This document shows, in pieces, positions 1-58,109 of a stretch of 58,109 nt of DNA. This DNA comes from an uncultured Bacteroidia bacterium. Its GTDB lineage: Bacteria; Bacteroidota; Bacteroidia; J057; CALLMJ01. Location of the stretch: contig CALLNY010000016.1 of the NCBI GenBank assembly GCA_938005475.1, positions 1-58,109 on the forward strand, written 5' to 3'. Under the pieces are notes generated by a model. The model was not told the DNA's origin. It did no database searches and saw only the letters and a program-made list of their open reading frames with translations. Both the position numbers and the translations under genes were made by a program. Each line of letters opens with the position of its first letter. The first letter of the stretch is position 1.

Positions 1-170
1 TTACATTGTCTCCACTTAACAAAAATCCATGCCGCATCCCAGTTTTCTGCATCTCTCCATGAATTGTTCCATGTAATATCAAACGTTACCGTTTGTGCTG
101 TTTGATTAACTGATAAATTGCTAATGTTCAAACCATTAGCAAAAACTTGGCTTAGGATTATCATCCCCAT
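1..170 (-). CDS. Secreted protein, N-terminal fragment (runs off left edge)
   Basis: Only the first ~56 codons lie in the window; the gene continues beyond base 1. The product begins with a short hydrophobic stretch ending in SQVFA-NG, which looks like a signal-peptide cleavage site. A beta-rich segment follows, containing FDITWNNSWRD and WDAAWIFVKW. From memory, this wording is typical of exported Bacteroidota proteins that often carry SUMF1/formylglycine-type domains; the defining part is outside the window. The start is unsure. The frame is open back to a TGA at 237-239, the only ATGs are at 170 and 164, and starting at 170 leaves no positively charged n-region. An ATT at 209 would give a normal-looking signal peptide. 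Confidence 0.6.
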   Translation of the reverse strand, partial: MGMIILSQVFANGLNISNLSVNQTAQTVTFDITWNNSWRDAENWDAAWIFVKWRQC

Positions 171-408
171 CAAAAGCCAACTTGCTGAGTTTTTAATGCA
201 CGTTTCAATAAAACTTAATTTAAATTGTTTGAAAAATCATGCTACAAAAATATAGCATTTTTTTTAAAATTTTTTACCCAAAATCGCAAGATTCTTACTT
301 GGAAAAAAAATTATAAAGTATAAGCTGGTTGTAAGGCTTATGAGCGAAGATAAATAATGGTTTAATATTCATTTTTAAAACTTTCGTATAAAATTGAAAT
401 AATTTTTA

Positions 409-416
409 TACCTTTG
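409..416 (+). promoter_or_regulatory. -7 promoter box (TAccTTTG) for the DUF3467 gene
   Basis: The sequence matches the Bacteroidota -7 consensus TAnnTTTG and ends 17 nt before the ATG at 434. It probably drives the DUF3467/DUF6150-like/purD/def run. Confidence 0.65.
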
Positions 417-433
417 CGTAAAAATCGAATATC

Positions 434-733
434 ATGGAACAAGAAAATCAATTAAATATTGAATTAACGGATGAAGTTGCTGGGGGTGTTTATTCTAATT
501 TAGCGATTATATCGCATTCAGAAACAGAGTTTATTGTAGATTATATACAGGTTATGCCTGGAGTACCTAAAGCCAAGGTAAAATCGCGTATTATTCTCAA
601 CCCTCAACATGCCAAAAGATTATTGTTAGCCTTAAAAGAAAATATAGATAAATACGAAGCTAATTTCGGTCAAATTCCTATCAATCAAAATATACCCAAC
701 AAGATTCCATTTAATCCTAAGGGACAAGCATGA
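434..733 (+). CDS. DUF3467 family protein
   Basis: This 99-residue protein starts at an ATG 17 nt downstream of a -7 box. The pattern ELTDEVAGGVYSNLAIISHS followed by EFIVDYIQVMPG and a segment on alanine/leucine-rich helix HAKRLLLALKENI is characteristic of DUF3467, a small soluble cytoplasmic family widespread in Bacteroidota whose biochemical role is unknown to me. No signal peptide or membrane segment is visible. Its TGA overlaps the next ATG (ATGA at 730-733), so translation of the following gene is probably coupled to it. Confidence 0.9.
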   Translation: MEQENQLNIELTDEVAGGVYSNLAIISHSETEFIVDYIQVMPGVPKAKVKSRIILNPQHAKRLLLALKENIDKYEANFGQIPINQNIPNKIPFNPKGQA

Positions 734-1037
734 GAACTTATCGTTTACTATTTTTATTTATGAGTTTTTGTTTTGTTGGAAATACTTTTGGAAAATTATG
801 TTGAAAGTAAATAAAAGATTGCAAGTTGACATAAAAGGAAATGTTACAGAATGCAGTATGGATGTTGATTTGTTGGTTTGTTACGCAGATAGAGACGGGC
901 TATGGTTTTCTACTAAGTCGAGACATGAGGCTAATAAAAAAATTTTTTTTACTAACCGAGTATCGGATTTAAAAATTAATTATAATCAACGAAGAGCAGA
1001 AGTAGTTGGGTCAAGCGTTCAAAAATTTGAATATTAA
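730..1037 (+). pseudogene. DUF6150-like exported protein, signal peptide out of frame
   Basis: The ATG at 730 overlaps the upstream stop as ATGA and opens a good signal peptide (MRTYRLLFLFMSFCFVGNTF), but that frame stops at a TGA at 802-804. The rest of the protein lies one frame back and ends at 1037. It has the alternating pattern DVDLLVCYAD, DGLWFSTKSRHEANKKIFF, SDLKINYNQRRAEV, which resembles the repeats of DUF6150 (residues -QADKKIYF-like units). One missing base around 785-803 would restore a single ~102-residue exported protein. An ATG at 798 could give a 79-residue product without export signal. It is either a sequencing error or a real inactivation; the following purD starts 1 nt after its stop. 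Confidence 0.6.
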
Positions 1038-1038
1038 A

Positions 1039-2325
1039 ATGGAAAAGAACTTTTTAGTAATAGGAGGAGGAGGAAGGGAGCATGCAATTGCTGACAAGTT
1101 GTCACGTTCTAAATATTGTAAAAAACTTTGGATTGCGCCTGGGAATCCAGGCACATTAGGTTTTGCTCAAAATCTTTCAATAAACATAACTCATCCTGAT
1201 GAAGTAGTTGTAACTTGTTTAGAGCATGATATTGATATAGTGGTAGTTGGTCCGGAAGCACCTTTGATGGAGGGGGTAGCCGATGAACTAAAACGAAATG
1301 GAATTGCAGTGATTGGGCCTACAAGAGATGGTGCATTATTAGAAGGTTCTAAAGTGTTTGCTAAAACTTTTATGCAGAAGTATCGTATCCCCACAGCTTC
1401 GTATCATTTCTTTGATAGAACGACCATACAAGAAGCTAAAGCATATTTAAAAGAAGCAAAATATCCGTTGGTGCTAAAAGCATCGGGTTTAGCGGCTGGA
1501 AAAGGAGTAGTAACTTGTGAAAGTTATCATTTTGCTAAGTCAATTTTAGAGCAAATGCTTAACGGTACTTTGGTAGGCGAAGCTGGTGAAACCGTTGTAA
1601 TAGAAGAGTTTTTGAATGGTTGGGAACTTTCTATGTTCATTTTAACAGATGGGCAAAATTATTTATTGCTTCCGGAAGCTAAAGATTATAAACGTATCGG
1701 AGAAGGCAACACTGGGCCTAACACGGGCGGAATGGGGTCTGTATCACCTGTCCTTTTGCTTACTCCGGAACTCAAACAAACTATCATACAAAAGGTTATT
1801 GAACCCACATTAAGTGGTCTAAAAAAAGAAAAAATTGATTATCAAGGGTTTATATTTTTTGGTTTGATGATAGTACAAAATGAGCCTTATGTTTTGGAGT
1901 ATAATGTCCGAATGGGAGACCCCGAAACCCAATCCGTATTCACGCGAATAACTTCTGATGTAGGCGAAATGTTTATTAGTGTTGCAGAGAAGCGATTAAA
2001 TCAATATATTTTATCCGTAACGTCACAAACTGCTGTAACAGTAGTTTCAGTAAGTGAAGGTTATCCAGGAAGTTATGAAAAAGAAAAAGCTATTTATTTG
2101 CCTAAATCTACTCCTAAAGATATTTTCATTTATCACGCAGGAACAAAAATAAAAGAAAACCAATTGATTTCCAATGGTGGTAGAGTATTGAATGTTACGG
2201 CATTAGGGGATAATTTAGCGGATGCTATACATAAAGCATATAAATTCAATGAAAATATTGTATTTAGTAACAAATATTACAGGAAAGATATTGGTCAGGA
2301 CTTGTTAGTATTAGAAAACTTATGA
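1039..2325 (+). CDS. purD: Phosphoribosylamine--glycine ligase
   Basis: This enzyme makes glycinamide ribonucleotide from phosphoribosylamine, glycine and ATP, the second step of purine synthesis, in the cytoplasm. At 428 residues it has the family's usual length. Visible landmarks are the N-terminal VIGGGGREHAI, the ATP-grasp loop KASGLAAGKGVV, GPNTGGMGSV and the C-terminal ligand region EYNVRMGDPETQ. The ATG at 1039 is chosen because it lies right after the preceding stop (1035-1037) and begins the conserved part; a longer frame back to a TTG at 1006 would overlap the previous gene. Its TGA overlaps the def start (ATGA, 2322-2325), so the two are co-translated. Confidence 0.97.
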   Translation: MEKNFLVIGGGGREHAIADKLSRSKYCKKLWIAPGNPGTLGFAQNLSINITHPDEVVVTCLEHDIDIVVVGPEAPLMEGVADELKRNGIAVIGPTRDGALLEGSKVFAKTFMQKYRIPTASYHFFDRTTIQEAKAYLKEAKYPLVLKASGLAAGKGVVTCESYHFAKSILEQMLNGTLVGEAGETVVIEEFLNGWELSMFILTDGQNYLLLPEAKDYKRIGEGNTGPNTGGMGSVSPVLLLTPELKQTIIQKVIEPTLSGLKKEKIDYQGFIFFGLMIVQNEPYVLEYNVRMGDPETQSVFTRITSDVGEMFISVAEKRLNQYILSVTSQTAVTVVSVSEGYPGSYEKEKAIYLPKSTPKDIFIYHAGTKIKENQLISNGGRVLNVTALGDNLADAIHKAYKFNENIVFSNKYYRKDIGQDLLVLENL

Positions 2326-2891
2326 TTTTACCTATTTATGCATACGGTAAGCCCGTCTTAAAAGAAAAATCCAAAGAAATTAGCAAAGACTATCCTAAAT
2401 TACAAGAACTTATAAGTAACATGTATGAAACCATGTACAACGCAAATGGAGTGGGGCTAGCGGCTCCACAAATAGGGCTTTCTATTCGGCTATTTATAGC
2501 AGACGGGCAATCTATGAAACCTGATCCTCAACCCGATGGCACTATAGAAAATATGGAAGGCTTTAAAAAAGTTTTTATCAATCCGCTCATTTTAGAACAA
2601 AATGGAAATAAATGGGGCTATGAAGAAGGTTGTTTGAGTATTCCTTATATTCGTGAAGTCGTTGAAAGACCTTATAAACTCAAAATTCAATATTATGATG
2701 AGTTATGGAACCTCAAAATAGAAGAATATCAAGGATTAAAAGCTCGTATTATTCAACATGAATATGACCATATAGAAGGCATTCTTTTTATTGATCATAT
2801 CTCCCCTTTTCGTAAACAACTAATCCGAAATAAACTCAATAGAATCTTACAAGGAAAGTTAGAGGTAGATTATCCTATGATTTTTAAATGA
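2322..2891 (+). CDS. def: Peptide deformylase
   Basis: This metalloenzyme removes the formyl group from the N-terminal methionine of new proteins. All three family motifs are present in order: GVGLAAPQIG, EGCLSIP (metal-ligand Cys) and QHEYDHIEG (the HExxH-type motif with two His ligands). The length of 189 residues is normal. It overlaps purD by four bases and closes this run; the next gene is convergent. Pairing of a purine gene with deformylase has no obvious functional logic beyond both being growth-linked. An insertion after AAPQIG (residues ~60-85) is common in Bacteroidota versions. Confidence 0.97.
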   Translation: MILPIYAYGKPVLKEKSKEISKDYPKLQELISNMYETMYNANGVGLAAPQIGLSIRLFIADGQSMKPDPQPDGTIENMEGFKKVFINPLILEQNGNKWGYEEGCLSIPYIREVVERPYKLKIQYYDELWNLKIEEYQGLKARIIQHEYDHIEGILFIDHISPFRKQLIRNKLNRILQGKLEVDYPMIFK

Positions 2892-2906
2892 TTAATCCGA
2901 AAATAA

Positions 2907-3482
2907 TTAAAATTTCCATTTTTGTGCTAATTTTTGCGTATAAATCACGAAATCTTTAATATTTCTTTCAAATATACCTCCCGAAATTGACTCTCCCTTT
3001 TCATTTAAATGTTTTGAAACCTCATGAAGTTCTAGTAATTTAGGCGAAACAATAGAATACTGGTTTAAAAAATTTACTAATTTAGAAATTAGTATCATTA
3101 AATATACGGCGGGGAATTTTCCTCCTCTTCCCGAAGAAATGCCTACAACTCCAAAAATCTTATTATCAAATAGATGTTTAAATGGCTCATCTCCCAATTG
3201 ATGAAATAAATTTACCACATTAGCATTCAAGCCCCAATTATATTCTGGAGTAACAATAATAATAATGGAGGCTTGCTCCCAATTTTGGATTAACTCCGCT
3301 TGAAAGGCAGAAAGATTCTGAATATCTAATATTGCTTTTCCTACTAATGGAATATCATCGTTCACAAAATCAATAATATGCGTAGAAAAACCTTGCTGTT
3401 CAAATTGTTTACTTAAATATAAACAAACTTTTAAAGTGTTACTTTCTTTTCGATGAGATGTTGATAATATTAAAACTTTCAT
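2907..3482 (-). CDS. NAD(P)H-dependent FMN reductase (flavodoxin fold)
   Basis: This 191-residue protein belongs to the NADPH-dependent FMN reductase family. The N-terminal beta strand MKVLILSTSHRKESNT holds the FMN phosphate-binding loop, and TPEYNWGLNANVVNLFHQLG and GVVGISSGRGG match the flavin-ring and nucleotide-binding segments of this family. No signal peptide or membrane segment is present, so it is cytoplasmic. The substrate (flavin, quinone, azo compound or metal) cannot be read from sequence. It is convergent with def, 15 nt apart, and stands alone on its strand. No clear TAnnTTTG box is visible upstream. Confidence 0.85.
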   Translation of the reverse strand: MKVLILSTSHRKESNTLKVCLYLSKQFEQQGFSTHIIDFVNDDIPLVGKAILDIQNLSAFQAELIQNWEQASIIIIVTPEYNWGLNANVVNLFHQLGDEPFKHLFDNKIFGVVGISSGRGGKFPAVYLMILISKLVNFLNQYSIVSPKLLELHEVSKHLNEKGESISGGIFERNIKDFVIYTQKLAQKWKF

Positions 3483-3544
3483 TACTAATGTTTATGGAAA
3501 AAATGATTGTAATTTAAAAATCGTTCAGAAATAAGAAATTTTTA

Positions 3545-3570
3545 AAGAAAAATCCCCTCAATTTGAGGGG
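3545..3570 (-). terminator. Intrinsic terminator of the SPOR-like gene
   Basis: The inverted repeat CCCCTC-AATTT-GAGGGG lies at 3554-3570. Read on the minus strand it is followed by a T-rich tract (TTTTTCTTT), 25 nt after the stop of the gene at 3595. Confidence 0.7.
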
Positions 3571-3594
3571 AGAGCTAAAAAACAATTTATCTTA

Positions 3595-4224
3595 TTACTG
3601 TCCTTCTTTCATTCTTCTCATGGCTTCTTTCATGTCTATTCTTACACCATCATAGTAAGCGACTATCCATGCATCTTTAATACCCATTTTACGGATATCT
3701 TTTTTGAATGCATCAGCCATATTGTAATCCTTGAATTTACCGATAGTATACTTATTCAAATTATCTTTGGTTTCACCTTCAAAGTTTTGAGTTTCTGAAA
3801 GATATTGATTTATATTAAAGTATTGGAAAGCACCAATTTGTACTTTAAAAATCAAACCTCTTTCTACACCCTTTACTTCTTGCTGTTTAGTAGCTTCTAA
3901 AGCAGTATTACATTGCGAAAGCTGATTTTTTAGATTGGTGATTTCCGCATCTTTACCTCTTGACTGATTTTCGCATTTGTCTAATTGAGCTTGTAACTCT
4001 TGATAACGCTGAGAAAGCTCATTGTTTTTTTTAGTTAATTCATCAATTGTTTTTTGATAATTCTCAACCAAAGCCTTCAAAGAAAGAGGATTTTTAACAT
4101 AAGTTTTTGCTTTCTTTTTCCATTCTTTTTTTACTTTTTTGTCTCCACCTTTTTGTGCAAAAGCTGGACTTGTTGAGAATAAAACCGCGATTAAAAGGGA
4201 TAAACCCACTACATACTTTTTCAT
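3595..4224 (-). CDS. Exported coiled-coil protein with SPOR-like C-terminus
   Basis: The 209-residue product starts with a signal peptide (LSLLIAVLFSTSPAFA-Q) followed by a Lys-rich segment. A long coiled coil spans residues ~50-115, with leucines and glutamines in heptads. A C-terminal domain follows, containing FKVQIGAFQYF and KYTIGKFKDYNMADAFKKDI, then DAWIVAYYDGVRI. The last part resembles the SPOR fold, which binds denuded peptidoglycan glycans. Close relatives in Cytophagales are usually labelled ezrin/radixin/moesin-like because of the coiled coil. I infer a periplasmic, cell-wall-associated role. It is divergent from mdh, and each gene has its own -7 box in the 139-nt gap. Confidence 0.75.
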   Translation of the reverse strand: MKKYVVGLSLLIAVLFSTSPAFAQKGGDKKVKKEWKKKAKTYVKNPLSLKALVENYQKTIDELTKKNNELSQRYQELQAQLDKCENQSRGKDAEITNLKNQLSQCNTALEATKQQEVKGVERGLIFKVQIGAFQYFNINQYLSETQNFEGETKDNLNKYTIGKFKDYNMADAFKKDIRKMGIKDAWIVAYYDGVRIDMKEAMRRMKEGQ

Positions 4225-4250
4225 ATCTTGAATATTGTACTTTTAGCCTG

Positions 4251-4258
4251 CAAAATTA
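4251..4258 (-). promoter_or_regulatory. -7 box (TAatTTTG) for the SPOR-like gene
   Basis: The minus-strand box lies 26 nt before the start at 4224. It is one half of a divergent promoter pair with the mdh promoter. Confidence 0.6.
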
Positions 4259-4309
4259 GAAAATTAAAATGCTTTTATGCAAATATTTTTTGTTTTTTTC
4301 TAATTTTTT

Positions 4310-4317
4310 TAATTTTG
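4310..4317 (+). promoter_or_regulatory. -7 box (TAatTTTG) for mdh
   Basis: This is a perfect TAnnTTTG match 46 nt before the mdh start, implying a ~40-nt leader, longer than most in this window. Confidence 0.6.
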
Positions 4318-4363
4318 CAGCATCATAATTTTCCACAAACAAAAATTTTAAGTCAATTTAGAT

Positions 4364-5299
4364 ATGAGTAAAGTCACAGTAATTGGAGCAGGAGCGGTCG
4401 GAGCCACTTGTGCTGACGACATCGCAAGAAAAGGTATTGCTAAAGAGGTAGTTTTGTTAGATATCAAAGAAGGCTTCGCTGAAGGTAAAGCACTAGACCT
4501 TTTTCAAACTTCTTCTTTGTTAGGCTTTAATACCTTAATAACAGGTTCAACTAATGATTATTCTAAAACAGCAAATTCTGATGTGGTAGTAGTTACATCA
4601 GGTGTTCCTAGAAAACCTGGTATGACCCGCGAAGAACTCATCGGCATTAATGCTGGCATTGTTAAAAATGTAGTAGAAAACACATTGAAATACTCTCCCA
4701 ATGCTATATTGATTATAGTGTCTAATCCTATGGATACTATGACCTATTTAGCTTATCAAGCCGCAGGTATACCTAAAAATAAAATTATTGGTATGGGGGG
4801 AATCCTAGATAGTGCTCGCTTTAAATGTTATCTAACTTTAGCATTAAATTGTGCTCCCACCGATTTACATGCTACCGTAATTGGTGGGCATGGCGATACC
4901 ACGATGATTCCACTAATTCGTTTTGCTAAATTAAGTGGAATCCCCGTTACAAAATTTCTAGACCAAGCTACCTGTGATAAAATTGTTGCAGATACGATGG
5001 TTGGCGGAGCTACCCTCACAAAACTACTAGGAACTTCTGCTTGGTACGCACCCGGTGCCGCAGTTTCTTTGCTCGTCGAAAGTATACTACTTGACCAAAA
5101 AAAAGTTCTCCCTAATTCTGTTCTTTTAGATGGAGAGTACGGTCAAAAGGATATTTGCTTAGGGGTTCCAGTTGTTATTGGAAAAAATGGATGGGAAAAA
5201 ATTATAGACCTTGAACTCAATGAGGAAGAAATGAATAAATTCAAAGCCTCTGCTGATGCCGTAAGAAGTATGAACGAAGTTCTTAAAACTTTAGTTTGA
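4364..5299 (+). CDS. mdh: NAD-dependent malate dehydrogenase
   Basis: This TCA-cycle enzyme interconverts malate and oxaloacetate. The 311-residue protein is of the lactate-dehydrogenase-like type usual in Bacteroidota. It shows the NAD-binding GAGAVGATCA, the aspartate that selects NAD (LLDIKEG), the substrate-loop arginines in RKPGMTREEL, the IVSNPMDTMTYLA segment and the catalytic histidine in GGHGDTTMIP. It stands alone as a transcription unit with its own promoter and a strong terminator. It is the only TCA gene here. Confidence 0.96.
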   Translation: MSKVTVIGAGAVGATCADDIARKGIAKEVVLLDIKEGFAEGKALDLFQTSSLLGFNTLITGSTNDYSKTANSDVVVVTSGVPRKPGMTREELIGINAGIVKNVVENTLKYSPNAILIIVSNPMDTMTYLAYQAAGIPKNKIIGMGGILDSARFKCYLTLALNCAPTDLHATVIGGHGDTTMIPLIRFAKLSGIPVTKFLDQATCDKIVADTMVGGATLTKLLGTSAWYAPGAAVSLLVESILLDQKKVLPNSVLLDGEYGQKDICLGVPVVIGKNGWEKIIDLELNEEEMNKFKASADAVRSMNEVLKTLV

Positions 5300-5318
5300 T
5301 AATCCAATTTCAGAACTC

Positions 5319-5357
5319 AAAAACCACTCCGTTTGATATTAAGTCAGAGTGGTTTTT
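5319..5357 (+). terminator. Intrinsic terminator after mdh
   Basis: The stem AAAAACCACTC/GAGTGGTTTTT (5319-5329 with 5347-5357) ends in a T run 20-58 nt past the mdh stop. Confidence 0.85.
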
Positions 5358-5423
5358 GTTTCATTATAAAATGTCTGTCTAAAATTTTTAAAAAAAATTT
5401 TGCTCACATAAAAGTAATTTATT

Positions 5424-5431
5424 TAAGTTTG
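5424..5431 (+). promoter_or_regulatory. -7 box (TAagTTTG) for the PorE-like gene
   Basis: A perfect TAnnTTTG match lies 13 nt before the ATG at 5445 and 49 nt before the preferred ATG at 5481. Confidence 0.55.
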
Positions 5432-5480
5432 CGGTTAATTTTTGATGAAATTGGAATACACCCAAAAAATAGTTTGTCCA

Positions 5481-7493
5481 ATGTTGAAGAGAATATTTTT
5501 AATATTAGTAATTACTTTTAGTGCAGTTCAGCCAGAATTATTAGCACAACAAAATCACAAGGTCAAACATCTTTTAAAGAAAGCGGACCATCTCTTCATG
5601 CGTCGTCATAGCGCTGAAGCCGCAGATGTTTACAAAGAAGTCTTAAAATTAGATCCAAACAACACATATGCTATGCGAAGAATAGCTAGGTGTTATTGGT
5701 ATTTAAATCAGTTGGATGATTGTATTAAATGGTATGAGGCAGTAATCAACCAGGACCCTGAACACAATGATACAACCTATTTTGATTTGGGGCTCGCCTT
5801 GAAACGTGAAGAACGTTACGCTGAAGCAAAGTCTGCATTTCAGACCTTTTTAGAAAGGTATGACCACAATGATTACTTCCGCAGCCAAGCAGAACTGGAA
5901 ATTAAAGGTTGTGATTACGCAGAGGTCGCTAAAAAAGAAGATCCTAAATACACCATCACTGAAATCAATATCAATTCTAGTGCGGGAGATTTTAGCCCCA
6001 TTATTTATTCCGTTAAAGGAGACTCATTCATGATTTTTACCTCCCATAGACCAGGCACTAAAGGGGGAAAAGATAAATACCGCGAGAACGGTGAAGAAAG
6101 ATTTTCAGATTTGTTCATCGCCAAAAAAGAAACCGATTCCACTTTCAGTAAAGTGGAAAATTTAGGGAAGAGAATTAATACCAAAGCGAATGATGGGAAT
6201 GGTGTAATTTCTCCTGATGGTACAACTTTATATTTTACGATTTGTGGTAAAGGAAAAAAAGGAAAGCATCATGGCTGTAGTATTTATCAGTCTACTTTTA
6301 ATCCTGAATCTAAGACTTGGGGGAAAGGTTCATTAGTAGAAGGTATTAACGGTCAACACGAAGTGGTTGTCAATTCAAGAGGTAAAGTAAAAAAGGTTCC
6401 TACTTATGATGCTCAACCCACTTTGTCTCCTGATGGCTCTACGATGTATTTCGTTTCTGATAGACCCGGCGGAGAAGGCGAGCTTGATATATGGTATTCT
6501 CAAAAAATTGGTAATGCTTGGGGAACTCCCGTAAATTGTGGAAAAACTATCAATACTCCCTTCAATGAAACGCACCCCCATATAGCCAAAGACGGAAAAA
6601 CTATGTATTTCTCTTCTGACGGTAGATTAGGTTTCGGTGGATACGATATTTATTATGCAGAAGGCGCTTTGAGTACTTGGAACGAACCCAAAAGTTTAGG
6701 ATATGGACCTAACTCCGCTGATGATGATTTTAGTATTTACTGGTTATTCCAAGATAGCCTCGGTTATTTCGCTTCCAATAGACCCGGCAAAGGTTCTGAT
6801 GATATCTACCTAATGCGATTCATTTATAGACCTCCCATTGAGTTATCCGTTCATGGTGTCGTTAGAGATAAAAAAACAAAACAACCTATTCCATTTGCTA
6901 CTGTCACCTTATTTAAAATCAAAGATGGTAATTTAATACCTATTGATACCTTCAAAACAGACCAAACCGCTTCCTATAAATTCCCTCTAGAAAAAGAATC
7001 TGACTACAAGGTCGTAGGTAATGCACCTGAATACCTCGCTAATGAAGAAATGGTTTCTACAAAAGGTATTAAAGTTAGTACTGACCTTGAAAAAGATATT
7101 GATATTTTCCTTGAAAGAATTGAACTCGGCAAACCTATAGTCTTACAAAATATTTATTACGACTTTGATAAGGCAGATTTAAGACCTGAATCCAAAATAG
7201 AACTTGACAAACTAGTAAAATTACTCAAAGACAATCCTAGTATAACCATTCAAATTGGCTCTCACACGGATACCAATGGCTCCGAAAAATATAATATCAA
7301 ACTCTCTCAAAGAAGAGCTAAATCCGTTGTAGATTATTTAGTGGAAGCTGGTATTGAAAAAGATCGTCTAGAATCTTTTGGTTATGGAGAATCACAACCT
7401 GCTATTTATCCTGAATTATCCGACATGGATGAACAAGCTAACCGTAGAACAGAATTCCGTATCAATACTTTTAATTACAAACCCACAAAGTAA
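5481..7493 (+). CDS. PorE-like protein: TPR, beta-propeller, CRD and OmpA domains
   Basis: The ~670-residue exported protein has a clear domain order: signal peptide (MLKRIFLILVITFSAVQPEL), TPR repeats (~30-120), a PD40/WD40-like propeller (~150-430; repeated LSPDGSTMYFVSDRPGG-type units), a carboxypeptidase-regulatory-like beta domain (~455-540, VHGVVRDKKTKQPIPFATV), and a C-terminal OmpA peptidoglycan-binding domain (~555-665, YYDFDKADLRPES, SHTDTNGSEKYN, LSQRRA). This is the architecture of PorE of Porphyromonas, the periplasmic part that ties the type IX secretion machine to the cell wall. Paralogues of unknown role share it, so the assignment is an inference; exported T9SS cargo in this window makes it reasonable. 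ATG 5445 would add 12 residues and is the alternative start. Confidence 0.8.
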   Translation: MLKRIFLILVITFSAVQPELLAQQNHKVKHLLKKADHLFMRRHSAEAADVYKEVLKLDPNNTYAMRRIARCYWYLNQLDDCIKWYEAVINQDPEHNDTTYFDLGLALKREERYAEAKSAFQTFLERYDHNDYFRSQAELEIKGCDYAEVAKKEDPKYTITEININSSAGDFSPIIYSVKGDSFMIFTSHRPGTKGGKDKYRENGEERFSDLFIAKKETDSTFSKVENLGKRINTKANDGNGVISPDGTTLYFTICGKGKKGKHHGCSIYQSTFNPESKTWGKGSLVEGINGQHEVVVNSRGKVKKVPTYDAQPTLSPDGSTMYFVSDRPGGEGELDIWYSQKIGNAWGTPVNCGKTINTPFNETHPHIAKDGKTMYFSSDGRLGFGGYDIYYAEGALSTWNEPKSLGYGPNSADDDFSIYWLFQDSLGYFASNRPGKGSDDIYLMRFIYRPPIELSVHGVVRDKKTKQPIPFATVTLFKIKDGNLIPIDTFKTDQTASYKFPLEKESDYKVVGNAPEYLANEEMVSTKGIKVSTDLEKDIDIFLERIELGKPIVLQNIYYDFDKADLRPESKIELDKLVKLLKDNPSITIQIGSHTDTNGSEKYNIKLSQRRAKSVVDYLVEAGIEKDRLESFGYGESQPAIYPELSDMDEQANRRTEFRINTFNYKPTK

Positions 7494-7520
7494 ATTGGTA
7501 ATCCCTGACTTAATTTTAAT

Positions 7521-7548
7521 AGGGCTGTACTAACCACCATACAGCCCT
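7521..7548. terminator. Hairpin between convergent genes
   Basis: A perfect stem AGGGCTGTA/TACAGCCCT (7521-7529 with 7540-7548) lies between the PorE-like stop (7493) and the stop of the minus-strand HRDC gene (7564). It is flanked by T-rich sequence in both directions and probably serves both genes. Confidence 0.65.
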
Positions 7549-7563
7549 TACCTTTATCAATAA

Positions 7564-8106
7564 TTAAGCACTTAATGAATAATCTTTGGCTTTTTCTCTC
7601 GCTTTCCAATCCTGAATAACTTCAAGATAACGATGCCATTGAGTATCACCATCCCATTCTTTAAATCCCCTAATTTTAAATAAACTATCTAACGTCTCAG
7701 GTTGATAATACGCTAATTTCTCTAACATATAATTCGGACAAACCTTAAATAAATCTATACCTCGCTCCTCCGCAATCGCTTTTCGGATTAGTTTTAATCC
7801 CATAAATAATTGATAATTTTCCTTAATCCCCTGTAAAACACTTAAATAGACAATAACCTTAGAACGAGTGTTTAACCATACCTTCGCTTTATCCGTCAAT
7901 CGTAAATAACCATAAAAAGGATTACTAACTTTTAAATACTTTTGTATTTTAAACCATTCTACCAATTTAGAACATAGTTCAAAACTACCGTTAAATTCTC
8001 CCTTTTCTCGTAAAAGATTTACTAAATCGATTTTTTGAACCCTTTGGTGCTCTGCCATGTAAGTAATAACACTTTCCAACGCTTGATTAACTACATACTG
8101 TTCCAT
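7564..8106 (-). CDS. Stand-alone RQC-like/HRDC domain protein
   Basis: This 180-residue cytoplasmic protein resembles the C-terminal part of RecQ helicases without the helicase. Residues ~1-80 look like a winged helix of the RQC type (LVEWFKIQKYLKV then YGYLRLTDKAKVWL). Residues ~95-170 fit the HRDC domain: LIRKAIAEERGIDLFKVCPN, LEKLAYYQPETLDSLFKIRG, and a final helix W-RYLEVIQDW. HRDC domains bind nucleic acid, so a DNA- or RNA-binding accessory role is inferred. It starts at ATG 8106 and has no obvious partner gene. Neither helicase motifs nor a frameshift into a helicase are visible upstream; the next gene on this strand is folC. Confidence 0.6.
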   Translation of the reverse strand: MEQYVVNQALESVITYMAEHQRVQKIDLVNLLREKGEFNGSFELCSKLVEWFKIQKYLKVSNPFYGYLRLTDKAKVWLNTRSKVIVYLSVLQGIKENYQLFMGLKLIRKAIAEERGIDLFKVCPNYMLEKLAYYQPETLDSLFKIRGFKEWDGDTQWHRYLEVIQDWKAREKAKDYSLSA

Positions 8107-8235
8107 CTGACTTTAATTTTATACTACAAAATTGTGGTAAGGCAGTAAAAAACCTATGGAAAAAACATTTAGTTAGTCAAAGTGATTTATAAATGAAATA
8201 TTGTTTTTAATTTTACAATAATCTGATTATCAAAA

Positions 8236-9558
8236 TTATATTTTTACGTTGCAGTAACAAGCTAAGGAACTTACTTCGGATAAAAAATCCCCTACCAAAA
8301 AACAACTTCCACATATTACGATTAAATCACCTATTTTATATTTGTTTTCTAAATTTGTAAAAGTTTCTTGAAAATTTTTACAAACAATTCCATTTAAATG
8401 ATGTTGTGCCGCTTTCTGCTGAAGAAGTTTGGCATCTAACCCTCGTTCAATATTAGGCTTCAAAAAATAATAATTACTTGCTTTCGGGAATAAGGCTAAA
8501 ATAGGTTCTAGGTCTTTATCACTTACAAAACCTATAACAAAATGTAAATTACCTTCTGATAAATCTTTTAATTCTTTAAGAAGTTGAGAAATCCCCGCGA
8601 TATTATGTCCAACATCTATCAAAATAGAAAAATTTTTCAATCGTAGAAAATCTATTCTTCCCTTTAAACCCGATATTTTTTTAATGTTTTTTAGTCCTAC
8701 TTCAAGCGTTGTATCCGTAATATTAGGAAATGAGTTCCTTAAGTTTTCTACAGCAACTAATATTGTCTTTAAATTTTTTTGTTGATAAATTCCTGTTAAA
8801 TCAGTAGTATAAATTTTTTTTGTTTTTAGGTCTTCAAGTATTTGCATGTGAAAATTGCTATCAATAATCTTCCATTCAATAAAATCCTCCGCAAAATATA
8901 AAGGAGCATACTTCTCGAATGCTATTTTTTCAAACACTTTATCCGTTTCAAATTGACGCTCCCCAATGATTACAGGAATATTTCTTTTGATAATTCCTGC
9001 CTTCTCTAAAGCAATTTTTTCTAATGTATCTCCTAAAAAAATTTGATGGTCATATGAAATGTTGGTGATAATACTCAAAACAGGTTCAATAATATTGGTA
9101 GTATCTAATCTACCGCCCATTCCCACTTCAATCAAAGCTACTTCAACATTTTGCTCTTTAAAGTATTCAAAAGCCATAAACGTAGTAAATTCAAAAAAAC
9201 TTGGCTGAACCTTAAAAATAATATCCTTATGTTTTTCTACAAAACTTACTACAAAATCATGCGAAGCAGGTTGACCATTTACTTTGATTCTTTCCACAAA
9301 ATCTACTAAATGGGGGGAAGTATATAAACCTACTTTGTAACCTGATTGAATAAAAATTGCGGCTAAAGCATGGCTTACTGAGCCCTTTCCATTAGTACCC
9401 CCTACATGAACCGTAAGATATTCCCGATGCGGAGATTGAAAATATGCATCTAATTGATATGTTTTTTCTAAACTCGGTTTAAATGCAATAGTTCCTATTT
9501 TATGATATGCAGGCGTAAAACGATATAGAAACTCTAAAACCTCTGAATAATTTTGCAT
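8236..9558 (-). CDS. folC: Bifunctional folylpolyglutamate/dihydrofolate synthase
   Basis: This enzyme adds glutamate to dihydropteroate and to folates, using ATP, in the cytoplasm. The 440-residue protein has the Mur-ligase-like P-loop HVGGTNGKGSVSHA, LYTSPHLVDFVERIKVNG, the metal-binding region EVGMGGRLDTTNI and the C-terminal-domain motif DVGHNIAG. The ATG at 9558 is preferred over longer in-frame starts (up to 9639), because a -7 box lies at 9576-9583 inside that extension and would be read through. It is divergent from anmK, with a 79-nt shared promoter region. Confidence 0.95.
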   Translation of the reverse strand: MQNYSEVLEFLYRFTPAYHKIGTIAFKPSLEKTYQLDAYFQSPHREYLTVHVGGTNGKGSVSHALAAIFIQSGYKVGLYTSPHLVDFVERIKVNGQPASHDFVVSFVEKHKDIIFKVQPSFFEFTTFMAFEYFKEQNVEVALIEVGMGGRLDTTNIIEPVLSIITNISYDHQIFLGDTLEKIALEKAGIIKRNIPVIIGERQFETDKVFEKIAFEKYAPLYFAEDFIEWKIIDSNFHMQILEDLKTKKIYTTDLTGIYQQKNLKTILVAVENLRNSFPNITDTTLEVGLKNIKKISGLKGRIDFLRLKNFSILIDVGHNIAGISQLLKELKDLSEGNLHFVIGFVSDKDLEPILALFPKASNYYFLKPNIERGLDAKLLQQKAAQHHLNGIVCKNFQETFTNLENKYKIGDLIVICGSCFLVGDFLSEVSSLACYCNVKI

Positions 9559-9575
9559 GATGGAATTGCAGGTTG

Positions 9576-9583
9576 CAAACATA
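9576..9583 (-). promoter_or_regulatory. -7 box (TAtgTTTG) for folC
   Basis: A perfect consensus match 17 nt before the folC ATG fixes the start at 9558. Confidence 0.6.
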
Positions 9584-9614
9584 ATAAATATTTTAGGTGA
9601 TACAACTATTTTCA

Positions 9615-9622
9615 TAATTTCG
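9615..9622 (+). promoter_or_regulatory. Weak -7 box (TAatTTcG) for anmK
   Basis: One mismatch to TAnnTTTG; it lies 15 nt before the anmK ATG at 9638. Confidence 0.4.
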
Positions 9623-9637
9623 CAAACCAAAAGCAAC

Positions 9638-10756
9638 ATGCCCCAGAATTACAAACATCAAATTAGAATTCTTTCCCCCCAAAAAGAATATATAGGGATA
9701 GGAGTTATGTCAGGAAGTTCATTAGATGGATTGGATATTGCCGCTGTAAAATTTATTATGGAAAATCATGCGTTATCCTCTTTTGAAATTATTTCGTCTG
9801 AAACATTTCCTTATGAAGAACAATGGATTGCCAGACTAGAACATTTACCTCATGCTTCTGCACTGGACTTTGCAAAAACGCATATCCAATATGGGCATTA
9901 TTTAGGAAAAAAAATACTTAAATTTTGTAAGCAATATGCTATTAAACCGGATTTTGTAGCTTCGCATGGGCATACTATTTTTCATCAACCCGAGAAATTC
10001 CTAACCTTTCAAATTGGCTGTGGGCAAACAATTTGCAGTTATTTACGCTGTCCATTAGTTAATGATTTTAGAACAAAGGACGTTGCAAATGGTGGGCAGG
10101 GAGCCCCATTAGTTCCTCTTGTAGAAAAAGAGCTATTCCCCCAAATTTCTATTTTTATCAATCTTGGTGGTTTCGTTAATATTGCTATACATCAATCTGA
10201 TAACTTAATAGGTTACGATATTACGGCTTGTAATCGCGTACTAAACTATTATACCTGGAAATTTACTAAAAATCCTTATGATAAGAATGGAAATTTAGCC
10301 TCACAAGGTAATATTATCACAGATTTACTACAATACCTTCAAGCTATTCCTTATTTTTCGCAAAAACCGCCTAAAAGCCTTGGTAATGAATGGTTAGAGG
10401 CTTTTATCTTCCCGACATTAGATGAATATGCTTTAAAGTATGATTACCCATCTGTATTACGGACTTGGTGTGAACACGTAGCATTAGAAATTTCAAAAGC
10501 TTTACCCCAAAATGTCAATGAAACTATCTTGATTACAGGGGGCGGAGCTAAAAATCTTTTTTTGATGCAATGTATTCAAGAAAAACTATCCCCAAATTTA
10601 TCTTTCATGAAAATTAATGAACAAATTATTGATTTTAAGGAAAGTATAATTTTTGCTTTTTTAGGACTAAAAACCTTGTTAGGTATTCAACACTACTCCT
10701 TAAATATGGTTACAGGAGGAAAAAATACCATTTTAGGTAGTATTCACCTTGGATGA
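9638..10756 (+). CDS. anmK: Anhydro-N-acetylmuramic acid kinase
   Basis: AnmK cleaves and phosphorylates 1,6-anhydro-MurNAc released from peptidoglycan, giving MurNAc-6-phosphate for reuse. The 372-residue protein shows the ATP-binding GVMSGSSLDGLDIAAV, FRTKDVANGGQGAPLVP with the catalytic aspartate region, INLGGFVNI, and the C-terminal ILITGGGAKNLFLM. The ATG at 9638 is favoured over upstream in-frame ATGs at 9557/9560, which would place the start inside folC and before the likely promoter. Other recycling genes (murQ, nagZ) are not in the window. Confidence 0.95.
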   Translation: MPQNYKHQIRILSPQKEYIGIGVMSGSSLDGLDIAAVKFIMENHALSSFEIISSETFPYEEQWIARLEHLPHASALDFAKTHIQYGHYLGKKILKFCKQYAIKPDFVASHGHTIFHQPEKFLTFQIGCGQTICSYLRCPLVNDFRTKDVANGGQGAPLVPLVEKELFPQISIFINLGGFVNIAIHQSDNLIGYDITACNRVLNYYTWKFTKNPYDKNGNLASQGNIITDLLQYLQAIPYFSQKPPKSLGNEWLEAFIFPTLDEYALKYDYPSVLRTWCEHVALEISKALPQNVNETILITGGGAKNLFLMQCIQEKLSPNLSFMKINEQIIDFKESIIFAFLGLKTLLGIQHYSLNMVTGGKNTILGSIHLG

Positions 10757-11110
10757 AAATTATCCCGATAGCTAATGTTATTTCAAAATCTTTTTGATTG
10801 CTCTCAAAAGAAATCGTAAGAAAAACTATAAATAAATTGAACAACATTTTTATAAATTACCGAAATAACCTCATTGTCTCTCTGTGGGAAAAAATTCACC
10901 ACGAAGAACGGAGAAACGTAGAAAAAAAGGGGTTATTCTACGATGTTGCTTTGTTGTTTTTACTAGTATTTCAAAATTAGAATTTGATGAGTATTTCCCT
11001 TGTTTTATGTGTAATGATAGGGAACAAAAGCCCATACAGAATGTTATTATTTTTCTTATTTAGAACAGTTCTAAATCAAAAAATTATTTTTTATAGAGGT
11101 TACCATATTG
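10757..11110. other. Intergenic region anmK-hemA, no convincing gene
   Basis: This ~350-nt stretch contains a 60-codon frame with a TTG start (10798-10980) that I do not believe: it has no family resemblance. A short purine-rich piece near 10890-10935 (TTCACCACGAAGAACGGAG) resembles low-complexity intergenic debris seen upstream of GxxExxY-type genes in other bacteria, so this could be a remnant. The last bases lead into the hemA promoter. Confidence 0.4.
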
Positions 11111-11118
11111 TATTTTTG
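11111..11118 (+). promoter_or_regulatory. -7 box (TAttTTTG) for hemA
   Basis: A perfect consensus match ends 25 nt before the hemA ATG at 11144 and rules out the in-frame TTG at 11108. Confidence 0.65.
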
Positions 11119-11143
11119 CAGTGAAAAAAACCCATTAAATATT

Positions 11144-12409
11144 ATGGTTTCATTAAAAGCCATTCTTTTAACACATCATAATGCGCCTGTAAGTATCCGA
11201 GAATTGCTTTATTACGACTCAAATCAAATTGAACGTTTAATTCTTAATATTCAAGAACTTTTAGGTTTAAATGAATTTTTTGTAATAAGTACTTGTAATA
11301 GGACAGAAATTTATTACTTATCGGAAAAAAATTTTGATAAAGAGCTCATTACTCTGCTATGTCATGAAAAAGGTATTTTCAATGTGACAGAGTTTGAGAA
11401 ATATTTTGTTAGTATACCGGATACTTATGGTGCTTTGATACATTTATTTTCAGTAGCAGTTGGATTAGAATCCGTTGTGCTGGGAGATTTACAAATCATT
11501 CATCAAGTGAAACAAGCCTATATTCTTGCTAATGAACACAAATTAGTGGGTCCTTTTTTTCATAGGATGTTTCATGCTATATTTCATGTTAATAAGAGGG
11601 TTCAAAATGAAACCAATTTAAAGAATGGCTCTGCATCAGTGGCTTATGTTGGAGCAGAAATCTGTAATGAATTGATTCAAAATCTCAATCAGCCTCGTAT
11701 TTTAATATTAGGGCTTGGCGAAATAGGTAGTCATTTAACAGAAAATCTAATTGACAATTTTGGAGTGAACTCATTATATGTTTCAAATCGTAGTATTGAA
11801 AAGAGTTTAGCTTTTGCCCAAAAATTCCCCGTGCAAGTTCTACCGTTTGAAGAAGTTAAAAATAAAATTCAAGAATTTGATATTGTAATCAGTGCTATTA
11901 GTGTCCATGAACCATTTATTACCCCAGATTTAATTCAAAATTCTCCCCAAACTATTCATTTTATTGATTTGGGAGTACCAAGAACTATACATGAGGACGT
12001 ACAAAAATTAGGTAGCATTTTATTTAATATTGATGACATTCAATATCGAGTAAATGAAGCGTTAGAAATTCGCAGAAAATCCATACCACATGCTAAAAGT
12101 ATTATTGAAGAAGAAATTAAAGCTTTATTGGATTGGTCTAATGAATTAAGTATATCGCCTGTTATTCAACAAATTAAAGATGCTTTAGAACAAATACGAA
12201 AAGAAGAACTAGCAAAATATCTTCATAAAGCTGATTCCCAAAGTATGAAATTGATGGAAGAAATTACGCAAAGTATGGTAAAAAAAATTATCAAATATCC
12301 TGTACTACAATTGAAAGCGGCTTGTAAACGAGGTGAAGCGGATACCCTCATTGAAGCCATTAAAGATTTATTTACTATTGAAAAAAAAACAGAAAATCCC
12401 AAAGCATAG
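11144..12409 (+). CDS. hemA: Glutamyl-tRNA reductase
   Basis: This enzyme reduces glutamyl-tRNA(Glu) to glutamate-1-semialdehyde with NADPH, the first step of C5-pathway tetrapyrrole synthesis. The 421-residue protein has the catalytic cysteine in ISTCNRTEIYY, the family signature VAVGLESVVLGDLQIIHQVK, the NADPH-binding ILGLGEIGSHL and the C-terminal dimerisation helices. The start is at ATG 11144, downstream of the -7 box. The penicillin-binding protein follows 58 nt later on the same strand, but with its own promoter-like box. Rate control by haem feedback is known for the family, but nothing in this sequence shows it. Confidence 0.96.
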   Translation: MVSLKAILLTHHNAPVSIRELLYYDSNQIERLILNIQELLGLNEFFVISTCNRTEIYYLSEKNFDKELITLLCHEKGIFNVTEFEKYFVSIPDTYGALIHLFSVAVGLESVVLGDLQIIHQVKQAYILANEHKLVGPFFHRMFHAIFHVNKRVQNETNLKNGSASVAYVGAEICNELIQNLNQPRILILGLGEIGSHLTENLIDNFGVNSLYVSNRSIEKSLAFAQKFPVQVLPFEEVKNKIQEFDIVISAISVHEPFITPDLIQNSPQTIHFIDLGVPRTIHEDVQKLGSILFNIDDIQYRVNEALEIRRKSIPHAKSIIEEEIKALLDWSNELSISPVIQQIKDALEQIRKEELAKYLHKADSQSMKLMEEITQSMVKKIIKYPVLQLKAACKRGEADTLIEAIKDLFTIEKKTENPKA

Positions 12410-12455
12410 CCCTTGTCTATTTACACTTTGCTTAAAAATCTAACTTCTTTTTATT

Positions 12456-12463
12456 TATTTTTG
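12456..12463 (+). promoter_or_regulatory. -7 box (TAttTTTG) for the class A PBP, 4 nt before GTG
   Basis: A perfect consensus match ends exactly 4 nt before the GTG start at 12468, so a transcript from here would begin at or next to the start codon. Confidence 0.6.
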
Positions 12464-12467
12464 CAGT

Positions 12468-14720
12468 GTGGACGTTTGGGCAAGAATTTTCAATAAAAAT
12501 AACCCTTTTTATTCCTTTCATAAAAAATTTGTATGGATTTATTGCACTTTTGTATTACTTTTTTCTTTTTATGTGATATGGACATTGCCATCTGTTGAAG
12601 AGATAAACATTGAAAATACCGGTAAAGCAACTGAAATATACACTCGTGATGGAGTTTTATTAGCTCGTATGACAATAGGCGAAGAAAAAGATTTTGCTAA
12701 AACCAAAGATATTCCTTTATCTCTCAAAAAAGGGTTAATTTGTGCTGAGGACCCTGCTTTTTACCGTCATAATGGCATCCTTTATGCTAATTATTTCAAG
12801 CCTAACGCCAAAAAAAGTACTATCACCCAAAGACTAGCCCGAATGTATCTTAATGATAAAGGTGGTGGATGGTTTGGGATTGAACGCTTCCTCCAAGAAT
12901 GGATATTAACCTACCAAATTGAGGGGCAATATACCAAAGATGAAATTCTAACTTCATACCTTAATTATGTAAACTTTGGTGGTAATATTACGGGCATCAA
13001 TGCAGCAAGTAATGCTTATTTTAGTAAATCTCCCGATAAACTAGAACCTGAAGAAGCGATACTTTTAGTAGCTATTCTCAAGGCTCCTTCTTATTATAAT
13101 CCTATCAAACATAAACAAAGAGCTTTAAAGAGGCGTAATGAAGTCATTGACTTAATGCATCAACAAGGTTACATCAATAAAAAAGATGCTGAAATTTTAA
13201 AAGCAACGCCTATCGTGATAAGAAAAAAGAGAACTATCAAACAAACCTCTAAAAAAAGAGGATTAGCTCCTTATTTTGTTCAACAAGTAAAAAAAGAACT
13301 CAAACAATGGAGTAGAAAGCGTGGTATCAACATTTATAAAACGGGATTAAAAGTTTATACTACATTAGATTCAAGGTTACAAATGCATTTAGATACCGCA
13401 ATGATGGAGCATTTAAGTATCCATCAAAGATACTTGGAAAGAGAATTTAAGTATTTTGGGGCTCCATGGGAAAAGGATAGTAATATTTTGATTGCCGCTA
13501 TGAAACGTTCAAACCGCTACAAACAATCTAAAATAGAGGGATATACTGATTCTGAAATCCGCCAAGAGTTTAACGAGCCTATTCCGATGAAAGTCTTTAG
13601 TTGGGAAAATACAGACTTTACCAAAGATACAATTTTGAGCCCTTGGGATTCCCTCAAGTATTATGCTAAATTTTTACAACCAGGTGTTTTAGTAACTAAT
13701 CCTAAAAATGGGCATGTTTTAGCCTGGATAGGAGGGTTAGATGCTAATTATTTTCAGTATGACCATGTTGCTTATGGTAAACGCCAAGTTGGTTCTACCT
13801 TTAAACCTTTTGTTTACGCCGCCGCTTTTGATAAAGGTTTTAAGCCTTGTGACCAAGAGCCTAACCAGTATATTTCATTTCCTACACGAGAAGGTAAACT
13901 ATGGACACCACGTAATGCAGACGGAGAAATTGGGCAAGATACTTGTTTGAGAGATGCTATTGCAGGGTCAATCAATATCGTTGCCGTTAGAATTTCGCAT
14001 AAAGTAGGGATACAAACCGTTGTAGATTATGCACATAAATTAGGAATAAAATCATTTTTAGATACTGTACCATCGATTGCACTAGGACCTATGGATTTAG
14101 GATTGATAGAAATGACTACCGCTTACGGCACTTTCGCTAACTACGGAAAAAAAATAGAACCAATTCTAATATCTTATATTGAAAATAGTAAAGGTGAAGT
14201 GATTGAGCGTTTCACCCCTGAAATCGACGAAGTTCTAAGCGAACATACAGCTTATACAATGATACAAATGCTACGCTCGGTAGTTGATTTAGGAACAGCC
14301 GGTGATATGCGTTGGTTACATCAAGTACCTTATGACATTGAAGTTGCAGGAAAAACAGGAACTTCGCAAAATCATTCCGATGCTTGGTTTATTGGTTTTA
14401 CTACCGATTTAGTAGTAGGTTGCTGGGTGGGTTGTGATGACAGACGGGTTCGCTTCCTTTCTATGGATTATGGACAAGGTAAAGCCATGGCCTTGCCTAT
14501 CGTAGGGAAATTTTTAGCTCGAGTTTATAGTGATGATAATTTAAGCCTGCCCAAATCTAAATTCCGTAGACCTAACGGCTATATCCTCGATACCTGGTGC
14601 CATCCATTAGTTTATAAACGTGATACCCTTAAAACCGATACACTCCCTCCTATTGATACCATTCCCTTACCTGCTTCTGATTATAAACCTGATATCGACA
14701 TGTCTGATCTCGATTTATAA
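12468..14720 (+). CDS. Class A penicillin-binding protein (glycosyltransferase/transpeptidase)
   Basis: This enzyme polymerises lipid II glycans and cross-links peptides at the outer face of the cytoplasmic membrane. The 750-residue protein has a membrane anchor at residues ~22-42. A GT51 domain (~65-250) carries the catalytic glutamate in CAEDPAFYRH and STITQRLARMYL. A transpeptidase domain carries the serine in GSTFKPF (~442), a SIN motif and KTGTSQ (~627). A Pro/Asp-rich tail ends the protein. The GTG at 12468 is the only plausible start: the next ATG (around residue 66) would lose the anchor. No second gene follows in an operon; a new promoter starts the next gene. Confidence 0.93.
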   Translation: MDVWARIFNKNNPFYSFHKKFVWIYCTFVLLFSFYVIWTLPSVEEINIENTGKATEIYTRDGVLLARMTIGEEKDFAKTKDIPLSLKKGLICAEDPAFYRHNGILYANYFKPNAKKSTITQRLARMYLNDKGGGWFGIERFLQEWILTYQIEGQYTKDEILTSYLNYVNFGGNITGINAASNAYFSKSPDKLEPEEAILLVAILKAPSYYNPIKHKQRALKRRNEVIDLMHQQGYINKKDAEILKATPIVIRKKRTIKQTSKKRGLAPYFVQQVKKELKQWSRKRGINIYKTGLKVYTTLDSRLQMHLDTAMMEHLSIHQRYLEREFKYFGAPWEKDSNILIAAMKRSNRYKQSKIEGYTDSEIRQEFNEPIPMKVFSWENTDFTKDTILSPWDSLKYYAKFLQPGVLVTNPKNGHVLAWIGGLDANYFQYDHVAYGKRQVGSTFKPFVYAAAFDKGFKPCDQEPNQYISFPTREGKLWTPRNADGEIGQDTCLRDAIAGSINIVAVRISHKVGIQTVVDYAHKLGIKSFLDTVPSIALGPMDLGLIEMTTAYGTFANYGKKIEPILISYIENSKGEVIERFTPEIDEVLSEHTAYTMIQMLRSVVDLGTAGDMRWLHQVPYDIEVAGKTGTSQNHSDAWFIGFTTDLVVGCWVGCDDRRVRFLSMDYGQGKAMALPIVGKFLARVYSDDNLSLPKSKFRRPNGYILDTWCHPLVYKRDTLKTDTLPPIDTIPLPASDYKPDIDMSDLDL

Positions 14721-14803
14721 TGGTTTGCTTACTGTTCATCAACATTTTTTGCCATTTAAAAAATAAATATCGTTAAACTTTTGCATATTCTTTAATTAAT
14801 CAC

Positions 14804-14811
14804 TATCTTTG
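14804..14811 (+). promoter_or_regulatory. Promoter of the M43 peptidase (TTG-N20-TAtcTTTG)
   Basis: The -7 box has a TTG at 14781-14783 twenty bases upstream, matching the Flavobacterium-type promoter layout. It ends 15 nt before ATG 14827 and overlaps the in-frame TTG at 14809, excluding that start. Confidence 0.7.
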
Positions 14812-14826
14812 CATAAAATTTTTACA

Positions 14827-16986
14827 ATGAAAAGAAAGTTGTTATTTATTTTTTCAGTTATTAGTGTGTGCAGTATTGTTCATGCTCAGAAACCTTCTTG
14901 TGGAACGCAGGACCCTGAGGATATACTAAAATACAATCCTAACTTCTTACAAGAAATGTTGGATAATTTGAATTATTTGCCTGCAGAGCAAACTCAAAAA
15001 ACTACTAACAATAATTCCACATATGTCATTCCTGTGGTAGTTCATGTTGTCCATAATAATGGATCCGAAAAAATTTCTGCAGACCAAATCAAGTCTCAAT
15101 TTCCTTCTTTATTTAATGATTTTAGGAGAGTTCCTGGTACTCCTGGCTACGGCGGTTATGGGGTAGATACTAAAATTGAATTTTCATTAGCTACCAAAGA
15201 TACAAATGGAGATCCTACTGATGGTATTGTTTATATTCAAAACGCAACACTAACCGACTTAGACCGTTCCACTGAAGAAAACGCTCTCAAAACGCTTTCT
15301 AAATGGGACCCTACGAAATATTTGAATATATGGCTTGTAAAATCAATTGATGCAGGGGGTCCAGGTGGTACTATATTAGGCTATGCCACTTTCCCCAATT
15401 TCGCTAATAGCATTACCGATGGAATTGTCATTCGTTCAGATTGCTTTGGAAACTATAACTACTATCCTCAAGGAACCTACTTTTCTTTATCAGAACGATT
15501 TGGCAGAACTCCCACTCACGAGATAGGGCACTGGTTAAGTTTATTCCATACCTTCCAAAGTGGGTGCGGTAATTTTAATTGTAGCGCAAGCGGCGACCTA
15601 TGCTGCGATACCCCTCCAACCAAAGAAAATAATTTTGGTGCTCCCAAAAAACAAAATACCTGCGGAAATGATAACCCAGACAAATTAGATGACCCCAGAT
15701 TTTATATGGATTACGTAGATAATAATTTTATGAACAAATTCAGCCGTTGTCAAACCAACAGAATGATATCTGTACTTAATAACAATACTTATACAAGACG
15801 CTTTAATTTATGGAAAGATACTAACCAACAAGCTACAGGAACCGGTAAATATAAAAAGCCCGTTGCTAATTTCTGGTCTAATACTCAATATACGGTTGTG
15901 AATGCTCCCGTCACTTTTATTGATTATTCTGCAGGGCAACCCCATAACTTTACATGGACTTTCACAAATATCAATAATAATAATTCTTTCAATGCTACAG
16001 GAGGAATTACAGATGTAACCTTCCCAGATACAGGTTGGTACAATGTAAAATTAGTAGTAGAAAATCTTGCGGATACTGCCCAAATTACCAAAAATAATTT
16101 TATATATGTAGGGCAAATAAGTAATTTAAATCTACCCATTTCCCAAGATTTTGAAGCTAATACCTTTCCACCTGTTGGATGGCGTGTTATAAACAAAGAT
16201 ATTAGTCCCGATGGACTCAATGGTGTAACTTGGGGTAGAACAAACCTTAATGGATCAGGAGGGTTCGGTAATAGTAGACGTGCCGCTCGGATGATTTTTA
16301 GTGGCTATTCCGATATAGGGCAAGAAGATGAACTTTGGTCTGATGTATACAATACCCAAAATTATAGTGGCTTCTTAAAAATGGACTTCTCAGTTGCCTA
16401 TGTTCCACTTGATTACCAAGCTCCATCAGGTGAAATTTCTGTACAAGTAAATGATACTTTAACTGTTTGGGTTTCACAAGATGCAGGTAATACCTGGACA
16501 AGAGTCTACTATAAAGGCGGTGATGAATTAGCTACAGATTCTCCCTCCGACCAACAAATCAATTTCTATACCGCTACCCAGTGGAGAAGAGAAACTATTG
16601 ACTTAACTCCTTATGCAAATACCGATAAACTAAGAATTAAATTTATGACAATCAATGCGTTCGGGCAATCTTTATGTATTGATGATGTAGTAATTTATGA
16701 CCAACTAACTTCTAATTCCTCCCCTATTTTAATGGATAGTGATTTTAGTGTACTACCTAATCCATCGCAAGGCTCCGCTTCTCTACAAATTAAATTACAT
16801 CAGCCCGTTACTTTCAGTGCTTCAATTTACGATGTGCAAGGTAAACAAGTTTATGAATTTCCAACTCAAAACTTACCCATAGGTACTCATACTTTACCAT
16901 TTACACTGAACGCTCCAACGGGAGTTTACCTCATCAAAGCTATCATGAATGGTCAGACTATCACCAGAAAGTTAATTAAAAATTAA
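14827..16986 (+). CDS. M43 (pappalysin/cytophagalysin) zinc peptidase with PKD domain and T9SS tail
   Basis: This 719-residue exported endopeptidase starts with a signal peptide (LLFIFSVISVCSIVHA-Q). The M43 zinc motif THEIGHWLSLFHTF is at ~residue 229, with the downstream Cys-rich segment and a Met-turn region (FYMDYVDNN). A PKD-like domain follows (~345-435, VTFIDYSAGQPHNFTWTF). A MAM/jelly-roll-like part with FPPVGW lies at ~445-640. A C-terminal T9SS type A sorting domain (~650-719) runs from DFSVLPNPS to GVYLIKAIMNGQTITRKLI. I infer secretion through the outer membrane and anchoring or release at the surface. Start ATG 14827 follows the promoter. Confidence 0.92.
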   Translation: MKRKLLFIFSVISVCSIVHAQKPSCGTQDPEDILKYNPNFLQEMLDNLNYLPAEQTQKTTNNNSTYVIPVVVHVVHNNGSEKISADQIKSQFPSLFNDFRRVPGTPGYGGYGVDTKIEFSLATKDTNGDPTDGIVYIQNATLTDLDRSTEENALKTLSKWDPTKYLNIWLVKSIDAGGPGGTILGYATFPNFANSITDGIVIRSDCFGNYNYYPQGTYFSLSERFGRTPTHEIGHWLSLFHTFQSGCGNFNCSASGDLCCDTPPTKENNFGAPKKQNTCGNDNPDKLDDPRFYMDYVDNNFMNKFSRCQTNRMISVLNNNTYTRRFNLWKDTNQQATGTGKYKKPVANFWSNTQYTVVNAPVTFIDYSAGQPHNFTWTFTNINNNNSFNATGGITDVTFPDTGWYNVKLVVENLADTAQITKNNFIYVGQISNLNLPISQDFEANTFPPVGWRVINKDISPDGLNGVTWGRTNLNGSGGFGNSRRAARMIFSGYSDIGQEDELWSDVYNTQNYSGFLKMDFSVAYVPLDYQAPSGEISVQVNDTLTVWVSQDAGNTWTRVYYKGGDELATDSPSDQQINFYTATQWRRETIDLTPYANTDKLRIKFMTINAFGQSLCIDDVVIYDQLTSNSSPILMDSDFSVLPNPSQGSASLQIKLHQPVTFSASIYDVQGKQVYEFPTQNLPIGTHTLPFTLNAPTGVYLIKAIMNGQTITRKLIKN

Positions 16987-17010
16987 ATTTGTTCTTTGAT
17001 AACTTTAATA

Positions 17011-17040
17011 GGGCTCCTAATAATTAGGAGTCTATTTTAT
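17011..17040 (+). terminator. Intrinsic terminator after the M43 peptidase
   Basis: The stem CTCCTA/TAGGAG (17014-17019 with 17025-17030) is followed by TCTATTTTATTT. The 12 bases just before it (TTTAATAGGGCT) also precede the hairpin at 7521. Confidence 0.65.
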
Positions 17041-17054
17041 TTAAGGTTTTTTCT

Positions 17055-17062
17055 TATTTTTG
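17055..17062 (+). promoter_or_regulatory. -7 box (TAttTTTG) for the M28 peptidase, 4 nt before ATG
   Basis: A perfect match with only CTGT between its final G and the ATG at 17067; it implies a leaderless or nearly leaderless mRNA. Confidence 0.65.
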
Positions 17063-17066
17063 CTGT

Positions 17067-18455
17067 ATGAAAATAGTTTTTTTTTGCGTATTATTTTTTA
17101 GTTTTTTCATAACTTTGATTGCACAATCAGTATCTTATGAGAGAGACACAAAAATCATTCGAGAATTTTATAATGAAGCGTTAACGCAACAAACAGCTTA
17201 CGAGGATTTAAGATACTTATGCAAAAAGATAGGACATAGACTATCGGGCTCTTACGGAGCCTCTCAAGCCGTTCAATGGACGAGTAAACGCCTAAAAGAG
17301 CATGGCGCTGATGAAGTTTGGTTACAGGAAGTGATGGTCCCTAACTGGAAACGAGGCTCCAAAGAAGTAGCCAGAATAGTTAATGGTAAAAATTTAAATA
17401 TATGTGCATTAGGGAACTCTGTCGCAACTCCTTTTGAAGGTATTACCGCTGAGGTCATTGAGGTGCATCGTTTAACTCAATTAGATACCCTCGGTCGTGA
17501 AAAAATTCAAGGTAAGATAGTGTTCTTTAACAGACCCATGGACCCTACCTTTATAAACACTTTTCATGCTTATGGTGGTTGTGTAGACCAACGGTCGCAA
17601 GGTGCTTCTGAAGCCAGTAAATATGGAGCATTAGGTGTAATCGTTCGTTCTATGACTTTAAGCCTTGACAACTACCCCCATACAGGTTCTGTAAACTATG
17701 ATAGTAACTTTCCCAAGATTCCTGCCGCCGCTATCAGCACATTAGATGCCAATTATCTCAGTGAACAACTCAAAAAGAATCCTAAACTTCAAATTTTCTG
17801 GAAACAGGAATGTAAAATGATGCATGATACGATTTCCCATAATGTAATTGCGGAAATTAAAGGTACTGAGTTTCCTGACGAAATTATTTTAGTAGGCGGG
17901 CATTTGGATTCGTGGGATAAAGGAGAAGGTGCCCATGATGACGGTGCGGGATGTGTGCAAGCAATGGAGGTCATCTATTTATTTAAAAAGTTAGGAATTA
18001 AGCCAAAAAGGACTATTCGTTGTGTGTTATTCATGAATGAGGAAAATGGAATGCGTGGTGCCCTAAAATATGAAGAAGAAGCTACCCGAAACGGTGAAAA
18101 ACATATTGCTTGCATTGAATCGGATAGAGGAGGTTTTACTCCCAGAGGCTTCCAAATTGAGGGAGGTTATTCCAAAGAAGAAATTGTAAGAAAATGGTAT
18201 AAACTTTTAGAACCCTATGATTTATACAAAATTGTAGGAGGATCTAGTGGTGTTGATATAAGTCCTTTCAGAAAACATAAAGATGTTTTATTGATAGGCT
18301 TCGAACCTGATTCTCAAAGATATTTTGATTTTCATCATGCGGATACGGATGTATTTGAGGCGGTTAATCCGAGAGAATTGGAACTAGGGGCGGCTTCTTT
18401 GGCTACTTTGGTTTATTTACTTAGCGAATATGGAGCAAAAGTAAGAGGCAACTAG
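17067..18455 (+). CDS. M28 family zinc peptidase with PA domain
   Basis: This 462-residue exported exopeptidase starts with a signal peptide (FFCVLFFSFFITLIA-Q). A PA-type insert (~105-245) carries EKIQGKIVFFNRP and ASKYGALGVIVRS. The dinuclear zinc site of M28 is complete: GGHLDSWDKGEG (~277), DDGAGC, the catalytic NEENG, ESDRGG and a final histidine in FHHADTD. The family usually acts as amino- or carboxypeptidase in periplasm or outside the cell; no T9SS tail is present, so periplasm or vesicles are more likely. Its TAG stop lies inside the convergent tRNA-Cys gene (10-bp overlap). Confidence 0.92.
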   Translation: MKIVFFCVLFFSFFITLIAQSVSYERDTKIIREFYNEALTQQTAYEDLRYLCKKIGHRLSGSYGASQAVQWTSKRLKEHGADEVWLQEVMVPNWKRGSKEVARIVNGKNLNICALGNSVATPFEGITAEVIEVHRLTQLDTLGREKIQGKIVFFNRPMDPTFINTFHAYGGCVDQRSQGASEASKYGALGVIVRSMTLSLDNYPHTGSVNYDSNFPKIPAAAISTLDANYLSEQLKKNPKLQIFWKQECKMMHDTISHNVIAEIKGTEFPDEIILVGGHLDSWDKGEGAHDDGAGCVQAMEVIYLFKKLGIKPKRTIRCVLFMNEENGMRGALKYEEEATRNGEKHIACIESDRGGFTPRGFQIEGGYSKEEIVRKWYKLLEPYDLYKIVGGSSGVDISPFRKHKDVLLIGFEPDSQRYFDFHHADTDVFEAVNPRELELGAASLATLVYLLSEYGAKVRGN

Positions 18456-18516
18456 CGGATTCGAACCGCTGTACAAGGTTTTGCAGACCTCTGCCTAACC
18501 ACTCGGCCAAGTTGCC
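18446..18516 (-). tRNA. tRNA-Cys (GCA)
   Basis: The minus strand folds as a 71-nt cloverleaf: acceptor GGCAACT/AGTTGCC, D-arm with GAGTGGTTAGGC, anticodon loop TCTGCAAA with GCA, T-arm GCGGTTCGAATCCGC and discriminator U73, the cysteine identity base. CCA is not encoded. Its 3' end shares ten bases with the end of the M28 peptidase gene on the other strand. Confidence 0.95.
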
Positions 18517-18529
18517 TTTTGTTAATACG

Positions 18530-18537
18530 CAAAATTA
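18530..18537 (-). promoter_or_regulatory. -7 box (TAatTTTG) for tRNA-Cys
   Basis: A perfect match 13 nt before the tRNA 5' end; the same spacing (12 nt) is seen for tRNA-Ser. Confidence 0.6.
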
Positions 18538-18602
18538 GTAGTTTTATTTCGCTCTTCAAAATTTTTTTTAATTATTGTTACAAAATGTTGATTATTAAAA
18601 AT

Positions 18603-19844
18603 TTAATTTTCATCAAGTAGTTCTATAATTACTTCATAAACTTGGTTCAATTCTTCTTTGGTGATACAGTAAGGTGGTAAAATATACAAGGTATTTCCTA
18701 GTGGTCGTAACAATACACCTTTTTGTATTGCTTTTTCAGACCAAATGTAGCTAATCGGATTTTCGTATTGATTTTGAGCTTGTTCCATCTCTGCCGCCCA
18801 AATAGTACCTAAACATCTAATATTTTTAAGTTTAGAATGATTTTTTAGCATGCTAGAAAATTCAAAATGTTGATTACGAATTCTTTCCCATGATTCATAA
18901 GTTGCAGGTGAGCAAGTTAATTGTAGAGAAGCATTAGCGGCTGCGCAGGCAAGCGGATTAGCGGTATAGGAATGTCCATGAAAAAAGGTTTTTGATAACT
19001 CAGGACTATAAAAAGCATCAAAAATATATTTCTTACAAGCCGTAACTCCCAAGGGTAAAAATCCTCCTGTAATTCCCTTTGACAAACAAATTATATCGGG
19101 TTTTTGTTGTAGTTGGTCGCAAGCGAATAAAGTACCGGTTCTGCCGAAGCCTGTCATTACTTCATCAGCGATAAAGAGAATATCATTTTTTTTGAGTAGT
19201 TTTAAAAGTTCATCTAAGTATCGAGCTTCATATATTTTCATGCCACCTGCTCCTTGTATTAAAGGTTCTAAAATGATAGCCGCAATATCTTGTTTTTTAC
19301 AAATTTGATGGCAAGTTTGCAGTAAATCCTCTATATTTTCCAGGTTAGGAGTTGGTATTCTAATTACCTCAAAAAGCATATCAGAGAAGGGGAAAGTAAA
19401 AATATTTTTTTCGGATACAGACATAGCCCCGAAGGTATCACCGTGATAAGCATTTTCAAAAGCGAGTATCTTATTTTTTTTAATTCCTTGATTAAAAAAA
19501 TATTGAACAGCCATTTTAATAGCTACTTCAGTTGCGGTAGAGCCATTGTCTGAGAAGAAAAGATAGTCCATTTTCCCAGGAAGCAAGGGCAATAAATTTT
19601 GGGACAGTTGTTCAGCGGGTTCATGAGTAAAGTTGGCAAAAATCACTTGTTCCAATTTTAGAGCTTGTTCATAGATGGCTTGAGCTATAATAGGATTAGC
19701 ATGCCCATGTAAATTCACCCACCAAGAAGAAATTGCATCAATGATAGGATTATTATGGCTGTCAAATAAGTACACCCCTTTGGCATACGTAATTTTTTTA
19801 AAATTGTTTCTGTAATAAAATTGATTAAAAGGATGCCAAATCAT
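18603..19844 (-). CDS. bioA: Adenosylmethionine-8-amino-7-oxononanoate aminotransferase
   Basis: This PLP enzyme uses S-adenosylmethionine to aminate KAPA to DAPA in biotin synthesis. The 413-residue protein has the BioA-specific DAISSWWVNLHGHANP, the cofactor region FSDNGSTATEVAIK, ENAYHGDTFGAMSVS, the aspartate in FIADEVMTGFGRTG and the Schiff-base lysine in CLSKGITGGFLPLG. No other bio genes are adjacent, so the pathway is split in this genome or completed elsewhere. It starts at ATG 19844, and no strong -7 box is visible upstream. Confidence 0.94.
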   Translation of the reverse strand: MIWHPFNQFYYRNNFKKITYAKGVYLFDSHNNPIIDAISSWWVNLHGHANPIIAQAIYEQALKLEQVIFANFTHEPAEQLSQNLLPLLPGKMDYLFFSDNGSTATEVAIKMAVQYFFNQGIKKNKILAFENAYHGDTFGAMSVSEKNIFTFPFSDMLFEVIRIPTPNLENIEDLLQTCHQICKKQDIAAIILEPLIQGAGGMKIYEARYLDELLKLLKKNDILFIADEVMTGFGRTGTLFACDQLQQKPDIICLSKGITGGFLPLGVTACKKYIFDAFYSPELSKTFFHGHSYTANPLACAAANASLQLTCSPATYESWERIRNQHFEFSSMLKNHSKLKNIRCLGTIWAAEMEQAQNQYENPISYIWSEKAIQKGVLLRPLGNTLYILPPYCITKEELNQVYEVIIELLDEN

Positions 19845-19935
19845 AAAATATTGATTTACAATTGAATATATTTCAATATTATAAAAATGCGAGCAATTTA
19901 AAAAAATAAAATTTGATATTCATAATAAAATTTGT

Positions 19936-19943
19936 TAATTTTG
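19936..19943 (+). promoter_or_regulatory. -7 box (TAatTTTG) for the glycogen synthase-like gene
   Basis: A perfect match 31 nt before the ATG at 19975. Confidence 0.6.
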
Positions 19944-19974
19944 TGGTCTCAAATAAATTCATCATACATGCACC

Positions 19975-20775
19975 ATGGATAAATTAAAAATTCTCATTGT
20001 CACCAACGAAATTGATCCGTTTTTAAAAATTACATCCGCAGCAGATGTCATATCAATGTTACCACAAGGGCTCCAAAAAAAAGGTCATGAAATTAGAATT
20101 TTTATGCCGAAATTTGGAGTTATCAATGAAAGAAAAAATCGCCTTCATGAGGTCATTAAGTTATCAGGAATTAACATTAAAGTGGGAGATGAAGAAAAGC
20201 CTTTAACCATAAAGGTTGCTTCTATTCCGAATGCCAGATTGCAGGTGTATTTTTTGGATAATGAAGACTACTTCAAAAGGAAATGCGTATTTAAGAATGA
20301 AGAGGATGAGTATTTTAGCGATAATGATGAAAGGGCTATTTTCTTTTGTAAAGGTATTTTGGAAACTATCAAAAAATTGAACTGGTCTCCCAATATTATT
20401 CATTGCCATGATTGGATGGCTTCCCTAATACCGCTTTATATAAAAACGCATTATAAAGATGATCCTGTTTTTAAAGGCAGTAAAATTGTTTACACCGTCT
20501 ACAACAGTGATGCAGGTAACATTAAAATATCTGATAATTTTGTGGATAAAGTTAAGTTAGAAGGTGTCCCAAAAGAATTATTAGAACAAATCCAACATCC
20601 GTCCTTTTCAGAATTTCATCAAAGATGTTTAGCGATGGCGGATGCCATTATCATGGGAGACCCCGCAAGCCGAGAAACTATAAAGCCTAATGGTGCAGAG
20701 CCCGCTTACTTCGATGCAGATATGCCTAATTTCATAGAATCCCACATAGAACTTTATCGTAAGATTTTAAATTAA
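19975..20775 (+). CDS. Short glycogen/starch synthase-like protein (GT5 N-terminal domain only)
   Basis: The 266-residue protein matches the N-terminal half of glycogen synthase: KILIVTNEIDPF, LPQGLQKKGHEIRIFMPKFG, RAIFFCKGILETIK, and PNIIHCHDWMASLIPLYIKT. It lacks the C-terminal Rossmann domain that holds most of the ADP-glucose site in full GlgA (~480 residues). The GT5 N-terminal signature K-x-G-G-L is also replaced (ITSAADVISMLP). Bacteroidota commonly carry this short stand-alone form. Whether it has transferase activity is unknown; a regulatory or carbohydrate-binding role is possible. It forms a single-gene unit with its own promoter. Confidence 0.8.
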   Translation: MDKLKILIVTNEIDPFLKITSAADVISMLPQGLQKKGHEIRIFMPKFGVINERKNRLHEVIKLSGINIKVGDEEKPLTIKVASIPNARLQVYFLDNEDYFKRKCVFKNEEDEYFSDNDERAIFFCKGILETIKKLNWSPNIIHCHDWMASLIPLYIKTHYKDDPVFKGSKIVYTVYNSDAGNIKISDNFVDKVKLEGVPKELLEQIQHPSFSEFHQRCLAMADAIIMGDPASRETIKPNGAEPAYFDADMPNFIESHIELYRKILN

Positions 20776-20888
20776 GTAAAAAACAATTTTATAAATTTAA
20801 AGCAACAATAATCTTTCCTTTAATAAAAAAGCCGTCTAATTCTTTGTAAAAGAATTTATAAGATGGATGTAGCAGTGAAAATTTTGTT

Positions 20889-20896
20889 TAGTTTTG
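20889..20896 (+). promoter_or_regulatory. -7 box (TAgtTTTG) for the FKBP gene
   Basis: A perfect match 14 nt before the ATG at 20911. Confidence 0.65.
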
Positions 20897-20910
20897 CATA
20901 AAAAACTACA

Positions 20911-21405
20911 ATGAGAGTTGTATCTTTAATTTTATTTATATCTTTGCTACTGAACGGTTGTCAAAAGAAAACTGAGGCTACTTATTATACTCCGATAGAA
21001 AATACCTCTTCGCAGTCGGATATTAAAAATACTTTTATTCCATGGCAGATAGAAGATTCCTCTAAAATTATAACAACACCCAGTGGATTGAAATATTATA
21101 TAGTCAGAGAAGGAACAGGAAATAACCCGATGCCAGGGCAATCGGTTTTAGTACATTATCATGGAACGCTAACCAATGGACAAACATTTGATTCTTCATT
21201 TGAACGTGGTTCACCTTTTGAAACTGTTATCGGGAAAGGGCAAGTTATTCAAGGTTGGGATGAAGGTATTCCCAAATTAAAGGTCGGTGGGCAAGCTATC
21301 CTCATCATTCCTCCCCATATTGGATATGGAGATCAAGCAATGGGCGATAAAATTCCTGCAAACTCTACGCTGATATTTTATGTAGAACTACTCGGAATTA
21401 AATAA
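20911..21405 (+). CDS. FKBP-type peptidyl-prolyl isomerase lipoprotein
   Basis: This 164-residue lipoprotein catalyses cis-trans isomerisation of prolyl bonds, presumably helping exported proteins fold. The lipobox LLLNGC places the lipid on Cys17. The FKBP domain (~50-164) contains GLKYYIVREGTG, GQSVLVHYHGTLTNGQTFD, the active-site tract PFETVIGKGQVIQGWDEGI and YGDQAMGDKIPANSTLIFY. After the lipobox there is a short Ser/Thr-rich linker. The membrane patatin gene starts 4 nt after its stop, so the two are very likely one operon. Confidence 0.93.
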   Translation: MRVVSLILFISLLLNGCQKKTEATYYTPIENTSSQSDIKNTFIPWQIEDSSKIITTPSGLKYYIVREGTGNNPMPGQSVLVHYHGTLTNGQTFDSSFERGSPFETVIGKGQVIQGWDEGIPKLKVGGQAILIIPPHIGYGDQAMGDKIPANSTLIFYVELLGIK

Positions 21406-21409
21406 CTTT

Positions 21410-23641
21410 ATGAATAAAAGGTATTGGCTTCCTGCTCTCAAGAAGCTAATCATAAACCTGTATTTTTTTTTACCTACTCGCCTATTAGCCTCGCAAATTA
21501 GAAGGTATCCTTTTGCAGTACTTTTATGGATTTTTTTGTTTGCAGTTGTAGGTCAATATGCTTTAGTTTCTTTTGGTGTACCCTATTTATTTTTAGACCC
21601 TGACTATCAAGGCAAAATTAGTTTTATTTCTACTTTTTGGGTTGGTTTGTTTCTTGGTGCCTTTACTGTAGCCTATCATCTTACCAATTATATTTTAGAT
21701 GGTTCCCAATTTTATTTTTTAGCCACACAAAGAAAACCCTTTCTTACCTTTTGTTTAAATAATTCCTTACTACCTGGATTATTCTGGTTGTATTATATGT
21801 TTAGTTTATACAGTTTTCAGGCTAAACAAAAGGAAATTTTTCATCACTCCCCTTGGATTCTGATGTTAGGCTTATTCTTAGGTGGCATTGCATGGATTAT
21901 AATGGTATCTGGTTACTTTCAATTAACTAATAAAAATGCGGAAAAAATACTAGGAAAAAGAATACTCCAAGATTTATCAGACCCGTTGGGTATTGCTCGT
22001 AGACCCTTCCTCTATAAAAAAAATCCCAACTTTTATGTACGTACATTCCTTTCTATTCAATTCAAAACAATACTTGTACATCCTATTGATGAAGAAGACA
22101 AAAAACGTTTTTTGAAAGTATTAAGTCAGAATCATAACAATGCTTTGTGGTTTCAATTGATGGTATTTCTTTTATTATCGTTATTATCTTTGTTTGCGGA
22201 AGTTCCATCCATACAAATTCCTGCGGCGGCATCTTATCTCATGTTATTTACTTTTATCCTCAAACTCTACGGAGCAATACTTTTTTGGTTCAGAAAGATG
22301 GGAGTAATCTTACTAATTATTCTTTTATTTTTCTTGTTTTGGTTTAGAGAAATAAGCGGTTGGAAACCAACTTCTTATGCCTTTGGATTACAATATCCAT
22401 CACAAAAAGTTAAATATGATTATGCTTTTATTCATGCACAAAGTGACAGTTCTAAAATACAAACTTCTTTTCAAGAACATAAAGAAAGATTTTTTTATTG
22501 GAAACAAACCACTCAGCAAACTAAGCCTAATTTAATTATTGTTTGTACATCAGGTGGAGGAACTCGCTCTGCGCTATGGACGCTTTCTTGCCTACAATAT
22601 CTTGATTCTATAACCCAAAATCAGTTTTCTAAACATCTTTACTTAATAACAGGTGCCTCCGGAGGCATGATGGGAGCCGCTTATTATCGTGAAATGTTAT
22701 TCCAAAATTATGACCTACAACAAAGGATACAACCTATCCATAAAATCAATATTTCCAAAGATATTCTTAACCGTATTAGCTTTTCTATGGCTACTCAATT
22801 GCTTACTCTTCCTTTGTACGTAGAGGTCAAAAATCAAACTTACCGAAAAGAACGTGGCTATCATTTTGAGCATCAATTAGTTTATAATACAGGCTTCTGG
22901 AAAGATAAAACAATGGGGGATTACTATCAATCAGAAAAAAATGCACGTATTCCTATGTTAATCTTTACGCCTACTATTGTAAATGATGGAAGGAAATTAT
23001 TGATTTCTCCTATGAGTAATGCGTTTTTTTGTGAAAGATTCTCTTTTAATCCACTTTACAAAAATGAATGTCATTACATTGAATGGAAACAATTATTTCA
23101 AGATTACCAACCAGATAGTTTATTAATGACTTCTGCTATACGAATGAATGCTACTTTTCCTTATATTCTTCCCAATGTAGAACTCCCTACTGACCCCCCC
23201 ATTGAAGTTATGGATGCTGGGCTTACAGATAACTTCGGGCTTACTACTGCCTTTACTTTCCTGATACGGTTTTTAAAACATTTCAGACATGAATTTAATC
23301 AAGTGATTATCTTGCAAATAAGAGATACTAAACAAGAAGAAAAAATTGAGCCTATAGAAAAAAAGTCTATTTTTGAAGATTTCTTTTCAATATTATCGGA
23401 CTCTTATAATTCAATCGCTAACAATGGGGATTATATGAACGATATGCTTTTAGAAACGGCAAAACAGATTATGGGTCATCAATTGCAAATGTATGAATTA
23501 CAATATATTCCTGCTAATGAGTATCAAGCCGCAAGTTTAAGTTTCCACTTGACGGAACAAGAAAAATTAGATATTCTCAATGCTTTAAATGCAAAAGAAA
23601 ATCAAGAAGTTTTTGAACAGCTCTCAAAGCTACTACGATAG
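21410..23641 (+). CDS. Membrane protein with patatin-like phospholipase domain
   Basis: The 743-residue protein has an N-terminal half with about seven membrane helices (e.g. AVLLWIFLFAVVGQYALV, WLYYMFSLYSF, LGLFLGGIAWIIMVSGYF, MGVILLIILLFFLFWF) and a C-terminal patatin domain from ~370. Catalytic elements are the oxyanion loop CTSGGGTRSALW, the nucleophile GASGG (~416) and the aspartate in DAGLTDNFG (~602). Patatins hydrolyse acyl esters of lipids with a Ser-Asp dyad. I infer a lipid hydrolase facing the cytoplasm or periplasm, but the substrate is unknown. It follows the FKBP lipoprotein gene by 4 nt and ends 3 nt from the convergent NUDIX gene. Confidence 0.85.
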   Translation: MNKRYWLPALKKLIINLYFFLPTRLLASQIRRYPFAVLLWIFLFAVVGQYALVSFGVPYLFLDPDYQGKISFISTFWVGLFLGAFTVAYHLTNYILDGSQFYFLATQRKPFLTFCLNNSLLPGLFWLYYMFSLYSFQAKQKEIFHHSPWILMLGLFLGGIAWIIMVSGYFQLTNKNAEKILGKRILQDLSDPLGIARRPFLYKKNPNFYVRTFLSIQFKTILVHPIDEEDKKRFLKVLSQNHNNALWFQLMVFLLLSLLSLFAEVPSIQIPAAASYLMLFTFILKLYGAILFWFRKMGVILLIILLFFLFWFREISGWKPTSYAFGLQYPSQKVKYDYAFIHAQSDSSKIQTSFQEHKERFFYWKQTTQQTKPNLIIVCTSGGGTRSALWTLSCLQYLDSITQNQFSKHLYLITGASGGMMGAAYYREMLFQNYDLQQRIQPIHKINISKDILNRISFSMATQLLTLPLYVEVKNQTYRKERGYHFEHQLVYNTGFWKDKTMGDYYQSEKNARIPMLIFTPTIVNDGRKLLISPMSNAFFCERFSFNPLYKNECHYIEWKQLFQDYQPDSLLMTSAIRMNATFPYILPNVELPTDPPIEVMDAGLTDNFGLTTAFTFLIRFLKHFRHEFNQVIILQIRDTKQEEKIEPIEKKSIFEDFFSILSDSYNSIANNGDYMNDMLLETAKQIMGHQLQMYELQYIPANEYQAASLSFHLTEQEKLDILNALNAKENQEVFEQLSKLLR

Positions 23642-23644
23642 AAA

Positions 23645-24094
23645 TTACTTGATATAATCAAAAAATTGGTAGGTTAATTGGTGTAAATTAGAAGGTTTTT
23701 CTTGTATAACCTGTTCAAAAGAGAGGAAAGCAATTTCATGAATAATTTGGTTTTCAGAATTTAATTCGGGGTCTATACCGAGAGAAAGTTGCTCGTTGTC
23801 GGTTGTAACTTCAAAAAATAATTCAATAGCGTGTAAAGGAAGATCAATAAATTCATGAAAAGCAAGGAACTTACCTATTTGAATAGGTAATCCAGTTTCT
23901 TCTCTAAATTCTCTTTTAAGGCAATCGTGGATGGTCTCTCCATAAAGCAAACCTCCTCCCGGCGGAGCCCATAAATAATCTTCACCAACATTCAAATGTT
24001 TAATAAATAGAATTTTATTATCCTTACGTAAAATTCCACAAACTCGTATACGTATTTGTTTTCTGAAATGAGTTTCTATAAATTCCTTATTCAA
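23645..24094 (-). CDS. NUDIX hydrolase
   Basis: This 149-residue cytoplasmic enzyme has the Nudix box G-x5-E-x7-REUxEE-x-GU, seen as GGGLLYGETIHDCLKREFRE followed by ETGLPI. Nudix enzymes cleave nucleoside diphosphates linked to another group; the substrate cannot be predicted. The start is probably the TTG at 24094, whose TTGA overlaps the stop of the upstream reductase gene and no in-frame ATG precedes the conserved core. Co-translation with the reductase is therefore likely. Confidence 0.88.
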   Translation of the reverse strand: MNKEFIETHFRKQIRIRVCGILRKDNKILFIKHLNVGEDYLWAPPGGGLLYGETIHDCLKREFREETGLPIQIGKFLAFHEFIDLPLHAIELFFEVTTDNEQLSLGIDPELNSENQIIHEIAFLSFEQVIQEKPSNLHQLTYQFFDYIK

Positions 24095-25005
24095 AGAGTT
24101 AGTAATTTTAATTGTTCATCTACTTTTTTTAGGCCTTCTTGGAAAGAATGTGGTTTATAACCTAATTGCTCTTGCGCTTTTTTGATGATTAGCCCCGTGA
24201 TGGGAGGTCTTTTAGCTGGTTGTTTGATAGTATGAGAAAGCGTAGGTTTGATTAAATCGGTATCAAGGTTCCAGAATTTTGCTACTTGCATTGCCATCTC
24301 AAAGACGGTCATTTTATCAGGTCCTCCTATATGGAAAATACCTTCTGCATTCTTTAAAGTAATTAAAATGAGACCTTGCGCTACATCTTCGGCTAGAGTT
24401 GGAGTTCGTAATTGGTCAATGACCACATGAATAGTTTTATTATCTTCTAATGATTTTTTAACCCACAAAACAATGTTGGTGCGACTCATATCTTTACTCA
24501 CTCCATAAACCAAAATTGTTCTAGCAATAGCCCAAGAAATTCTACTTTTCATAACTAGTTCTTCTGCTTGTAGTTTGGAGTTCCCATAGATAGAAAGGGG
24601 ATTAGGTTTTGCTTCCTCATCATAAGGACCATTGGTGCCATCAAAAATAAAATCGGTAGATACATGAATTAGTTTGGAGTGATATTTTTCGCAGGCTTTA
24701 ATTAAATATTCTACAGCATCTACATTTCCTTTTTGACATTCAAGAGGATGTAATTCGCAATAATCTACATTGGTAAGGGCGGCACAGTGAATTACATGAT
24801 GGATAGGATAACTTGCAAATAAATTGAGTATATCCTCTTTTCGCGTCACATCCAGAGAAAAATATTGAGTATTAGGGAAGTTCACTAAACGAGATAATCC
24901 TCTACCTGTTGCAATAATATTTACAGATTTATCTTGAAATTGTTCAATAATTTTTTGACCTACCAATCCATTGGCACCTGTTATTAAAATAGTAGGTTTT
25001 TCCAT
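24091..25005 (-). CDS. RmlD-like NAD-dependent sugar reductase (SDR family)
   Basis: The 304-residue protein belongs to the extended short-chain dehydrogenases, closest to dTDP-4-dehydrorhamnose reductase (RmlD). It has the NAD(P) motif ITGANGLVGQKI, STDFIFDGTNGPYDEE, and the catalytic YxxxK in YGNSKLQAE. No other rhamnose or nucleotide-sugar genes are nearby, so the sugar is uncertain; related proteins include MAT2B-like reductases. The ATG at 25005 is used because it begins the conserved strand; a longer frame reaches 25029. It overlaps the NUDIX gene by four bases. Confidence 0.82.
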   Translation of the reverse strand: MEKPTILITGANGLVGQKIIEQFQDKSVNIIATGRGLSRLVNFPNTQYFSLDVTRKEDILNLFASYPIHHVIHCAALTNVDYCELHPLECQKGNVDAVEYLIKACEKYHSKLIHVSTDFIFDGTNGPYDEEAKPNPLSIYGNSKLQAEELVMKSRISWAIARTILVYGVSKDMSRTNIVLWVKKSLEDNKTIHVVIDQLRTPTLAEDVAQGLILITLKNAEGIFHIGGPDKMTVFEMAMQVAKFWNLDTDLIKPTLSHTIKQPAKRPPITGLIIKKAQEQLGYKPHSFQEGLKKVDEQLKLLTL

Positions 25006-25050
25006 TGCATTGTGAGTGCGAAAATACAAGAATAATTTTGAAATATCAAA

Positions 25051-26154
25051 TCAATTTGTCCAGTATTCTTTGCCGTTTTTGTCGATATAACCTAATTTAC
25101 TGTTCCATTCCACCAGAGCAATTCCATAATGAAAATCTTTTTTTACTTCATTGTATTTAGGCGGAATGACCATTTTACCTTGCGTATTGATGAACCCCCA
25201 TTTGCCTTTTAATTGTACAGCTGCTAGACCTTCGGAAAAAGATCTTCCGTCTTCAAAGGATTGATGGGTAATTTTTTGACCTTCTTTATCGATGTAAAAA
25301 ATAGCACCTGCGCTATCCACTTTTGCAAATCCTTCTTTAAATGGATATATTTCATCATAAATAACAGGTATAACAATTCTTCCCTTTTTATCAATAGCGC
25401 CTTGTTTTCTGCCTATTTTCACGGAAGCAAGTCCCTCGTGAAAATTATAAGCCCAGTCGTAATTGAAAGGAATTGCTGTAAAATCTAATTTATCTATAAA
25501 ACCATATTTGCCATTTTTGCTTACAGCGGCTAATCCTTCATTAAAGCCTTCTCCTTTGAAGTTATCATATTTGAATAAATTGATTACCTCTCTTCCAGTT
25601 TTGTCGATAAATCCCCATCTTTGAGCCATCCGTGCTGCGGCGTATTCTTCACTAAAAGATTTTACTTCGTCGTATTGTATAGGTATCACTTCTTTACCCT
25701 GGATATCAATAAATCCCCATTTATATTTTTTACATACTGCGGCAAGGTTCTCTTTGAAGGGTTTTATGCATTCATAAATCGGAGAAATAATAAATTGCCC
25801 TGTCCTATCCACTATTCCGAACTTGCCTTGCTTTGCTATGGCTAATCCATGGAAAAATTCATAAGGATTTTCAATTTCTGCTTCTAAATCTACGGATAAG
25901 TCCAATTCTTCAAACTCAAACGGAGTAATGGATTTGCCTTCCTGATTTATCATTGCGTATGCATCACCTTTTTTAACGAAAGCAACATCTTCATGGAAAG
26001 GTAATGCTTCATCATATTTGCATTCTATAACAATTTTTTTAGTTTTATCTGCATAGCCCCATAAATCGCCTTTTCTGAAAGGAATCAAGTTATGCTCTTG
26101 GGCAAATAGTTCTATATAAAACAAACTAAAAAGGAGTAAAAATATTTTTTTCAT
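25051..26154 (-). CDS. Exported WG-repeat protein
   Basis: This 367-residue protein starts with a signal peptide (IFLLLFSLFYIELFA-Q) and consists of about ten WG (KWG) repeats of ~35-45 residues. Repeat examples are WGFIDIQGKEVIPIQYDEV, YGFIDKLDFTAIPFNYD and WGFINTQGKMVIPPKYNEV. WG repeats form beta-rich solenoids or propellers of unknown function, common in Bacteroidota. No enzymatic domain or sorting tail is present, so a periplasmic or outer-membrane-associated binding role is inferred. It has its own -7 box 16 nt upstream and lies 20 nt before the reductase ATG end of the next gene's upstream region. Confidence 0.85.
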   Translation of the reverse strand: MKKIFLLLFSLFYIELFAQEHNLIPFRKGDLWGYADKTKKIVIECKYDEALPFHEDVAFVKKGDAYAMINQEGKSITPFEFEELDLSVDLEAEIENPYEFFHGLAIAKQGKFGIVDRTGQFIISPIYECIKPFKENLAAVCKKYKWGFIDIQGKEVIPIQYDEVKSFSEEYAAARMAQRWGFIDKTGREVINLFKYDNFKGEGFNEGLAAVSKNGKYGFIDKLDFTAIPFNYDWAYNFHEGLASVKIGRKQGAIDKKGRIVIPVIYDEIYPFKEGFAKVDSAGAIFYIDKEGQKITHQSFEDGRSFSEGLAAVQLKGKWGFINTQGKMVIPPKYNEVKKDFHYGIALVEWNSKLGYIDKNGKEYWTN

Positions 26155-26170
26155 TTTATTTTTTGTACGG

Positions 26171-26178
26171 CAAAATTA
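26171..26178 (-). promoter_or_regulatory. -7 box (TAatTTTG) for the WG-repeat gene
   Basis: A perfect match on the minus strand 16 nt before ATG 26154. Confidence 0.6.
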
Positions 26179-26213
26179 TTGCCAAAAAGTTTACATTGGA
26201 TAACAAATAGGGT

Positions 26214-26240
26214 AAAAAAATTCACAATACGGTGAATTTT
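26214..26240 (-). terminator. Intrinsic terminator after uvrB
   Basis: The stem AAAATTCAC/GTGAATTTT (26217-26225 with 26232-26240) is followed on the minus strand by seven T residues, 28-54 nt past the uvrB stop. Confidence 0.8.
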
Positions 26241-26267
26241 CAAGTAAGAAGTTTGTAGATAGAGAGT

Positions 26268-28277
26268 TTAGTTCGATTGTTGTAGTCGTTTTTGTAGGGC
26301 GAACATTTCATCACGAAAAGCGGCGGCACGAAGGTAATCTTCTTTGTCAGCTGCATCTAGCATCTGCTGTTTTACATTTTCAATTGCTTTTAAGAGCTGT
26401 TCTTTATTTAGGAATTTCACTGCTTCTTCTGCAACTTTATGAATAACACTTTCTTTGAGAGCAAAGGGATTGTCTTCTAAGGTTCGGGAAAGAGTATTTT
26501 CTTTGGAGCGAACAGCAGTTTGGGGAGTAATGTTATGTTTTAAGTTGTATTCAATTTGTTTGGTTCTTCTTCTTTCGGTTTCATCCAAAAGTTTCTGTAT
26601 AGATTCAGTGATTTTATCAGCGTATAGGATGACACGCCCATTTACATTACGTGCGGCTCTACCAGCAATCTGGATAAAAGAACGAGTAGAACGCAAAAAT
26701 CCTTCTTTATCTGCATCTAAAATGGCAACGAGTTCTACTTCGGGCAGGTCTAATCCTTCTCTCAAAAGGTTAATTCCTACTAACACATCAAAGTCTCCTT
26801 CACGAAACTGTTGTAATAAGTGAACACGTTCTAATGCATCTAATTCAGAATGAATGTAACGGGCTCGGATTTGTAGTTCTGCAAAATATCGAGCCAATTC
26901 TTCAGATAAACGTTTGGTTAAAGTGGTTACGAGTACTCTATTGCCACGCTGAACGGTTTCATGAATTTCTCCGATAAGGTCATCTACTTGATTCCATAAG
27001 GGGCGTACTTCTACGGGTGGGTCTAAAAGTCCAGTTGGGCGAATAATTTGTTCTACAATGACTCCATTGGCTTTCTCTATTTCATAATCTCCAGGGGTAG
27101 CACTGACATAGATGGTTTGCGGAGCAATTTTCTCAAATTCTTCAAAACTCAAAGGGCGATTATCTAAAGCAGAAGGTAATCTAAATCCATTTTCTACTAA
27201 TACAATTTTTCGGGATCGGTCTCCGCCATACATTGCTCGAATCTGCGGAACGGAAACATGGCTTTCATCAATTACCATTAAATAATCCTCCGGGAAGTAA
27301 TCTAACAAACAATAAGGACGTTCGCCAGGTTTTCTGCGGGTTAAATGCCTGCTATAATTTTCTATTCCTTTACAATAACCAATTTCTCTCATCATCTCAA
27401 TATCCAATTCGGTACGTTCTTTAATACGTTTGGCTTCTGTCCAACGGTCTTGCTTTTCAAAATATTGAATTTGTTGAGTTAATTCGTCTTGGATATCCCG
27501 AATAGCGGCTTCCAAAGTATCTTTGCTTGTCACAAACAAATTAGCAGGGTAAATATCAAATTCTTCAAATACTTCAATCTTACTACCATTTAAAACATCA
27601 AAAGTAAAAATATCTTCAATTTCATTTCCGAAAAAACGCACTTTTAAGCCTAAATTATCCATGTAAGCAAGATGAATATCAATGGAGTCACCACGAACGC
27701 GAAAAGTACTTCTTGGAAAGTCTTTATCATTACGGGAATACATAATATTAACGAGTTGCAACAAAAAACTATTGCGGTCTAATTTTTGATTTCGACGAAT
27801 TTTAAGAACAGACCGCTCATAGTCTTCGGGTCTTCCCATACCATAAATACAAGAAACTGATGACACAATAATTACATCTTTTCTTCCTGACATTAAAGCG
27901 GAGGTTGCTCGTATTCGTAAACGCTCTATTTCGGAATTGATGGCTAAATCCTTTTCTATATAGGTATTAGTTACAGGAATGTAAGCTTCAGGTTGATAAT
28001 AATCATAATACGAAATGAAAAATTCTACTAGATTGTTGGGGAAGAAATGTTTAAATTCAGCGAAAAGTTGAGCGGCAAGAGTTTTATTGTGAGATAAAAT
28101 CAAAGTAGGTTTCTGAACATTTTGAATAACATTTGCAATGGTAAAAGTTTTTCCTGAGCCGGTTACGCCTAAAAGGACTTGGTAAGGCTCATTAGATAAA
28201 ATACCTTGAGTTAATTGCTCAATAGCCTCGGGTTGGTCTCCCATCGGCTTGAAAGGTGATACTAATTCAAATTCCAT
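26268..28277 (-). CDS. uvrB: Excinuclease ABC subunit B
   Basis: UvrB is the damage-verifying helicase-like subunit of nucleotide excision repair and pairs with UvrA and UvrC. The 669-residue protein shows Walker A GVTGSGKTFTIANV, the DNA-clamping hairpin YYDYYQPEAYIP, DESHVSVPQI, SATPGDYE, helicase motifs V/VI (GINLLREGLDLPEV, QIAGRAARN) and a C-terminal UVR domain (~630-669, DAADKEDYLRAAAFRDEM) that contacts UvrC. Length and order are normal. uvrA/uvrC are not in the window. The unit ends in a strong terminator. Confidence 0.98.
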   Translation of the reverse strand: MEFELVSPFKPMGDQPEAIEQLTQGILSNEPYQVLLGVTGSGKTFTIANVIQNVQKPTLILSHNKTLAAQLFAEFKHFFPNNLVEFFISYYDYYQPEAYIPVTNTYIEKDLAINSEIERLRIRATSALMSGRKDVIIVSSVSCIYGMGRPEDYERSVLKIRRNQKLDRNSFLLQLVNIMYSRNDKDFPRSTFRVRGDSIDIHLAYMDNLGLKVRFFGNEIEDIFTFDVLNGSKIEVFEEFDIYPANLFVTSKDTLEAAIRDIQDELTQQIQYFEKQDRWTEAKRIKERTELDIEMMREIGYCKGIENYSRHLTRRKPGERPYCLLDYFPEDYLMVIDESHVSVPQIRAMYGGDRSRKIVLVENGFRLPSALDNRPLSFEEFEKIAPQTIYVSATPGDYEIEKANGVIVEQIIRPTGLLDPPVEVRPLWNQVDDLIGEIHETVQRGNRVLVTTLTKRLSEELARYFAELQIRARYIHSELDALERVHLLQQFREGDFDVLVGINLLREGLDLPEVELVAILDADKEGFLRSTRSFIQIAGRAARNVNGRVILYADKITESIQKLLDETERRRTKQIEYNLKHNITPQTAVRSKENTLSRTLEDNPFALKESVIHKVAEEAVKFLNKEQLLKAIENVKQQMLDAADKEDYLRAAAFRDEMFALQKRLQQSN

Positions 28278-28345
28278 GATACAACCCTAACATAAAGAAT
28301 CAAACTTTTGAGTTTTTAAAAATTCGCATTTTAAAAAGAAAAGAT

Positions 28346-29349
28346 TTATTTACAGTCTAAATCACTGATTTTTATACCTAACTTTTTTTCTATTTCCTCA
28401 TCACTTATTCCCATAGAACGCATGGCTTCAATAGACTTTCTCAAAGAATGATTAAATAATTCGGCGCGCTTCTTCTCTTCTTCAGCACGTTTTTTTTCTT
28501 CTTCGGCACGCTTCTTCTCTTCTTCGGTATGTTTTTTTTCAATTTCAAGTAGTTTTTGTTTTGCTTTTACAAGCTTTTTTTCTTTCTCTAATTGGTTTCT
28601 AAAACGCTCTAACTTTGCTTCGTATTTTATACTTACCTGTTCTTTAATTGTATCTAATACGTTCTTAAAATCATTGTAACGCTTCAAACTATTCATATAT
28701 TCTTCTTGTGATTTCGTATCTAATGCTCCGTATTCTGCTAAATTAAATAACCTAATAAATAATTTTTTTGTAATCGGATAGGTATTCCTTTTAATCGGTG
28801 TAAATTTTTTAAGAGATACAACCATTTATCAAAATTTGTTTCTAATTCGTCTTGCTTTTTATGGAATTGGTCTAAATTGATGAAAATAATTCCTATATCG
28901 TCTAAATATTTTTCGTAGGTTTTTTCGTTGAGTATTCTGTAAGTTTGAATGATTTCTGAATTGGAGAATAAACTGCGTTCTAAGATAGCTATGCAGTAAA
29001 CACCTTTGAAGTTGTAATCCCAATCAGAATTTTTTATTCCTTGTTCTTGAATGAGCCGAGACATGTAAAAAATAACTCTCTTTTTGAAGTATTTCTGCGT
29101 AGCACGTTGTACTTCAATAATGAAATGCTCTCCTTTTTCATTGGTACAATATAAATCAATAACAGCTCTTCTTTCTTCGTCGTTTTGTCCAAGAATTTCG
29201 GTATTTTTATAAGTAATATTTTGGATATGAACATTTTGAAAAGCCATTACGCTATTTAGAAAATCCATAAGTAAGTCCTTGTTATTTTCATTTCCAAAAA
29301 TAAACTTAAAACCAAAATCTGTTAGAAGGTTAATGTATTTATTGGGCAT
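28346..29349 (-). pseudogene. Rpn family PD-(D/E)XK nuclease, interrupted by a -1 frameshift
   Basis: The first frame (29349 to a stop at 28738) encodes the nuclease core: FKFIFGNENNKDLLMDFLNS, RRAVIDLYC and HFIIEVQRA, which hold the D and ExQ-type catalytic residues. It also carries FDKWLYLLKNL. The expected continuation (KLFIRLFNLAEYGALD...) lies in the -1 frame and runs to 28346, ending in a Lys/Glu coiled coil and an IEKKLGI tail. The frames meet at a run of seven A (minus strand), where codons CAA AAA AAT form the slippery heptamer A AAA AAT. The family includes RpnA-type recombination-promoting nucleases and proteins labelled putative transposases. It could be a programmed frameshift, a genuine lesion or a homopolymer miscount. 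A separate start at 28825 would express only the C-terminal part. Confidence 0.8.
28465..28548 (-). repeat. Four 21-bp tandem units coding EEKKRAE
   Basis: Within the Rpn gene, units begin at 28465, 28486, 28507 and 28528 (spacing exactly 21 bp) and encode repeated EEKKRAE/EEKKHTE heptads of a coiled coil. Such in-frame tandem units may expand or contract by slippage without breaking the frame. Confidence 0.75.
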
Positions 29350-29366
29350 ATTGAAACAAACAAGAA

Positions 29367-29374
29367 CAAATATA
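29367..29374 (-). promoter_or_regulatory. -7 box (TAtaTTTG) for the Rpn gene
   Basis: A perfect match 17 nt before ATG 29349, so the interrupted gene still has a promoter. Confidence 0.55.
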
Positions 29375-29400
29375 GTAAAAAATTCATTTGCATTTTTAAT

Positions 29401-30798
29401 TTATCTTAAAGGAATAACTAAATCCATAAACCAATTCCATTGTTTAAGATGATTGTAGGAGTACTCTAAACGAATCAAAGAGTCATAAATAAAAGGTATC
29501 TGGATTCCCCAACCTGTACTGTAGAGCCAACGGTCTTTTAGCAAATGATCATCATTATTAAAACTAATATCATTGACCATACCGAAATCATTTAACCATA
29601 CTAAATAAATTCCAAAAGGGAAATCCTTGAATTTTCCGGGTAGGTTTTTTGCAGAGATAAATCTTTTGGGAATAATAGCGTACTTCCAGTCTGTTTTTAC
29701 CATCAAAATTGTAGTACCATCAATGATATATTTCTCATAGCCTCTCAAAAAATCACTGAAGCCTAAAAAAAATTTATCATAGTAAGGAATTTTATAGCCA
29801 AAAGCTTGATGAAAGTATCCAGCGTAACTCCAGTTCCATCGTTTACCAATAGGATGAAATTGCGAAAAATTGAGTTTTAATTTAATGAAATTGCTAGTAC
29901 TCCATTTACCTAATCCATTGTATTCAGCAGAGGCAAAAAATTTATAGCCTTGTAAAGGGAATGCAAAAACATCTCTCTTATCATATCGATACATTAACCG
30001 AAAGGTGGGATAAGATTCATAGCCATAAGCGTTAGTTAAGTAGTTCATTCTGAAGAAATATAAAGAGTCATGGAAAGACTTATAAGTGTAAGCCACTTCA
30101 AAGGTAGCTTTTTGGATATTGGATATTCGCTTCGAGATGGAAAGAATATATTTATGTGTTTTTTGGAAATCGGTATTATCTAGGAAGTATCTTTCAATTT
30201 TACCGTCTTTTGAGCCTATATTTACCTCACGGTTCGTTTGATATAAGCCATAGAAATAAAAATCTAATTTAGATTTTGAGAAAGCAAAAGGGAGGTAGTA
30301 GTAACCAAAAAAGCGTTTAGAGTAACCAAGCGTAAAGCCTGCCCAAGTATTGTCTAATCTACCAGAAAAATTTTGCCAATCTACTCCTAATCCGTAAGTT
30401 AAGCGTTTATTAGAAGGTTGGTTGATAAAATCTGTGAAGGTTCTTTCTTCTAACAAAAAATAGGGTTGAGGGAAGACATACCATCTTTCTTTAACGGTGA
30501 TAGTTAGACATAACGAATCGTTAATTAGAGAATCTTGAATCTCAATTTTATTGAATAATGCAGTATTATACAAGTTGCGAGAGGACTGCTCTATCAGTTC
30601 GGGTAAGCGATTAGGAGCAATGATGTCTTCATAATTAAATTCGAGAAAACGAAATAATGCCTGTGGTCTTGTTTTTTTTAAGCCAATAAATTTAACTTCT
30701 TTCAGGTAAATAGAGTTTTGAGCCGATAGAGATAGGCTTTTACAATAAAAAAAAACCATTATTAGGCTGATAAAAAATAGTGTAGGATTGATAGCCAT
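29401..30798 (-). CDS. POTRA/BamA-like outer-membrane beta-barrel protein
   Basis: The 465-residue exported protein begins with a signal peptide (LIMVFFYCKSLSLSA-Q). A POTRA-like domain (~28-105) follows, with YLKEVKFIGLKKTRPQ, LYNTALFNKIEI and LTITVKERWYVFPQPYF. A barrel follows, rich in alternating aromatic strands, containing a BamA-type surface-antigen region (YRYDKRDVFAFPLQGYKF) and FFLGFSDFLRGYEKYIIDG. It is much shorter than BamA (one POTRA rather than five), so it is probably a TamA/BamA-family relative with a narrower task. Start ATG 30798 lies 8 nt after a -7 box. Confidence 0.83.
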   Translation of the reverse strand: MAINPTLFFISLIMVFFYCKSLSLSAQNSIYLKEVKFIGLKKTRPQALFRFLEFNYEDIIAPNRLPELIEQSSRNLYNTALFNKIEIQDSLINDSLCLTITVKERWYVFPQPYFLLEERTFTDFINQPSNKRLTYGLGVDWQNFSGRLDNTWAGFTLGYSKRFFGYYYLPFAFSKSKLDFYFYGLYQTNREVNIGSKDGKIERYFLDNTDFQKTHKYILSISKRISNIQKATFEVAYTYKSFHDSLYFFRMNYLTNAYGYESYPTFRLMYRYDKRDVFAFPLQGYKFFASAEYNGLGKWSTSNFIKLKLNFSQFHPIGKRWNWSYAGYFHQAFGYKIPYYDKFFLGFSDFLRGYEKYIIDGTTILMVKTDWKYAIIPKRFISAKNLPGKFKDFPFGIYLVWLNDFGMVNDISFNNDDHLLKDRWLYSTGWGIQIPFIYDSLIRLEYSYNHLKQWNWFMDLVIPLR

Positions 30799-30806
30799 CG
30801 AGGGAA

Positions 30807-30814
30807 CAAATCTA
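30807..30814 (-). promoter_or_regulatory. -7 box (TAgaTTTG) for the POTRA/BamA-like gene
   Basis: A perfect match ends 8 nt before ATG 30798; the leader would be only a few nucleotides. Confidence 0.6.
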
Positions 30815-30854
30815 ATAAATTTTGTACCTATTGTTATCTGCTAATCAAAAAATT

Positions 30855-30880
30855 AAAGACTGCCCGGAAGGACAGTCTTT
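30855..30880 (-). terminator. Intrinsic terminator after dnaK
   Basis: The stem AAAGACTG/CAGTCTTT (30855-30862 with 30873-30880) is followed on the minus strand by TAATTTTTTG, 23-48 nt past the dnaK stop. Confidence 0.85.
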
Positions 30881-30902
30881 ATCGGTATGCTGGGATAAGA
30901 AT

Positions 30903-32801
30903 TTATTTTTTGTCTTCTTTTATTTCTTCATAATCAACTTCTTCATAATCAGAGTTAGATTTTTGGTTGGAAGTAGTGGTATCGTTTTGGGTGTTTTGGT
31001 TGGCGTTAGCATACATTTGCTGGGTTGCTACTTGCCAAGCCGCATTAAGTTGTTGCATTAAATCGTTGATAGCGGAGATATTTCGGTTTTTATGGGCTTC
31101 TTTGAGCTGGGCTACAAGAGCTTCTATTTTGGATTTGTTTTCAGCGGAAAGTTTATTACCGTATTCAGAGAGTTGTTTTTCGGAAGTAAATATCAAGGAG
31201 TCAGCTTCGTTGAGGGTTTGAGCTTCTTTGGCTCTTCTTTCATCTTCTGCGGCGAATTGTTGAGCTTCAGCTTTCATTCTTTGGATTTCAGCCTCGCTTA
31301 ATCCACTGGAAGCTTCAATTCTAATTTTCTGTTCTTTACCAGTAGTTTTTTCTTTGGCACTTACATTTAGGATACCGTTTGCATCAATATCAAAAGTAAC
31401 TTCAATTTGAGGGACTCCTCTTGGAGCGGGTGGTATGCCATCTAAATGGAAACGTCCAAGAGATTTGTTGTCTGCTGCCATTTTTCTTTCGCCTTGAAGG
31501 ACATGAATTTCTACGGATGGTTGGTTATCGGAAGCGGTAGTATAGACTTGTGTTTTTCTTACAGGAATAGAAGTATTAGCTTCAATAAGGACGTTGAAGA
31601 TACCACCGAGTGTTTCAATACCTAGAGAGAGAGGGGTAACATCTACTAATACTACACCTTTGACATCACCTGCAAGGACTCCGCCTTGTACAGCGGCACC
31701 TAATGCTACCACTTCATCAGGGTTTACCGAACGATTAGGGGCTTTACCAAAAAATTCTTGTACAATTTGTTGTACTTTGGGGATACGTGTAGAACCACCA
31801 ACTAGAAGTACTTCATCAATATCAGAAGGTTTTAGTTTTGCATCTTCAAGGGCTTTTTTGCAGGGTTCTAACATTCTTTTGAAGAGGTGGTCACTTAATT
31901 GTTCAAATTTAGAGCGAGATAGTGTCATTTGAAGATTTTTAGGGGCAACGGGGTCAAGTACGATATAAGGTAAATTAATTTCTACTTGGGTTTGGCTGGA
32001 GAGTTCGATTTTGGCATTTTCAGCGGCTTCTTTAAGTCTTTGTAAGGCACGAGGGTCTTTTCTTAAATCTACACCTTCCTGTTTTTGGAATTCATCTGCG
32101 AGATAGTTAATAATCACTTGGTCAAAGTCGTCGCCACCGAGGTGGGTATCGCCGTTAGTAGAGAGTACTTCAAAAAGACCGCCGCCTAGTTCAAGGATAG
32201 AGATATCAAAGGTACCACCGCCTAGGTCAAATACTGCAATTTTAGCATCTTTGCCTTTTTTATCAATGCCATAAGCAAGAGCGGCAGCAGTAGGTTCATT
32301 GACAATTCTGGCTACTTTAAGTCCTGCAATTTCTCCTGCTTCTTTGGTAGCTTGTCTTTGAGAGTCATTAAAATAAGCAGGTACTGTAATAACTGCCTCT
32401 TTTACTTCTTCTCCGAGATAGTCTTCTGCGGCTTTTTTTAATTTTTGTAGTATCATTGCAGAAATTTCTTGCGGTGTAAAAAGCCTATCGCCAATAGAAA
32501 CTCTGCAAGTATTATTATCACCTCTCACTACTTTATAAGGCACCATATTGATGTCTTTGGTAGCCTCATCAAATCTTCTCCCCATGAACCTTTTTATGGA
32601 GAAGATAGTATTATGTGGATAAACAATAGCCTGTCTTTTAGCTTGTTCCCCTACTTTTCTTTCGTTATCGGTAGTAAAAGCAACAACGGAGGGCGTAGTT
32701 CTTTTTCCTTCTTGATTTACGATTACGACTGGTTCTCCCCCTTCCATTACTGCTACTACGGAGTTCGTTGTACCTAAATCTATTCCAATTATTTTTCCCA
32801 T
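30903..32801 (-). CDS. dnaK: Molecular chaperone DnaK (Hsp70)
   Basis: DnaK is the ATP-driven cytoplasmic chaperone that works with DnaJ and GrpE. The 632-residue protein shows [39 protein letters not shown], the phosphate loop [28 protein letters not shown], the substrate domain with VLQGER, and an acidic C-terminal tail ([14 protein letters not shown]) usual for the family. dnaJ and grpE are not adjacent. No TAnnTTTG box is visible in the 72-nt upstream gap; the 15-bp palindrome at 32857-32871 lies there instead. A CIRCE element (HrcA operator) is not seen. Confidence 0.98.
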
Positions 32802-32856
32802 GAATTCTTTAACTTTTCTATAATTGTTACAAGTGGAGTGCCATTTATATGTTATT

Positions 32857-32871
32857 ATGCCAATATGGCAT
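32857..32871. promoter_or_regulatory. Palindrome upstream of dnaK
   Basis: The inverted repeat ATGCCA-ATA-TGGCAT sits just after the end of the methyltransferase gene and 56 nt before the dnaK start. A further GTGCCAT copy of the half-site is at 32838-32844. It may be an operator or a transcript hairpin; it does not match CIRCE. Confidence 0.35.
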
Positions 32872-32873
32872 TT

Positions 32874-34121
32874 TTATGACAATGTGTTAGTGAAATCTAA
32901 TCTTGTGTCAGTAATATTCTTTGTATGGATGACAATTTTTTGTTTTTGATGTTCTATGAAAAGCACCGCATCTTCATTACCCTCCCTAATTTTCCACTTT
33001 TTTCGTATTTCTTCTACTTTTATAGGAAAATGTTTGGCTATCACATGAGCTTTCCATAATTGTTTTTTTCTTTGATACTCCGAAAAATCTTTCAAGGAAA
33101 TTATTTGTATGATTTCTTTTATTTTGCCATAATAAGTTTCTGGTATTTTTTTAATAAATATTATGCCATCATGCAAAGAAGTAACTAAACCTTGAGTTTT
33201 ATTTTGTAATTCATTGATTAGGTGGGCTTTTATGAAACAAACATCAGGGAGTAATACGTATTGATAGTTCAACAAATCATGGTAATTATAGGGTTGGGGA
33301 GTTATTTTAGCAGAGTTTTCAGGAATATGAAATTCATAAACAAAAGTTTCTAAATTTTTCAGAATGGATAGTCTATAGGATGGAGGTTGAGTATGTTGAG
33401 AGTTTAGAAGAATTAAAATTTCTTTACATTCATCATTTTTAGAAATGACCCAAATATATTCTATATTAGAAAACCACTTTTCAAGTTCTTTTATTTCAAT
33501 CATGGGCGAGAGTTTTATTAAAACTTTGTTACTTAGCGATTGTAATTGGGGCAGTAGTTTAAATATATTGGGAGAACAGTCTTTTGGATGATATACTTTT
33601 TTATTATGTACATTACGAGAAGGGTCTAAATAGATTAAATCGTAGGATTTTGTAGGAGTTCTTGCTAGAAAGGCTTCTGCGGAACTGTGAATAAATTTTA
33701 TATTTTCAATGTTTAATTGCCTAGCATTCCACTCTAAAAATGGGATTAAATTGGGATTAATTTCAATTGCGGTGACCATAGAGAAATTTTTTGCGAAAGC
33801 CATGCTATCAATAGCTAATCCTGCTGTTAGATCTAAAAATTGATTGCCTTTAAAAAAAGATGCTTTGTGGGATGCTAATCTTTCACTAGTTGCTTGTTCA
33901 CAAACTTTTCCACATATAAATCCTTGGGATTGAATGAGCTGTGGAAATTTTTTTACAAATTTTTTTTGGTTTAAAATGAACTCTGTTAACATAATGGCGG
34001 TCTTAGGATTATCTACTTCCTGTCGGATAATTTCTTGCAATTGTAATTCGTTATTCCATTGGATATCAAGGAAAAACTGCTTTTGTTTACATAAATTTTT
34101 TAAAAAATCTTTATCCCACAT
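32874..34121 (-). CDS. Class I SAM-dependent methyltransferase with THUMP-like C-terminus
   Basis: The 415-residue cytoplasmic protein has a Rossmann methyltransferase centre: motif I FLDLTAGLAIDSMAFA, motif II VTAIEINPN, and motif IV DLIYLDPSR, where the DPSR tetrad resembles the DPPY/NPPY of nucleic-acid methyltransferases. The ~120 N-terminal residues are helical. The C-terminal ~100 residues fit the THUMP-like domain that Bacteroidota proteins of this kind carry. RNA is therefore the likely substrate; the exact target base is unknown. It is divergent from the small lipoprotein gene, and dnaK follows downstream on the same strand after 72 nt. Confidence 0.8.
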   Translation of the reverse strand: MWDKDFLKNLCKQKQFFLDIQWNNELQLQEIIRQEVDNPKTAIMLTEFILNQKKFVKKFPQLIQSQGFICGKVCEQATSERLASHKASFFKGNQFLDLTAGLAIDSMAFAKNFSMVTAIEINPNLIPFLEWNARQLNIENIKFIHSSAEAFLARTPTKSYDLIYLDPSRNVHNKKVYHPKDCSPNIFKLLPQLQSLSNKVLIKLSPMIEIKELEKWFSNIEYIWVISKNDECKEILILLNSQHTQPPSYRLSILKNLETFVYEFHIPENSAKITPQPYNYHDLLNYQYVLLPDVCFIKAHLINELQNKTQGLVTSLHDGIIFIKKIPETYYGKIKEIIQIISLKDFSEYQRKKQLWKAHVIAKHFPIKVEEIRKKWKIREGNEDAVLFIEHQKQKIVIHTKNITDTRLDFTNTLS

Positions 34122-34144
34122 GTTGATGGTATTGTTAAAAAAGT

Positions 34145-34152
34145 TATCTTTG
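34145..34152 (+). promoter_or_regulatory. -7 box (TAtcTTTG) for the 43-residue lipoprotein
   Basis: A perfect match 19 nt before the ATG at 34172, which supports this very short gene being real. Confidence 0.65.
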
Positions 34153-34171
34153 CATTAAGTTTACAAAAGAA

Positions 34172-34303
34172 ATGAAAAAAACAATTGCAACTATTGCTTT
34201 AATGGCAGTAATTTTTGTAGGTCTACAATCTTGTTCTGGTGGTGGAATGTACAAAAGTAAAGAATGTTTTGGACAAAAACCTAATAACCACAAGTTTCAA
34301 TAA
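34172..34303 (+). CDS. 43-residue lipoprotein
   Basis: The frame starts at ATG 34172 behind a good promoter and encodes a Lys-led hydrophobic signal (MKKTIATIALMAVIFVGLQS) followed by a lipobox cysteine, a Ser-Gly-rich spacer and the tail YKSKECFGQKPNNHKF. The mature peptide is only ~22 residues with one further Cys. I recognise no named family, though tiny lipoproteins with SCSGGG-like beginnings occur in Bacteroidota. It is presumably anchored in the inner or outer membrane. It is divergent from the methyltransferase gene and followed by a 358-nt gap. Confidence 0.8.
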   Translation: MKKTIATIALMAVIFVGLQSCSGGGMYKSKECFGQKPNNHKFQ

Positions 34304-34641
34304 TAGTCTTTACGCTTGTAATTCTGTTAATAGTTGAAAGTCCTAATTTTATTAGGGTAGGGTCTGAATATTATGAAGTGTTTAGTTTATGTTGCTAAAT
34401 ATGTGATTGTAATTTTGATGGTGAATTGTCAGAGGGGAAAGTTCTATAATTTGCCTTACTGAGAGTATTAATACTTATTGAGGAGGAAGGAAAAATTTTT
34501 AGGTATTCACTTTGAGGAATGGGGCAAGCAGTTATCATTATTATGAACATAGACACTATAAATCAGTTTAAATATTAAGTTGATAATCAATTTTTTAGTA
34601 AAAAAAGTGTAAAAAAATTTGTAGAAAGGGTATTAAAGTAG
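34304..34641. other. Intergenic region before the tRNA pair
   Basis: It holds a weak hairpin CCTAAT-TTT-ATTAGG (34342-34356), possibly the lipoprotein gene's terminator. It also holds a 29-codon frame at 34373-34462 coding a second lipoprotein-like peptide with hydrophobic stretch and VNC lipobox. Beyond that, short open pieces in shifting frames suggest decayed coding sequence, but I recognise nothing. Confidence 0.4.
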
Positions 34642-34649
34642 TATTTTTG
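34642..34649 (+). promoter_or_regulatory. Promoter (TTTG-N20-TAttTTTG) of the tRNA-Ser/tRNA-Pro unit
   Basis: The -7 box has TTTG at 34618-34621 twenty bases upstream and ends 12 nt before the tRNA-Ser 5' end. The two tRNAs, 5 nt apart, should be one transcript. Confidence 0.7.
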
Positions 34650-34661
34650 TCTTTATTTTTT

Positions 34662-34746
34662 GGAGAGTTGCCTGAGTGGTTAAAGGAGCGGTTTGCTAAA
34701 CCGTGACCGGGTAACCGGTCCGTGGGTTCGAGTCCCACACTCTCCG
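34662..34746 (+). tRNA. tRNA-Ser (GCT)
   Basis: An 85-nt class II tRNA with acceptor GGAGAGT/ACTCTCC, anticodon GCT in GGTTTGCTAAACC, a long variable arm (GACCGGGTAACCGGTC), T-arm GTGGGTTCGAGTCCCAC and discriminator G73. CCA is not encoded. Confidence 0.96.
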
Positions 34747-34751
34747 CATAT

Positions 34752-34825
34752 CGAGGTGTAGCGCAGCTGGCTAGCGCACCTGCTTTGGGAGCAGGGGGTC
34801 GCAGGTTCGAATCCTGCCACTTCGA
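34752..34825 (+). tRNA. tRNA-Pro (TGG)
   Basis: A 74-nt cloverleaf with acceptor CGAGGTG/CACTTCG (one G-T pair), anticodon TGG in CCTGCTTTGGGAGCAGG, T-arm GCAGGTTCGAATCCTGC and discriminator A73. It lies 5 nt after tRNA-Ser. CCA is not encoded. Confidence 0.96.
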
Positions 34826-34929
34826 CTATCCATATATCTACTCTCACTAAATTCATCAGTTGCTTTGAAGTGTATTCTATGAAATGAAATTGTCAGAATT
34901 TTTATTAAGTAAGAAAAGCCTAACTTAAA

Positions 34930-35652
34930 TCAATTAACTTCCAAAAATTTGAATTCCGCACTTCTATTTTTAGCCACCAAGAAGAAAAAGTTCTGATTAT
35001 CTTTAAGAATTTCATACTCAATGTATTGAAGTTTATTTTGAAGAATTTTACCTTTCATCCTATAAATTACAAAAATATTTGGGTTTTTATCATCCGTATA
35101 ATAAATACCCCCTGATTGTGTAAAATTTGCTGTAAAATACCAACCTCTACCATCCGTTTGATAGGCATAACCTTTCCATTCTCCTGTTAAATCAAAATTG
35201 CATTTTGCTTTAAATTACCTCTTAGAGGGTTGAAGGTTCTGCCGCCGATAGTTGTACTTCGTATCTCTTGCACCAAACCAGCAAACTCACCCCTTGAATT
35301 TGACATAAATTGACTAAATCTTCAATATTTACTATATAACTAAAACTGCTGTCTCCTAAATAGCTTGTAAAGTGATTTTTAATCAAATTACGAACATCAG
35401 CATTTTGCATAAGTAAACTTGTAAACTCAAATAAATGATTTTGATAGGATTGAATTTCGTTTTTGTTCGCTGATAACCACCCTTGCCAAGAAGCATTTTG
35501 CGAAGGCTTTTTGCTATATTTTCTGATTCGGGCTCTAGTTTGCTATTTTCAGGTTTTGCCTGCTCTTTTGTGCAACTCGTTATATGGATAGCTCCCGCTA
35601 CTAACATACTAACCAACGTGATTTTGGCTACTAAATTGAAATTAGACAACAA
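34930..35652 (-). pseudogene. Lipoprotein gene broken by three single-base losses
   Basis: Three pieces on the minus strand read as one protein of ~240 residues. Piece one is a lipoprotein signal (LVSMLVAGAIHITSC) and a Lys/Glu/Pro linker. Piece two, from ~35500 to 35222 one frame away, contains SWQGWLSANKNEIQ and SYLGDSSFSYIVNIEDLVN. Piece three, from ~35210 to 34930, contains LTGEWKGYAYQTDGRGWYF and ends FKFLEVN. A short bridge (PLRGN) is in the third frame. Each junction is repaired by adding one base: in the A5 run near 35516, the TT near 35235 and the TTT near 35210. Even the start is poor: a TTG at 35652 after an in-frame stop. I do not recognise the family. Confidence 0.7.
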
Positions 35653-35729
35653 AGTTCATAAAAAATCGATAGATGTGGATAACTTTTTTGGGAAGGAGTT
35701 TATATCAATCCACTTAATCAAATATTTTA

Positions 35730-35737
35730 TAACTTTG
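35730..35737 (+). promoter_or_regulatory. -7 box (TAacTTTG) for the AAA ATPase gene
   Basis: A perfect match 19 nt before the ATG at 35757. Confidence 0.6.
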
Positions 35738-35756
35738 TCAAATCAAAGCAATTATT

Positions 35757-37478
35757 ATGAGTTATACACCAGAATGGGTCCAGACTTTAAGGCGCAGATA
35801 TTACTCCAAAAATATTTGTCAATTCATTTTACATGGGAACGTAAATGATTTTGTAAGAGTAGTGGGAGTTGAGCAAGGAGAATACTTAAAATTAAACCAA
35901 TATTTAATGAATGAACTCTTTAAAAAGAGAGATATTGTTATTTCTTATGACCGAGCAAATGGAATTTCATTTTCACGTCCTGAAATGCGTGCGGATTTTA
36001 TTCAATCTTTAAGTGCCTACGATACGCTACACGGGACTAATTTTTCAAAATCCTTACCTAAGGATCCTACTCGTGCATTTGCTATTTTAGAGAATTATAT
36101 TCGAATTCGTTTAAATGACAAAAAACGTATTGCCTTAATTATTGAATACGCTGAGACTATTGCTCCAGCAAGTACTATGGCTTATTCCAACGCGGAAGAC
36201 CGTGCTATTCAAGTTTATTTACTACGGTGGGCAAAGGATGCTTTATTTTTAGAGGCGGATTTCACATTGATAATGATTACTGAGAATATTGGTGAAATGA
36301 ATCAAGCAATTGTAAGAAATCCTTATACTTCCGAAATAGAAATTGCATATCCTGATGAAACAGAACGTTTACATTTCATTTATTATATGACCCGAAAAAC
36401 TCCTAAACTTATAGAATTGCTTGAAATGACGCCCGAAATCCTTGCAAAACATACAGCCGGTGTGAATTTGGTACATCTTAAAACTTTGTTATTAGAAATC
36501 CTAGAAAATAATATACGCTTTACTAACAATGACTTAATGAAGAAAAAAGAAGAAATTATTGAAGCGGAAGCAAATGGATTATTAGAATTTGTGAAAACTA
36601 AGTACAATTTAGATTATGTTGCAGGGCATAAATATGCAAAACAACACCTTAAAGAGGCTGCCGCCGCTTTAAAAAATGGGCGCGGTGATGTATTACCTAT
36701 GGGCTATTTAGTGAACGGGCCAGTTGGTACAGGAAAAACTTTTTTAGTAAGTTGTTTTGCCGCTGATATTGGTATTCCTATGGTGTTACTCAAAAATTTT
36801 CGTTCTCAATGGCAAGGTGTAACAGAATCAAATTTAGAAAGAGTTTTAAGAATCCTAAAAGCAATGAACCCCGTAGCTGTGATGATTGATGAAGCTGACG
36901 CTTACCTAGGAAACCGAAACGCTCAAGGTGACTCCGGTGTTAGTTCTAGGGTATTTTCTATGATTGCTTCTTTTATGAGTAATACTGAACATCGCGGAAA
37001 AATTATTTGGTTCTTATTAACTGCAAGACCCGACCTTATGCCTGTGGACCTAAAAAGGCAAGGGCGCGCAGAAGAGCATATCGCTTTATTTTATCCGGAA
37101 ACCATTCAAGAAAAAAAAGAACTCTTTGAAGTTATGTTAAAAAAAGTAAATATCAAAGAAGTTACAGTTAATGACTTTGAAGATGAATTCTATAATAATC
37201 TTAAAATTTTATCCGGTGCTGACATGGAAGCCGCATTAACTAGAGCTAAATTTAAAGCCGCAAGTAAAGGTCTATCTAATACTACAAAAGATATTATCAT
37301 TCAAACACTCAATGATTTTATTCCTCCCACCTACCCCGAAGAAGTAGAGCTCATGAATTATGTCGCAGTATTAGAATGTACTTCCAAAGAACTTTTACCA
37401 GAAAAATTTAGAAATCTCTCTCGTGACGAAATTATTAACCGTGTAGAAGAACTTAAAAAATTTAAGGTAAGAAACTAA
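35757..37478 (+). CDS. Two-module AAA ATPase, first module degenerate
   Basis: The 573-residue cytoplasmic protein has a C-terminal active AAA module (~300-500). Walker A is LVNGPVGTGKTFL, Walker B is AVMIDEADAYLG, sensor 1 is the asparagine/threonine region FLLTARPDLMP, and there are arginines (RQGRAEEH) near the expected finger. The ~280 N-terminal residues look like a second, inactive module (HGNVNDF, RIALIIEYAETIAP, TLIMITENIGEMN) lacking a P-loop, an arrangement similar to Ycf46-type proteins. Its substrate is unknown; such proteins remodel protein complexes. It is followed after 52 nt by recO on the same strand. Confidence 0.82.
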   Translation: MSYTPEWVQTLRRRYYSKNICQFILHGNVNDFVRVVGVEQGEYLKLNQYLMNELFKKRDIVISYDRANGISFSRPEMRADFIQSLSAYDTLHGTNFSKSLPKDPTRAFAILENYIRIRLNDKKRIALIIEYAETIAPASTMAYSNAEDRAIQVYLLRWAKDALFLEADFTLIMITENIGEMNQAIVRNPYTSEIEIAYPDETERLHFIYYMTRKTPKLIELLEMTPEILAKHTAGVNLVHLKTLLLEILENNIRFTNNDLMKKKEEIIEAEANGLLEFVKTKYNLDYVAGHKYAKQHLKEAAAALKNGRGDVLPMGYLVNGPVGTGKTFLVSCFAADIGIPMVLLKNFRSQWQGVTESNLERVLRILKAMNPVAVMIDEADAYLGNRNAQGDSGVSSRVFSMIASFMSNTEHRGKIIWFLLTARPDLMPVDLKRQGRAEEHIALFYPETIQEKKELFEVMLKKVNIKEVTVNDFEDEFYNNLKILSGADMEAALTRAKFKAASKGLSNTTKDIIIQTLNDFIPPTYPEEVELMNYVAVLECTSKELLPEKFRNLSRDEIINRVEELKKFKVRN

Positions 37479-37530
37479 TTTTTTACAAGTTTTTAATTCG
37501 CCCCATACATAAGAATTTAGGCTTTGTCCT

Positions 37531-38130
37531 ATGATTAAAAAAGATGATGGGATAATCTTAAGAGTAACATCCTATTCAGATACCGATGCTATTATATTGA
37601 TTTATACTAAATTACACGGAAAAAAAAGTTTTTTTGTAAAAGGAGGCTTGTCCAATAGGAGTAAAATAAAGCCTTTCTTACAAGTTGGGCATTGGGTTGA
37701 ATTCGTTTTTTATGACAAGGCTTCGCGTGAACTTCAAAAAATTACAGACCTTCACCTAGTAAAATTCTTCATAGAATTAACTACTCAATCTATGAAAACT
37801 TGCTTTTGGTGGTGTATGTTAGAACTTTTTAATCAAGTGGTTTACGAGGAGGAATTGCCTGATGAAGAATTATACCATTTTTTAATCCATAACATGATAC
37901 AATTAAATGATACAATGAATAATGAACAAATATGGTTTGATTTTCATGAAGAACTGTTATTAAGAATAGGATATGGAAAAATAGTGCGAGAAATAAACCA
38001 AAACTATGAAAGTTTTATGAATAAGCACAATTTTATACAAAGAAGCTACCAAATTTACGATGAATTTGCGAGAAATATTGAAAGTTTTAAAATACCAAAG
38101 TCATTTGAGGTAATAAAGCAATTAATATAA
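37531..38130 (+). CDS. recO: DNA repair protein RecO
   Basis: RecO helps RecR load RecA at single-strand gaps. The 199-residue protein starts with the OB-fold typical of RecO (DDGIILRVTSYSDTDAIILI, then KKSFFVKGGLSN) followed by a helical domain. It is somewhat shorter than the usual ~230-240 residues, and no zinc-finger cysteine cluster is evident, as in many Bacteroidota RecO. Start ATG 37531. It may share a transcript with the AAA ATPase. It is convergent with rplI. Confidence 0.8.
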   Translation: MIKKDDGIILRVTSYSDTDAIILIYTKLHGKKSFFVKGGLSNRSKIKPFLQVGHWVEFVFYDKASRELQKITDLHLVKFFIELTTQSMKTCFWWCMLELFNQVVYEEELPDEELYHFLIHNMIQLNDTMNNEQIWFDFHEELLLRIGYGKIVREINQNYESFMNKHNFIQRSYQIYDEFARNIESFKIPKSFEVIKQLI

Positions 38131-38165
38131 AAATAAAAAAAAGAGGCTGCAGAAATACAACCTCT
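38131..38165 (-). terminator. Probable terminator of the rpsF-rpsR-rplI operon
   Basis: The stem AGAGG/CCTCT (38142-38146 with 38161-38165) is followed on the minus strand by a T-rich tract (TTTTTTTATTT), just past the rplI stop. The stem is short, so confidence is modest. Confidence 0.45.
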
Positions 38166-38200
38166 CAAAACCAAAACAAACCATGAAACATTATTAATTG

Positions 38201-38647
38201 CTACTTTGCAATAATCTCTAAAGGAACTTCTACTTTTACTTCTTTATGTAAAGTTATCGTTACCGTATAACTACCAATACTTCTTATGTCTCTTGGTACA
38301 GAAATTCTTCTTTTATCTACATCAAATCCATTTTCTTTCAAGAAATTATGAACTTGCAAATTTGTTACTGAACCAAAAATTTTACCATCTTTTCCCGCAA
38401 GGGTTTCAATTTTGATAGTAATATTTTTTAATAATTCAGCGGTTTCTAATGCTTTACCTTTGATTTTTGCTTGGCGATATTCTGCTTGTTTAATATTTTC
38501 AGCTAGAACTTTTTTAGCTGATGGAGTAGCCAAAACAGCGTAGCCTTTGGGAATTAAATAATTCAGGGCATAGCCATTCTTTACTTTAACGATATCGTCC
38601 TTATCACCTAATTTGTGAATATCCTGCTTTAAAATAATTTCTACCAT
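38201..38647 (-). CDS. rplI: 50S ribosomal protein L9
   Basis: L9 binds 23S rRNA at the base of the L1 stalk. The 148-residue protein has the N-terminal signature VEIILKQDIHKLGDKDDIVK and VKNGYALNYLIPKGYAVLAT, a connecting long helix, and the C-terminal domain with GKIFGSVTNLQV. It is the last gene of rpsF-rpsR-rplI; the gap to rpsR is 15 nt. Start ATG 38647. Confidence 0.97.
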   Translation of the reverse strand: MVEIILKQDIHKLGDKDDIVKVKNGYALNYLIPKGYAVLATPSAKKVLAENIKQAEYRQAKIKGKALETAELLKNITIKIETLAGKDGKIFGSVTNLQVHNFLKENGFDVDKRRISVPRDIRSIGSYTVTITLHKEVKVEVPLEIIAK

Positions 38648-38662
38648 AATAATTTAAAATAA

Positions 38663-38956
38663 TTAAAGAATTGTTGTTGTATCTTCTTTTAAACCGTCCG
38701 TAACGAAAGGTAACAAAGCTAAATGCCTTGCTCTTTTAATGGCAACAGCTAAACGCCTTTGATATTTCAAACTAGTACCTGTAATTCTGCGAGGCAGAAT
38801 CTTTCCTTGGTCGTTAATAAAGCGAAGTAAAAAATCGGGGTCTTTATAATCAATGTATTTAATCCCAAATTTTTTAAATCGGCAATATTTTTTTCTAATT
38901 TCAGGTCCTACCGATGCATTGCTGGGAGCATTTCCTAATAATTTTTGATTTGACAT
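38663..38956 (-). CDS. rpsR: 30S ribosomal protein S18
   Basis: S18 sits on the small-subunit platform and pairs with S6. The 97-residue protein has the conserved core [20 protein letters not shown] followed by [14 protein letters not shown] and [12 protein letters not shown]. The N-terminal extension is Bacteroidota-like. It lies 6 nt after rpsF, as in the usual S6-S18 operon. Confidence 0.97.
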
Positions 38957-38962
38957 AATCCC

Positions 38963-39343
38963 TTAATTTAAATTGTTTGAATCAATAACTCCGTTTAATT
39001 TGTTTCTTCTTCTTTCATTGTAAGCAACTGCAAACTTATCTAGTTTTACCGTTAAGTATCGCAATACTCGTACATCATACCGGTAGTTTTGCTCTAACTT
39101 CTTAATAAAAGAAGCAGGCGCTTGAAATTCCGTATACACATAATAACCGGTTTGTTTCTTCTGAATAGGGTAAGCTAACTTTTTAAATCCCCATCGCTCT
39201 TGGTTATTTATTTTTACTCCTGCATTTTCCATATAGCTATTGAACTGTGTAATCACTTGATTGATTTCTTCTTCGCTAAGGTCAGGAGTTAGAATGTACG
39301 TACTTTCGTACATCCTGATTGGCTCAATAAATTTAATTTCCAT
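38963..39343 (-). CDS. rpsF: 30S ribosomal protein S6
   Basis: S6 binds S18 and 16S rRNA in the platform. The 126-residue protein shows YESTYILTPDLSEEEINQVI, WGFKKLAYPIQKKQTGYYV and NYRYDVRVLRYLTVKLD. It is first in the operon, with a -7 box 22 nt upstream. Confidence 0.96.
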   Translation of the reverse strand: MEIKFIEPIRMYESTYILTPDLSEEEINQVITQFNSYMENAGVKINNQERWGFKKLAYPIQKKQTGYYVYTEFQAPASFIKKLEQNYRYDVRVLRYLTVKLDKFAVAYNERRRNKLNGVIDSNNLN

Positions 39344-39365
39344 GAAGTGATTTTTAATAAGACCG

Positions 39366-39373
39366 CAAAATTA
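39366..39373 (-). promoter_or_regulatory. -7 box (TAatTTTG) for the rpsF operon
   Basis: A perfect match on the minus strand 22 nt before the rpsF ATG. Confidence 0.65.
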
Positions 39374-39475
39374 CAAAAAAAAAATATTATTCCAAAATTT
39401 ATTTTGAAATTATTTATATTATACCTACTCAATGATTATCCCCCTCGTAATGGTTTAATGAAGTGATCCGTAATT

Positions 39476-40255
39476 TTACTTCCCTTTAAAAATAGGTGTT
39501 CTTTTTTCCAAAAAGGCAATGGTCCCTTCTTTACCATCCTCAGAGGCGATACATTTCGCAAAATTAATGGCTTCAAGTTCAAAACCATTTTTATGGGGAT
39601 TATCATAAGCCTGAATACACTCCAAAGTATTAGCTATGGCAATAGAAGAAAATTTCAGAATTTTTTTTAACATTTCTTTTGCAGTCTCTAATAACTCTCC
39701 TTGCAAACAAACCTTGTTAACAAGTCCCATTTCAAGGGCTGTATCAGCATTGATATTTTCTCCACTCAATAGGTATTCCGTAGCTTTCGTTTTACCAATC
39801 AGCCTGATTAAACGTTGAGTTCCACCATATCCTGGAATAATTCCTAATTTAATTTCAGGTTGCCCAAAGACAGCATTTTCAGAAGCAATCCTTAAATGGC
39901 AAGCCATCGCTAATTCACAACCACCCCCTAACGCAAAACCATTTACAGCCGCAATAATGGGTTTAGGGCTATTTTCTATCAACTGAAATATTTTCTGACC
40001 TCTTAAACTAAAACTTACAGCTTCTTCGTAGCCTAATGTAGTAAGTTCCGTAATATCTGCTCCTGCAACAAAAGATTTGCTCCCTGAACCTGTAATAATG
40101 ATTCCTCTAATACTTTCTTTACAGATTAAATCGGATATAATTTGTTCTAATTTGAGCATTACTTCTTGATTTAAAGCATTTAAAGCTTTGGGTCTTTGAA
40201 TAGTAACCAATGCTATTCCTTCCTCTAATAATTCATATATTACTGGACTGTCCAT
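39476..40255 (-). CDS. Enoyl-CoA hydratase/isomerase family protein
   Basis: The 259-residue protein belongs to the crotonase fold, with RPKALNALNQEVMLKLE, the oxyanion pocket SFVAGADITEL, AAVNGFALGGGCELAMACH and FGQPEIKLGIIPGYGGTQRL, where the two catalytic glutamates of hydratases are present (GGGCELA and GQPEIKLGIIPG regions). It probably hydrates short-chain enoyl-CoA (crotonyl-CoA) in fatty-acid breakdown or butanoate metabolism. It stands alone, but a PHA synthase gene lies ~6 kb away and could share acyl-CoA pools; that link is inference. Confidence 0.9.
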   Translation of the reverse strand: MDSPVIYELLEEGIALVTIQRPKALNALNQEVMLKLEQIISDLICKESIRGIIITGSGSKSFVAGADITELTTLGYEEAVSFSLRGQKIFQLIENSPKPIIAAVNGFALGGGCELAMACHLRIASENAVFGQPEIKLGIIPGYGGTQRLIRLIGKTKATEYLLSGENINADTALEMGLVNKVCLQGELLETAKEMLKKILKFSSIAIANTLECIQAYDNPHKNGFELEAINFAKCIASEDGKEGTIAFLEKRTPIFKGK

Positions 40256-40273
40256 CTGAATTTAAAAACATTG

Positions 40274-40281
40274 CAAATTTA
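40274..40281 (-). promoter_or_regulatory. -7 box (TAaaTTTG) for the enoyl-CoA hydratase gene
   Basis: A perfect match 18 nt before ATG 40255. Confidence 0.6.
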
Positions 40282-40374
40282 AAATCAATCTTCGGTTTTT
40301 TCTAAATATACTTTTCAAAAAGTTGTAAATCCAAAATTTAATATTTTTTGACTTTTATATTTCTTTATTTATTG

Positions 40375-40382
40375 TAACTTTG
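40375..40382 (+). promoter_or_regulatory. -7 box (TAacTTTG) for the esterase gene, 4 nt before ATG
   Basis: A perfect match with only CATC between its last G and ATG 40387, again implying a leaderless mRNA. Confidence 0.65.
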
Positions 40383-40386
40383 CATC

Positions 40387-41280
40387 ATGAAAAAGTCATA
40401 TTGGTTATTAACTATTATATTGTTTATATTTTCACTATCATATGGGAATAATAATAAAAATAAAAATCAAAAAACAACTAGAATACAAGAGCTATTAAGA
40501 TTTCCCCAACATGTAAAGCAACTAAAAAAAATTAAAATTCAGAATTTAGACGTACAGAAAAAAATATATGGTAAACATGAGAGAAATTACTATTTGATTT
40601 GTAAGAATAAAACAAAACCTTCATCAAAAAAAGCTATTTTTTACGTTCATGGCGGGGCATGGATATTGGGCAAACCTGAAAATCACTTAAAATTCGCTGA
40701 GTATCTAACAGAACAAGGTTTTGTAGTTATTTTAACTGCCTATCGATATATCTATCAAACTGATTCGAAAAGCATGTTAAAAGATATACAAACTGCATAT
40801 CAACAAGCATGTCAAGAATTAAAGAAAGAAAACCCTGATATTGAAAGCATTATAATTGGAGGCGCTTCTGCGGGAGGACACTTGGCTAGTTTATTAGCAT
40901 TATCCAATCAGAACAGTATTTATCCTATTATAGGACTTTTTTCTTTGTCTGGCGTTTTAGATTTGGCAGAGTTTAAAAACAACTTGATTACCCGAAAACT
41001 CACTCAACACTTTCCAATGAAATTATTAAACCCTATAGAATATTTGCACCAATCACAAAAATCTTTTTCTATTTTATGCATTCATGGGACACAAGATGGA
41101 CTAGTTCCTGTATGTTCTACGCTTAATTTTGTAGAAAAAGCTCAAGAGAATTCCTGTCATTCGGTACAAAGTTATTATTTTGATTTAAACCATATTCAAA
41201 TTACATCTGCTTGGTATTATGATAGTTCAGTAAATCTCGGACAAAAAGAACTATTGTTATCATGGTTATTATCTTTGTGA
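40387..41280 (+). CDS. Exported alpha/beta hydrolase (esterase-like)
   Basis: The 297-residue protein has an N-terminal signal (LLTIILFIFSLSYG) and a hydrolase fold of the hormone-sensitive-lipase/carboxylesterase type: oxyanion HGGAWILGKP, nucleophile GGASAGGH (~160), aspartate in HGTQDGLVP (~236) and histidine in DLNHIQI (~268). It likely cleaves short acyl esters in the periplasm. The region just after the signal is Lys/Asn-rich. Start ATG 40387 sits 4 nt behind the promoter box. Confidence 0.85.
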   Translation: MKKSYWLLTIILFIFSLSYGNNNKNKNQKTTRIQELLRFPQHVKQLKKIKIQNLDVQKKIYGKHERNYYLICKNKTKPSSKKAIFYVHGGAWILGKPENHLKFAEYLTEQGFVVILTAYRYIYQTDSKSMLKDIQTAYQQACQELKKENPDIESIIIGGASAGGHLASLLALSNQNSIYPIIGLFSLSGVLDLAEFKNNLITRKLTQHFPMKLLNPIEYLHQSQKSFSILCIHGTQDGLVPVCSTLNFVEKAQENSCHSVQSYYFDLNHIQITSAWYYDSSVNLGQKELLLSWLLSL

Positions 41281-41339
41281 AGCGGGTGCAATAAGATTTA
41301 AAAGGTAAAATTTTTTTATGAAGAAAAAGAATTTGGCAT

Positions 41340-41347
41340 TAACTTTG
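41340..41347 (+). promoter_or_regulatory. -7 box (TAacTTTG) for the DUF4412 gene
   Basis: A perfect match 5 nt before the ATG at 41353 and 23 nt before the ATG at 41371. Confidence 0.6.
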
Positions 41348-41370
41348 CCGATATGATACAAAACCAAAAA

Positions 41371-42039
41371 ATGAAAGTTTCAGTAGTAATTTTAGTTTTA
41401 TTATGGAGTTTTAATGTAATAGCTCAAGGTTTTACAGGTACTATTATTTATGACATTAAGGTAACAGGTCCAATGGCAGACCAAGTAAAGGGTATGCTGC
41501 AAGAAAAACAAATTATCAAAATTAAAGGTAACAACATGCGTCAGAGGATGAAAGGGGGCATGATGGAACAAATGATGGGAGATATCATCTTTTTAGGAGA
41601 TAAAAAAGAAGCATATATTCTACAAGCTTCTGAAAAGAAAGCTTTGAGATTGGCAACTGATGAAATGAAAGATGAAGGATCTAAACCTAAAGTAACTAAA
41701 TTGAATGAAGTGATAGATATTGCAGGTTACCAATGCCAAAAATATTCTATTGAGATAGAAAATGAACAGTTAGGTGGTACTTTAACAGAATATGTATGGG
41801 CAACCAAAGATATACAAATATCTAACCTCAAAACAGGCCTCAAGAACAACAATTCTATTACGAAAGAAGGCGTAGATGGTGTTGTGCTTAAAATGGTTAC
41901 AGACATGAACGGAATGTTCACTTTAACAATGATAGCAACACAAGTTCAAAAAGGAGATATCCCTGATTCTGAATTTGTTATTCCGAAAGATTATAAAATT
42001 GAAAAATTTGACCCTAGCGCATTTGGCATAGGAAAATGA
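41371..42039 (+). CDS. Exported DUF4412 domain protein
   Basis: This 222-residue protein starts with a signal peptide (MKVSVVILVLLWSFNVIA-Q) and carries the DUF4412 pattern: GFTGTIIYDIKVTGP, a Met-rich stretch (MRQRMKGGMMEQMMGD), IIFLGDKKEAYIL, and IAGYQCQKYSIEI with a conserved cysteine region. The function is unknown; the family is periplasmic or secreted in Bacteroidota. The ATG at 41371 gives a standard signal peptide; an in-frame ATG at 41353 adds six residues and sits only 5 nt after the -7 box. Confidence 0.85.
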   Translation: MKVSVVILVLLWSFNVIAQGFTGTIIYDIKVTGPMADQVKGMLQEKQIIKIKGNNMRQRMKGGMMEQMMGDIIFLGDKKEAYILQASEKKALRLATDEMKDEGSKPKVTKLNEVIDIAGYQCQKYSIEIENEQLGGTLTEYVWATKDIQISNLKTGLKNNNSITKEGVDGVVLKMVTDMNGMFTLTMIATQVQKGDIPDSEFVIPKDYKIEKFDPSAFGIGK

Positions 42040-42067
42040 CAAATTGTTTGTAATGTTTTCTTATAGT

Positions 42068-42097
42068 AAAGACTGCTTGATTGCAGTCTTTCTTTTC
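42068..42097 (+). terminator. Intrinsic terminator after the DUF4412 gene
   Basis: The stem AAAGACTGC/GCAGTCTTT (42068-42076 with 42083-42091) is followed by CTTTTC. The outer stem is the same as in the dnaK terminator. Confidence 0.75.
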
Positions 42098-42099
42098 TA

Positions 42100-43062
42100 T
42101 TACTCTATGATTTCTGCTATCAAATAATGGTTTTTATGAGGATTATTACGAATAAGTAATTCGCCAAGGAACCCTGCTAAAAATAGTTGTACACCAATAA
42201 TTAAAGCGGTAAGAGCTAAATAAAATAGGGGCTGGTCAACTACTTCACGAGGTTTTTGTCCAATATGTAATCCGTGTAATTTTTCAGCAATTAGATATAT
42301 CACGATAAAAAAGCCTATTAAAAAGGAGAGTACACCAAAAGTACCAAAAAAATGCATAGGAGCCCGCCCAAATTTTAAAGTAAAACTTAAGGTCAATAAA
42401 TCTAAAAAACCATTAATAAAACGTTCTAAACCGAACTTTGTAGTCCCATATTTTCGAGGTCTATGGATAACTACCTTTTCTCCAATTTTTTTAAAGCCTG
42501 CTTCTTTCGCTAAAAAAGGAATATAGCGATGTAATTCACCATAAACTTCTACCGCTTTAACAACTTCTTTTCTATACGCTTTTAAACCACAATTAAAATC
42601 ATGTAAATTATTGATACCTGATATTTTACGTGTTGCCCAATTAAATAATTTAGTAGGAATAGTTTTTGTTAAGGGGTCGTAACGTTTTTTTTTATAACCA
42701 CTTATTAAATCAAATTTTTGTTCTATGATAAGTTTATACAGTTCGGGAATTTCGTCAGGACTATCTTGTAGGTCTGCGTCCATTGTAATAACGACATCAC
42801 CTTTTGCTTGTTGAAAGCCCGTATGTAATGCGGCAGATTTCCCATAATTCCTTTGAAATTTAATTCCTTTTATAGCAGGGAAAATCGTTTTAAGTCCCGT
42901 AATCACTTGCCATGAATTATCCGTAGAACCATCATCCACCATAATCATTTCATATTGAAATTGATTGGACAGCATAACTTTGTGTATCCATTCTGCTAAT
43001 TCAGGTAAGGATTCTTCTTCATTATACAAAGGTATAACTATGGATATATCAATTTTCTGCAT
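42100..43062 (-). CDS. Family 2 glycosyltransferase with two C-terminal membrane helices
   Basis: The 320-residue enzyme resembles polyprenyl-phosphate sugar transferases of the DPM1/GtrB/ArnC group. The GT-A domain shows SIVIPLYNEEESLPEL, MVDDGSTDNSW, VITMDADLQDSPDEIPEL with the DxD site, and YKKKRYDPLTK. Two membrane helices follow at ~232-255 and ~280-305. It probably transfers a sugar to undecaprenyl phosphate at the inner membrane; the sugar is unknown. Its start lies within the 3' end of rnpA (14-bp overlap), and a -7 box 4 nt upstream lies inside rnpA coding sequence. Confidence 0.88.
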   Translation of the reverse strand: MQKIDISIVIPLYNEEESLPELAEWIHKVMLSNQFQYEMIMVDDGSTDNSWQVITGLKTIFPAIKGIKFQRNYGKSAALHTGFQQAKGDVVITMDADLQDSPDEIPELYKLIIEQKFDLISGYKKKRYDPLTKTIPTKLFNWATRKISGINNLHDFNCGLKAYRKEVVKAVEVYGELHRYIPFLAKEAGFKKIGEKVVIHRPRKYGTTKFGLERFINGFLDLLTLSFTLKFGRAPMHFFGTFGVLSFLIGFFIVIYLIAEKLHGLHIGQKPREVVDQPLFYLALTALIIGVQLFLAGFLGELLIRNNPHKNHYLIAEIIE

Positions 43063-43471
43063 GCGGCAAATTTAATAGTAATTTTGAAAACACAGTTTCT
43101 AATTCCTTTTGGATTTCATGAAAGGTAAAACAAGAATTTATATGAACCATAACAAAACAGCACAAAACGATATCTTCAGGTATCATTAAGGATATCGTTG
43201 TTTTAATACTTTGCCAAGCATGTTTAAAAAGTCTTTTTATTCGGTTTCTATGAAAAGCCTTCGGAGCTACTTTTTTAGGTATAGATATTCCGAATATAGT
43301 TCGGGGCGAATAATTGGCGGATTTAAAAACGTAATATAAAGAAAAAGTATGGGACTTGATTTTCTGATTTTTTTTAAAAATTTCAATTAACAAAGACCTA
43401 CTCTTGGTTCTTTCAGCCTTTGTTAACCTTGCATACTTAAAATTAGACTTGCCATTTGAAATGTTTTTCAT
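43049..43471 (-). CDS. rnpA: Ribonuclease P protein component
   Basis: RnpA assists the RNase P RNA in maturing tRNA 5' ends. The 140-residue basic protein has the signature [20 protein letters not shown] followed by RLFKHAW, and a downstream hydrophobic strand. Its ATG at 43471 lies 29 bp inside the end of rpmH in another frame, as happens in some bacteria with overlapping rpmH-rnpA. Its own 3' end overlaps the glycosyltransferase start. The long N-terminus (~25 residues before the core) is normal for Bacteroidota. Confidence 0.9.
43067..43074 (-). promoter_or_regulatory. -7 box (TAaaTTTG) for the glycosyltransferase, inside rnpA, 4 nt before ATG
   Basis: A perfect match within the last codons of rnpA, with four bases between it and ATG 43062; it would give a leaderless transcript. 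Confidence 0.55.
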
Positions 43472-43607
43472 CGCTAACGGTTAGTTTATATCTACCGACC
43501 GCTCTTCTTCGCGATAATTGTTTTCTTCCATTTTTCGTTTTCATTTTTGCACGAAAGCCATGGGTATTTAATCTTTTTCTTCTACTGGGTTGATACGTCC
43601 TTTTCAT
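43443..43607 (-). CDS. rpmH: 50S ribosomal protein L34
   Basis: The 54-residue basic protein begins [20 protein letters not shown], contains [17 protein letters not shown] and ends with a short Bacteroidota-type tail after LTVSD. L34 sits on the large subunit solvent side. It is first in the rpmH-rnpA-glycosyltransferase run, and its end overlaps rnpA by 29 bp in a different frame. Confidence 0.95.
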
Positions 43608-43631
43608 CTTGCCTACCTTTTAATAAGAACG

Positions 43632-43639
43632 CAAAATTA
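43632..43639 (-). promoter_or_regulatory. -7 box (TAatTTTG) for rpmH
   Basis: A perfect match 24 nt before the rpmH ATG. Confidence 0.65.
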
Positions 43640-43667
43640 GTAAAAATTTCATTTTCTCAAACGTATT

Positions 43668-44948
43668 TTATTTTTTTGCATAAAATTCTCCAAATTTATT
43701 TTGGGGGTCGTAAAAGGATTTTAATTCCATAAAATCCGAGAAGCGAGGATAACACGAGTAAAGTTCTTTGTTTGATAAATTAAATTCTTTACCCCAGTGG
43801 GGTCTAGCAAGGTAAGATAAAGCAAAGGATTGAAAATCTTGTTTTAAGGATTCCCATTGTTTATCGTAATGGTTATAGATACCAAGCCATAGGGTATCTC
43901 TATGGTAAGCAGGACTTAACCAAAAGTTATCTGCTTGAGCAACACGGATTTCTTGAATAAAGTTAAAAGTAAAGCGGTTATCGGAGTATCGTTTAAAATA
44001 ATCGGAGAGGATAGAGGAAGCGTCTTTTAGAGGGAAAGCCCATTCTGTTTCTCGATGTTTAGGGGGTTCAGGAACTTTAAATATTTTAAAACTTTTATTT
44101 ACTCTTTGGTAAGGTTTTCGCATCTGGGCAGTTAAAATTTGGTTTATGCGAGGTCTTAAACGAGGTAAAAGATTTCCTAATATCACCATCGTACGATAGC
44201 CCCATACGGATAAAACAGTTTCACGCCAGAAGTGTTGAAAGCGGGACTCCTGTATAGGTTCTTGCGTTCTATACATTGCATATACTACTACCTCTCGGGA
44301 AGGTGGTAACCACCATATTTTGAGATGGTCATATTCATGAATCCAATGATTAAAATTTTTTACAGCTTCCTCCCATGGGCATGTAAAAGTATTTTCTTGA
44401 ATATGAAAAGCTGGAACGACCTGAATTTTGAGTTGTATGATAATTCCAAGAAGCCCGAGAGATATTAAAATTGCATGAAAATGAGGATGTTGAATATCAA
44501 AAGTATGGATATTTCCGTGACCGTCTATCCAGGTAACTTCTTTACATTGAGTAGCTAAACAACCGAATTGGTAGCCTGACCCATGCGTACCTGTACTAAT
44601 AGCACCTGCAATAGATTGCTGGTCGATAGAGCCTAGATTTTGGAGAGCAAGCCCATTTTTATCCAAGAACTGATTGATTTGCCATAATTTCATTCCAGCA
44701 GATAAAGTAACTTCTAGGGTATTATGGTTTATAGTGGGGGAAAGATTTAAAAAAGATAAGTCAATGATAGCTTGAGCCTCTTTCCACAGGTCAGCCCAGG
44801 AATGCCCCGAACCCACCAATCGTATAGAGGAATGATTTGTTAGAACATGTTTTAAATCTTCAACGTTTTCTGGTAAAAATAAAAACGGGACTTTATTGCG
44901 AACATTTTTCGCCCAATTTTCAAAAAGGATATTTTTATGGATTTGCAT
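43668..44948 (-). CDS. FAD-linked sugar-lactone oxidase (D-arabinono-1,4-lactone oxidase type)
   Basis: The 426-residue flavoprotein has the VAO/PCMH FAD-binding half (RLVGSGHSWADLWKE, GSIDQQSIAGAISTGTHGSG) and a C-terminal ALO domain ending in the family's HWxK motif (HWGKEFNLSN) and YPRFSDFMELKSFYDPQNKF. Relatives oxidise aldonolactones or polyols such as xylitol; a histidine for covalent FAD is not obvious near the N-terminus. It overlaps the acyltransferase gene by 14 bp and is surely co-transcribed with it. Confidence 0.87.
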   Translation of the reverse strand: MQIHKNILFENWAKNVRNKVPFLFLPENVEDLKHVLTNHSSIRLVGSGHSWADLWKEAQAIIDLSFLNLSPTINHNTLEVTLSAGMKLWQINQFLDKNGLALQNLGSIDQQSIAGAISTGTHGSGYQFGCLATQCKEVTWIDGHGNIHTFDIQHPHFHAILISLGLLGIIIQLKIQVVPAFHIQENTFTCPWEEAVKNFNHWIHEYDHLKIWWLPPSREVVVYAMYRTQEPIQESRFQHFWRETVLSVWGYRTMVILGNLLPRLRPRINQILTAQMRKPYQRVNKSFKIFKVPEPPKHRETEWAFPLKDASSILSDYFKRYSDNRFTFNFIQEIRVAQADNFWLSPAYHRDTLWLGIYNHYDKQWESLKQDFQSFALSYLARPHWGKEFNLSNKELYSCYPRFSDFMELKSFYDPQNKFGEFYAKK

Positions 44949-46284
44949 GGGTAGTATATTCCATTTGAAACTCTTTCAATTTTTTTATAATTTCTTTTCG
45001 TTGAAGTGTTAGTTCTGCAATTTTTCTTTTATTTCTACGAAACTCGTAAACTAATTTTAACTTTTTTTGAACTTGGTCCCATTTTATAGCAAAGTTCAAT
45101 GCAAAAAAACCTAATATTGGAAAGATAGCAAAAATGAATAACGAATATATCTGTTTGCGAAATAGATACACCAGCCATAAATAAGACAGAAAATACCACA
45201 AAGGAAAAGCTATCAATCCTGTAACTAATTTAATTCCTGCGTGATATTCTTTGTAGGGGGTTAATTTAGTTGCTACTAGTTTTGGCAAAGTATAAGGTAC
45301 CCAGTTAGTAAACCAGCCTACCACAAAAAGGGGAGATAACATAATCAATAAAATAAACTGCAATAATGAACTGTAATATAATTTTTTTAAACCTTTTATA
45401 TTTGAGATGGTTTGGTCATCTAATTTATATTGATGAACTGTATAAAAATAGGATTTGATGGCTTGAGTAAGGTCGTGTAGTTCAAAAGGTTTTGCTTCTG
45501 AGAAATAATAAATAGCTTGCTGTATTTCTTTCTCGATAGTAAAAACAGTATGGACAGCGTTAGGGTTTATTGCAAATTCGTTTAAAAATAAAGTTTGTAT
45601 ATTTTTGATTAACTCGTCTTCGGAATTGGAATTCGTATTGATTACAAGTTTTTGGATAGAGAAATAAATATAATCCGTTAACTGATTAACAGCCTCAACG
45701 GGATTTTGTGTATAACTTTCCTGGTAAGTTTGCAAGTAAATCGGATATCCCACATTTACAATAACATTACTTCTAAAATTTTCAGGATCGGAGTAGTTAA
45801 TACCGACTGGTAAGATAGCCAAATTCAACTGGAAATGGGAAAGGGATTCAGCTAATAAGGCAATACGAGCAGTTCCTGTTTTAAATTTTTTTAATTGTCT
45901 TTTTCCTTCACTAACTCCTTCTGGGAAAATGATTAGAGCACCATTATTTTTCAGGAGTTCAACGCATGCTTCAAAAGTTAGAGAATTATGATTTTGTGGC
46001 AAGCCATTTTCGATGTCTTGTTTTCTGTAAATGGGAATCATATGAAGTTGTTTTAGAAGCCATTTTACATAGGTGTTCGTAAATACAGAAGCATTAGTTA
46101 AGAAGTAGAACTCTCTATCTATAAGAGCGGCAAGGAGGATTGCATCCATAAAAGTATTAGGGTGGTTAGAGACCACGATTAAAGGAGAATTTTCTGGAAT
46201 TTTAGTAAGCGTAGTAAATTGAATTTTTCTAAAAAAAATATTTAAAGCGATTTTAGCTAACCACTTTAAGATTTTATAAGACAT
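44935..46284 (-). CDS. PlsC-type acyltransferase with C-terminal membrane region
   Basis: The 449-residue protein has the PlsC motifs VVSNHPNTFMD (NHx4D), the substrate motif FPEGVSEGKRQLKKFKTG and VGINYSDPENF, then about three membrane helices (~310-335, ~355-375, ~380-410) and a Lys-rich coiled C-terminus. It is expected to acylate a glycerophosphate-type lipid at the inner membrane; the long C-terminal half is unlike classic PlsC (~240 residues). The start at 46284 follows a strong AAGGAGG Shine-Dalgarno, rare in this window. PHA synthase is 39 nt upstream on the same strand. Confidence 0.85.
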   Translation of the reverse strand: MSYKILKWLAKIALNIFFRKIQFTTLTKIPENSPLIVVSNHPNTFMDAILLAALIDREFYFLTNASVFTNTYVKWLLKQLHMIPIYRKQDIENGLPQNHNSLTFEACVELLKNNGALIIFPEGVSEGKRQLKKFKTGTARIALLAESLSHFQLNLAILPVGINYSDPENFRSNVIVNVGYPIYLQTYQESYTQNPVEAVNQLTDYIYFSIQKLVINTNSNSEDELIKNIQTLFLNEFAINPNAVHTVFTIEKEIQQAIYYFSEAKPFELHDLTQAIKSYFYTVHQYKLDDQTISNIKGLKKLYYSSLLQFILLIMLSPLFVVGWFTNWVPYTLPKLVATKLTPYKEYHAGIKLVTGLIAFPLWYFLSYLWLVYLFRKQIYSLFIFAIFPILGFFALNFAIKWDQVQKKLKLVYEFRRNKRKIAELTLQRKEIIKKLKEFQMEYTTHANP

Positions 46285-46288
46285 ATTT

Positions 46289-46295
46289 CCTCCTT
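46289..46295 (-). promoter_or_regulatory. Shine-Dalgarno sequence (AAGGAGG) before the acyltransferase
   Basis: The minus strand reads AAGGAGGAAAT-ATG. Nearly all other genes here lack such a site, as is usual in Bacteroidota. It supports ATG 46284 and suggests translation independent of the upstream PHA synthase. Confidence 0.6.
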
Positions 46296-46323
46296 GATTT
46301 AGGGTAGAGAAAGATGCTACTGT

Positions 46324-48111
46324 TTACCATGCCAATCGTTCTTTGACGTAAGAACCGGGTGCATCTTCTAGTTTACCTTGGATAGTTCTTGCATCAATTT
46401 CTTTGGAGTTATAAAAATTAAGCCATTGTATCCATTCATTCCACCAAGAGCCGGGATGAGTTTGCGCTTTTTCTAACCATTCTTCGGGGGTATCGGCTAT
46501 TTCATTGTTTGTCCAAAAGTTACGTTTATTTTTAGCGGGATGATTAACAATTCCTGCAATATGACCACTTGCGCCTAAAATAAAACGTTTTTCTCCTGAA
46601 AAAGCTAAAAAGCCTTTATAAACCGTTTTCCAAGGAGAAATATGGTCATCAATGGTTGCAACAAAGCAGGAAGGTGTGTTCACCGAATGTAAATCTACAA
46701 AATTACCCAGCATTTTTAGATGATTAGGTTTAATAAGGTTGTTTTCAAGGTACATATTACGGAGATAATAGCTGTACATCTTACCGGGCAAATTGGTAGG
46801 GTCGGAGTTCCAATAAAGTAAATCAAAAGGGGGAGGGGTCTTTCCATTGAGATAGTTAGAAACTACATAGTTCCAGAAGAGTTCGTTTTCACGTAGGAAA
46901 GAAAACGCATTAGCAAGAATATTACCATTTAAAATACCACCATCTTTGAATTTTTCTTCTACTTCTTGTACAAAAAACTCATCAATGAAAGTTCCAATTT
47001 CTCCTGTCTCTTGAAAGTCAAGCATTGCGGCTAGGAAAGTAGCGGTATGAACAGAAGCATTACGCTTTTTCTTTAAGATAGCCAAAGTGTTACCTAACAG
47101 AGTTCCACCAATGCAGAACCCTAGTACATTTACTTTTTTTACATCGGTTATAGATTTAACGGCTTCAATAGCGGCAAAAGCCCCTTTTTCGATATAGTCT
47201 TCCCAAGTAAGATGTTCAATAGAAGCATCTGCACTTTTCCAAGAAACCATAAAAACGGTGTAACCTTGTTCTACTATGTATTTTACATAGGAATTATCAG
47301 GAGTTAGGTCTAAAATGTAATATTTGTTAATCCAGGGAGGGAGAATAAGGAAAGGATATTCTTTTACTTTTTCGGTAAGTGGTTTATATTGAATAAGTTG
47401 AATAAGCTCATTTTGGAATACTACGGCGCCTTCTGTAACCGCTACATTTTTACCAATTTCAAATTGGGATTCATCGGTCATGGTAATACGACCTTTCTTG
47501 AGGTCTTGTATCATGTTCTTAAAACCTTTTATTAAGCTTTTACCTTTAGTTTCTTTAGCATATTGTAGGACTTCGGGGTTAGTCAAAATGAAATTAGTAG
47601 GAGAAATTGCACTAATAAATTGCCTTGTATGAAACTGTAATTTTTTTCTTTTATGTTCTTCTAAGGGGAATTCATTGACAATGTCCATAAAAAAATCTGA
47701 TAAAAGCAGATAGGATTCTTTGATAAAATCAAAATAAGCATTTTCATGCCATTCTTTTGCTTTAAAACGGTTATCTTTAGGAGAGGGTTTGATAACCTCT
47801 TCAACCTCTTTACCGAATTGTTTATCCCAAAAATTTAGCCATATTTTGAAAAAATCTTGATAAAACTGGGCTTGAAGTTTGTACCACTTATCGGGATGAA
47901 CCATAATAGCTTGGCTTAACTCGGTGTAAGCAATCATTAGTCCTTTATCCACTCGTGCTTGAGTGAGAAAGTCTATATACTTGCTAACCAAGACAGATAG
48001 ATCATTATGAATGTTACTGAGAAATTCGCTAATCTGAAAGATATTAGTTTCAAATATTTCAAAAATATTGGTATCGTTTTTAAAAATCTCTAATAAGTTA
48101 CTATTTGACAT
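46324..48111 (-). CDS. phaC: Poly(3-hydroxyalkanoate) synthase
   Basis: PhaC polymerises 3-hydroxyacyl-CoA into storage polyester. The 595-residue protein is of class I length. It has the lipase-like box GFCIGGTLLGN with catalytic Cys at ~331, ILPPWINKYYILDL, the tryptophan-containing VSWKSADASIEHLTWEDY, the catalytic Asp in DDHISPWKTVY (~486) and His in GASGHIAGIVN (~517). phaA/phaB are not adjacent. ATG 48111 is preferred over a TTG at 48120 nine bases upstream. A TTTG-N20-TAatTTTG promoter lies upstream. Confidence 0.95.
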   Translation of the reverse strand: MSNSNLLEIFKNDTNIFEIFETNIFQISEFLSNIHNDLSVLVSKYIDFLTQARVDKGLMIAYTELSQAIMVHPDKWYKLQAQFYQDFFKIWLNFWDKQFGKEVEEVIKPSPKDNRFKAKEWHENAYFDFIKESYLLLSDFFMDIVNEFPLEEHKRKKLQFHTRQFISAISPTNFILTNPEVLQYAKETKGKSLIKGFKNMIQDLKKGRITMTDESQFEIGKNVAVTEGAVVFQNELIQLIQYKPLTEKVKEYPFLILPPWINKYYILDLTPDNSYVKYIVEQGYTVFMVSWKSADASIEHLTWEDYIEKGAFAAIEAVKSITDVKKVNVLGFCIGGTLLGNTLAILKKKRNASVHTATFLAAMLDFQETGEIGTFIDEFFVQEVEEKFKDGGILNGNILANAFSFLRENELFWNYVVSNYLNGKTPPPFDLLYWNSDPTNLPGKMYSYYLRNMYLENNLIKPNHLKMLGNFVDLHSVNTPSCFVATIDDHISPWKTVYKGFLAFSGEKRFILGASGHIAGIVNHPAKNKRNFWTNNEIADTPEEWLEKAQTHPGSWWNEWIQWLNFYNSKEIDARTIQGKLEDAPGSYVKERLAW

Positions 48112-48131
48112 GATATTCAATATATTATTCG

Positions 48132-48139
48132 CAAAATTA
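48132..48139 (-). promoter_or_regulatory. Promoter (TTTG-N20-TAatTTTG) for phaC
   Basis: A perfect -7 box on the minus strand 20 nt before ATG 48111, with TTTG about 20 bases further upstream. Confidence 0.65.
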
Positions 48140-48212
48140 AATCATTTTTTGACTTTGTCAAACTGAAAAATTAAAATCATTCAAGATAAATATTACTAAT
48201 TTCATCAAAAAA

Positions 48213-50372
48213 TTAAGGCATGAGCCAATAACTGCATTTAATTACAAGTGCACGGTTTTTAATGAAAATTTTTTCTGTTTCATAGTTATCTGTCCAAACA
48301 ATGAATAAATCGGACATAGGAGCGAAGCGCCATTGTAATCTTGAATTGATATTAAAATTATTCGTTTGGGTGTTGTATTGAAGGAAAGTAGTGAAAAATA
48401 AAGAACGGGTAAAAGTTAATTCAAAACGAGTACTAATAAGGAGCAGGGTAGTATTAGCATACGGTTCAGGTAAAATAATACGATTATAATCTACTGATAT
48501 ACCGTAAGCCCCCCAAGGTTGAGTTCTAAAATTTATGCCTGTATTGTTATTCCATATAGTTCCGTTGAAGTAGGTTCCGTAAGTAGAACTTAAACTGTAA
48601 TTCAATATTTTTCGCGGATTAGAATTATAATTCATGTTGAGTTGCTTGTAATGATAAGGTCCGGTAGGTAATGGATTGGCATGAGTTCGGGAGGGGTCGA
48701 AGGGGTATAACAATTGCGTAAATAACTCTTTGATAGTAAAAGAAAAACCTTTACCATCATGGAAATTAAAAATCAATGAAGTACTCAAATTTCGGTCAAG
48801 CCATTCAAATTTTTTGTTGTAGTATCCATCCAAATATACTTTGATTGCATAATTATTGATAATACTTTTTTTAGGATAAAATTTTCGAGCAATGTCAGGT
48901 TCTAAACGAATTACATTTTTACGAGGGACGAAACCTACTTCTGCATTATAATTTTCCCCAATATATTCGTGGTTGTAACTCCAACTCCAACGAATGGTAT
49001 TATAGCTTATCCAGAGTGCTTGGGCAAAAGCATCTTTTGGTTGGTTAGGAGAGAATGATTGATGAAAAAAAGCTTTACCCAAAATTTTATTATTATTAGT
49101 TTGGAAGTTATAATCTAACCCTGCTACTCTATTAAAATCCGTTGTATTAGAAAAATTTTGTCGATTGACTACCATAGCAACTATATTAGATTTTTTGCCG
49201 ACTTGTCTTTGAGTTGCGGCAACAAAGTAGTTTTGTGGATTTAATGCTAGCCTTGCTACTCCTTCGGTTTGCATATCCATAATACCTATTCGCCAGTTCT
49301 GATTTATTTTACCTGAAAGTCTTGCTCCCGCAATGATAGGTATGGTTTGTCCATTGTATAGCCCAATTTGCCGAGAAAAAAAAGGTCTTATATTCCTAAA
49401 ACCTAATCGAGCAAATAAATCGGAGTTTTCAATAAAAAACTCTCTTCGCTCGGGAAAAAATAAACTGAACCGACTTAAATTGGTGATTTGTGCATCCACT
49501 TCTACTTGAGAAAAATCAGGATTTAAGGTAACATCCAAGTTCAAAGAAGAAGTAATCCCTAACTTTGCATTTAAACCTGCATTAGGTTGGAATTGATACG
49601 TTTTAAGTTGATAATCTGAGTACTGAGGTAAAGTGAAATAAGGAATTAACGAAATATTTTTACCTGCTTTTTGGGGTCCTTCTTCCCAAATTAGTTTTCC
49701 TGTATAGGGTAAAAATGAAATATTATAGATACGAGGCACCCTAGACCAGTTAGAGGTTTCATTGATTTTTAGGTTTTGCCGGTGAAAATTGATTCCCCAT
49801 TCTTTAATGCCCGCTTTGTAACGAATAGACTTAAAAGGAATAAACATTTCTGCTATCCATTCGTCTTTTTTTCGTTTCACTTCTACAAACCATTTGTTGT
49901 CCCATATGGTAGTAACCCCAAAAAAGCCCCTATCTTCAATAACTCCCTCCCGTTGAACACCGTAAGGATTAACACCAAAACTAAAACCATTCGTTTTATC
50001 ATAAAGAGGGTCTATGGTTACAACAAAAGCATCGCTACTATTGATAGAAAAATCTCTTTTTAAATTTTGTACTACAAAAGGTATATCAATTAGACTATCC
50101 TTGCAAATAGCCCCAATATAAATGCCCTGTTCATTATGTAAGATTCGTACTTCAGTATGTGTAAGCGATTTTATTGTATCATAAGGAAAAGATTGCCAAA
50201 AATCTGTTGCAACCTCCGAAATTTGCCACTCAGGTTCATCCAGTTCCCCATCTATGGTTAAACTTGTTCCTATTTTTTTGATGGTGATAGACTTGTGCTC
50301 CTCTGCAAGACTGCCTTGAGAATATACTTCAAAATAGAACAATAAAAGAACAATAAATAAAAGGTTACGCAT
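48213..50372 (-). CDS. Exported CBM9-like/DUF5916 outer-membrane protein
   Basis: The 719-residue protein has a signal peptide (MRNLLFIVLLLFYFEVYS-Q). An N-terminal carbohydrate-binding family 9-like domain (~25-220) carries IDGELDEPEWQ, DSSDAF-type residues and WIAEMFIPFKSIRYK. A long DUF5916 region follows, rich in aromatic beta strands as expected for an outer-membrane barrel (SLFFPERREFFIENSDLFA, then many tyrosine/tryptophan strands). The function is unknown; CBM9-like heads bind glycans in other proteins. ATG 50372 is preferred because the -7 box at 50381-50388 lies inside the longer frame. Confidence 0.87.
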   Translation of the reverse strand: MRNLLFIVLLLFYFEVYSQGSLAEEHKSITIKKIGTSLTIDGELDEPEWQISEVATDFWQSFPYDTIKSLTHTEVRILHNEQGIYIGAICKDSLIDIPFVVQNLKRDFSINSSDAFVVTIDPLYDKTNGFSFGVNPYGVQREGVIEDRGFFGVTTIWDNKWFVEVKRKKDEWIAEMFIPFKSIRYKAGIKEWGINFHRQNLKINETSNWSRVPRIYNISFLPYTGKLIWEEGPQKAGKNISLIPYFTLPQYSDYQLKTYQFQPNAGLNAKLGITSSLNLDVTLNPDFSQVEVDAQITNLSRFSLFFPERREFFIENSDLFARLGFRNIRPFFSRQIGLYNGQTIPIIAGARLSGKINQNWRIGIMDMQTEGVARLALNPQNYFVAATQRQVGKKSNIVAMVVNRQNFSNTTDFNRVAGLDYNFQTNNNKILGKAFFHQSFSPNQPKDAFAQALWISYNTIRWSWSYNHEYIGENYNAEVGFVPRKNVIRLEPDIARKFYPKKSIINNYAIKVYLDGYYNKKFEWLDRNLSTSLIFNFHDGKGFSFTIKELFTQLLYPFDPSRTHANPLPTGPYHYKQLNMNYNSNPRKILNYSLSSTYGTYFNGTIWNNNTGINFRTQPWGAYGISVDYNRIILPEPYANTTLLLISTRFELTFTRSLFFTTFLQYNTQTNNFNINSRLQWRFAPMSDLFIVWTDNYETEKIFIKNRALVIKCSYWLMP

Positions 50373-50380
50373 TGACGTTG

Positions 50381-50388
50381 CAAAAATA
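50381..50388 (-). promoter_or_regulatory. -7 box (TAttTTTG) for the DUF5916 gene
   Basis: A perfect match 8 nt before ATG 50372; it excludes the longer in-frame start at 50426. Confidence 0.6.
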
Positions 50389-50499
50389 ATATTTTTAATG
50401 CAGTTCATAAACCAGTAATAAAACAAAAAGCTATTTGTTAAAACAAACTTCTTTGATACAACTACAAAAAAGTAACATAGTCATTTTGATGATTTTTCT

Positions 50500-50507
50500 T
50501 AACTTTG
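50500..50507 (+). promoter_or_regulatory. -7 box (TAacTTTG) for the DUF6029 gene
   Basis: A perfect match 22 nt before ATG 50530. Confidence 0.6.
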
Positions 50508-50529
50508 CGGATTTAAAACTCATTCGTAA

Positions 50530-52158
50530 ATGAAAAAAATTTTTTTTTGTTTAATTATTTTTGGGGAACTATCACTTTACAGTCAAGAAAAAAAAATAGA
50601 TTTGGGGGAGATACGGGGTAACTTTCAAGTAGATGCGCAGTATTACAATAAAGATAGTCTGATTGGGGCTCCGCTTGTTCCTGAAAAAATGAGAGCCGCA
50701 GGTTTTGGTAATTTTTTATACAGAAGAGGTAAATTTTCCGCAGGCGTACGTTATGAATCGTATCAATATCCTTTGTTAGGGTTTGACCAACGCTATCGCG
50801 GGGAAGGTATCCCGTATCGTTATGTTACTTATTCTGATGATAATTTTGAAATCACCGCAGGGAATTTTTATGAACAGTTTGGCTCGGGGATGATTTTGAG
50901 AACCTATGAAGAACGAGGGCTCGGCTATGACAATGTTTTTGATGGTTTTCGTGTTAAGCTTAAGCCTTTTAAAGGAATTTATTTAAAAGGATTAGTAGGA
51001 AAGCAACGTTTATTTTTTTCATTAGGACCGGGAATTGTGAGAGGAGTAGACGGAGAAATTCACATTAACGAGTTATTAGACTCGCTGATGATGGAAAGTA
51101 AATTACAAATCCGTTTGGGAGGAAGTTTTGTTTCTAAATATCAAAAAGATGAAGATCCTGTATACATATTACCCGAAAATGTGGGAGCTTGGACAAACCG
51201 ATTAAACCTTACCTACGGAGATTTTTCGCTGGAAGCTGAATATATGCACAAAGATAATGACCCTTCCACGGTCAATAACTTCATTTACAAAAGTGGAAAT
51301 TGCTTACTAACGACTTTAAATTATGCACGTTCAGGTTTAGGTATTTCTTTATCTGCTAAAAGAACGGATAACCTTAATTTTCGTTCCGACAGAACTGAAA
51401 CTGGTAACAACCTCATGATTAACTATTTACCTGCTCTCACGAAACAACACACTTATACTCTCGCCGCAACGATTTATCCTTACGCCTCTCAACCCAATGG
51501 AGAAATGGCTTTTCAAGGTGAATTTACTTACAAATTCAAAAAAGAAACAGCTCTCGGGGGAAAATATGGAATGGATTTAACCTTAAATGCTTCTATCGTT
51601 CATGGAATTGATACTTCCCAAGTAATCCCTTACATCGGTTATGAAAGCCCCTTTTTTAAAATCGGTAAACGTAAATTCTTCCATGATTACAATATAGAAA
51701 TTACTAAACGACTGACCGATAAACTCAAAGTGAATTTGAACTACCTCAATTTCTTTTACGATAAAGATGTTGTACAGGGATTAAGTGGTTTTGGCGTAAT
51801 ACACGCTCATATCGGAATTGTAGAAATTCAATATAAAATTCAATCCAAGCATACTATTCGAACTGAGTTCCAAATGCTTCATACAAAGCAAGATGAAGGG
51901 TCTTGGGCTATGGCTCTGATGGAATATACAATCTCTCCTAAATGGTTCTTTGCTATCATGGACCAATACAATTACGGAAATCCAAATGAAAAAAAAAGAA
52001 TTCATTACTTTTGGGGTTCTATGGGAAGGAATTTTAAGAACAATCGAGTGATTCTTTCTTATGGAAGACAAAGAGCAGGTATCTTTTGTGTTGGTGGAGT
52101 TTGTAGAAATGTTCCTGCTTCTAATGGTTTTACTTTAACGGTAATCAGTAATTTTTGA
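50530..52158 (+). CDS. DUF6029 family outer-membrane protein
   Basis: The 542-residue exported protein has a signal peptide (IFFCLIIFGELSLYS-Q) and then GEIRGNFQVDAQYY, YVTYSDDNFEITAGNFYEQF and GSGMILRTYEERGLGYDNVF, which are hallmarks of DUF6029. The rest alternates polar and aromatic residues in ~10-residue strands, predicting a large outer-membrane beta barrel. It is divergent from the DUF5916 gene, another envelope protein. The function is unknown; it may be a porin-like or surface-assembly component. Confidence 0.85.
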   Translation: MKKIFFCLIIFGELSLYSQEKKIDLGEIRGNFQVDAQYYNKDSLIGAPLVPEKMRAAGFGNFLYRRGKFSAGVRYESYQYPLLGFDQRYRGEGIPYRYVTYSDDNFEITAGNFYEQFGSGMILRTYEERGLGYDNVFDGFRVKLKPFKGIYLKGLVGKQRLFFSLGPGIVRGVDGEIHINELLDSLMMESKLQIRLGGSFVSKYQKDEDPVYILPENVGAWTNRLNLTYGDFSLEAEYMHKDNDPSTVNNFIYKSGNCLLTTLNYARSGLGISLSAKRTDNLNFRSDRTETGNNLMINYLPALTKQHTYTLAATIYPYASQPNGEMAFQGEFTYKFKKETALGGKYGMDLTLNASIVHGIDTSQVIPYIGYESPFFKIGKRKFFHDYNIEITKRLTDKLKVNLNYLNFFYDKDVVQGLSGFGVIHAHIGIVEIQYKIQSKHTIRTEFQMLHTKQDEGSWAMALMEYTISPKWFFAIMDQYNYGNPNEKKRIHYFWGSMGRNFKNNRVILSYGRQRAGIFCVGGVCRNVPASNGFTLTVISNF

Positions 52159-52277
52159 GTTATTTACTAAATGACAATGAAAACAACTTATCACTGATGA
52201 TTTCAGGTGAAAGTTTTTATATCAATCAAATTATTAGATGTTTGAATACTCCCATTAAAAAGAAATTTAAGGTAAAT

Positions 52278-53927
52278 TTATACTAACGAAAAAGAAAATA
52301 ACTTGATAAGCCATTCAATAAACCAATGAAAATGGTAAGTTTTTCGTGTTAGTTTTTCAATCGCTTTATTTGGCTGTATAAAATTACCTATGTGTTTATG
52401 GCTTAAATTATTTTTTTCTAATATTTTTCCTGTATCATTTAGGATATTAAAAGCTTCTTCGGTTGTAAGATTAGGTTTGATGGACTTCATGACACCAATA
52501 ATTCCTGAAACATAGGGCGTTGCCATAGAAGTACCATTTAATTTCTTATATTGATTATGGGGCGTTGTAGATAATATATCTACTCCAGGAGCGGCTATCC
52601 CATATTTTTGTTCAGTAAAGTAATTAGAAAACGAAGCTTTTCTTAAATTCGAATCTACTGCGGCAACCGTAATACAATTCGAGCAACATGCAGGAGCAAA
52701 ATATTTTGCATCCATGTTGTTGTTTCCAGCGGCAACTACCACAATAGCGCCTTTTTTATTGCAATATTCAATAGCTTCTTCGTAAGCCGCTTGTCTTGAA
52801 TCGCTTGAAGGACCTCCTAATGACATAGAAATTACATCGGCTCCTAAATCAGCCGCTAATATCATTCCATCAATAATCTGCTCCTGTCTTCCCTTCCCAT
52901 TCGGTAAAACTGTTATACTTGTAACTTTACAAAAACGATTATTGTAATTCAGAGAAGCCACTCCTATTTGATTGTTAGTTACCGCAGCGGCAATGCCCGC
53001 ACAATGGGTTCCATGTATTTCAGTATCCCTATCGTATTCTTTGGAAACTGAAAAATAATTTTCTTTTAAATCCTCATGATTTGCATCTAATCCCGTATCT
53101 AAAATAAATATTTTACTTATTTTTTTAGGTTTAATTCGTTTAAGTTTTGTAACAAATTCATCTATATTTAACGCATATAAAGCCCATTGCTCTATTGAGT
53201 GAACATCATTGATAGTAGAAAAAGAAATAGGCTTTTTATGCCCTGTATTAGACTCTTCGGGAAGTACTTCATATTTATCATTCCATTCAATAGAAGAGAT
53301 CAGCTTTGAATTTTTTAGTAATTCATATACTTTATTAGCAATTTCATCATTCTCTACATCAATAGTATACCAGTTATCTAAATCCGTTAAATCTTTATCT
53401 TTTATAAGAGGAAAGGCTTCCTCTATTTCAAATTTAATACTCTGACTATTTAAATAATTTTTTAATGCAGGTAGCTGAGAATTATCATTTAAAGAAATTA
53501 ATAATTCCGCAGAGTAATTACTTTTGGGAAGTTCTGATACCCAATCCTTAATTTTTACAAAATCTCTTTGTAGTTCATCTATCAAATTCTTTTTTATTCC
53601 CCAGTATATCCCAAAACTTATCCAAAAAAAAGTAAATAAAATCGCTAGTTTTTTGTTCTCAAAAGCTATAATCGATAAAACAATTAACAAAAGGTCTCTT
53701 ATTACCCAGAAAACCCAAAAGTAATCAACCCCTATTTCACTATTATAATTACAATAAAAAGCAATGAAATGAAGAACTAGGTTGAAGATTATAAGATAAG
53801 ATAGAAAGGATTTTATTTTCGAAAATTTATTAGATAAATCCAATAAATTCCATATGTAAATAAAAATAACTAAAGTACTAAGTGTTATGGGATAAAATCT
53901 TGCAATTATAACAAAATATTGTTCCAT
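52278..53927 (-). CDS. Membrane-anchored subtilisin-like serine peptidase (S8)
   Basis: The 549-residue protein begins with about four membrane helices (residues ~8-135). A propeptide-like domain follows (~145-235, AELLISLNDNSQLPALKNYL, LISSIEWND), then a complete subtilase domain. The catalytic triad is present: Asp in IFILDTGLDANHEDL (~277), His in EIHGTHCAGIAAA (~306) and Ser in LNGTSMATPYVSG (~466), plus the oxyanion AAGNNN. The last ~20 residues are hydrophobic/aromatic. N-terminal membrane helices are unusual for subtilases, which are normally secreted. The 81-residue gene lies 12 nt upstream in the same unit. Confidence 0.87.
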   Translation of the reverse strand: MEQYFVIIARFYPITLSTLVIFIYIWNLLDLSNKFSKIKSFLSYLIIFNLVLHFIAFYCNYNSEIGVDYFWVFWVIRDLLLIVLSIIAFENKKLAILFTFFWISFGIYWGIKKNLIDELQRDFVKIKDWVSELPKSNYSAELLISLNDNSQLPALKNYLNSQSIKFEIEEAFPLIKDKDLTDLDNWYTIDVENDEIANKVYELLKNSKLISSIEWNDKYEVLPEESNTGHKKPISFSTINDVHSIEQWALYALNIDEFVTKLKRIKPKKISKIFILDTGLDANHEDLKENYFSVSKEYDRDTEIHGTHCAGIAAAVTNNQIGVASLNYNNRFCKVTSITVLPNGKGRQEQIIDGMILAADLGADVISMSLGGPSSDSRQAAYEEAIEYCNKKGAIVVVAAGNNNMDAKYFAPACCSNCITVAAVDSNLRKASFSNYFTEQKYGIAAPGVDILSTTPHNQYKKLNGTSMATPYVSGIIGVMKSIKPNLTTEEAFNILNDTGKILEKNNLSHKHIGNFIQPNKAIEKLTRKTYHFHWFIEWLIKLFSFSLV

Positions 53928-53939
53928 ATTCTTTTCAAT

Positions 53940-54185
53940 TTAATCAATTTTTTTTATACTTAAAACTTCGTAAAATATACCATTCATAAAGATATTGACT
54001 ACATCCTCTGGGGATTTCTTTAATAAAATGGCTACCCGAATTCCTTCCTGTCTAAATTCATGAGGAAGGTTATTTAAATTATAAATTGTATTATTCTCAT
54101 TCAGCCTCCAAAATCCCCCTTCTAAATTTTCATATTCTATTGTCCCGATGTGCAACGATATAGGTAGGTCTATTTTTATTTCCAT
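53940..54185 (-). CDS. 81-residue partner of the membrane subtilase
   Basis: This small protein has no signal peptide. Its sequence (HIGTIEYENLEGGFWRLNE, LNNLPHEFRQEGIRVAILLK, FYEVLSIKKI) forms a compact beta-rich domain. I recall similar G-T-x-x-Y-x-x-LEGGFW proteins of unknown function, often small and sometimes exported, but cannot name the family. It precedes the subtilase gene by 12 nt and shares its promoter, whose -7 box ends 4 nt before this ATG. An inhibitor, activator or substrate role towards the protease is an inference from position only. Confidence 0.8.
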   Translation of the reverse strand: MEIKIDLPISLHIGTIEYENLEGGFWRLNENNTIYNLNNLPHEFRQEGIRVAILLKKSPEDVVNIFMNGIFYEVLSIKKID

Positions 54186-54189
54186 TTAG

Positions 54190-54197
54190 CAAAAATA
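54190..54197 (-). promoter_or_regulatory. -7 box (TAttTTTG) for the 81-residue gene and subtilase, 4 nt before ATG
   Basis: A perfect match with four bases before ATG 54185; it implies a leaderless two-gene mRNA. Confidence 0.65.
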
Positions 54198-54272
54198 ATG
54201 AATTTTTACAAAAATGAACAAACTTTCCGCTAATTTTTTTACACAAAATGCTTTCTCTTTTGAAATTTACTA

Positions 54273-54280
54273 TATCTTTG
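54273..54280 (+). promoter_or_regulatory. -7 box (TAtcTTTG) for the dihaem peroxidase gene
   Basis: A perfect match 16 nt before ATG 54297. Confidence 0.6.
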
Positions 54281-54296
54281 CGTAAAAACTAAAATT

Positions 54297-55235
54297 ATGC
54301 AGCTGTTCTTTGTTCTTATTGGTTTTGTTTTTTTGGTTGTAATGTGTTCTTTTTATCATAAAACAGAGGAAATGACGGCTGTTGAGTTAGGGAAGAAGCT
54401 ATTTTTTGACCCTATATTATCTTCGGATAACTCGGTTGCTTGTGCAAGTTGCCATAAGCCAGAGTATGGATTTGCTGATAATCAAGCATTTAGTATTGGT
54501 GTAGGGGGAAAAAGAACTAGCAGAAATACGCCATCAGTACTCAATATGAAAAATAGAACAGCTTTTTTTTGGGATGGTAGAGCATCTACGCTTGAAGAAC
54601 AAGCTCTGGGTCCTATTCAAAATCCTGATGAAATGAATCTACCCATCGCAGAGGCTATCCAAAGGCTAAACAAGCATCCCTTTTATTCCAAAGCATTTTA
54701 CAAAGTTTATGGTAAACCTGCCGATTCTTTGACTCTTGGTAAGGCTTTAGCCGCCTTTGAAGAAACCCTTGAAATTGAAGAAACTCGGATGGACCAATAC
54801 TTTGCAGGTAATAAAAGTATTTTTAATGAATCTGAAAAAAGAGGCTTACAATTATTCAATGAAAAAGCAGGTTGTATAGAATGTCATTTCGGTCCCGATT
54901 TCACGAATGACCAATTCAAAAATATAGGGCTCTACTCTGGAGGGAAAAATGAGGATTTAGGACGTTACAACGTTACCAAAGATAAAAAGGATAAAGGAAA
55001 ATTTAAAGTACCTGGGCTTCGTAATGTTATTTATACTGCTCCTTATATGCACGACGGACGTTTTAAAACGTTAGAAGAAGTAATTGACTATTACAACAGC
55101 CCCGATGCCGCTAACCCCAAACATAAAAACCGTGATAAAAAAATTAAAAACCTTCATCTTACCACCCAAGAAAAGCAAGATTTAATTAACTTCCTTAAAA
55201 CTGCTAGTACTGAAAAACCATACAAAGTTTTCTAA
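54297..55235 (+). CDS. Dihaem cytochrome c peroxidase (MauG/CcpA family)
   Basis: This 312-residue periplasmic enzyme has an N-terminal hydrophobic segment (FFVLIGFVFLVVMCSF) as signal or anchor and two haem c sites, CASCH (~51) and CIECH (~192). ELGKKLFFDPILSSDNSVAC, GRASTLEEQALGPIQNPDEM and APYMHDGRFKTLEEV are the usual conserved blocks. It reduces hydrogen peroxide with electrons from cytochrome c, or oxidises a protein as in MauG. The stop overlaps the convergent waaA stop by four bases. No partner cytochrome gene is adjacent. Confidence 0.93.
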   Translation: MQLFFVLIGFVFLVVMCSFYHKTEEMTAVELGKKLFFDPILSSDNSVACASCHKPEYGFADNQAFSIGVGGKRTSRNTPSVLNMKNRTAFFWDGRASTLEEQALGPIQNPDEMNLPIAEAIQRLNKHPFYSKAFYKVYGKPADSLTLGKALAAFEETLEIEETRMDQYFAGNKSIFNESEKRGLQLFNEKAGCIECHFGPDFTNDQFKNIGLYSGGKNEDLGRYNVTKDKKDKGKFKVPGLRNVIYTAPYMHDGRFKTLEEVIDYYNSPDAANPKHKNRDKKIKNLHLTTQEKQDLINFLKTASTEKPYKVF

Positions 55236-56479
55236 CTCTGAATTAAAAAGTTTTGTATCCAATGAGTTATTTTTTTTGTCGCTCCTTGTTTAGAGTATAC
55301 ATAATTTTTTGCGGCATCTCCGGATTGTTTATATTGCTTTTGATGACTCAAAAATTGAATAATGTACGGAATATCTTTGTCCGTTTTTACAGGAACAGCC
55401 GCTCCAACTTTAATAAGCCCATAAGCTTCATGAAATTTATGATAATTAGGACCAAAGAAAATAGGCTTTCCGTATACAGCCGCTTCTAATGTATTGTGTA
55501 TGCCCACCCCAAAACCACCGCCTATCCATACTGCATCCGCATAATGATAAAGCCTAGATAGCCATCCCATCTTATCAATTACAAGAACCCGTTTCGGTTT
55601 TGTTTGTGCGTTCTTTACAATATCTGAATAAAAAATAGCATCAGGAAATAAACTTCTTAATTGTTGATTATGAAGTTCAGAAATTTCATGCGGCACTAAA
55701 ACAAAGTTCCAGTTTGGTAAAAGGTTATATAATTTTTTTGCCCATAATTCATCGGCAGGCCATGAAGAACCAAACATGAAAATAGGTTTTGCAGGTAGAT
55801 AACTTTCAATTTCTTTAATAGCCTCCCAATTTTCACAAATTTCAATTACTCTATCAAAACGTGTATCTCCTGCAAGCGTAATTTTAGAGAGTTCACAGTA
55901 TGGTTTTAAATTTTCATAACTTTCTTGGTTTTGTACAAATATATGGGTATAACTATTCAATGCTTTTTGGTAGAGCTTCTTCAATACACCTTGAAAAAAA
56001 GGACTGTTTTTTCTAAAAATACCACTAATCAAAAGGCAGGGTATCTTTTTTTTTCTTATAGCAAATAAAAAATTTAACCAAAATTCATATTTAATGAAAA
56101 TAGCCATTTTAGGCTGAACGATATCTAAAAAATCGTTTGCATTTTGGGGGGTATCTGAAGGCAAATAAGTGATAAAATCTACGAGAGCATAATTTTTACA
56201 TAGCTCGTATCCCGATGGAGAAAAAAAAGTTACCAAGATATTTTGATGAGGATATTGGTTTTTTAGCCATTGAATAATCGGTTTGGCTTGTTCAAATTCA
56301 CCAGAAGATGCGGCATGAAACCAAATAGCTTGATGAACTTTCTGTTGTTGAGTTTTTAGTATTTCTCTCCATTGTTTTCTTCCTTGTTTCCATAAATAAG
56401 CTTTTTTTATCCATAATGACGCTAAATATACCCCCAAACCATATATCCTGACTCCAAGATTATAAAGCAATTGAAGCAT
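55232..56479 (-). CDS. waaA: 3-deoxy-D-manno-octulosonic acid transferase
   Basis: WaaA (KdtA) adds Kdo to lipid A at the inner membrane, founding the LPS core, so the organism makes LPS. The 415-residue GT-B protein has an N-terminal hydrophobic anchor, WFHAASSGEFEQAKPII with the catalytic glutamate, LVTFFSPSGYE, SGIFRKNSPFF, FGSSWPADE and the donor-site WIGGGFGVGIHNTLEAAVYG. It follows the DUF4159 gene by 4 nt on the same strand. Confidence 0.95.
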   Translation of the reverse strand: MLQLLYNLGVRIYGLGVYLASLWIKKAYLWKQGRKQWREILKTQQQKVHQAIWFHAASSGEFEQAKPIIQWLKNQYPHQNILVTFFSPSGYELCKNYALVDFITYLPSDTPQNANDFLDIVQPKMAIFIKYEFWLNFLFAIRKKKIPCLLISGIFRKNSPFFQGVLKKLYQKALNSYTHIFVQNQESYENLKPYCELSKITLAGDTRFDRVIEICENWEAIKEIESYLPAKPIFMFGSSWPADELWAKKLYNLLPNWNFVLVPHEISELHNQQLRSLFPDAIFYSDIVKNAQTKPKRVLVIDKMGWLSRLYHYADAVWIGGGFGVGIHNTLEAAVYGKPIFFGPNYHKFHEAYGLIKVGAAVPVKTDKDIPYIIQFLSHQKQYKQSGDAAKNYVYSKQGATKKITHWIQNFLIQS

Positions 56480-56483
56480 TAAA

Positions 56484-57146
56484 TTAATTCAATAGAACGT
56501 ATAAAAGAATATTGGTTCCCATTTGAAACGCTTTTTGACGCACTTCCTCAGGATCCTTATGGACTTCGGGGTCCTCCCAACCATCTCCTAAATCGCATTC
56601 ATAAGTTACTAAACAAAGAATACGACCTTCATGGATTATCCCAAACAATTGGGCAGGCTTTCCATCATGTTCATGGATTTTAGGTAGACCTCTCGGAAAA
56701 CTAAATTGTTGATGAAAAATTGGATGTTGAGGCGATATTTCTGTTAATTCATATTCCGGAAAAATTTTTTTTATTTCTCTTTTGATGTAAGGGAACATAC
56801 CGTAGTTATCATCCGCTAATAGCACTCCCCCCGCTAACAGGTACTTCCGTAGATTTTCAACCTCTTTAGGATGAAATAATACATTTCCATGCCCCGTCAT
56901 ATAAACCAATGGATATTGAAAGATAGCAGGACTACTCGGCTCAACAATCTCTTCTTCTAAATGAATTAAACCTTTGGTATTTTGTTTAAAAAACTTATAA
57001 AAATTAGGCAACGAAGAAGGATTAGCGTACCAATCTCCTCCACCATCATATTTTAATTTGCCAACCTTAAAACTATAAGAAAAATTTTGGGAGTAGACGT
57101 ATCCGCATAATATCATACCCCCAAAAAATAAAAGAAAAACTTTCAT
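56484..57146 (-). CDS. Exported DUF4159 domain protein
   Basis: The 220-residue protein has a signal peptide (LLFFGGMILCGYVYS-Q) followed by the DUF4159 pattern FKVGKLKYDGGGDWYANPS, YPLVYMTGHGNVLF, LRKYLLAGGVLLADDNYG. The fold is GATase1-like and the family's function is unknown. It lies 4 nt before waaA, so the two are probably co-transcribed; a link to LPS is possible but unproven. Start ATG 57146 is four bases after a -7 box. Confidence 0.88.
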   Translation of the reverse strand: MKVFLLFFGGMILCGYVYSQNFSYSFKVGKLKYDGGGDWYANPSSLPNFYKFFKQNTKGLIHLEEEIVEPSSPAIFQYPLVYMTGHGNVLFHPKEVENLRKYLLAGGVLLADDNYGMFPYIKREIKKIFPEYELTEISPQHPIFHQQFSFPRGLPKIHEHDGKPAQLFGIIHEGRILCLVTYECDLGDGWEDPEVHKDPEEVRQKAFQMGTNILLYVLLN

Positions 57147-57150
57147 GTTA

Positions 57151-57158
57151 CAAAATTA
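57151..57158 (-). promoter_or_regulatory. -7 box (TAatTTTG) for the DUF4159-waaA unit, 4 nt before ATG
   Basis: A perfect match with TAAC between box and ATG 57146; it implies a leaderless transcript. Confidence 0.65.
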
Positions 57159-57236
57159 TGATTTATTTAGAAACAAAAAACAAGGATTTCCCTCATCACT
57201 AAAAACTGCATGGGGAATAATTTTCAAACCTTGTAT

Positions 57237-58109
57237 TTAATTTCCTGTATTTTCAGGCAACATTACTTGGTATCCTGTTAACGATTTAATGATAACAGGA
57301 TAAGAATAACTCAACTTTAAGGTATTAATCCCTTCATGAACCTTTATTCTTTCTAATAATTTCCCTTCAAGTGAATAGATTTCTAATGTTTCGGAATGAC
57401 AGTCACAATTCACAAAGTCTACAAAGGGATTAGGATAGCAATCAAAATTTTTTAAATTTTTAGGAGAAGTTAAAGAAGTGGTATTAGAGTAATAACGCCA
57501 TAATTCAAAGCCATTCGCTGGGTTGTAATTAGCTTTAAAGAATAAACCAAAAGGAGTTGAAGTAAAGAAAAAAGGAAAATAAAGTAAATTAAATGGATTT
57601 AGGGCAGTAAAGGGTTGGATTTGAGTTGTACCACTAGCTGTTCCATCAGATTTAAAAAGTTGATAGTTTTCATTATTTACAGGACCTATATCCGCAATGA
57701 AATAGAGTTCGTTATTGTGGATAGTGAAAGAATTTGGGAAACTACCCGCTCCTGGGTTAGTATTGATATTTTTGAAAAGAGTAGTGCCGTTAGTAGTGCC
57801 ATCAGAAATCCATAATTCTCTACCATTCAGTGCATCTTCTGCTGTAAAAAATAATTTATTATTGAAAAGAAAGAAATTATCAGGGAATGAGGCTCCCATA
57901 GGTTTAATATCTTTGAGCAGTACAGTTTCAGAGCCATTGGTTTTCCATAATTCGTTATTGCCACTCATATTTTCTGCTTGAAATACAACGATACTATCCG
58001 CCAAAAATAAATTGACGGGATAAGAACCATCAGAACCAGGGAAAATATCTTTTAATAATTGAGTGCCAGCAGTGGTACCATCCGTTTTCCATAATTCTTG
58101 ACCATTTGT
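57237..58109 (-). CDS. ELWxxDG-repeat protein with T9SS sorting domain (runs off right edge)
   Basis: The 290-residue C-terminal fragment is open to the last base; its start is outside the window. It has repeats of ~55-60 residues with QELWKTDGTTAGTQLLKDI, NNELWKTNGS and RELWISDGTTNGTTLF, the ELWxxDGTxxGT unit of repeat proteins thought to fold as propellers. A C-terminal T9SS type A sorting domain follows (CYPNPFVDFVNC, LEIYSLEGKLLERI, YPVIIKSLTGYQVML). I infer a large surface protein exported by type IX secretion. An internal TTG at 58004 is not the real start. Confidence 0.88.
   Translation of the reverse strand, partial: TNGQELWKTDGTTAGTQLLKDIFPGSDGSYPVNLFLADSIVVFQAENMSGNNELWKTNGSETVLLKDIKPMGASFPDNFFLFNNKLFFTAEDALNGRELWISDGTTNGTTLFKNINTNPGAGSFPNSFTIHNNELYFIADIGPVNNENYQLFKSDGTASGTTQIQPFTALNPFNLLYFPFFFTSTPFGLFFKANYNPANGFELWRYYSNTTSLTSPKNLKNFDCYPNPFVDFVNCDCHSETLEIYSLEGKLLERIKVHEGINTLKLSYSYPVIIKSLTGYQVMLPENTGN

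What the first reader, a model, noticed from the sequence alone, without database searches (positions are those of the whole stretch)
52278..54197. Two-gene operon: membrane-anchored subtilase plus 81-residue partner
The subtilase has four N-terminal membrane helices, a propeptide-like domain and a complete catalytic triad, an unusual layout. A small compact protein of unrecognised family is encoded 12 nt upstream under one likely leaderless promoter. Small genes beside proteases often encode inhibitors, triggers or substrates. Depending on topology, the protease could face the cytoplasm and act as a regulated toxin or signal protease. This is the best candidate here for an undescribed functional pair.
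Basis: partly seen in the sequence, partly recalled or inferred. Interest (0 to 1): 0.55.

Follow-up and report, generated by a model that had tools for sequence, protein, structure and literature searches.

The report
Paired membrane subtilase and OB-fold partner
A small, apparently cytoplasmic OB-fold protein is encoded directly before a membrane-anchored subtilisin-type protease, and the two genes tend to occur together in several lineages of the Bacteroidota, which suggests a dedicated protease and partner pair, perhaps an enzyme and its inhibitor.

Summary
In detail: an 81-aa gene (54185..53940, minus) lies 12 nt before a 549-aa S8 protease (53927..52278, minus) with four membrane helices, a propeptide and a full triad; a promoter-like element ends 4 nt before the first ATG. 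The pairing is conserved. In 22 genomes of the order, 15 have the small gene, all 15 have the protease, 12 adjacent. Signal-less small genes occur with the protease in 18 of 19 class genomes and 18 of 20 phylum genomes that have them (15 of 15 in the phylum without doubtful cases). Seen from the protease the link is looser: 18 of 21 and 15 of 28 genomes have a sure signal-less partner. The small protein meets no Pfam or NCBIfam model; its model is a five-stranded OB-like barrel whose best PDB match, by a modest margin, is potempin A, a protease inhibitor whose gene directly precedes its protease. Unlike potempins it has no signal peptide, while charge rules put the protease domain in the periplasm. 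Best reading: a cytoplasmic guard inhibitor, potempin-like in fold and gene order, staphostatin-like in location. Binding and inhibition are untested. Toxin or defence roles are not supported.

The parts
53940..54185 (-). 81-aa OB-like partner protein, no signal peptide; conserved G14, G23-G24-F25-W26, P41, M67, G69
   Evidence: ORF and translation; no Pfam, NCBIfam, PADLOC or single-sequence PDB hit; model pLDDT 84.1, five strands; best fold matches potempin A; column counts
52278..53927 (-). 549-aa membrane-anchored S8 protease (subtilase)
   Evidence: PF00082 E 1.4e-47; triad D277/H305/S467
53595..53915 (-). four predicted membrane helices, residues about 5-111, N-out/C-out by the positive-inside rule
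   Evidence: hydropathy, model helices, charge counts in 47 relatives
53262..53519 (-). propeptide (I9-like) domain, residues about 137-222
   Evidence: superposition of model residues 137-528 on pro-Tk-subtilisin and pro-subtilisin E; end judged from model strands
52413..53117 (-). S8 catalytic domain, residues about 271-505
   Evidence: Pfam and PDB sequence matches
54190..54222 (-). Bacteroidetes-type promoter-like element TTTG-N21-TANNTTTG, 4 nt before the ATG of the small gene, consistent with a leaderless mRNA (consensus recalled)
   Evidence: pattern search, 17 in window against 5.98 expected

Best explanation
The two genes are a dedicated protease and partner pair. The protease is inserted in the inner membrane by four N-terminal helices, and its pro- and catalytic domains are moved to the periplasm, where the propeptide is cut and the enzyme matures. 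The small OB-like protein stays in the cytoplasm and binds the catalytic domain of any protease that folds there too early or fails to be exported, so it acts as a guard inhibitor. Shown here: gene order, conservation, co-occurrence, domain layout, predicted fold. Inferred: topology (charge rule), maturation, binding, inhibition, and the guard role.
For: Adjacent in 12 of the 15 order genomes that have the small gene; all 15 have the protease. Signal-less form and protease together in 18 of 19 class and 18 of 20 phylum genomes that have that form (Fisher p 4e-27 and 4e-22, relatedness of genomes ignored; the two samples overlap). Adjacent pairs lie in unlike neighbourhoods: SMC, DnaG, a CAP protein, a di-haem cytochrome c peroxidase in the window. 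The best fold match among 350,542 PDB chains is potempin A, entitled a metallopeptidase inhibitor (Foldseek E 0.006-0.02, next unrelated chain 0.022; VIA Z 8.4-8.8, rmsd 2.7-3.1 over 74-75 residues, next unrelated row 7.7). A sequence profile of the exported sister subfamily also ranks potempin A first (E 0.07, next unrelated 1.1). Potempin genes directly precede their protease genes (PMC7296668 and PMC4404884, passages), the order seen here. A cytoplasmic inhibitor of an exported protease has a precedent in staphostatin B (PMC4490255, passage).
Against: No binding or inhibition was tested, and no complex was modelled. OB folds are common, potempin A matches at 20% identity, no Foldseek match is below E 0.001, and unrelated OB folds follow closely. 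The profile of the protease-linked form did not find potempin A. The predicted compartments differ, so partner and mature enzyme would not meet after export. Many genomes have the protease without a sure signal-less partner: in the order 3 of 18 (G011, G017, G020), in the class 3 of 21 (G011, G017, G369), in the phylum 12 of 27 (G417 left out as a non-member): G369, G502 and G543 with no small gene found, and G423 plus the eight f106 genomes with only an exported or doubtful form. G017 cannot be judged, as its sequence there holds a run of N. The propeptide alone might keep the enzyme silent.
Confidence: 0.5

Rival explanations
1. The small protein is a positive factor: a chaperone, insertion aid or adaptor that binds the cytoplasmic loops or the nascent protease and is needed for its assembly or activity.
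For: It is cytoplasmic by sequence, and the K/R-rich loops 1-2 and 3-4 of the protease are predicted to be cytoplasmic. Signal-less forms are rarely found without the protease.
Against: The first fold matches are inhibitors. Genomes with the protease and no small gene found (G011, G020, G369, G502, G543) suggest that it is not always needed.
Confidence: 0.22
2. The catalytic domain faces the cytoplasm and the small protein is an ordinary same-compartment inhibitor.
For: It would remove the mismatch of compartments. In the window protein the 25 residues after helix 4 are also K-rich (6 K/R against 5 D/E), and over 47 relatives the 15 residues after helix 4 hold 1.66 K+R on average, less than loops 1-2 and 3-4 but more than the N-tail and loop 2-3.
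Against: In 47 of 47 four-helix relatives loops 1-2 plus 3-4 hold more K+R than N-tail plus loop 2-3 (means 2.81 and 2.74 against 0.26 and 0.51), and in 44 of 47 even with the 15 residues after helix 4 added to the latter. A propeptide is typical of exported subtilases (established knowledge).
Confidence: 0.1
3. The small protein works on something else (a ligand- or nucleic-acid-binding OB protein or a regulator) and is only co-expressed with the protease.
For: OB folds of SSB and PriB match nearly as well (Z 6.6-7.5). In four loci the gene lies beside an S24-like gene (L032, L034, L035, L062), in two beside an LRR gene (L031, L075). The exported sister subfamily occurs mostly without this protease.
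Against: The nine unlinked, complete signal-less copies in the order and class samples (G002, G005, G007, G059, G098, G159, G217, G331, G351) lie in genomes that also carry the protease; the exceptions are a partial match (G255) and two doubtful phylum cases (G427, G730). Adjacency recurs in unlike neighbourhoods.
Confidence: 0.13
4. Toxin, phage-defence or mobile module.
For: Partial similarity of the S8 domain to PADLOC subtilase and IetS models (E 1.8e-21 and 5.5e-10), as may be expected for an S8 protease.
Against: No PADLOC hit among seven neighbours, no match to the small protein in plasmids or phages, SMC and DnaG genes as neighbours elsewhere, conservation in the order.
Confidence: 0.03

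Closest known systems
Potempins of Tannerella forsythia (PotA, PDB 8b2m, 8b2n, 8b2q; PotD, 8ehb) with the KLIKK proteases
   Same: Small OB-like barrel; gene directly upstream of a protease gene; Bacteroidota; best fold matches of the small model; PotA is also the first sequence match of the exported sister subfamily.
   Different: Potempins are described as lipoproteins and their proteases as secreted; here the partner has no signal peptide and the protease has four membrane helices. No sequence match of the protease-linked profile to PotA; the six Tannerella ORFs are said to share no significant similarity with each other either.
Staphostatins (SspC and relatives) with staphopains
   Same: Cytoplasmic inhibitor of an exported protease, same operon (PMC4490255, passage).
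   Different: Cysteine protease, inhibitor gene downstream, lipocalin-like fold (PMC2873492, passage).
Subtilase family S8 with I9-type propeptide (thermitase, pro-Tk-subtilisin)
   Same: Catalytic domain, triad and propeptide.
   Different: Four N-terminal membrane helices in place of a cleaved signal peptide.
Type VII mycosins (TIGR03921)
   Same: Best NCBIfam match; membrane-linked subtilases (recalled).
   Different: 118 bits against a cut-off of 278.75.

Membership tests
Peptidase family S8 (subtilases) | S8 catalytic domain with Asp/His/Ser triad and oxyanion Asn | tested here: met
   PF00082 162.9 bits against cut-off 21.8; D277, H305, N402, S467
Peptidase family S8 (subtilases) | I9-type propeptide before the catalytic domain | tested here: met
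   model residues 137-528 superpose on unprocessed pro-subtilisins, Z 33.6-34.7
Potempins | small barrel with the potempin A fold | tested here: met
   PotA first in Foldseek (E 0.006; next unrelated chain 0.022) and VIA (Z 8.8; next 7.7): a modest step above other OB folds
Potempins | gene directly upstream of a protease gene | tested here: met
   window; 12 of 15 order genomes with the gene
Potempins | lipoprotein signal peptide | tested here: not met
   domain begins near residue 13 and no hydrophobic stretch precedes it
Potempins | sequence relationship | tested here: inconclusive
   profile A4 (signal-less forms) does not find PotA; profile of exported sister forms ranks it first, E 0.07; the two profiles match each other at probability 99.9
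Potempins | inhibits the neighbouring protease | not testable with these tools
   needs a biochemical assay
Staphostatins | inhibitor of a C47-type cysteine protease | tested here: not met
   the neighbouring protease is an S8 serine protease
Staphostatins | lipocalin-like fold | tested here: inconclusive
   no staphostatin among the 50 rows shown in each list; absence does not exclude
T7SS mycosin | NCBIfam TIGR03921 score above cut-off | tested here: not met
   118 of 278.75 bits
IetAS-type defence | IetS score above the NCBIfam cut-off, with a partner ATPase IetA nearby (partner recalled) | tested here: not met
   NF042956 22 of 900 bits; no PADLOC hit among seven neighbours

The most novel reading that the evidence does not exclude
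Inside-out control of a periplasmic protease: the cytoplasmic OB-like protein senses a ligand or state, binds the cytoplasmic loops of the four-helix anchor, and switches the subtilase on the other side of the membrane on or off, a site-1-protease-like signalling module conserved in the Bacteroidota.
Probability: 0.13. Interest if true: 0.8.

Novelty: new variant of a known kind. Interest (0 to 1): 0.5.

Why it matters
It adds a conserved protease and partner pair that the libraries and papers searched here do not describe, and it hints that the potempins of the periodontal bacterium Tannerella have relatives in a larger OB-like family of Bacteroidota whose members differ in compartment. If true, the origin of these inhibitors, and how cells protect their cytoplasm from membrane subtilases, become directly testable.

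Tried and rejected
Defence, toxin or mobile module: rejected. Mycosin or PatA identity: far below cut-offs. A weak profile match of the small family to toxic shock syndrome toxin (E 0.03) is taken as chance: it rests on a GG-aromatic motif, and the fold is a different one (recalled). A domain tree to show that the protease-linked forms are one clade was inconclusive: FastTree and IQ-TREE disagree on where the exported forms of family f106 fall, and the window genus lies on a long branch. No staphostatin appeared in the fold lists, which excludes nothing. Literature: eight searches (potempin, KLIKK, OB-fold inhibitor, staphostatin, membrane-anchored subtilisin or subtilase and others) listed no paper that, by title and start of abstract, describes this pair; most subscription papers are not in that library. 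The paper I recalled as the main one on potempin structures, and the staphostatin B deletion paper, are not held. That PotA folds as an OB barrel is inferred from its structural neighbours. The inhibitory activity of potempins is stated in PMC7296668 as data to be published; the PDB titles call PotA an inhibitor.

Limits of the counts: the signal-peptide call is a simple hydropathy rule. Signal-less forms without the protease: G255 (partial match, E 0.002) in the class; G427 (frame cut by a TAG) and the second copy of G730 in the phylum. Without the five doubtful or fragmentary phylum cases (G423, G427, G600, G610 second piece, G730 second copy) the phylum count is 15 of 15. G730 and G610 count in both forms. 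One class genome (G177, E 0.009) and the weak second hit of G001 (E 0.008) were not fetched. In the class and phylum searches only the best candidates per genome were scored (at most 14 for the small gene, 6 for the protease), so absences there are less sure than in the order, where all were scored. Fisher tests ignore relatedness, and the class and phylum samples share genomes. The phylum protease count of 28 holds one non-member (G417, no membrane helix). Six of the 53 N-terminal matches did not show four helices by my threshold, G417's among them; some matches are cut off by a locus end. In one search my ORF picker chose antisense ORFs in GC-rich loci; for these I used the coordinates.

Full report
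What is there. The window (contig C16 of a 2.63-Mb draft genome) carries, on the minus strand, a gene for an 81-aa protein (54185..53940) and 12 nt later a gene for a 549-aa subtilase (53927..52278). Upstream lies a TTTG-N21-TANNTTTG element that ends 4 nt before the first ATG; the pattern is nearly three times as common in the window as in shuffled sequence (17 against 5.98), so a leaderless transcript is plausible.

The protease. It has four hydrophobic helices, a propeptide and an S8 domain with D277, H305, N402 and S467. The model (pLDDT 72.5) superposes from about residue 137 to 528 on unprocessed pro-subtilisins (Z 33.6-34.7). Of 53 distinct N-terminal matches collected (one a non-member), 47 show exactly four helices, and in all 47 loops 1-2 and 3-4 together hold more K+R than the N-tail and loop 2-3 (means 2.81 and 2.74 against 0.26 and 0.51; the 15 residues after helix 4 hold 1.66). 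The positive-inside rule therefore puts the propeptide and catalytic domain in the periplasm. In the window protein the signal is weaker, since the stretch after helix 4 is also K-rich.

The small protein. It matches nothing in Pfam, NCBIfam, PADLOC or, as a single sequence, the PDB; two PHROG families of unknown function match weakly (E 0.04 and 0.11). With 25 relatives it folds to a five-stranded barrel (pLDDT 84.1). Foldseek ranks potempin A chains first to fourth among 350,542 chains (E 0.006-0.02), but an unrelated protein follows at 0.022; VIA gives PotA Z 8.4-8.8 over 74-75 residues, the rest 7.7 and less. A sequence profile of the exported sister subfamily also puts potempin A first in the PDB (E 0.07; next unrelated chain 1.1), while profile A4, of signal-less forms, does not find it. 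The two profiles are clearly related (hhalign probability 99.9).

Is it a pair? In the 22 held genomes of the order, 15 have the small gene and 18 the protease; all 15 are among the 18, and in 12 the genes are adjacent on one strand. In 395 genomes of the class, 39 have some form of the small domain and 21 the protease; in 395 of the phylum, 52 and 28. Sorting the small domains by signal peptide explains much of the difference: signal-less forms occur with the protease in 18 of 19 class genomes and 18 of 20 phylum genomes (10 and 11 adjacent), exported forms in 0 of 19 and 7 of 34. In 28 protease-adjacent copies W26 is present in 28 and P41 in 26; in 43 exported copies W26 in 16 (Tyr in 21, Phe in 6) and P41 in 14. 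Gaps between the genes run from an overlap of 4 nt to 145 nt in the 16 pairs measured. The neighbourhoods differ: an SMC gene in six Saprospiraceae-type pairs, a DnaG gene in five f98 pairs, a CAP gene in five loci of the Aureispira group, a di-haem cytochrome c peroxidase in the window (Pfam tested for one SMC, one DnaG and two CAP proteins and the window gene, the others judged by eye). A shared old neighbourhood alone does not explain this. Where the signal-less gene lies elsewhere (beside an S24-like gene, an LRR gene, a DUF697 gene or others), the nine genomes with complete copies in the order and class samples still hold the protease (G002, G005, G007, G059, G098, G159, G217, G331, G351).

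Against the pair. Seen from the protease, the link is looser: 15 of 18 order, 18 of 21 class and 15 of 28 phylum genomes have a sure signal-less partner. G011, G020, G369, G502 and G543 have the protease with no small gene found. In the phylum, G423 and eight f106 genomes have the protease with only an exported or doubtful form, not next to it. G017 cannot be judged because of a run of N beside its protease.

How it may work. The known arrangement that fits gene order and fold is that of the potempins, where each KLIKK protease gene is preceded by a small lipoprotein gene (PMC4404884, passages) said to encode an inhibitor of that protease (PMC7296668, passages). The known arrangement that fits the compartments is staphostatin B, a cytoplasmic inhibitor of an exported protease (PMC4490255, passage). 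I therefore take the small protein to be a cytoplasmic guard that silences protease molecules folded on the wrong side. Rivals are a chaperone or adaptor for the protease, a same-compartment inhibitor if the topology is wrong, and an OB protein with another task. None of these is excluded by sequence. A toxin or defence role is disfavoured.

Membership. The protease is an S8 subtilase with an unusual anchor. The small protein is not filed as a potempin, because the lipoprotein signal was tested and is missing; it may work like one.

Verdict. A real and conserved pair that I found described nowhere in the libraries and papers searched; mechanism likely inhibition, confidence one half; new variant of a known kind.

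Noticed in passing
L037-L048, L114, L119, L120, L123, L125-L130, L158-L165 and others: A sister subfamily of the small domain has signal peptides, many lipoprotein-like, and lies beside formyltransferase (tested in L037), MnmA-type (tested in L130) or fumarase-like (by eye) genes; the 20 members scanned meet no clear Pfam family. It may be the wider family to which potempin A belongs.
   Followed up: partly
L032, L034, L035, L062: The signal-less small gene lies directly after a Peptidase_S24-like gene (PF00717, E 6e-14 to 9e-8) in four loci, another serine peptidase fold.
   Followed up: partly
L055:7936-8883, L057:7970-8923, L058:7891-8841, L059:8010-8975, L060:8017-8991, L061:7870-8829: In six of six Saprospiraceae/Aureispira loci a gene of 316-325 aa, lipoprotein-like by eye, follows the protease; the one tested (L057) has no Pfam match. 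It could be a third component or a substrate. That the six are homologous was not tested.
   Followed up: no
L127:1399-2550: The exported small domain is fused to a longer protein (384 aa in all) of unknown kind in genome G540.
   Followed up: no
window, whole: TTTG-N17-23-TANNTTTG promoter-like elements: 17 found, 5.98 expected from shuffles, so the Bacteroidetes promoter type is probably in use here.
   Followed up: partly
L055, L057-L060: A CAP-domain gene (PF00188, tested in L055 and L057) lies divergently upstream of the small gene in five of the six Saprospiraceae/Aureispira loci.
   Followed up: no
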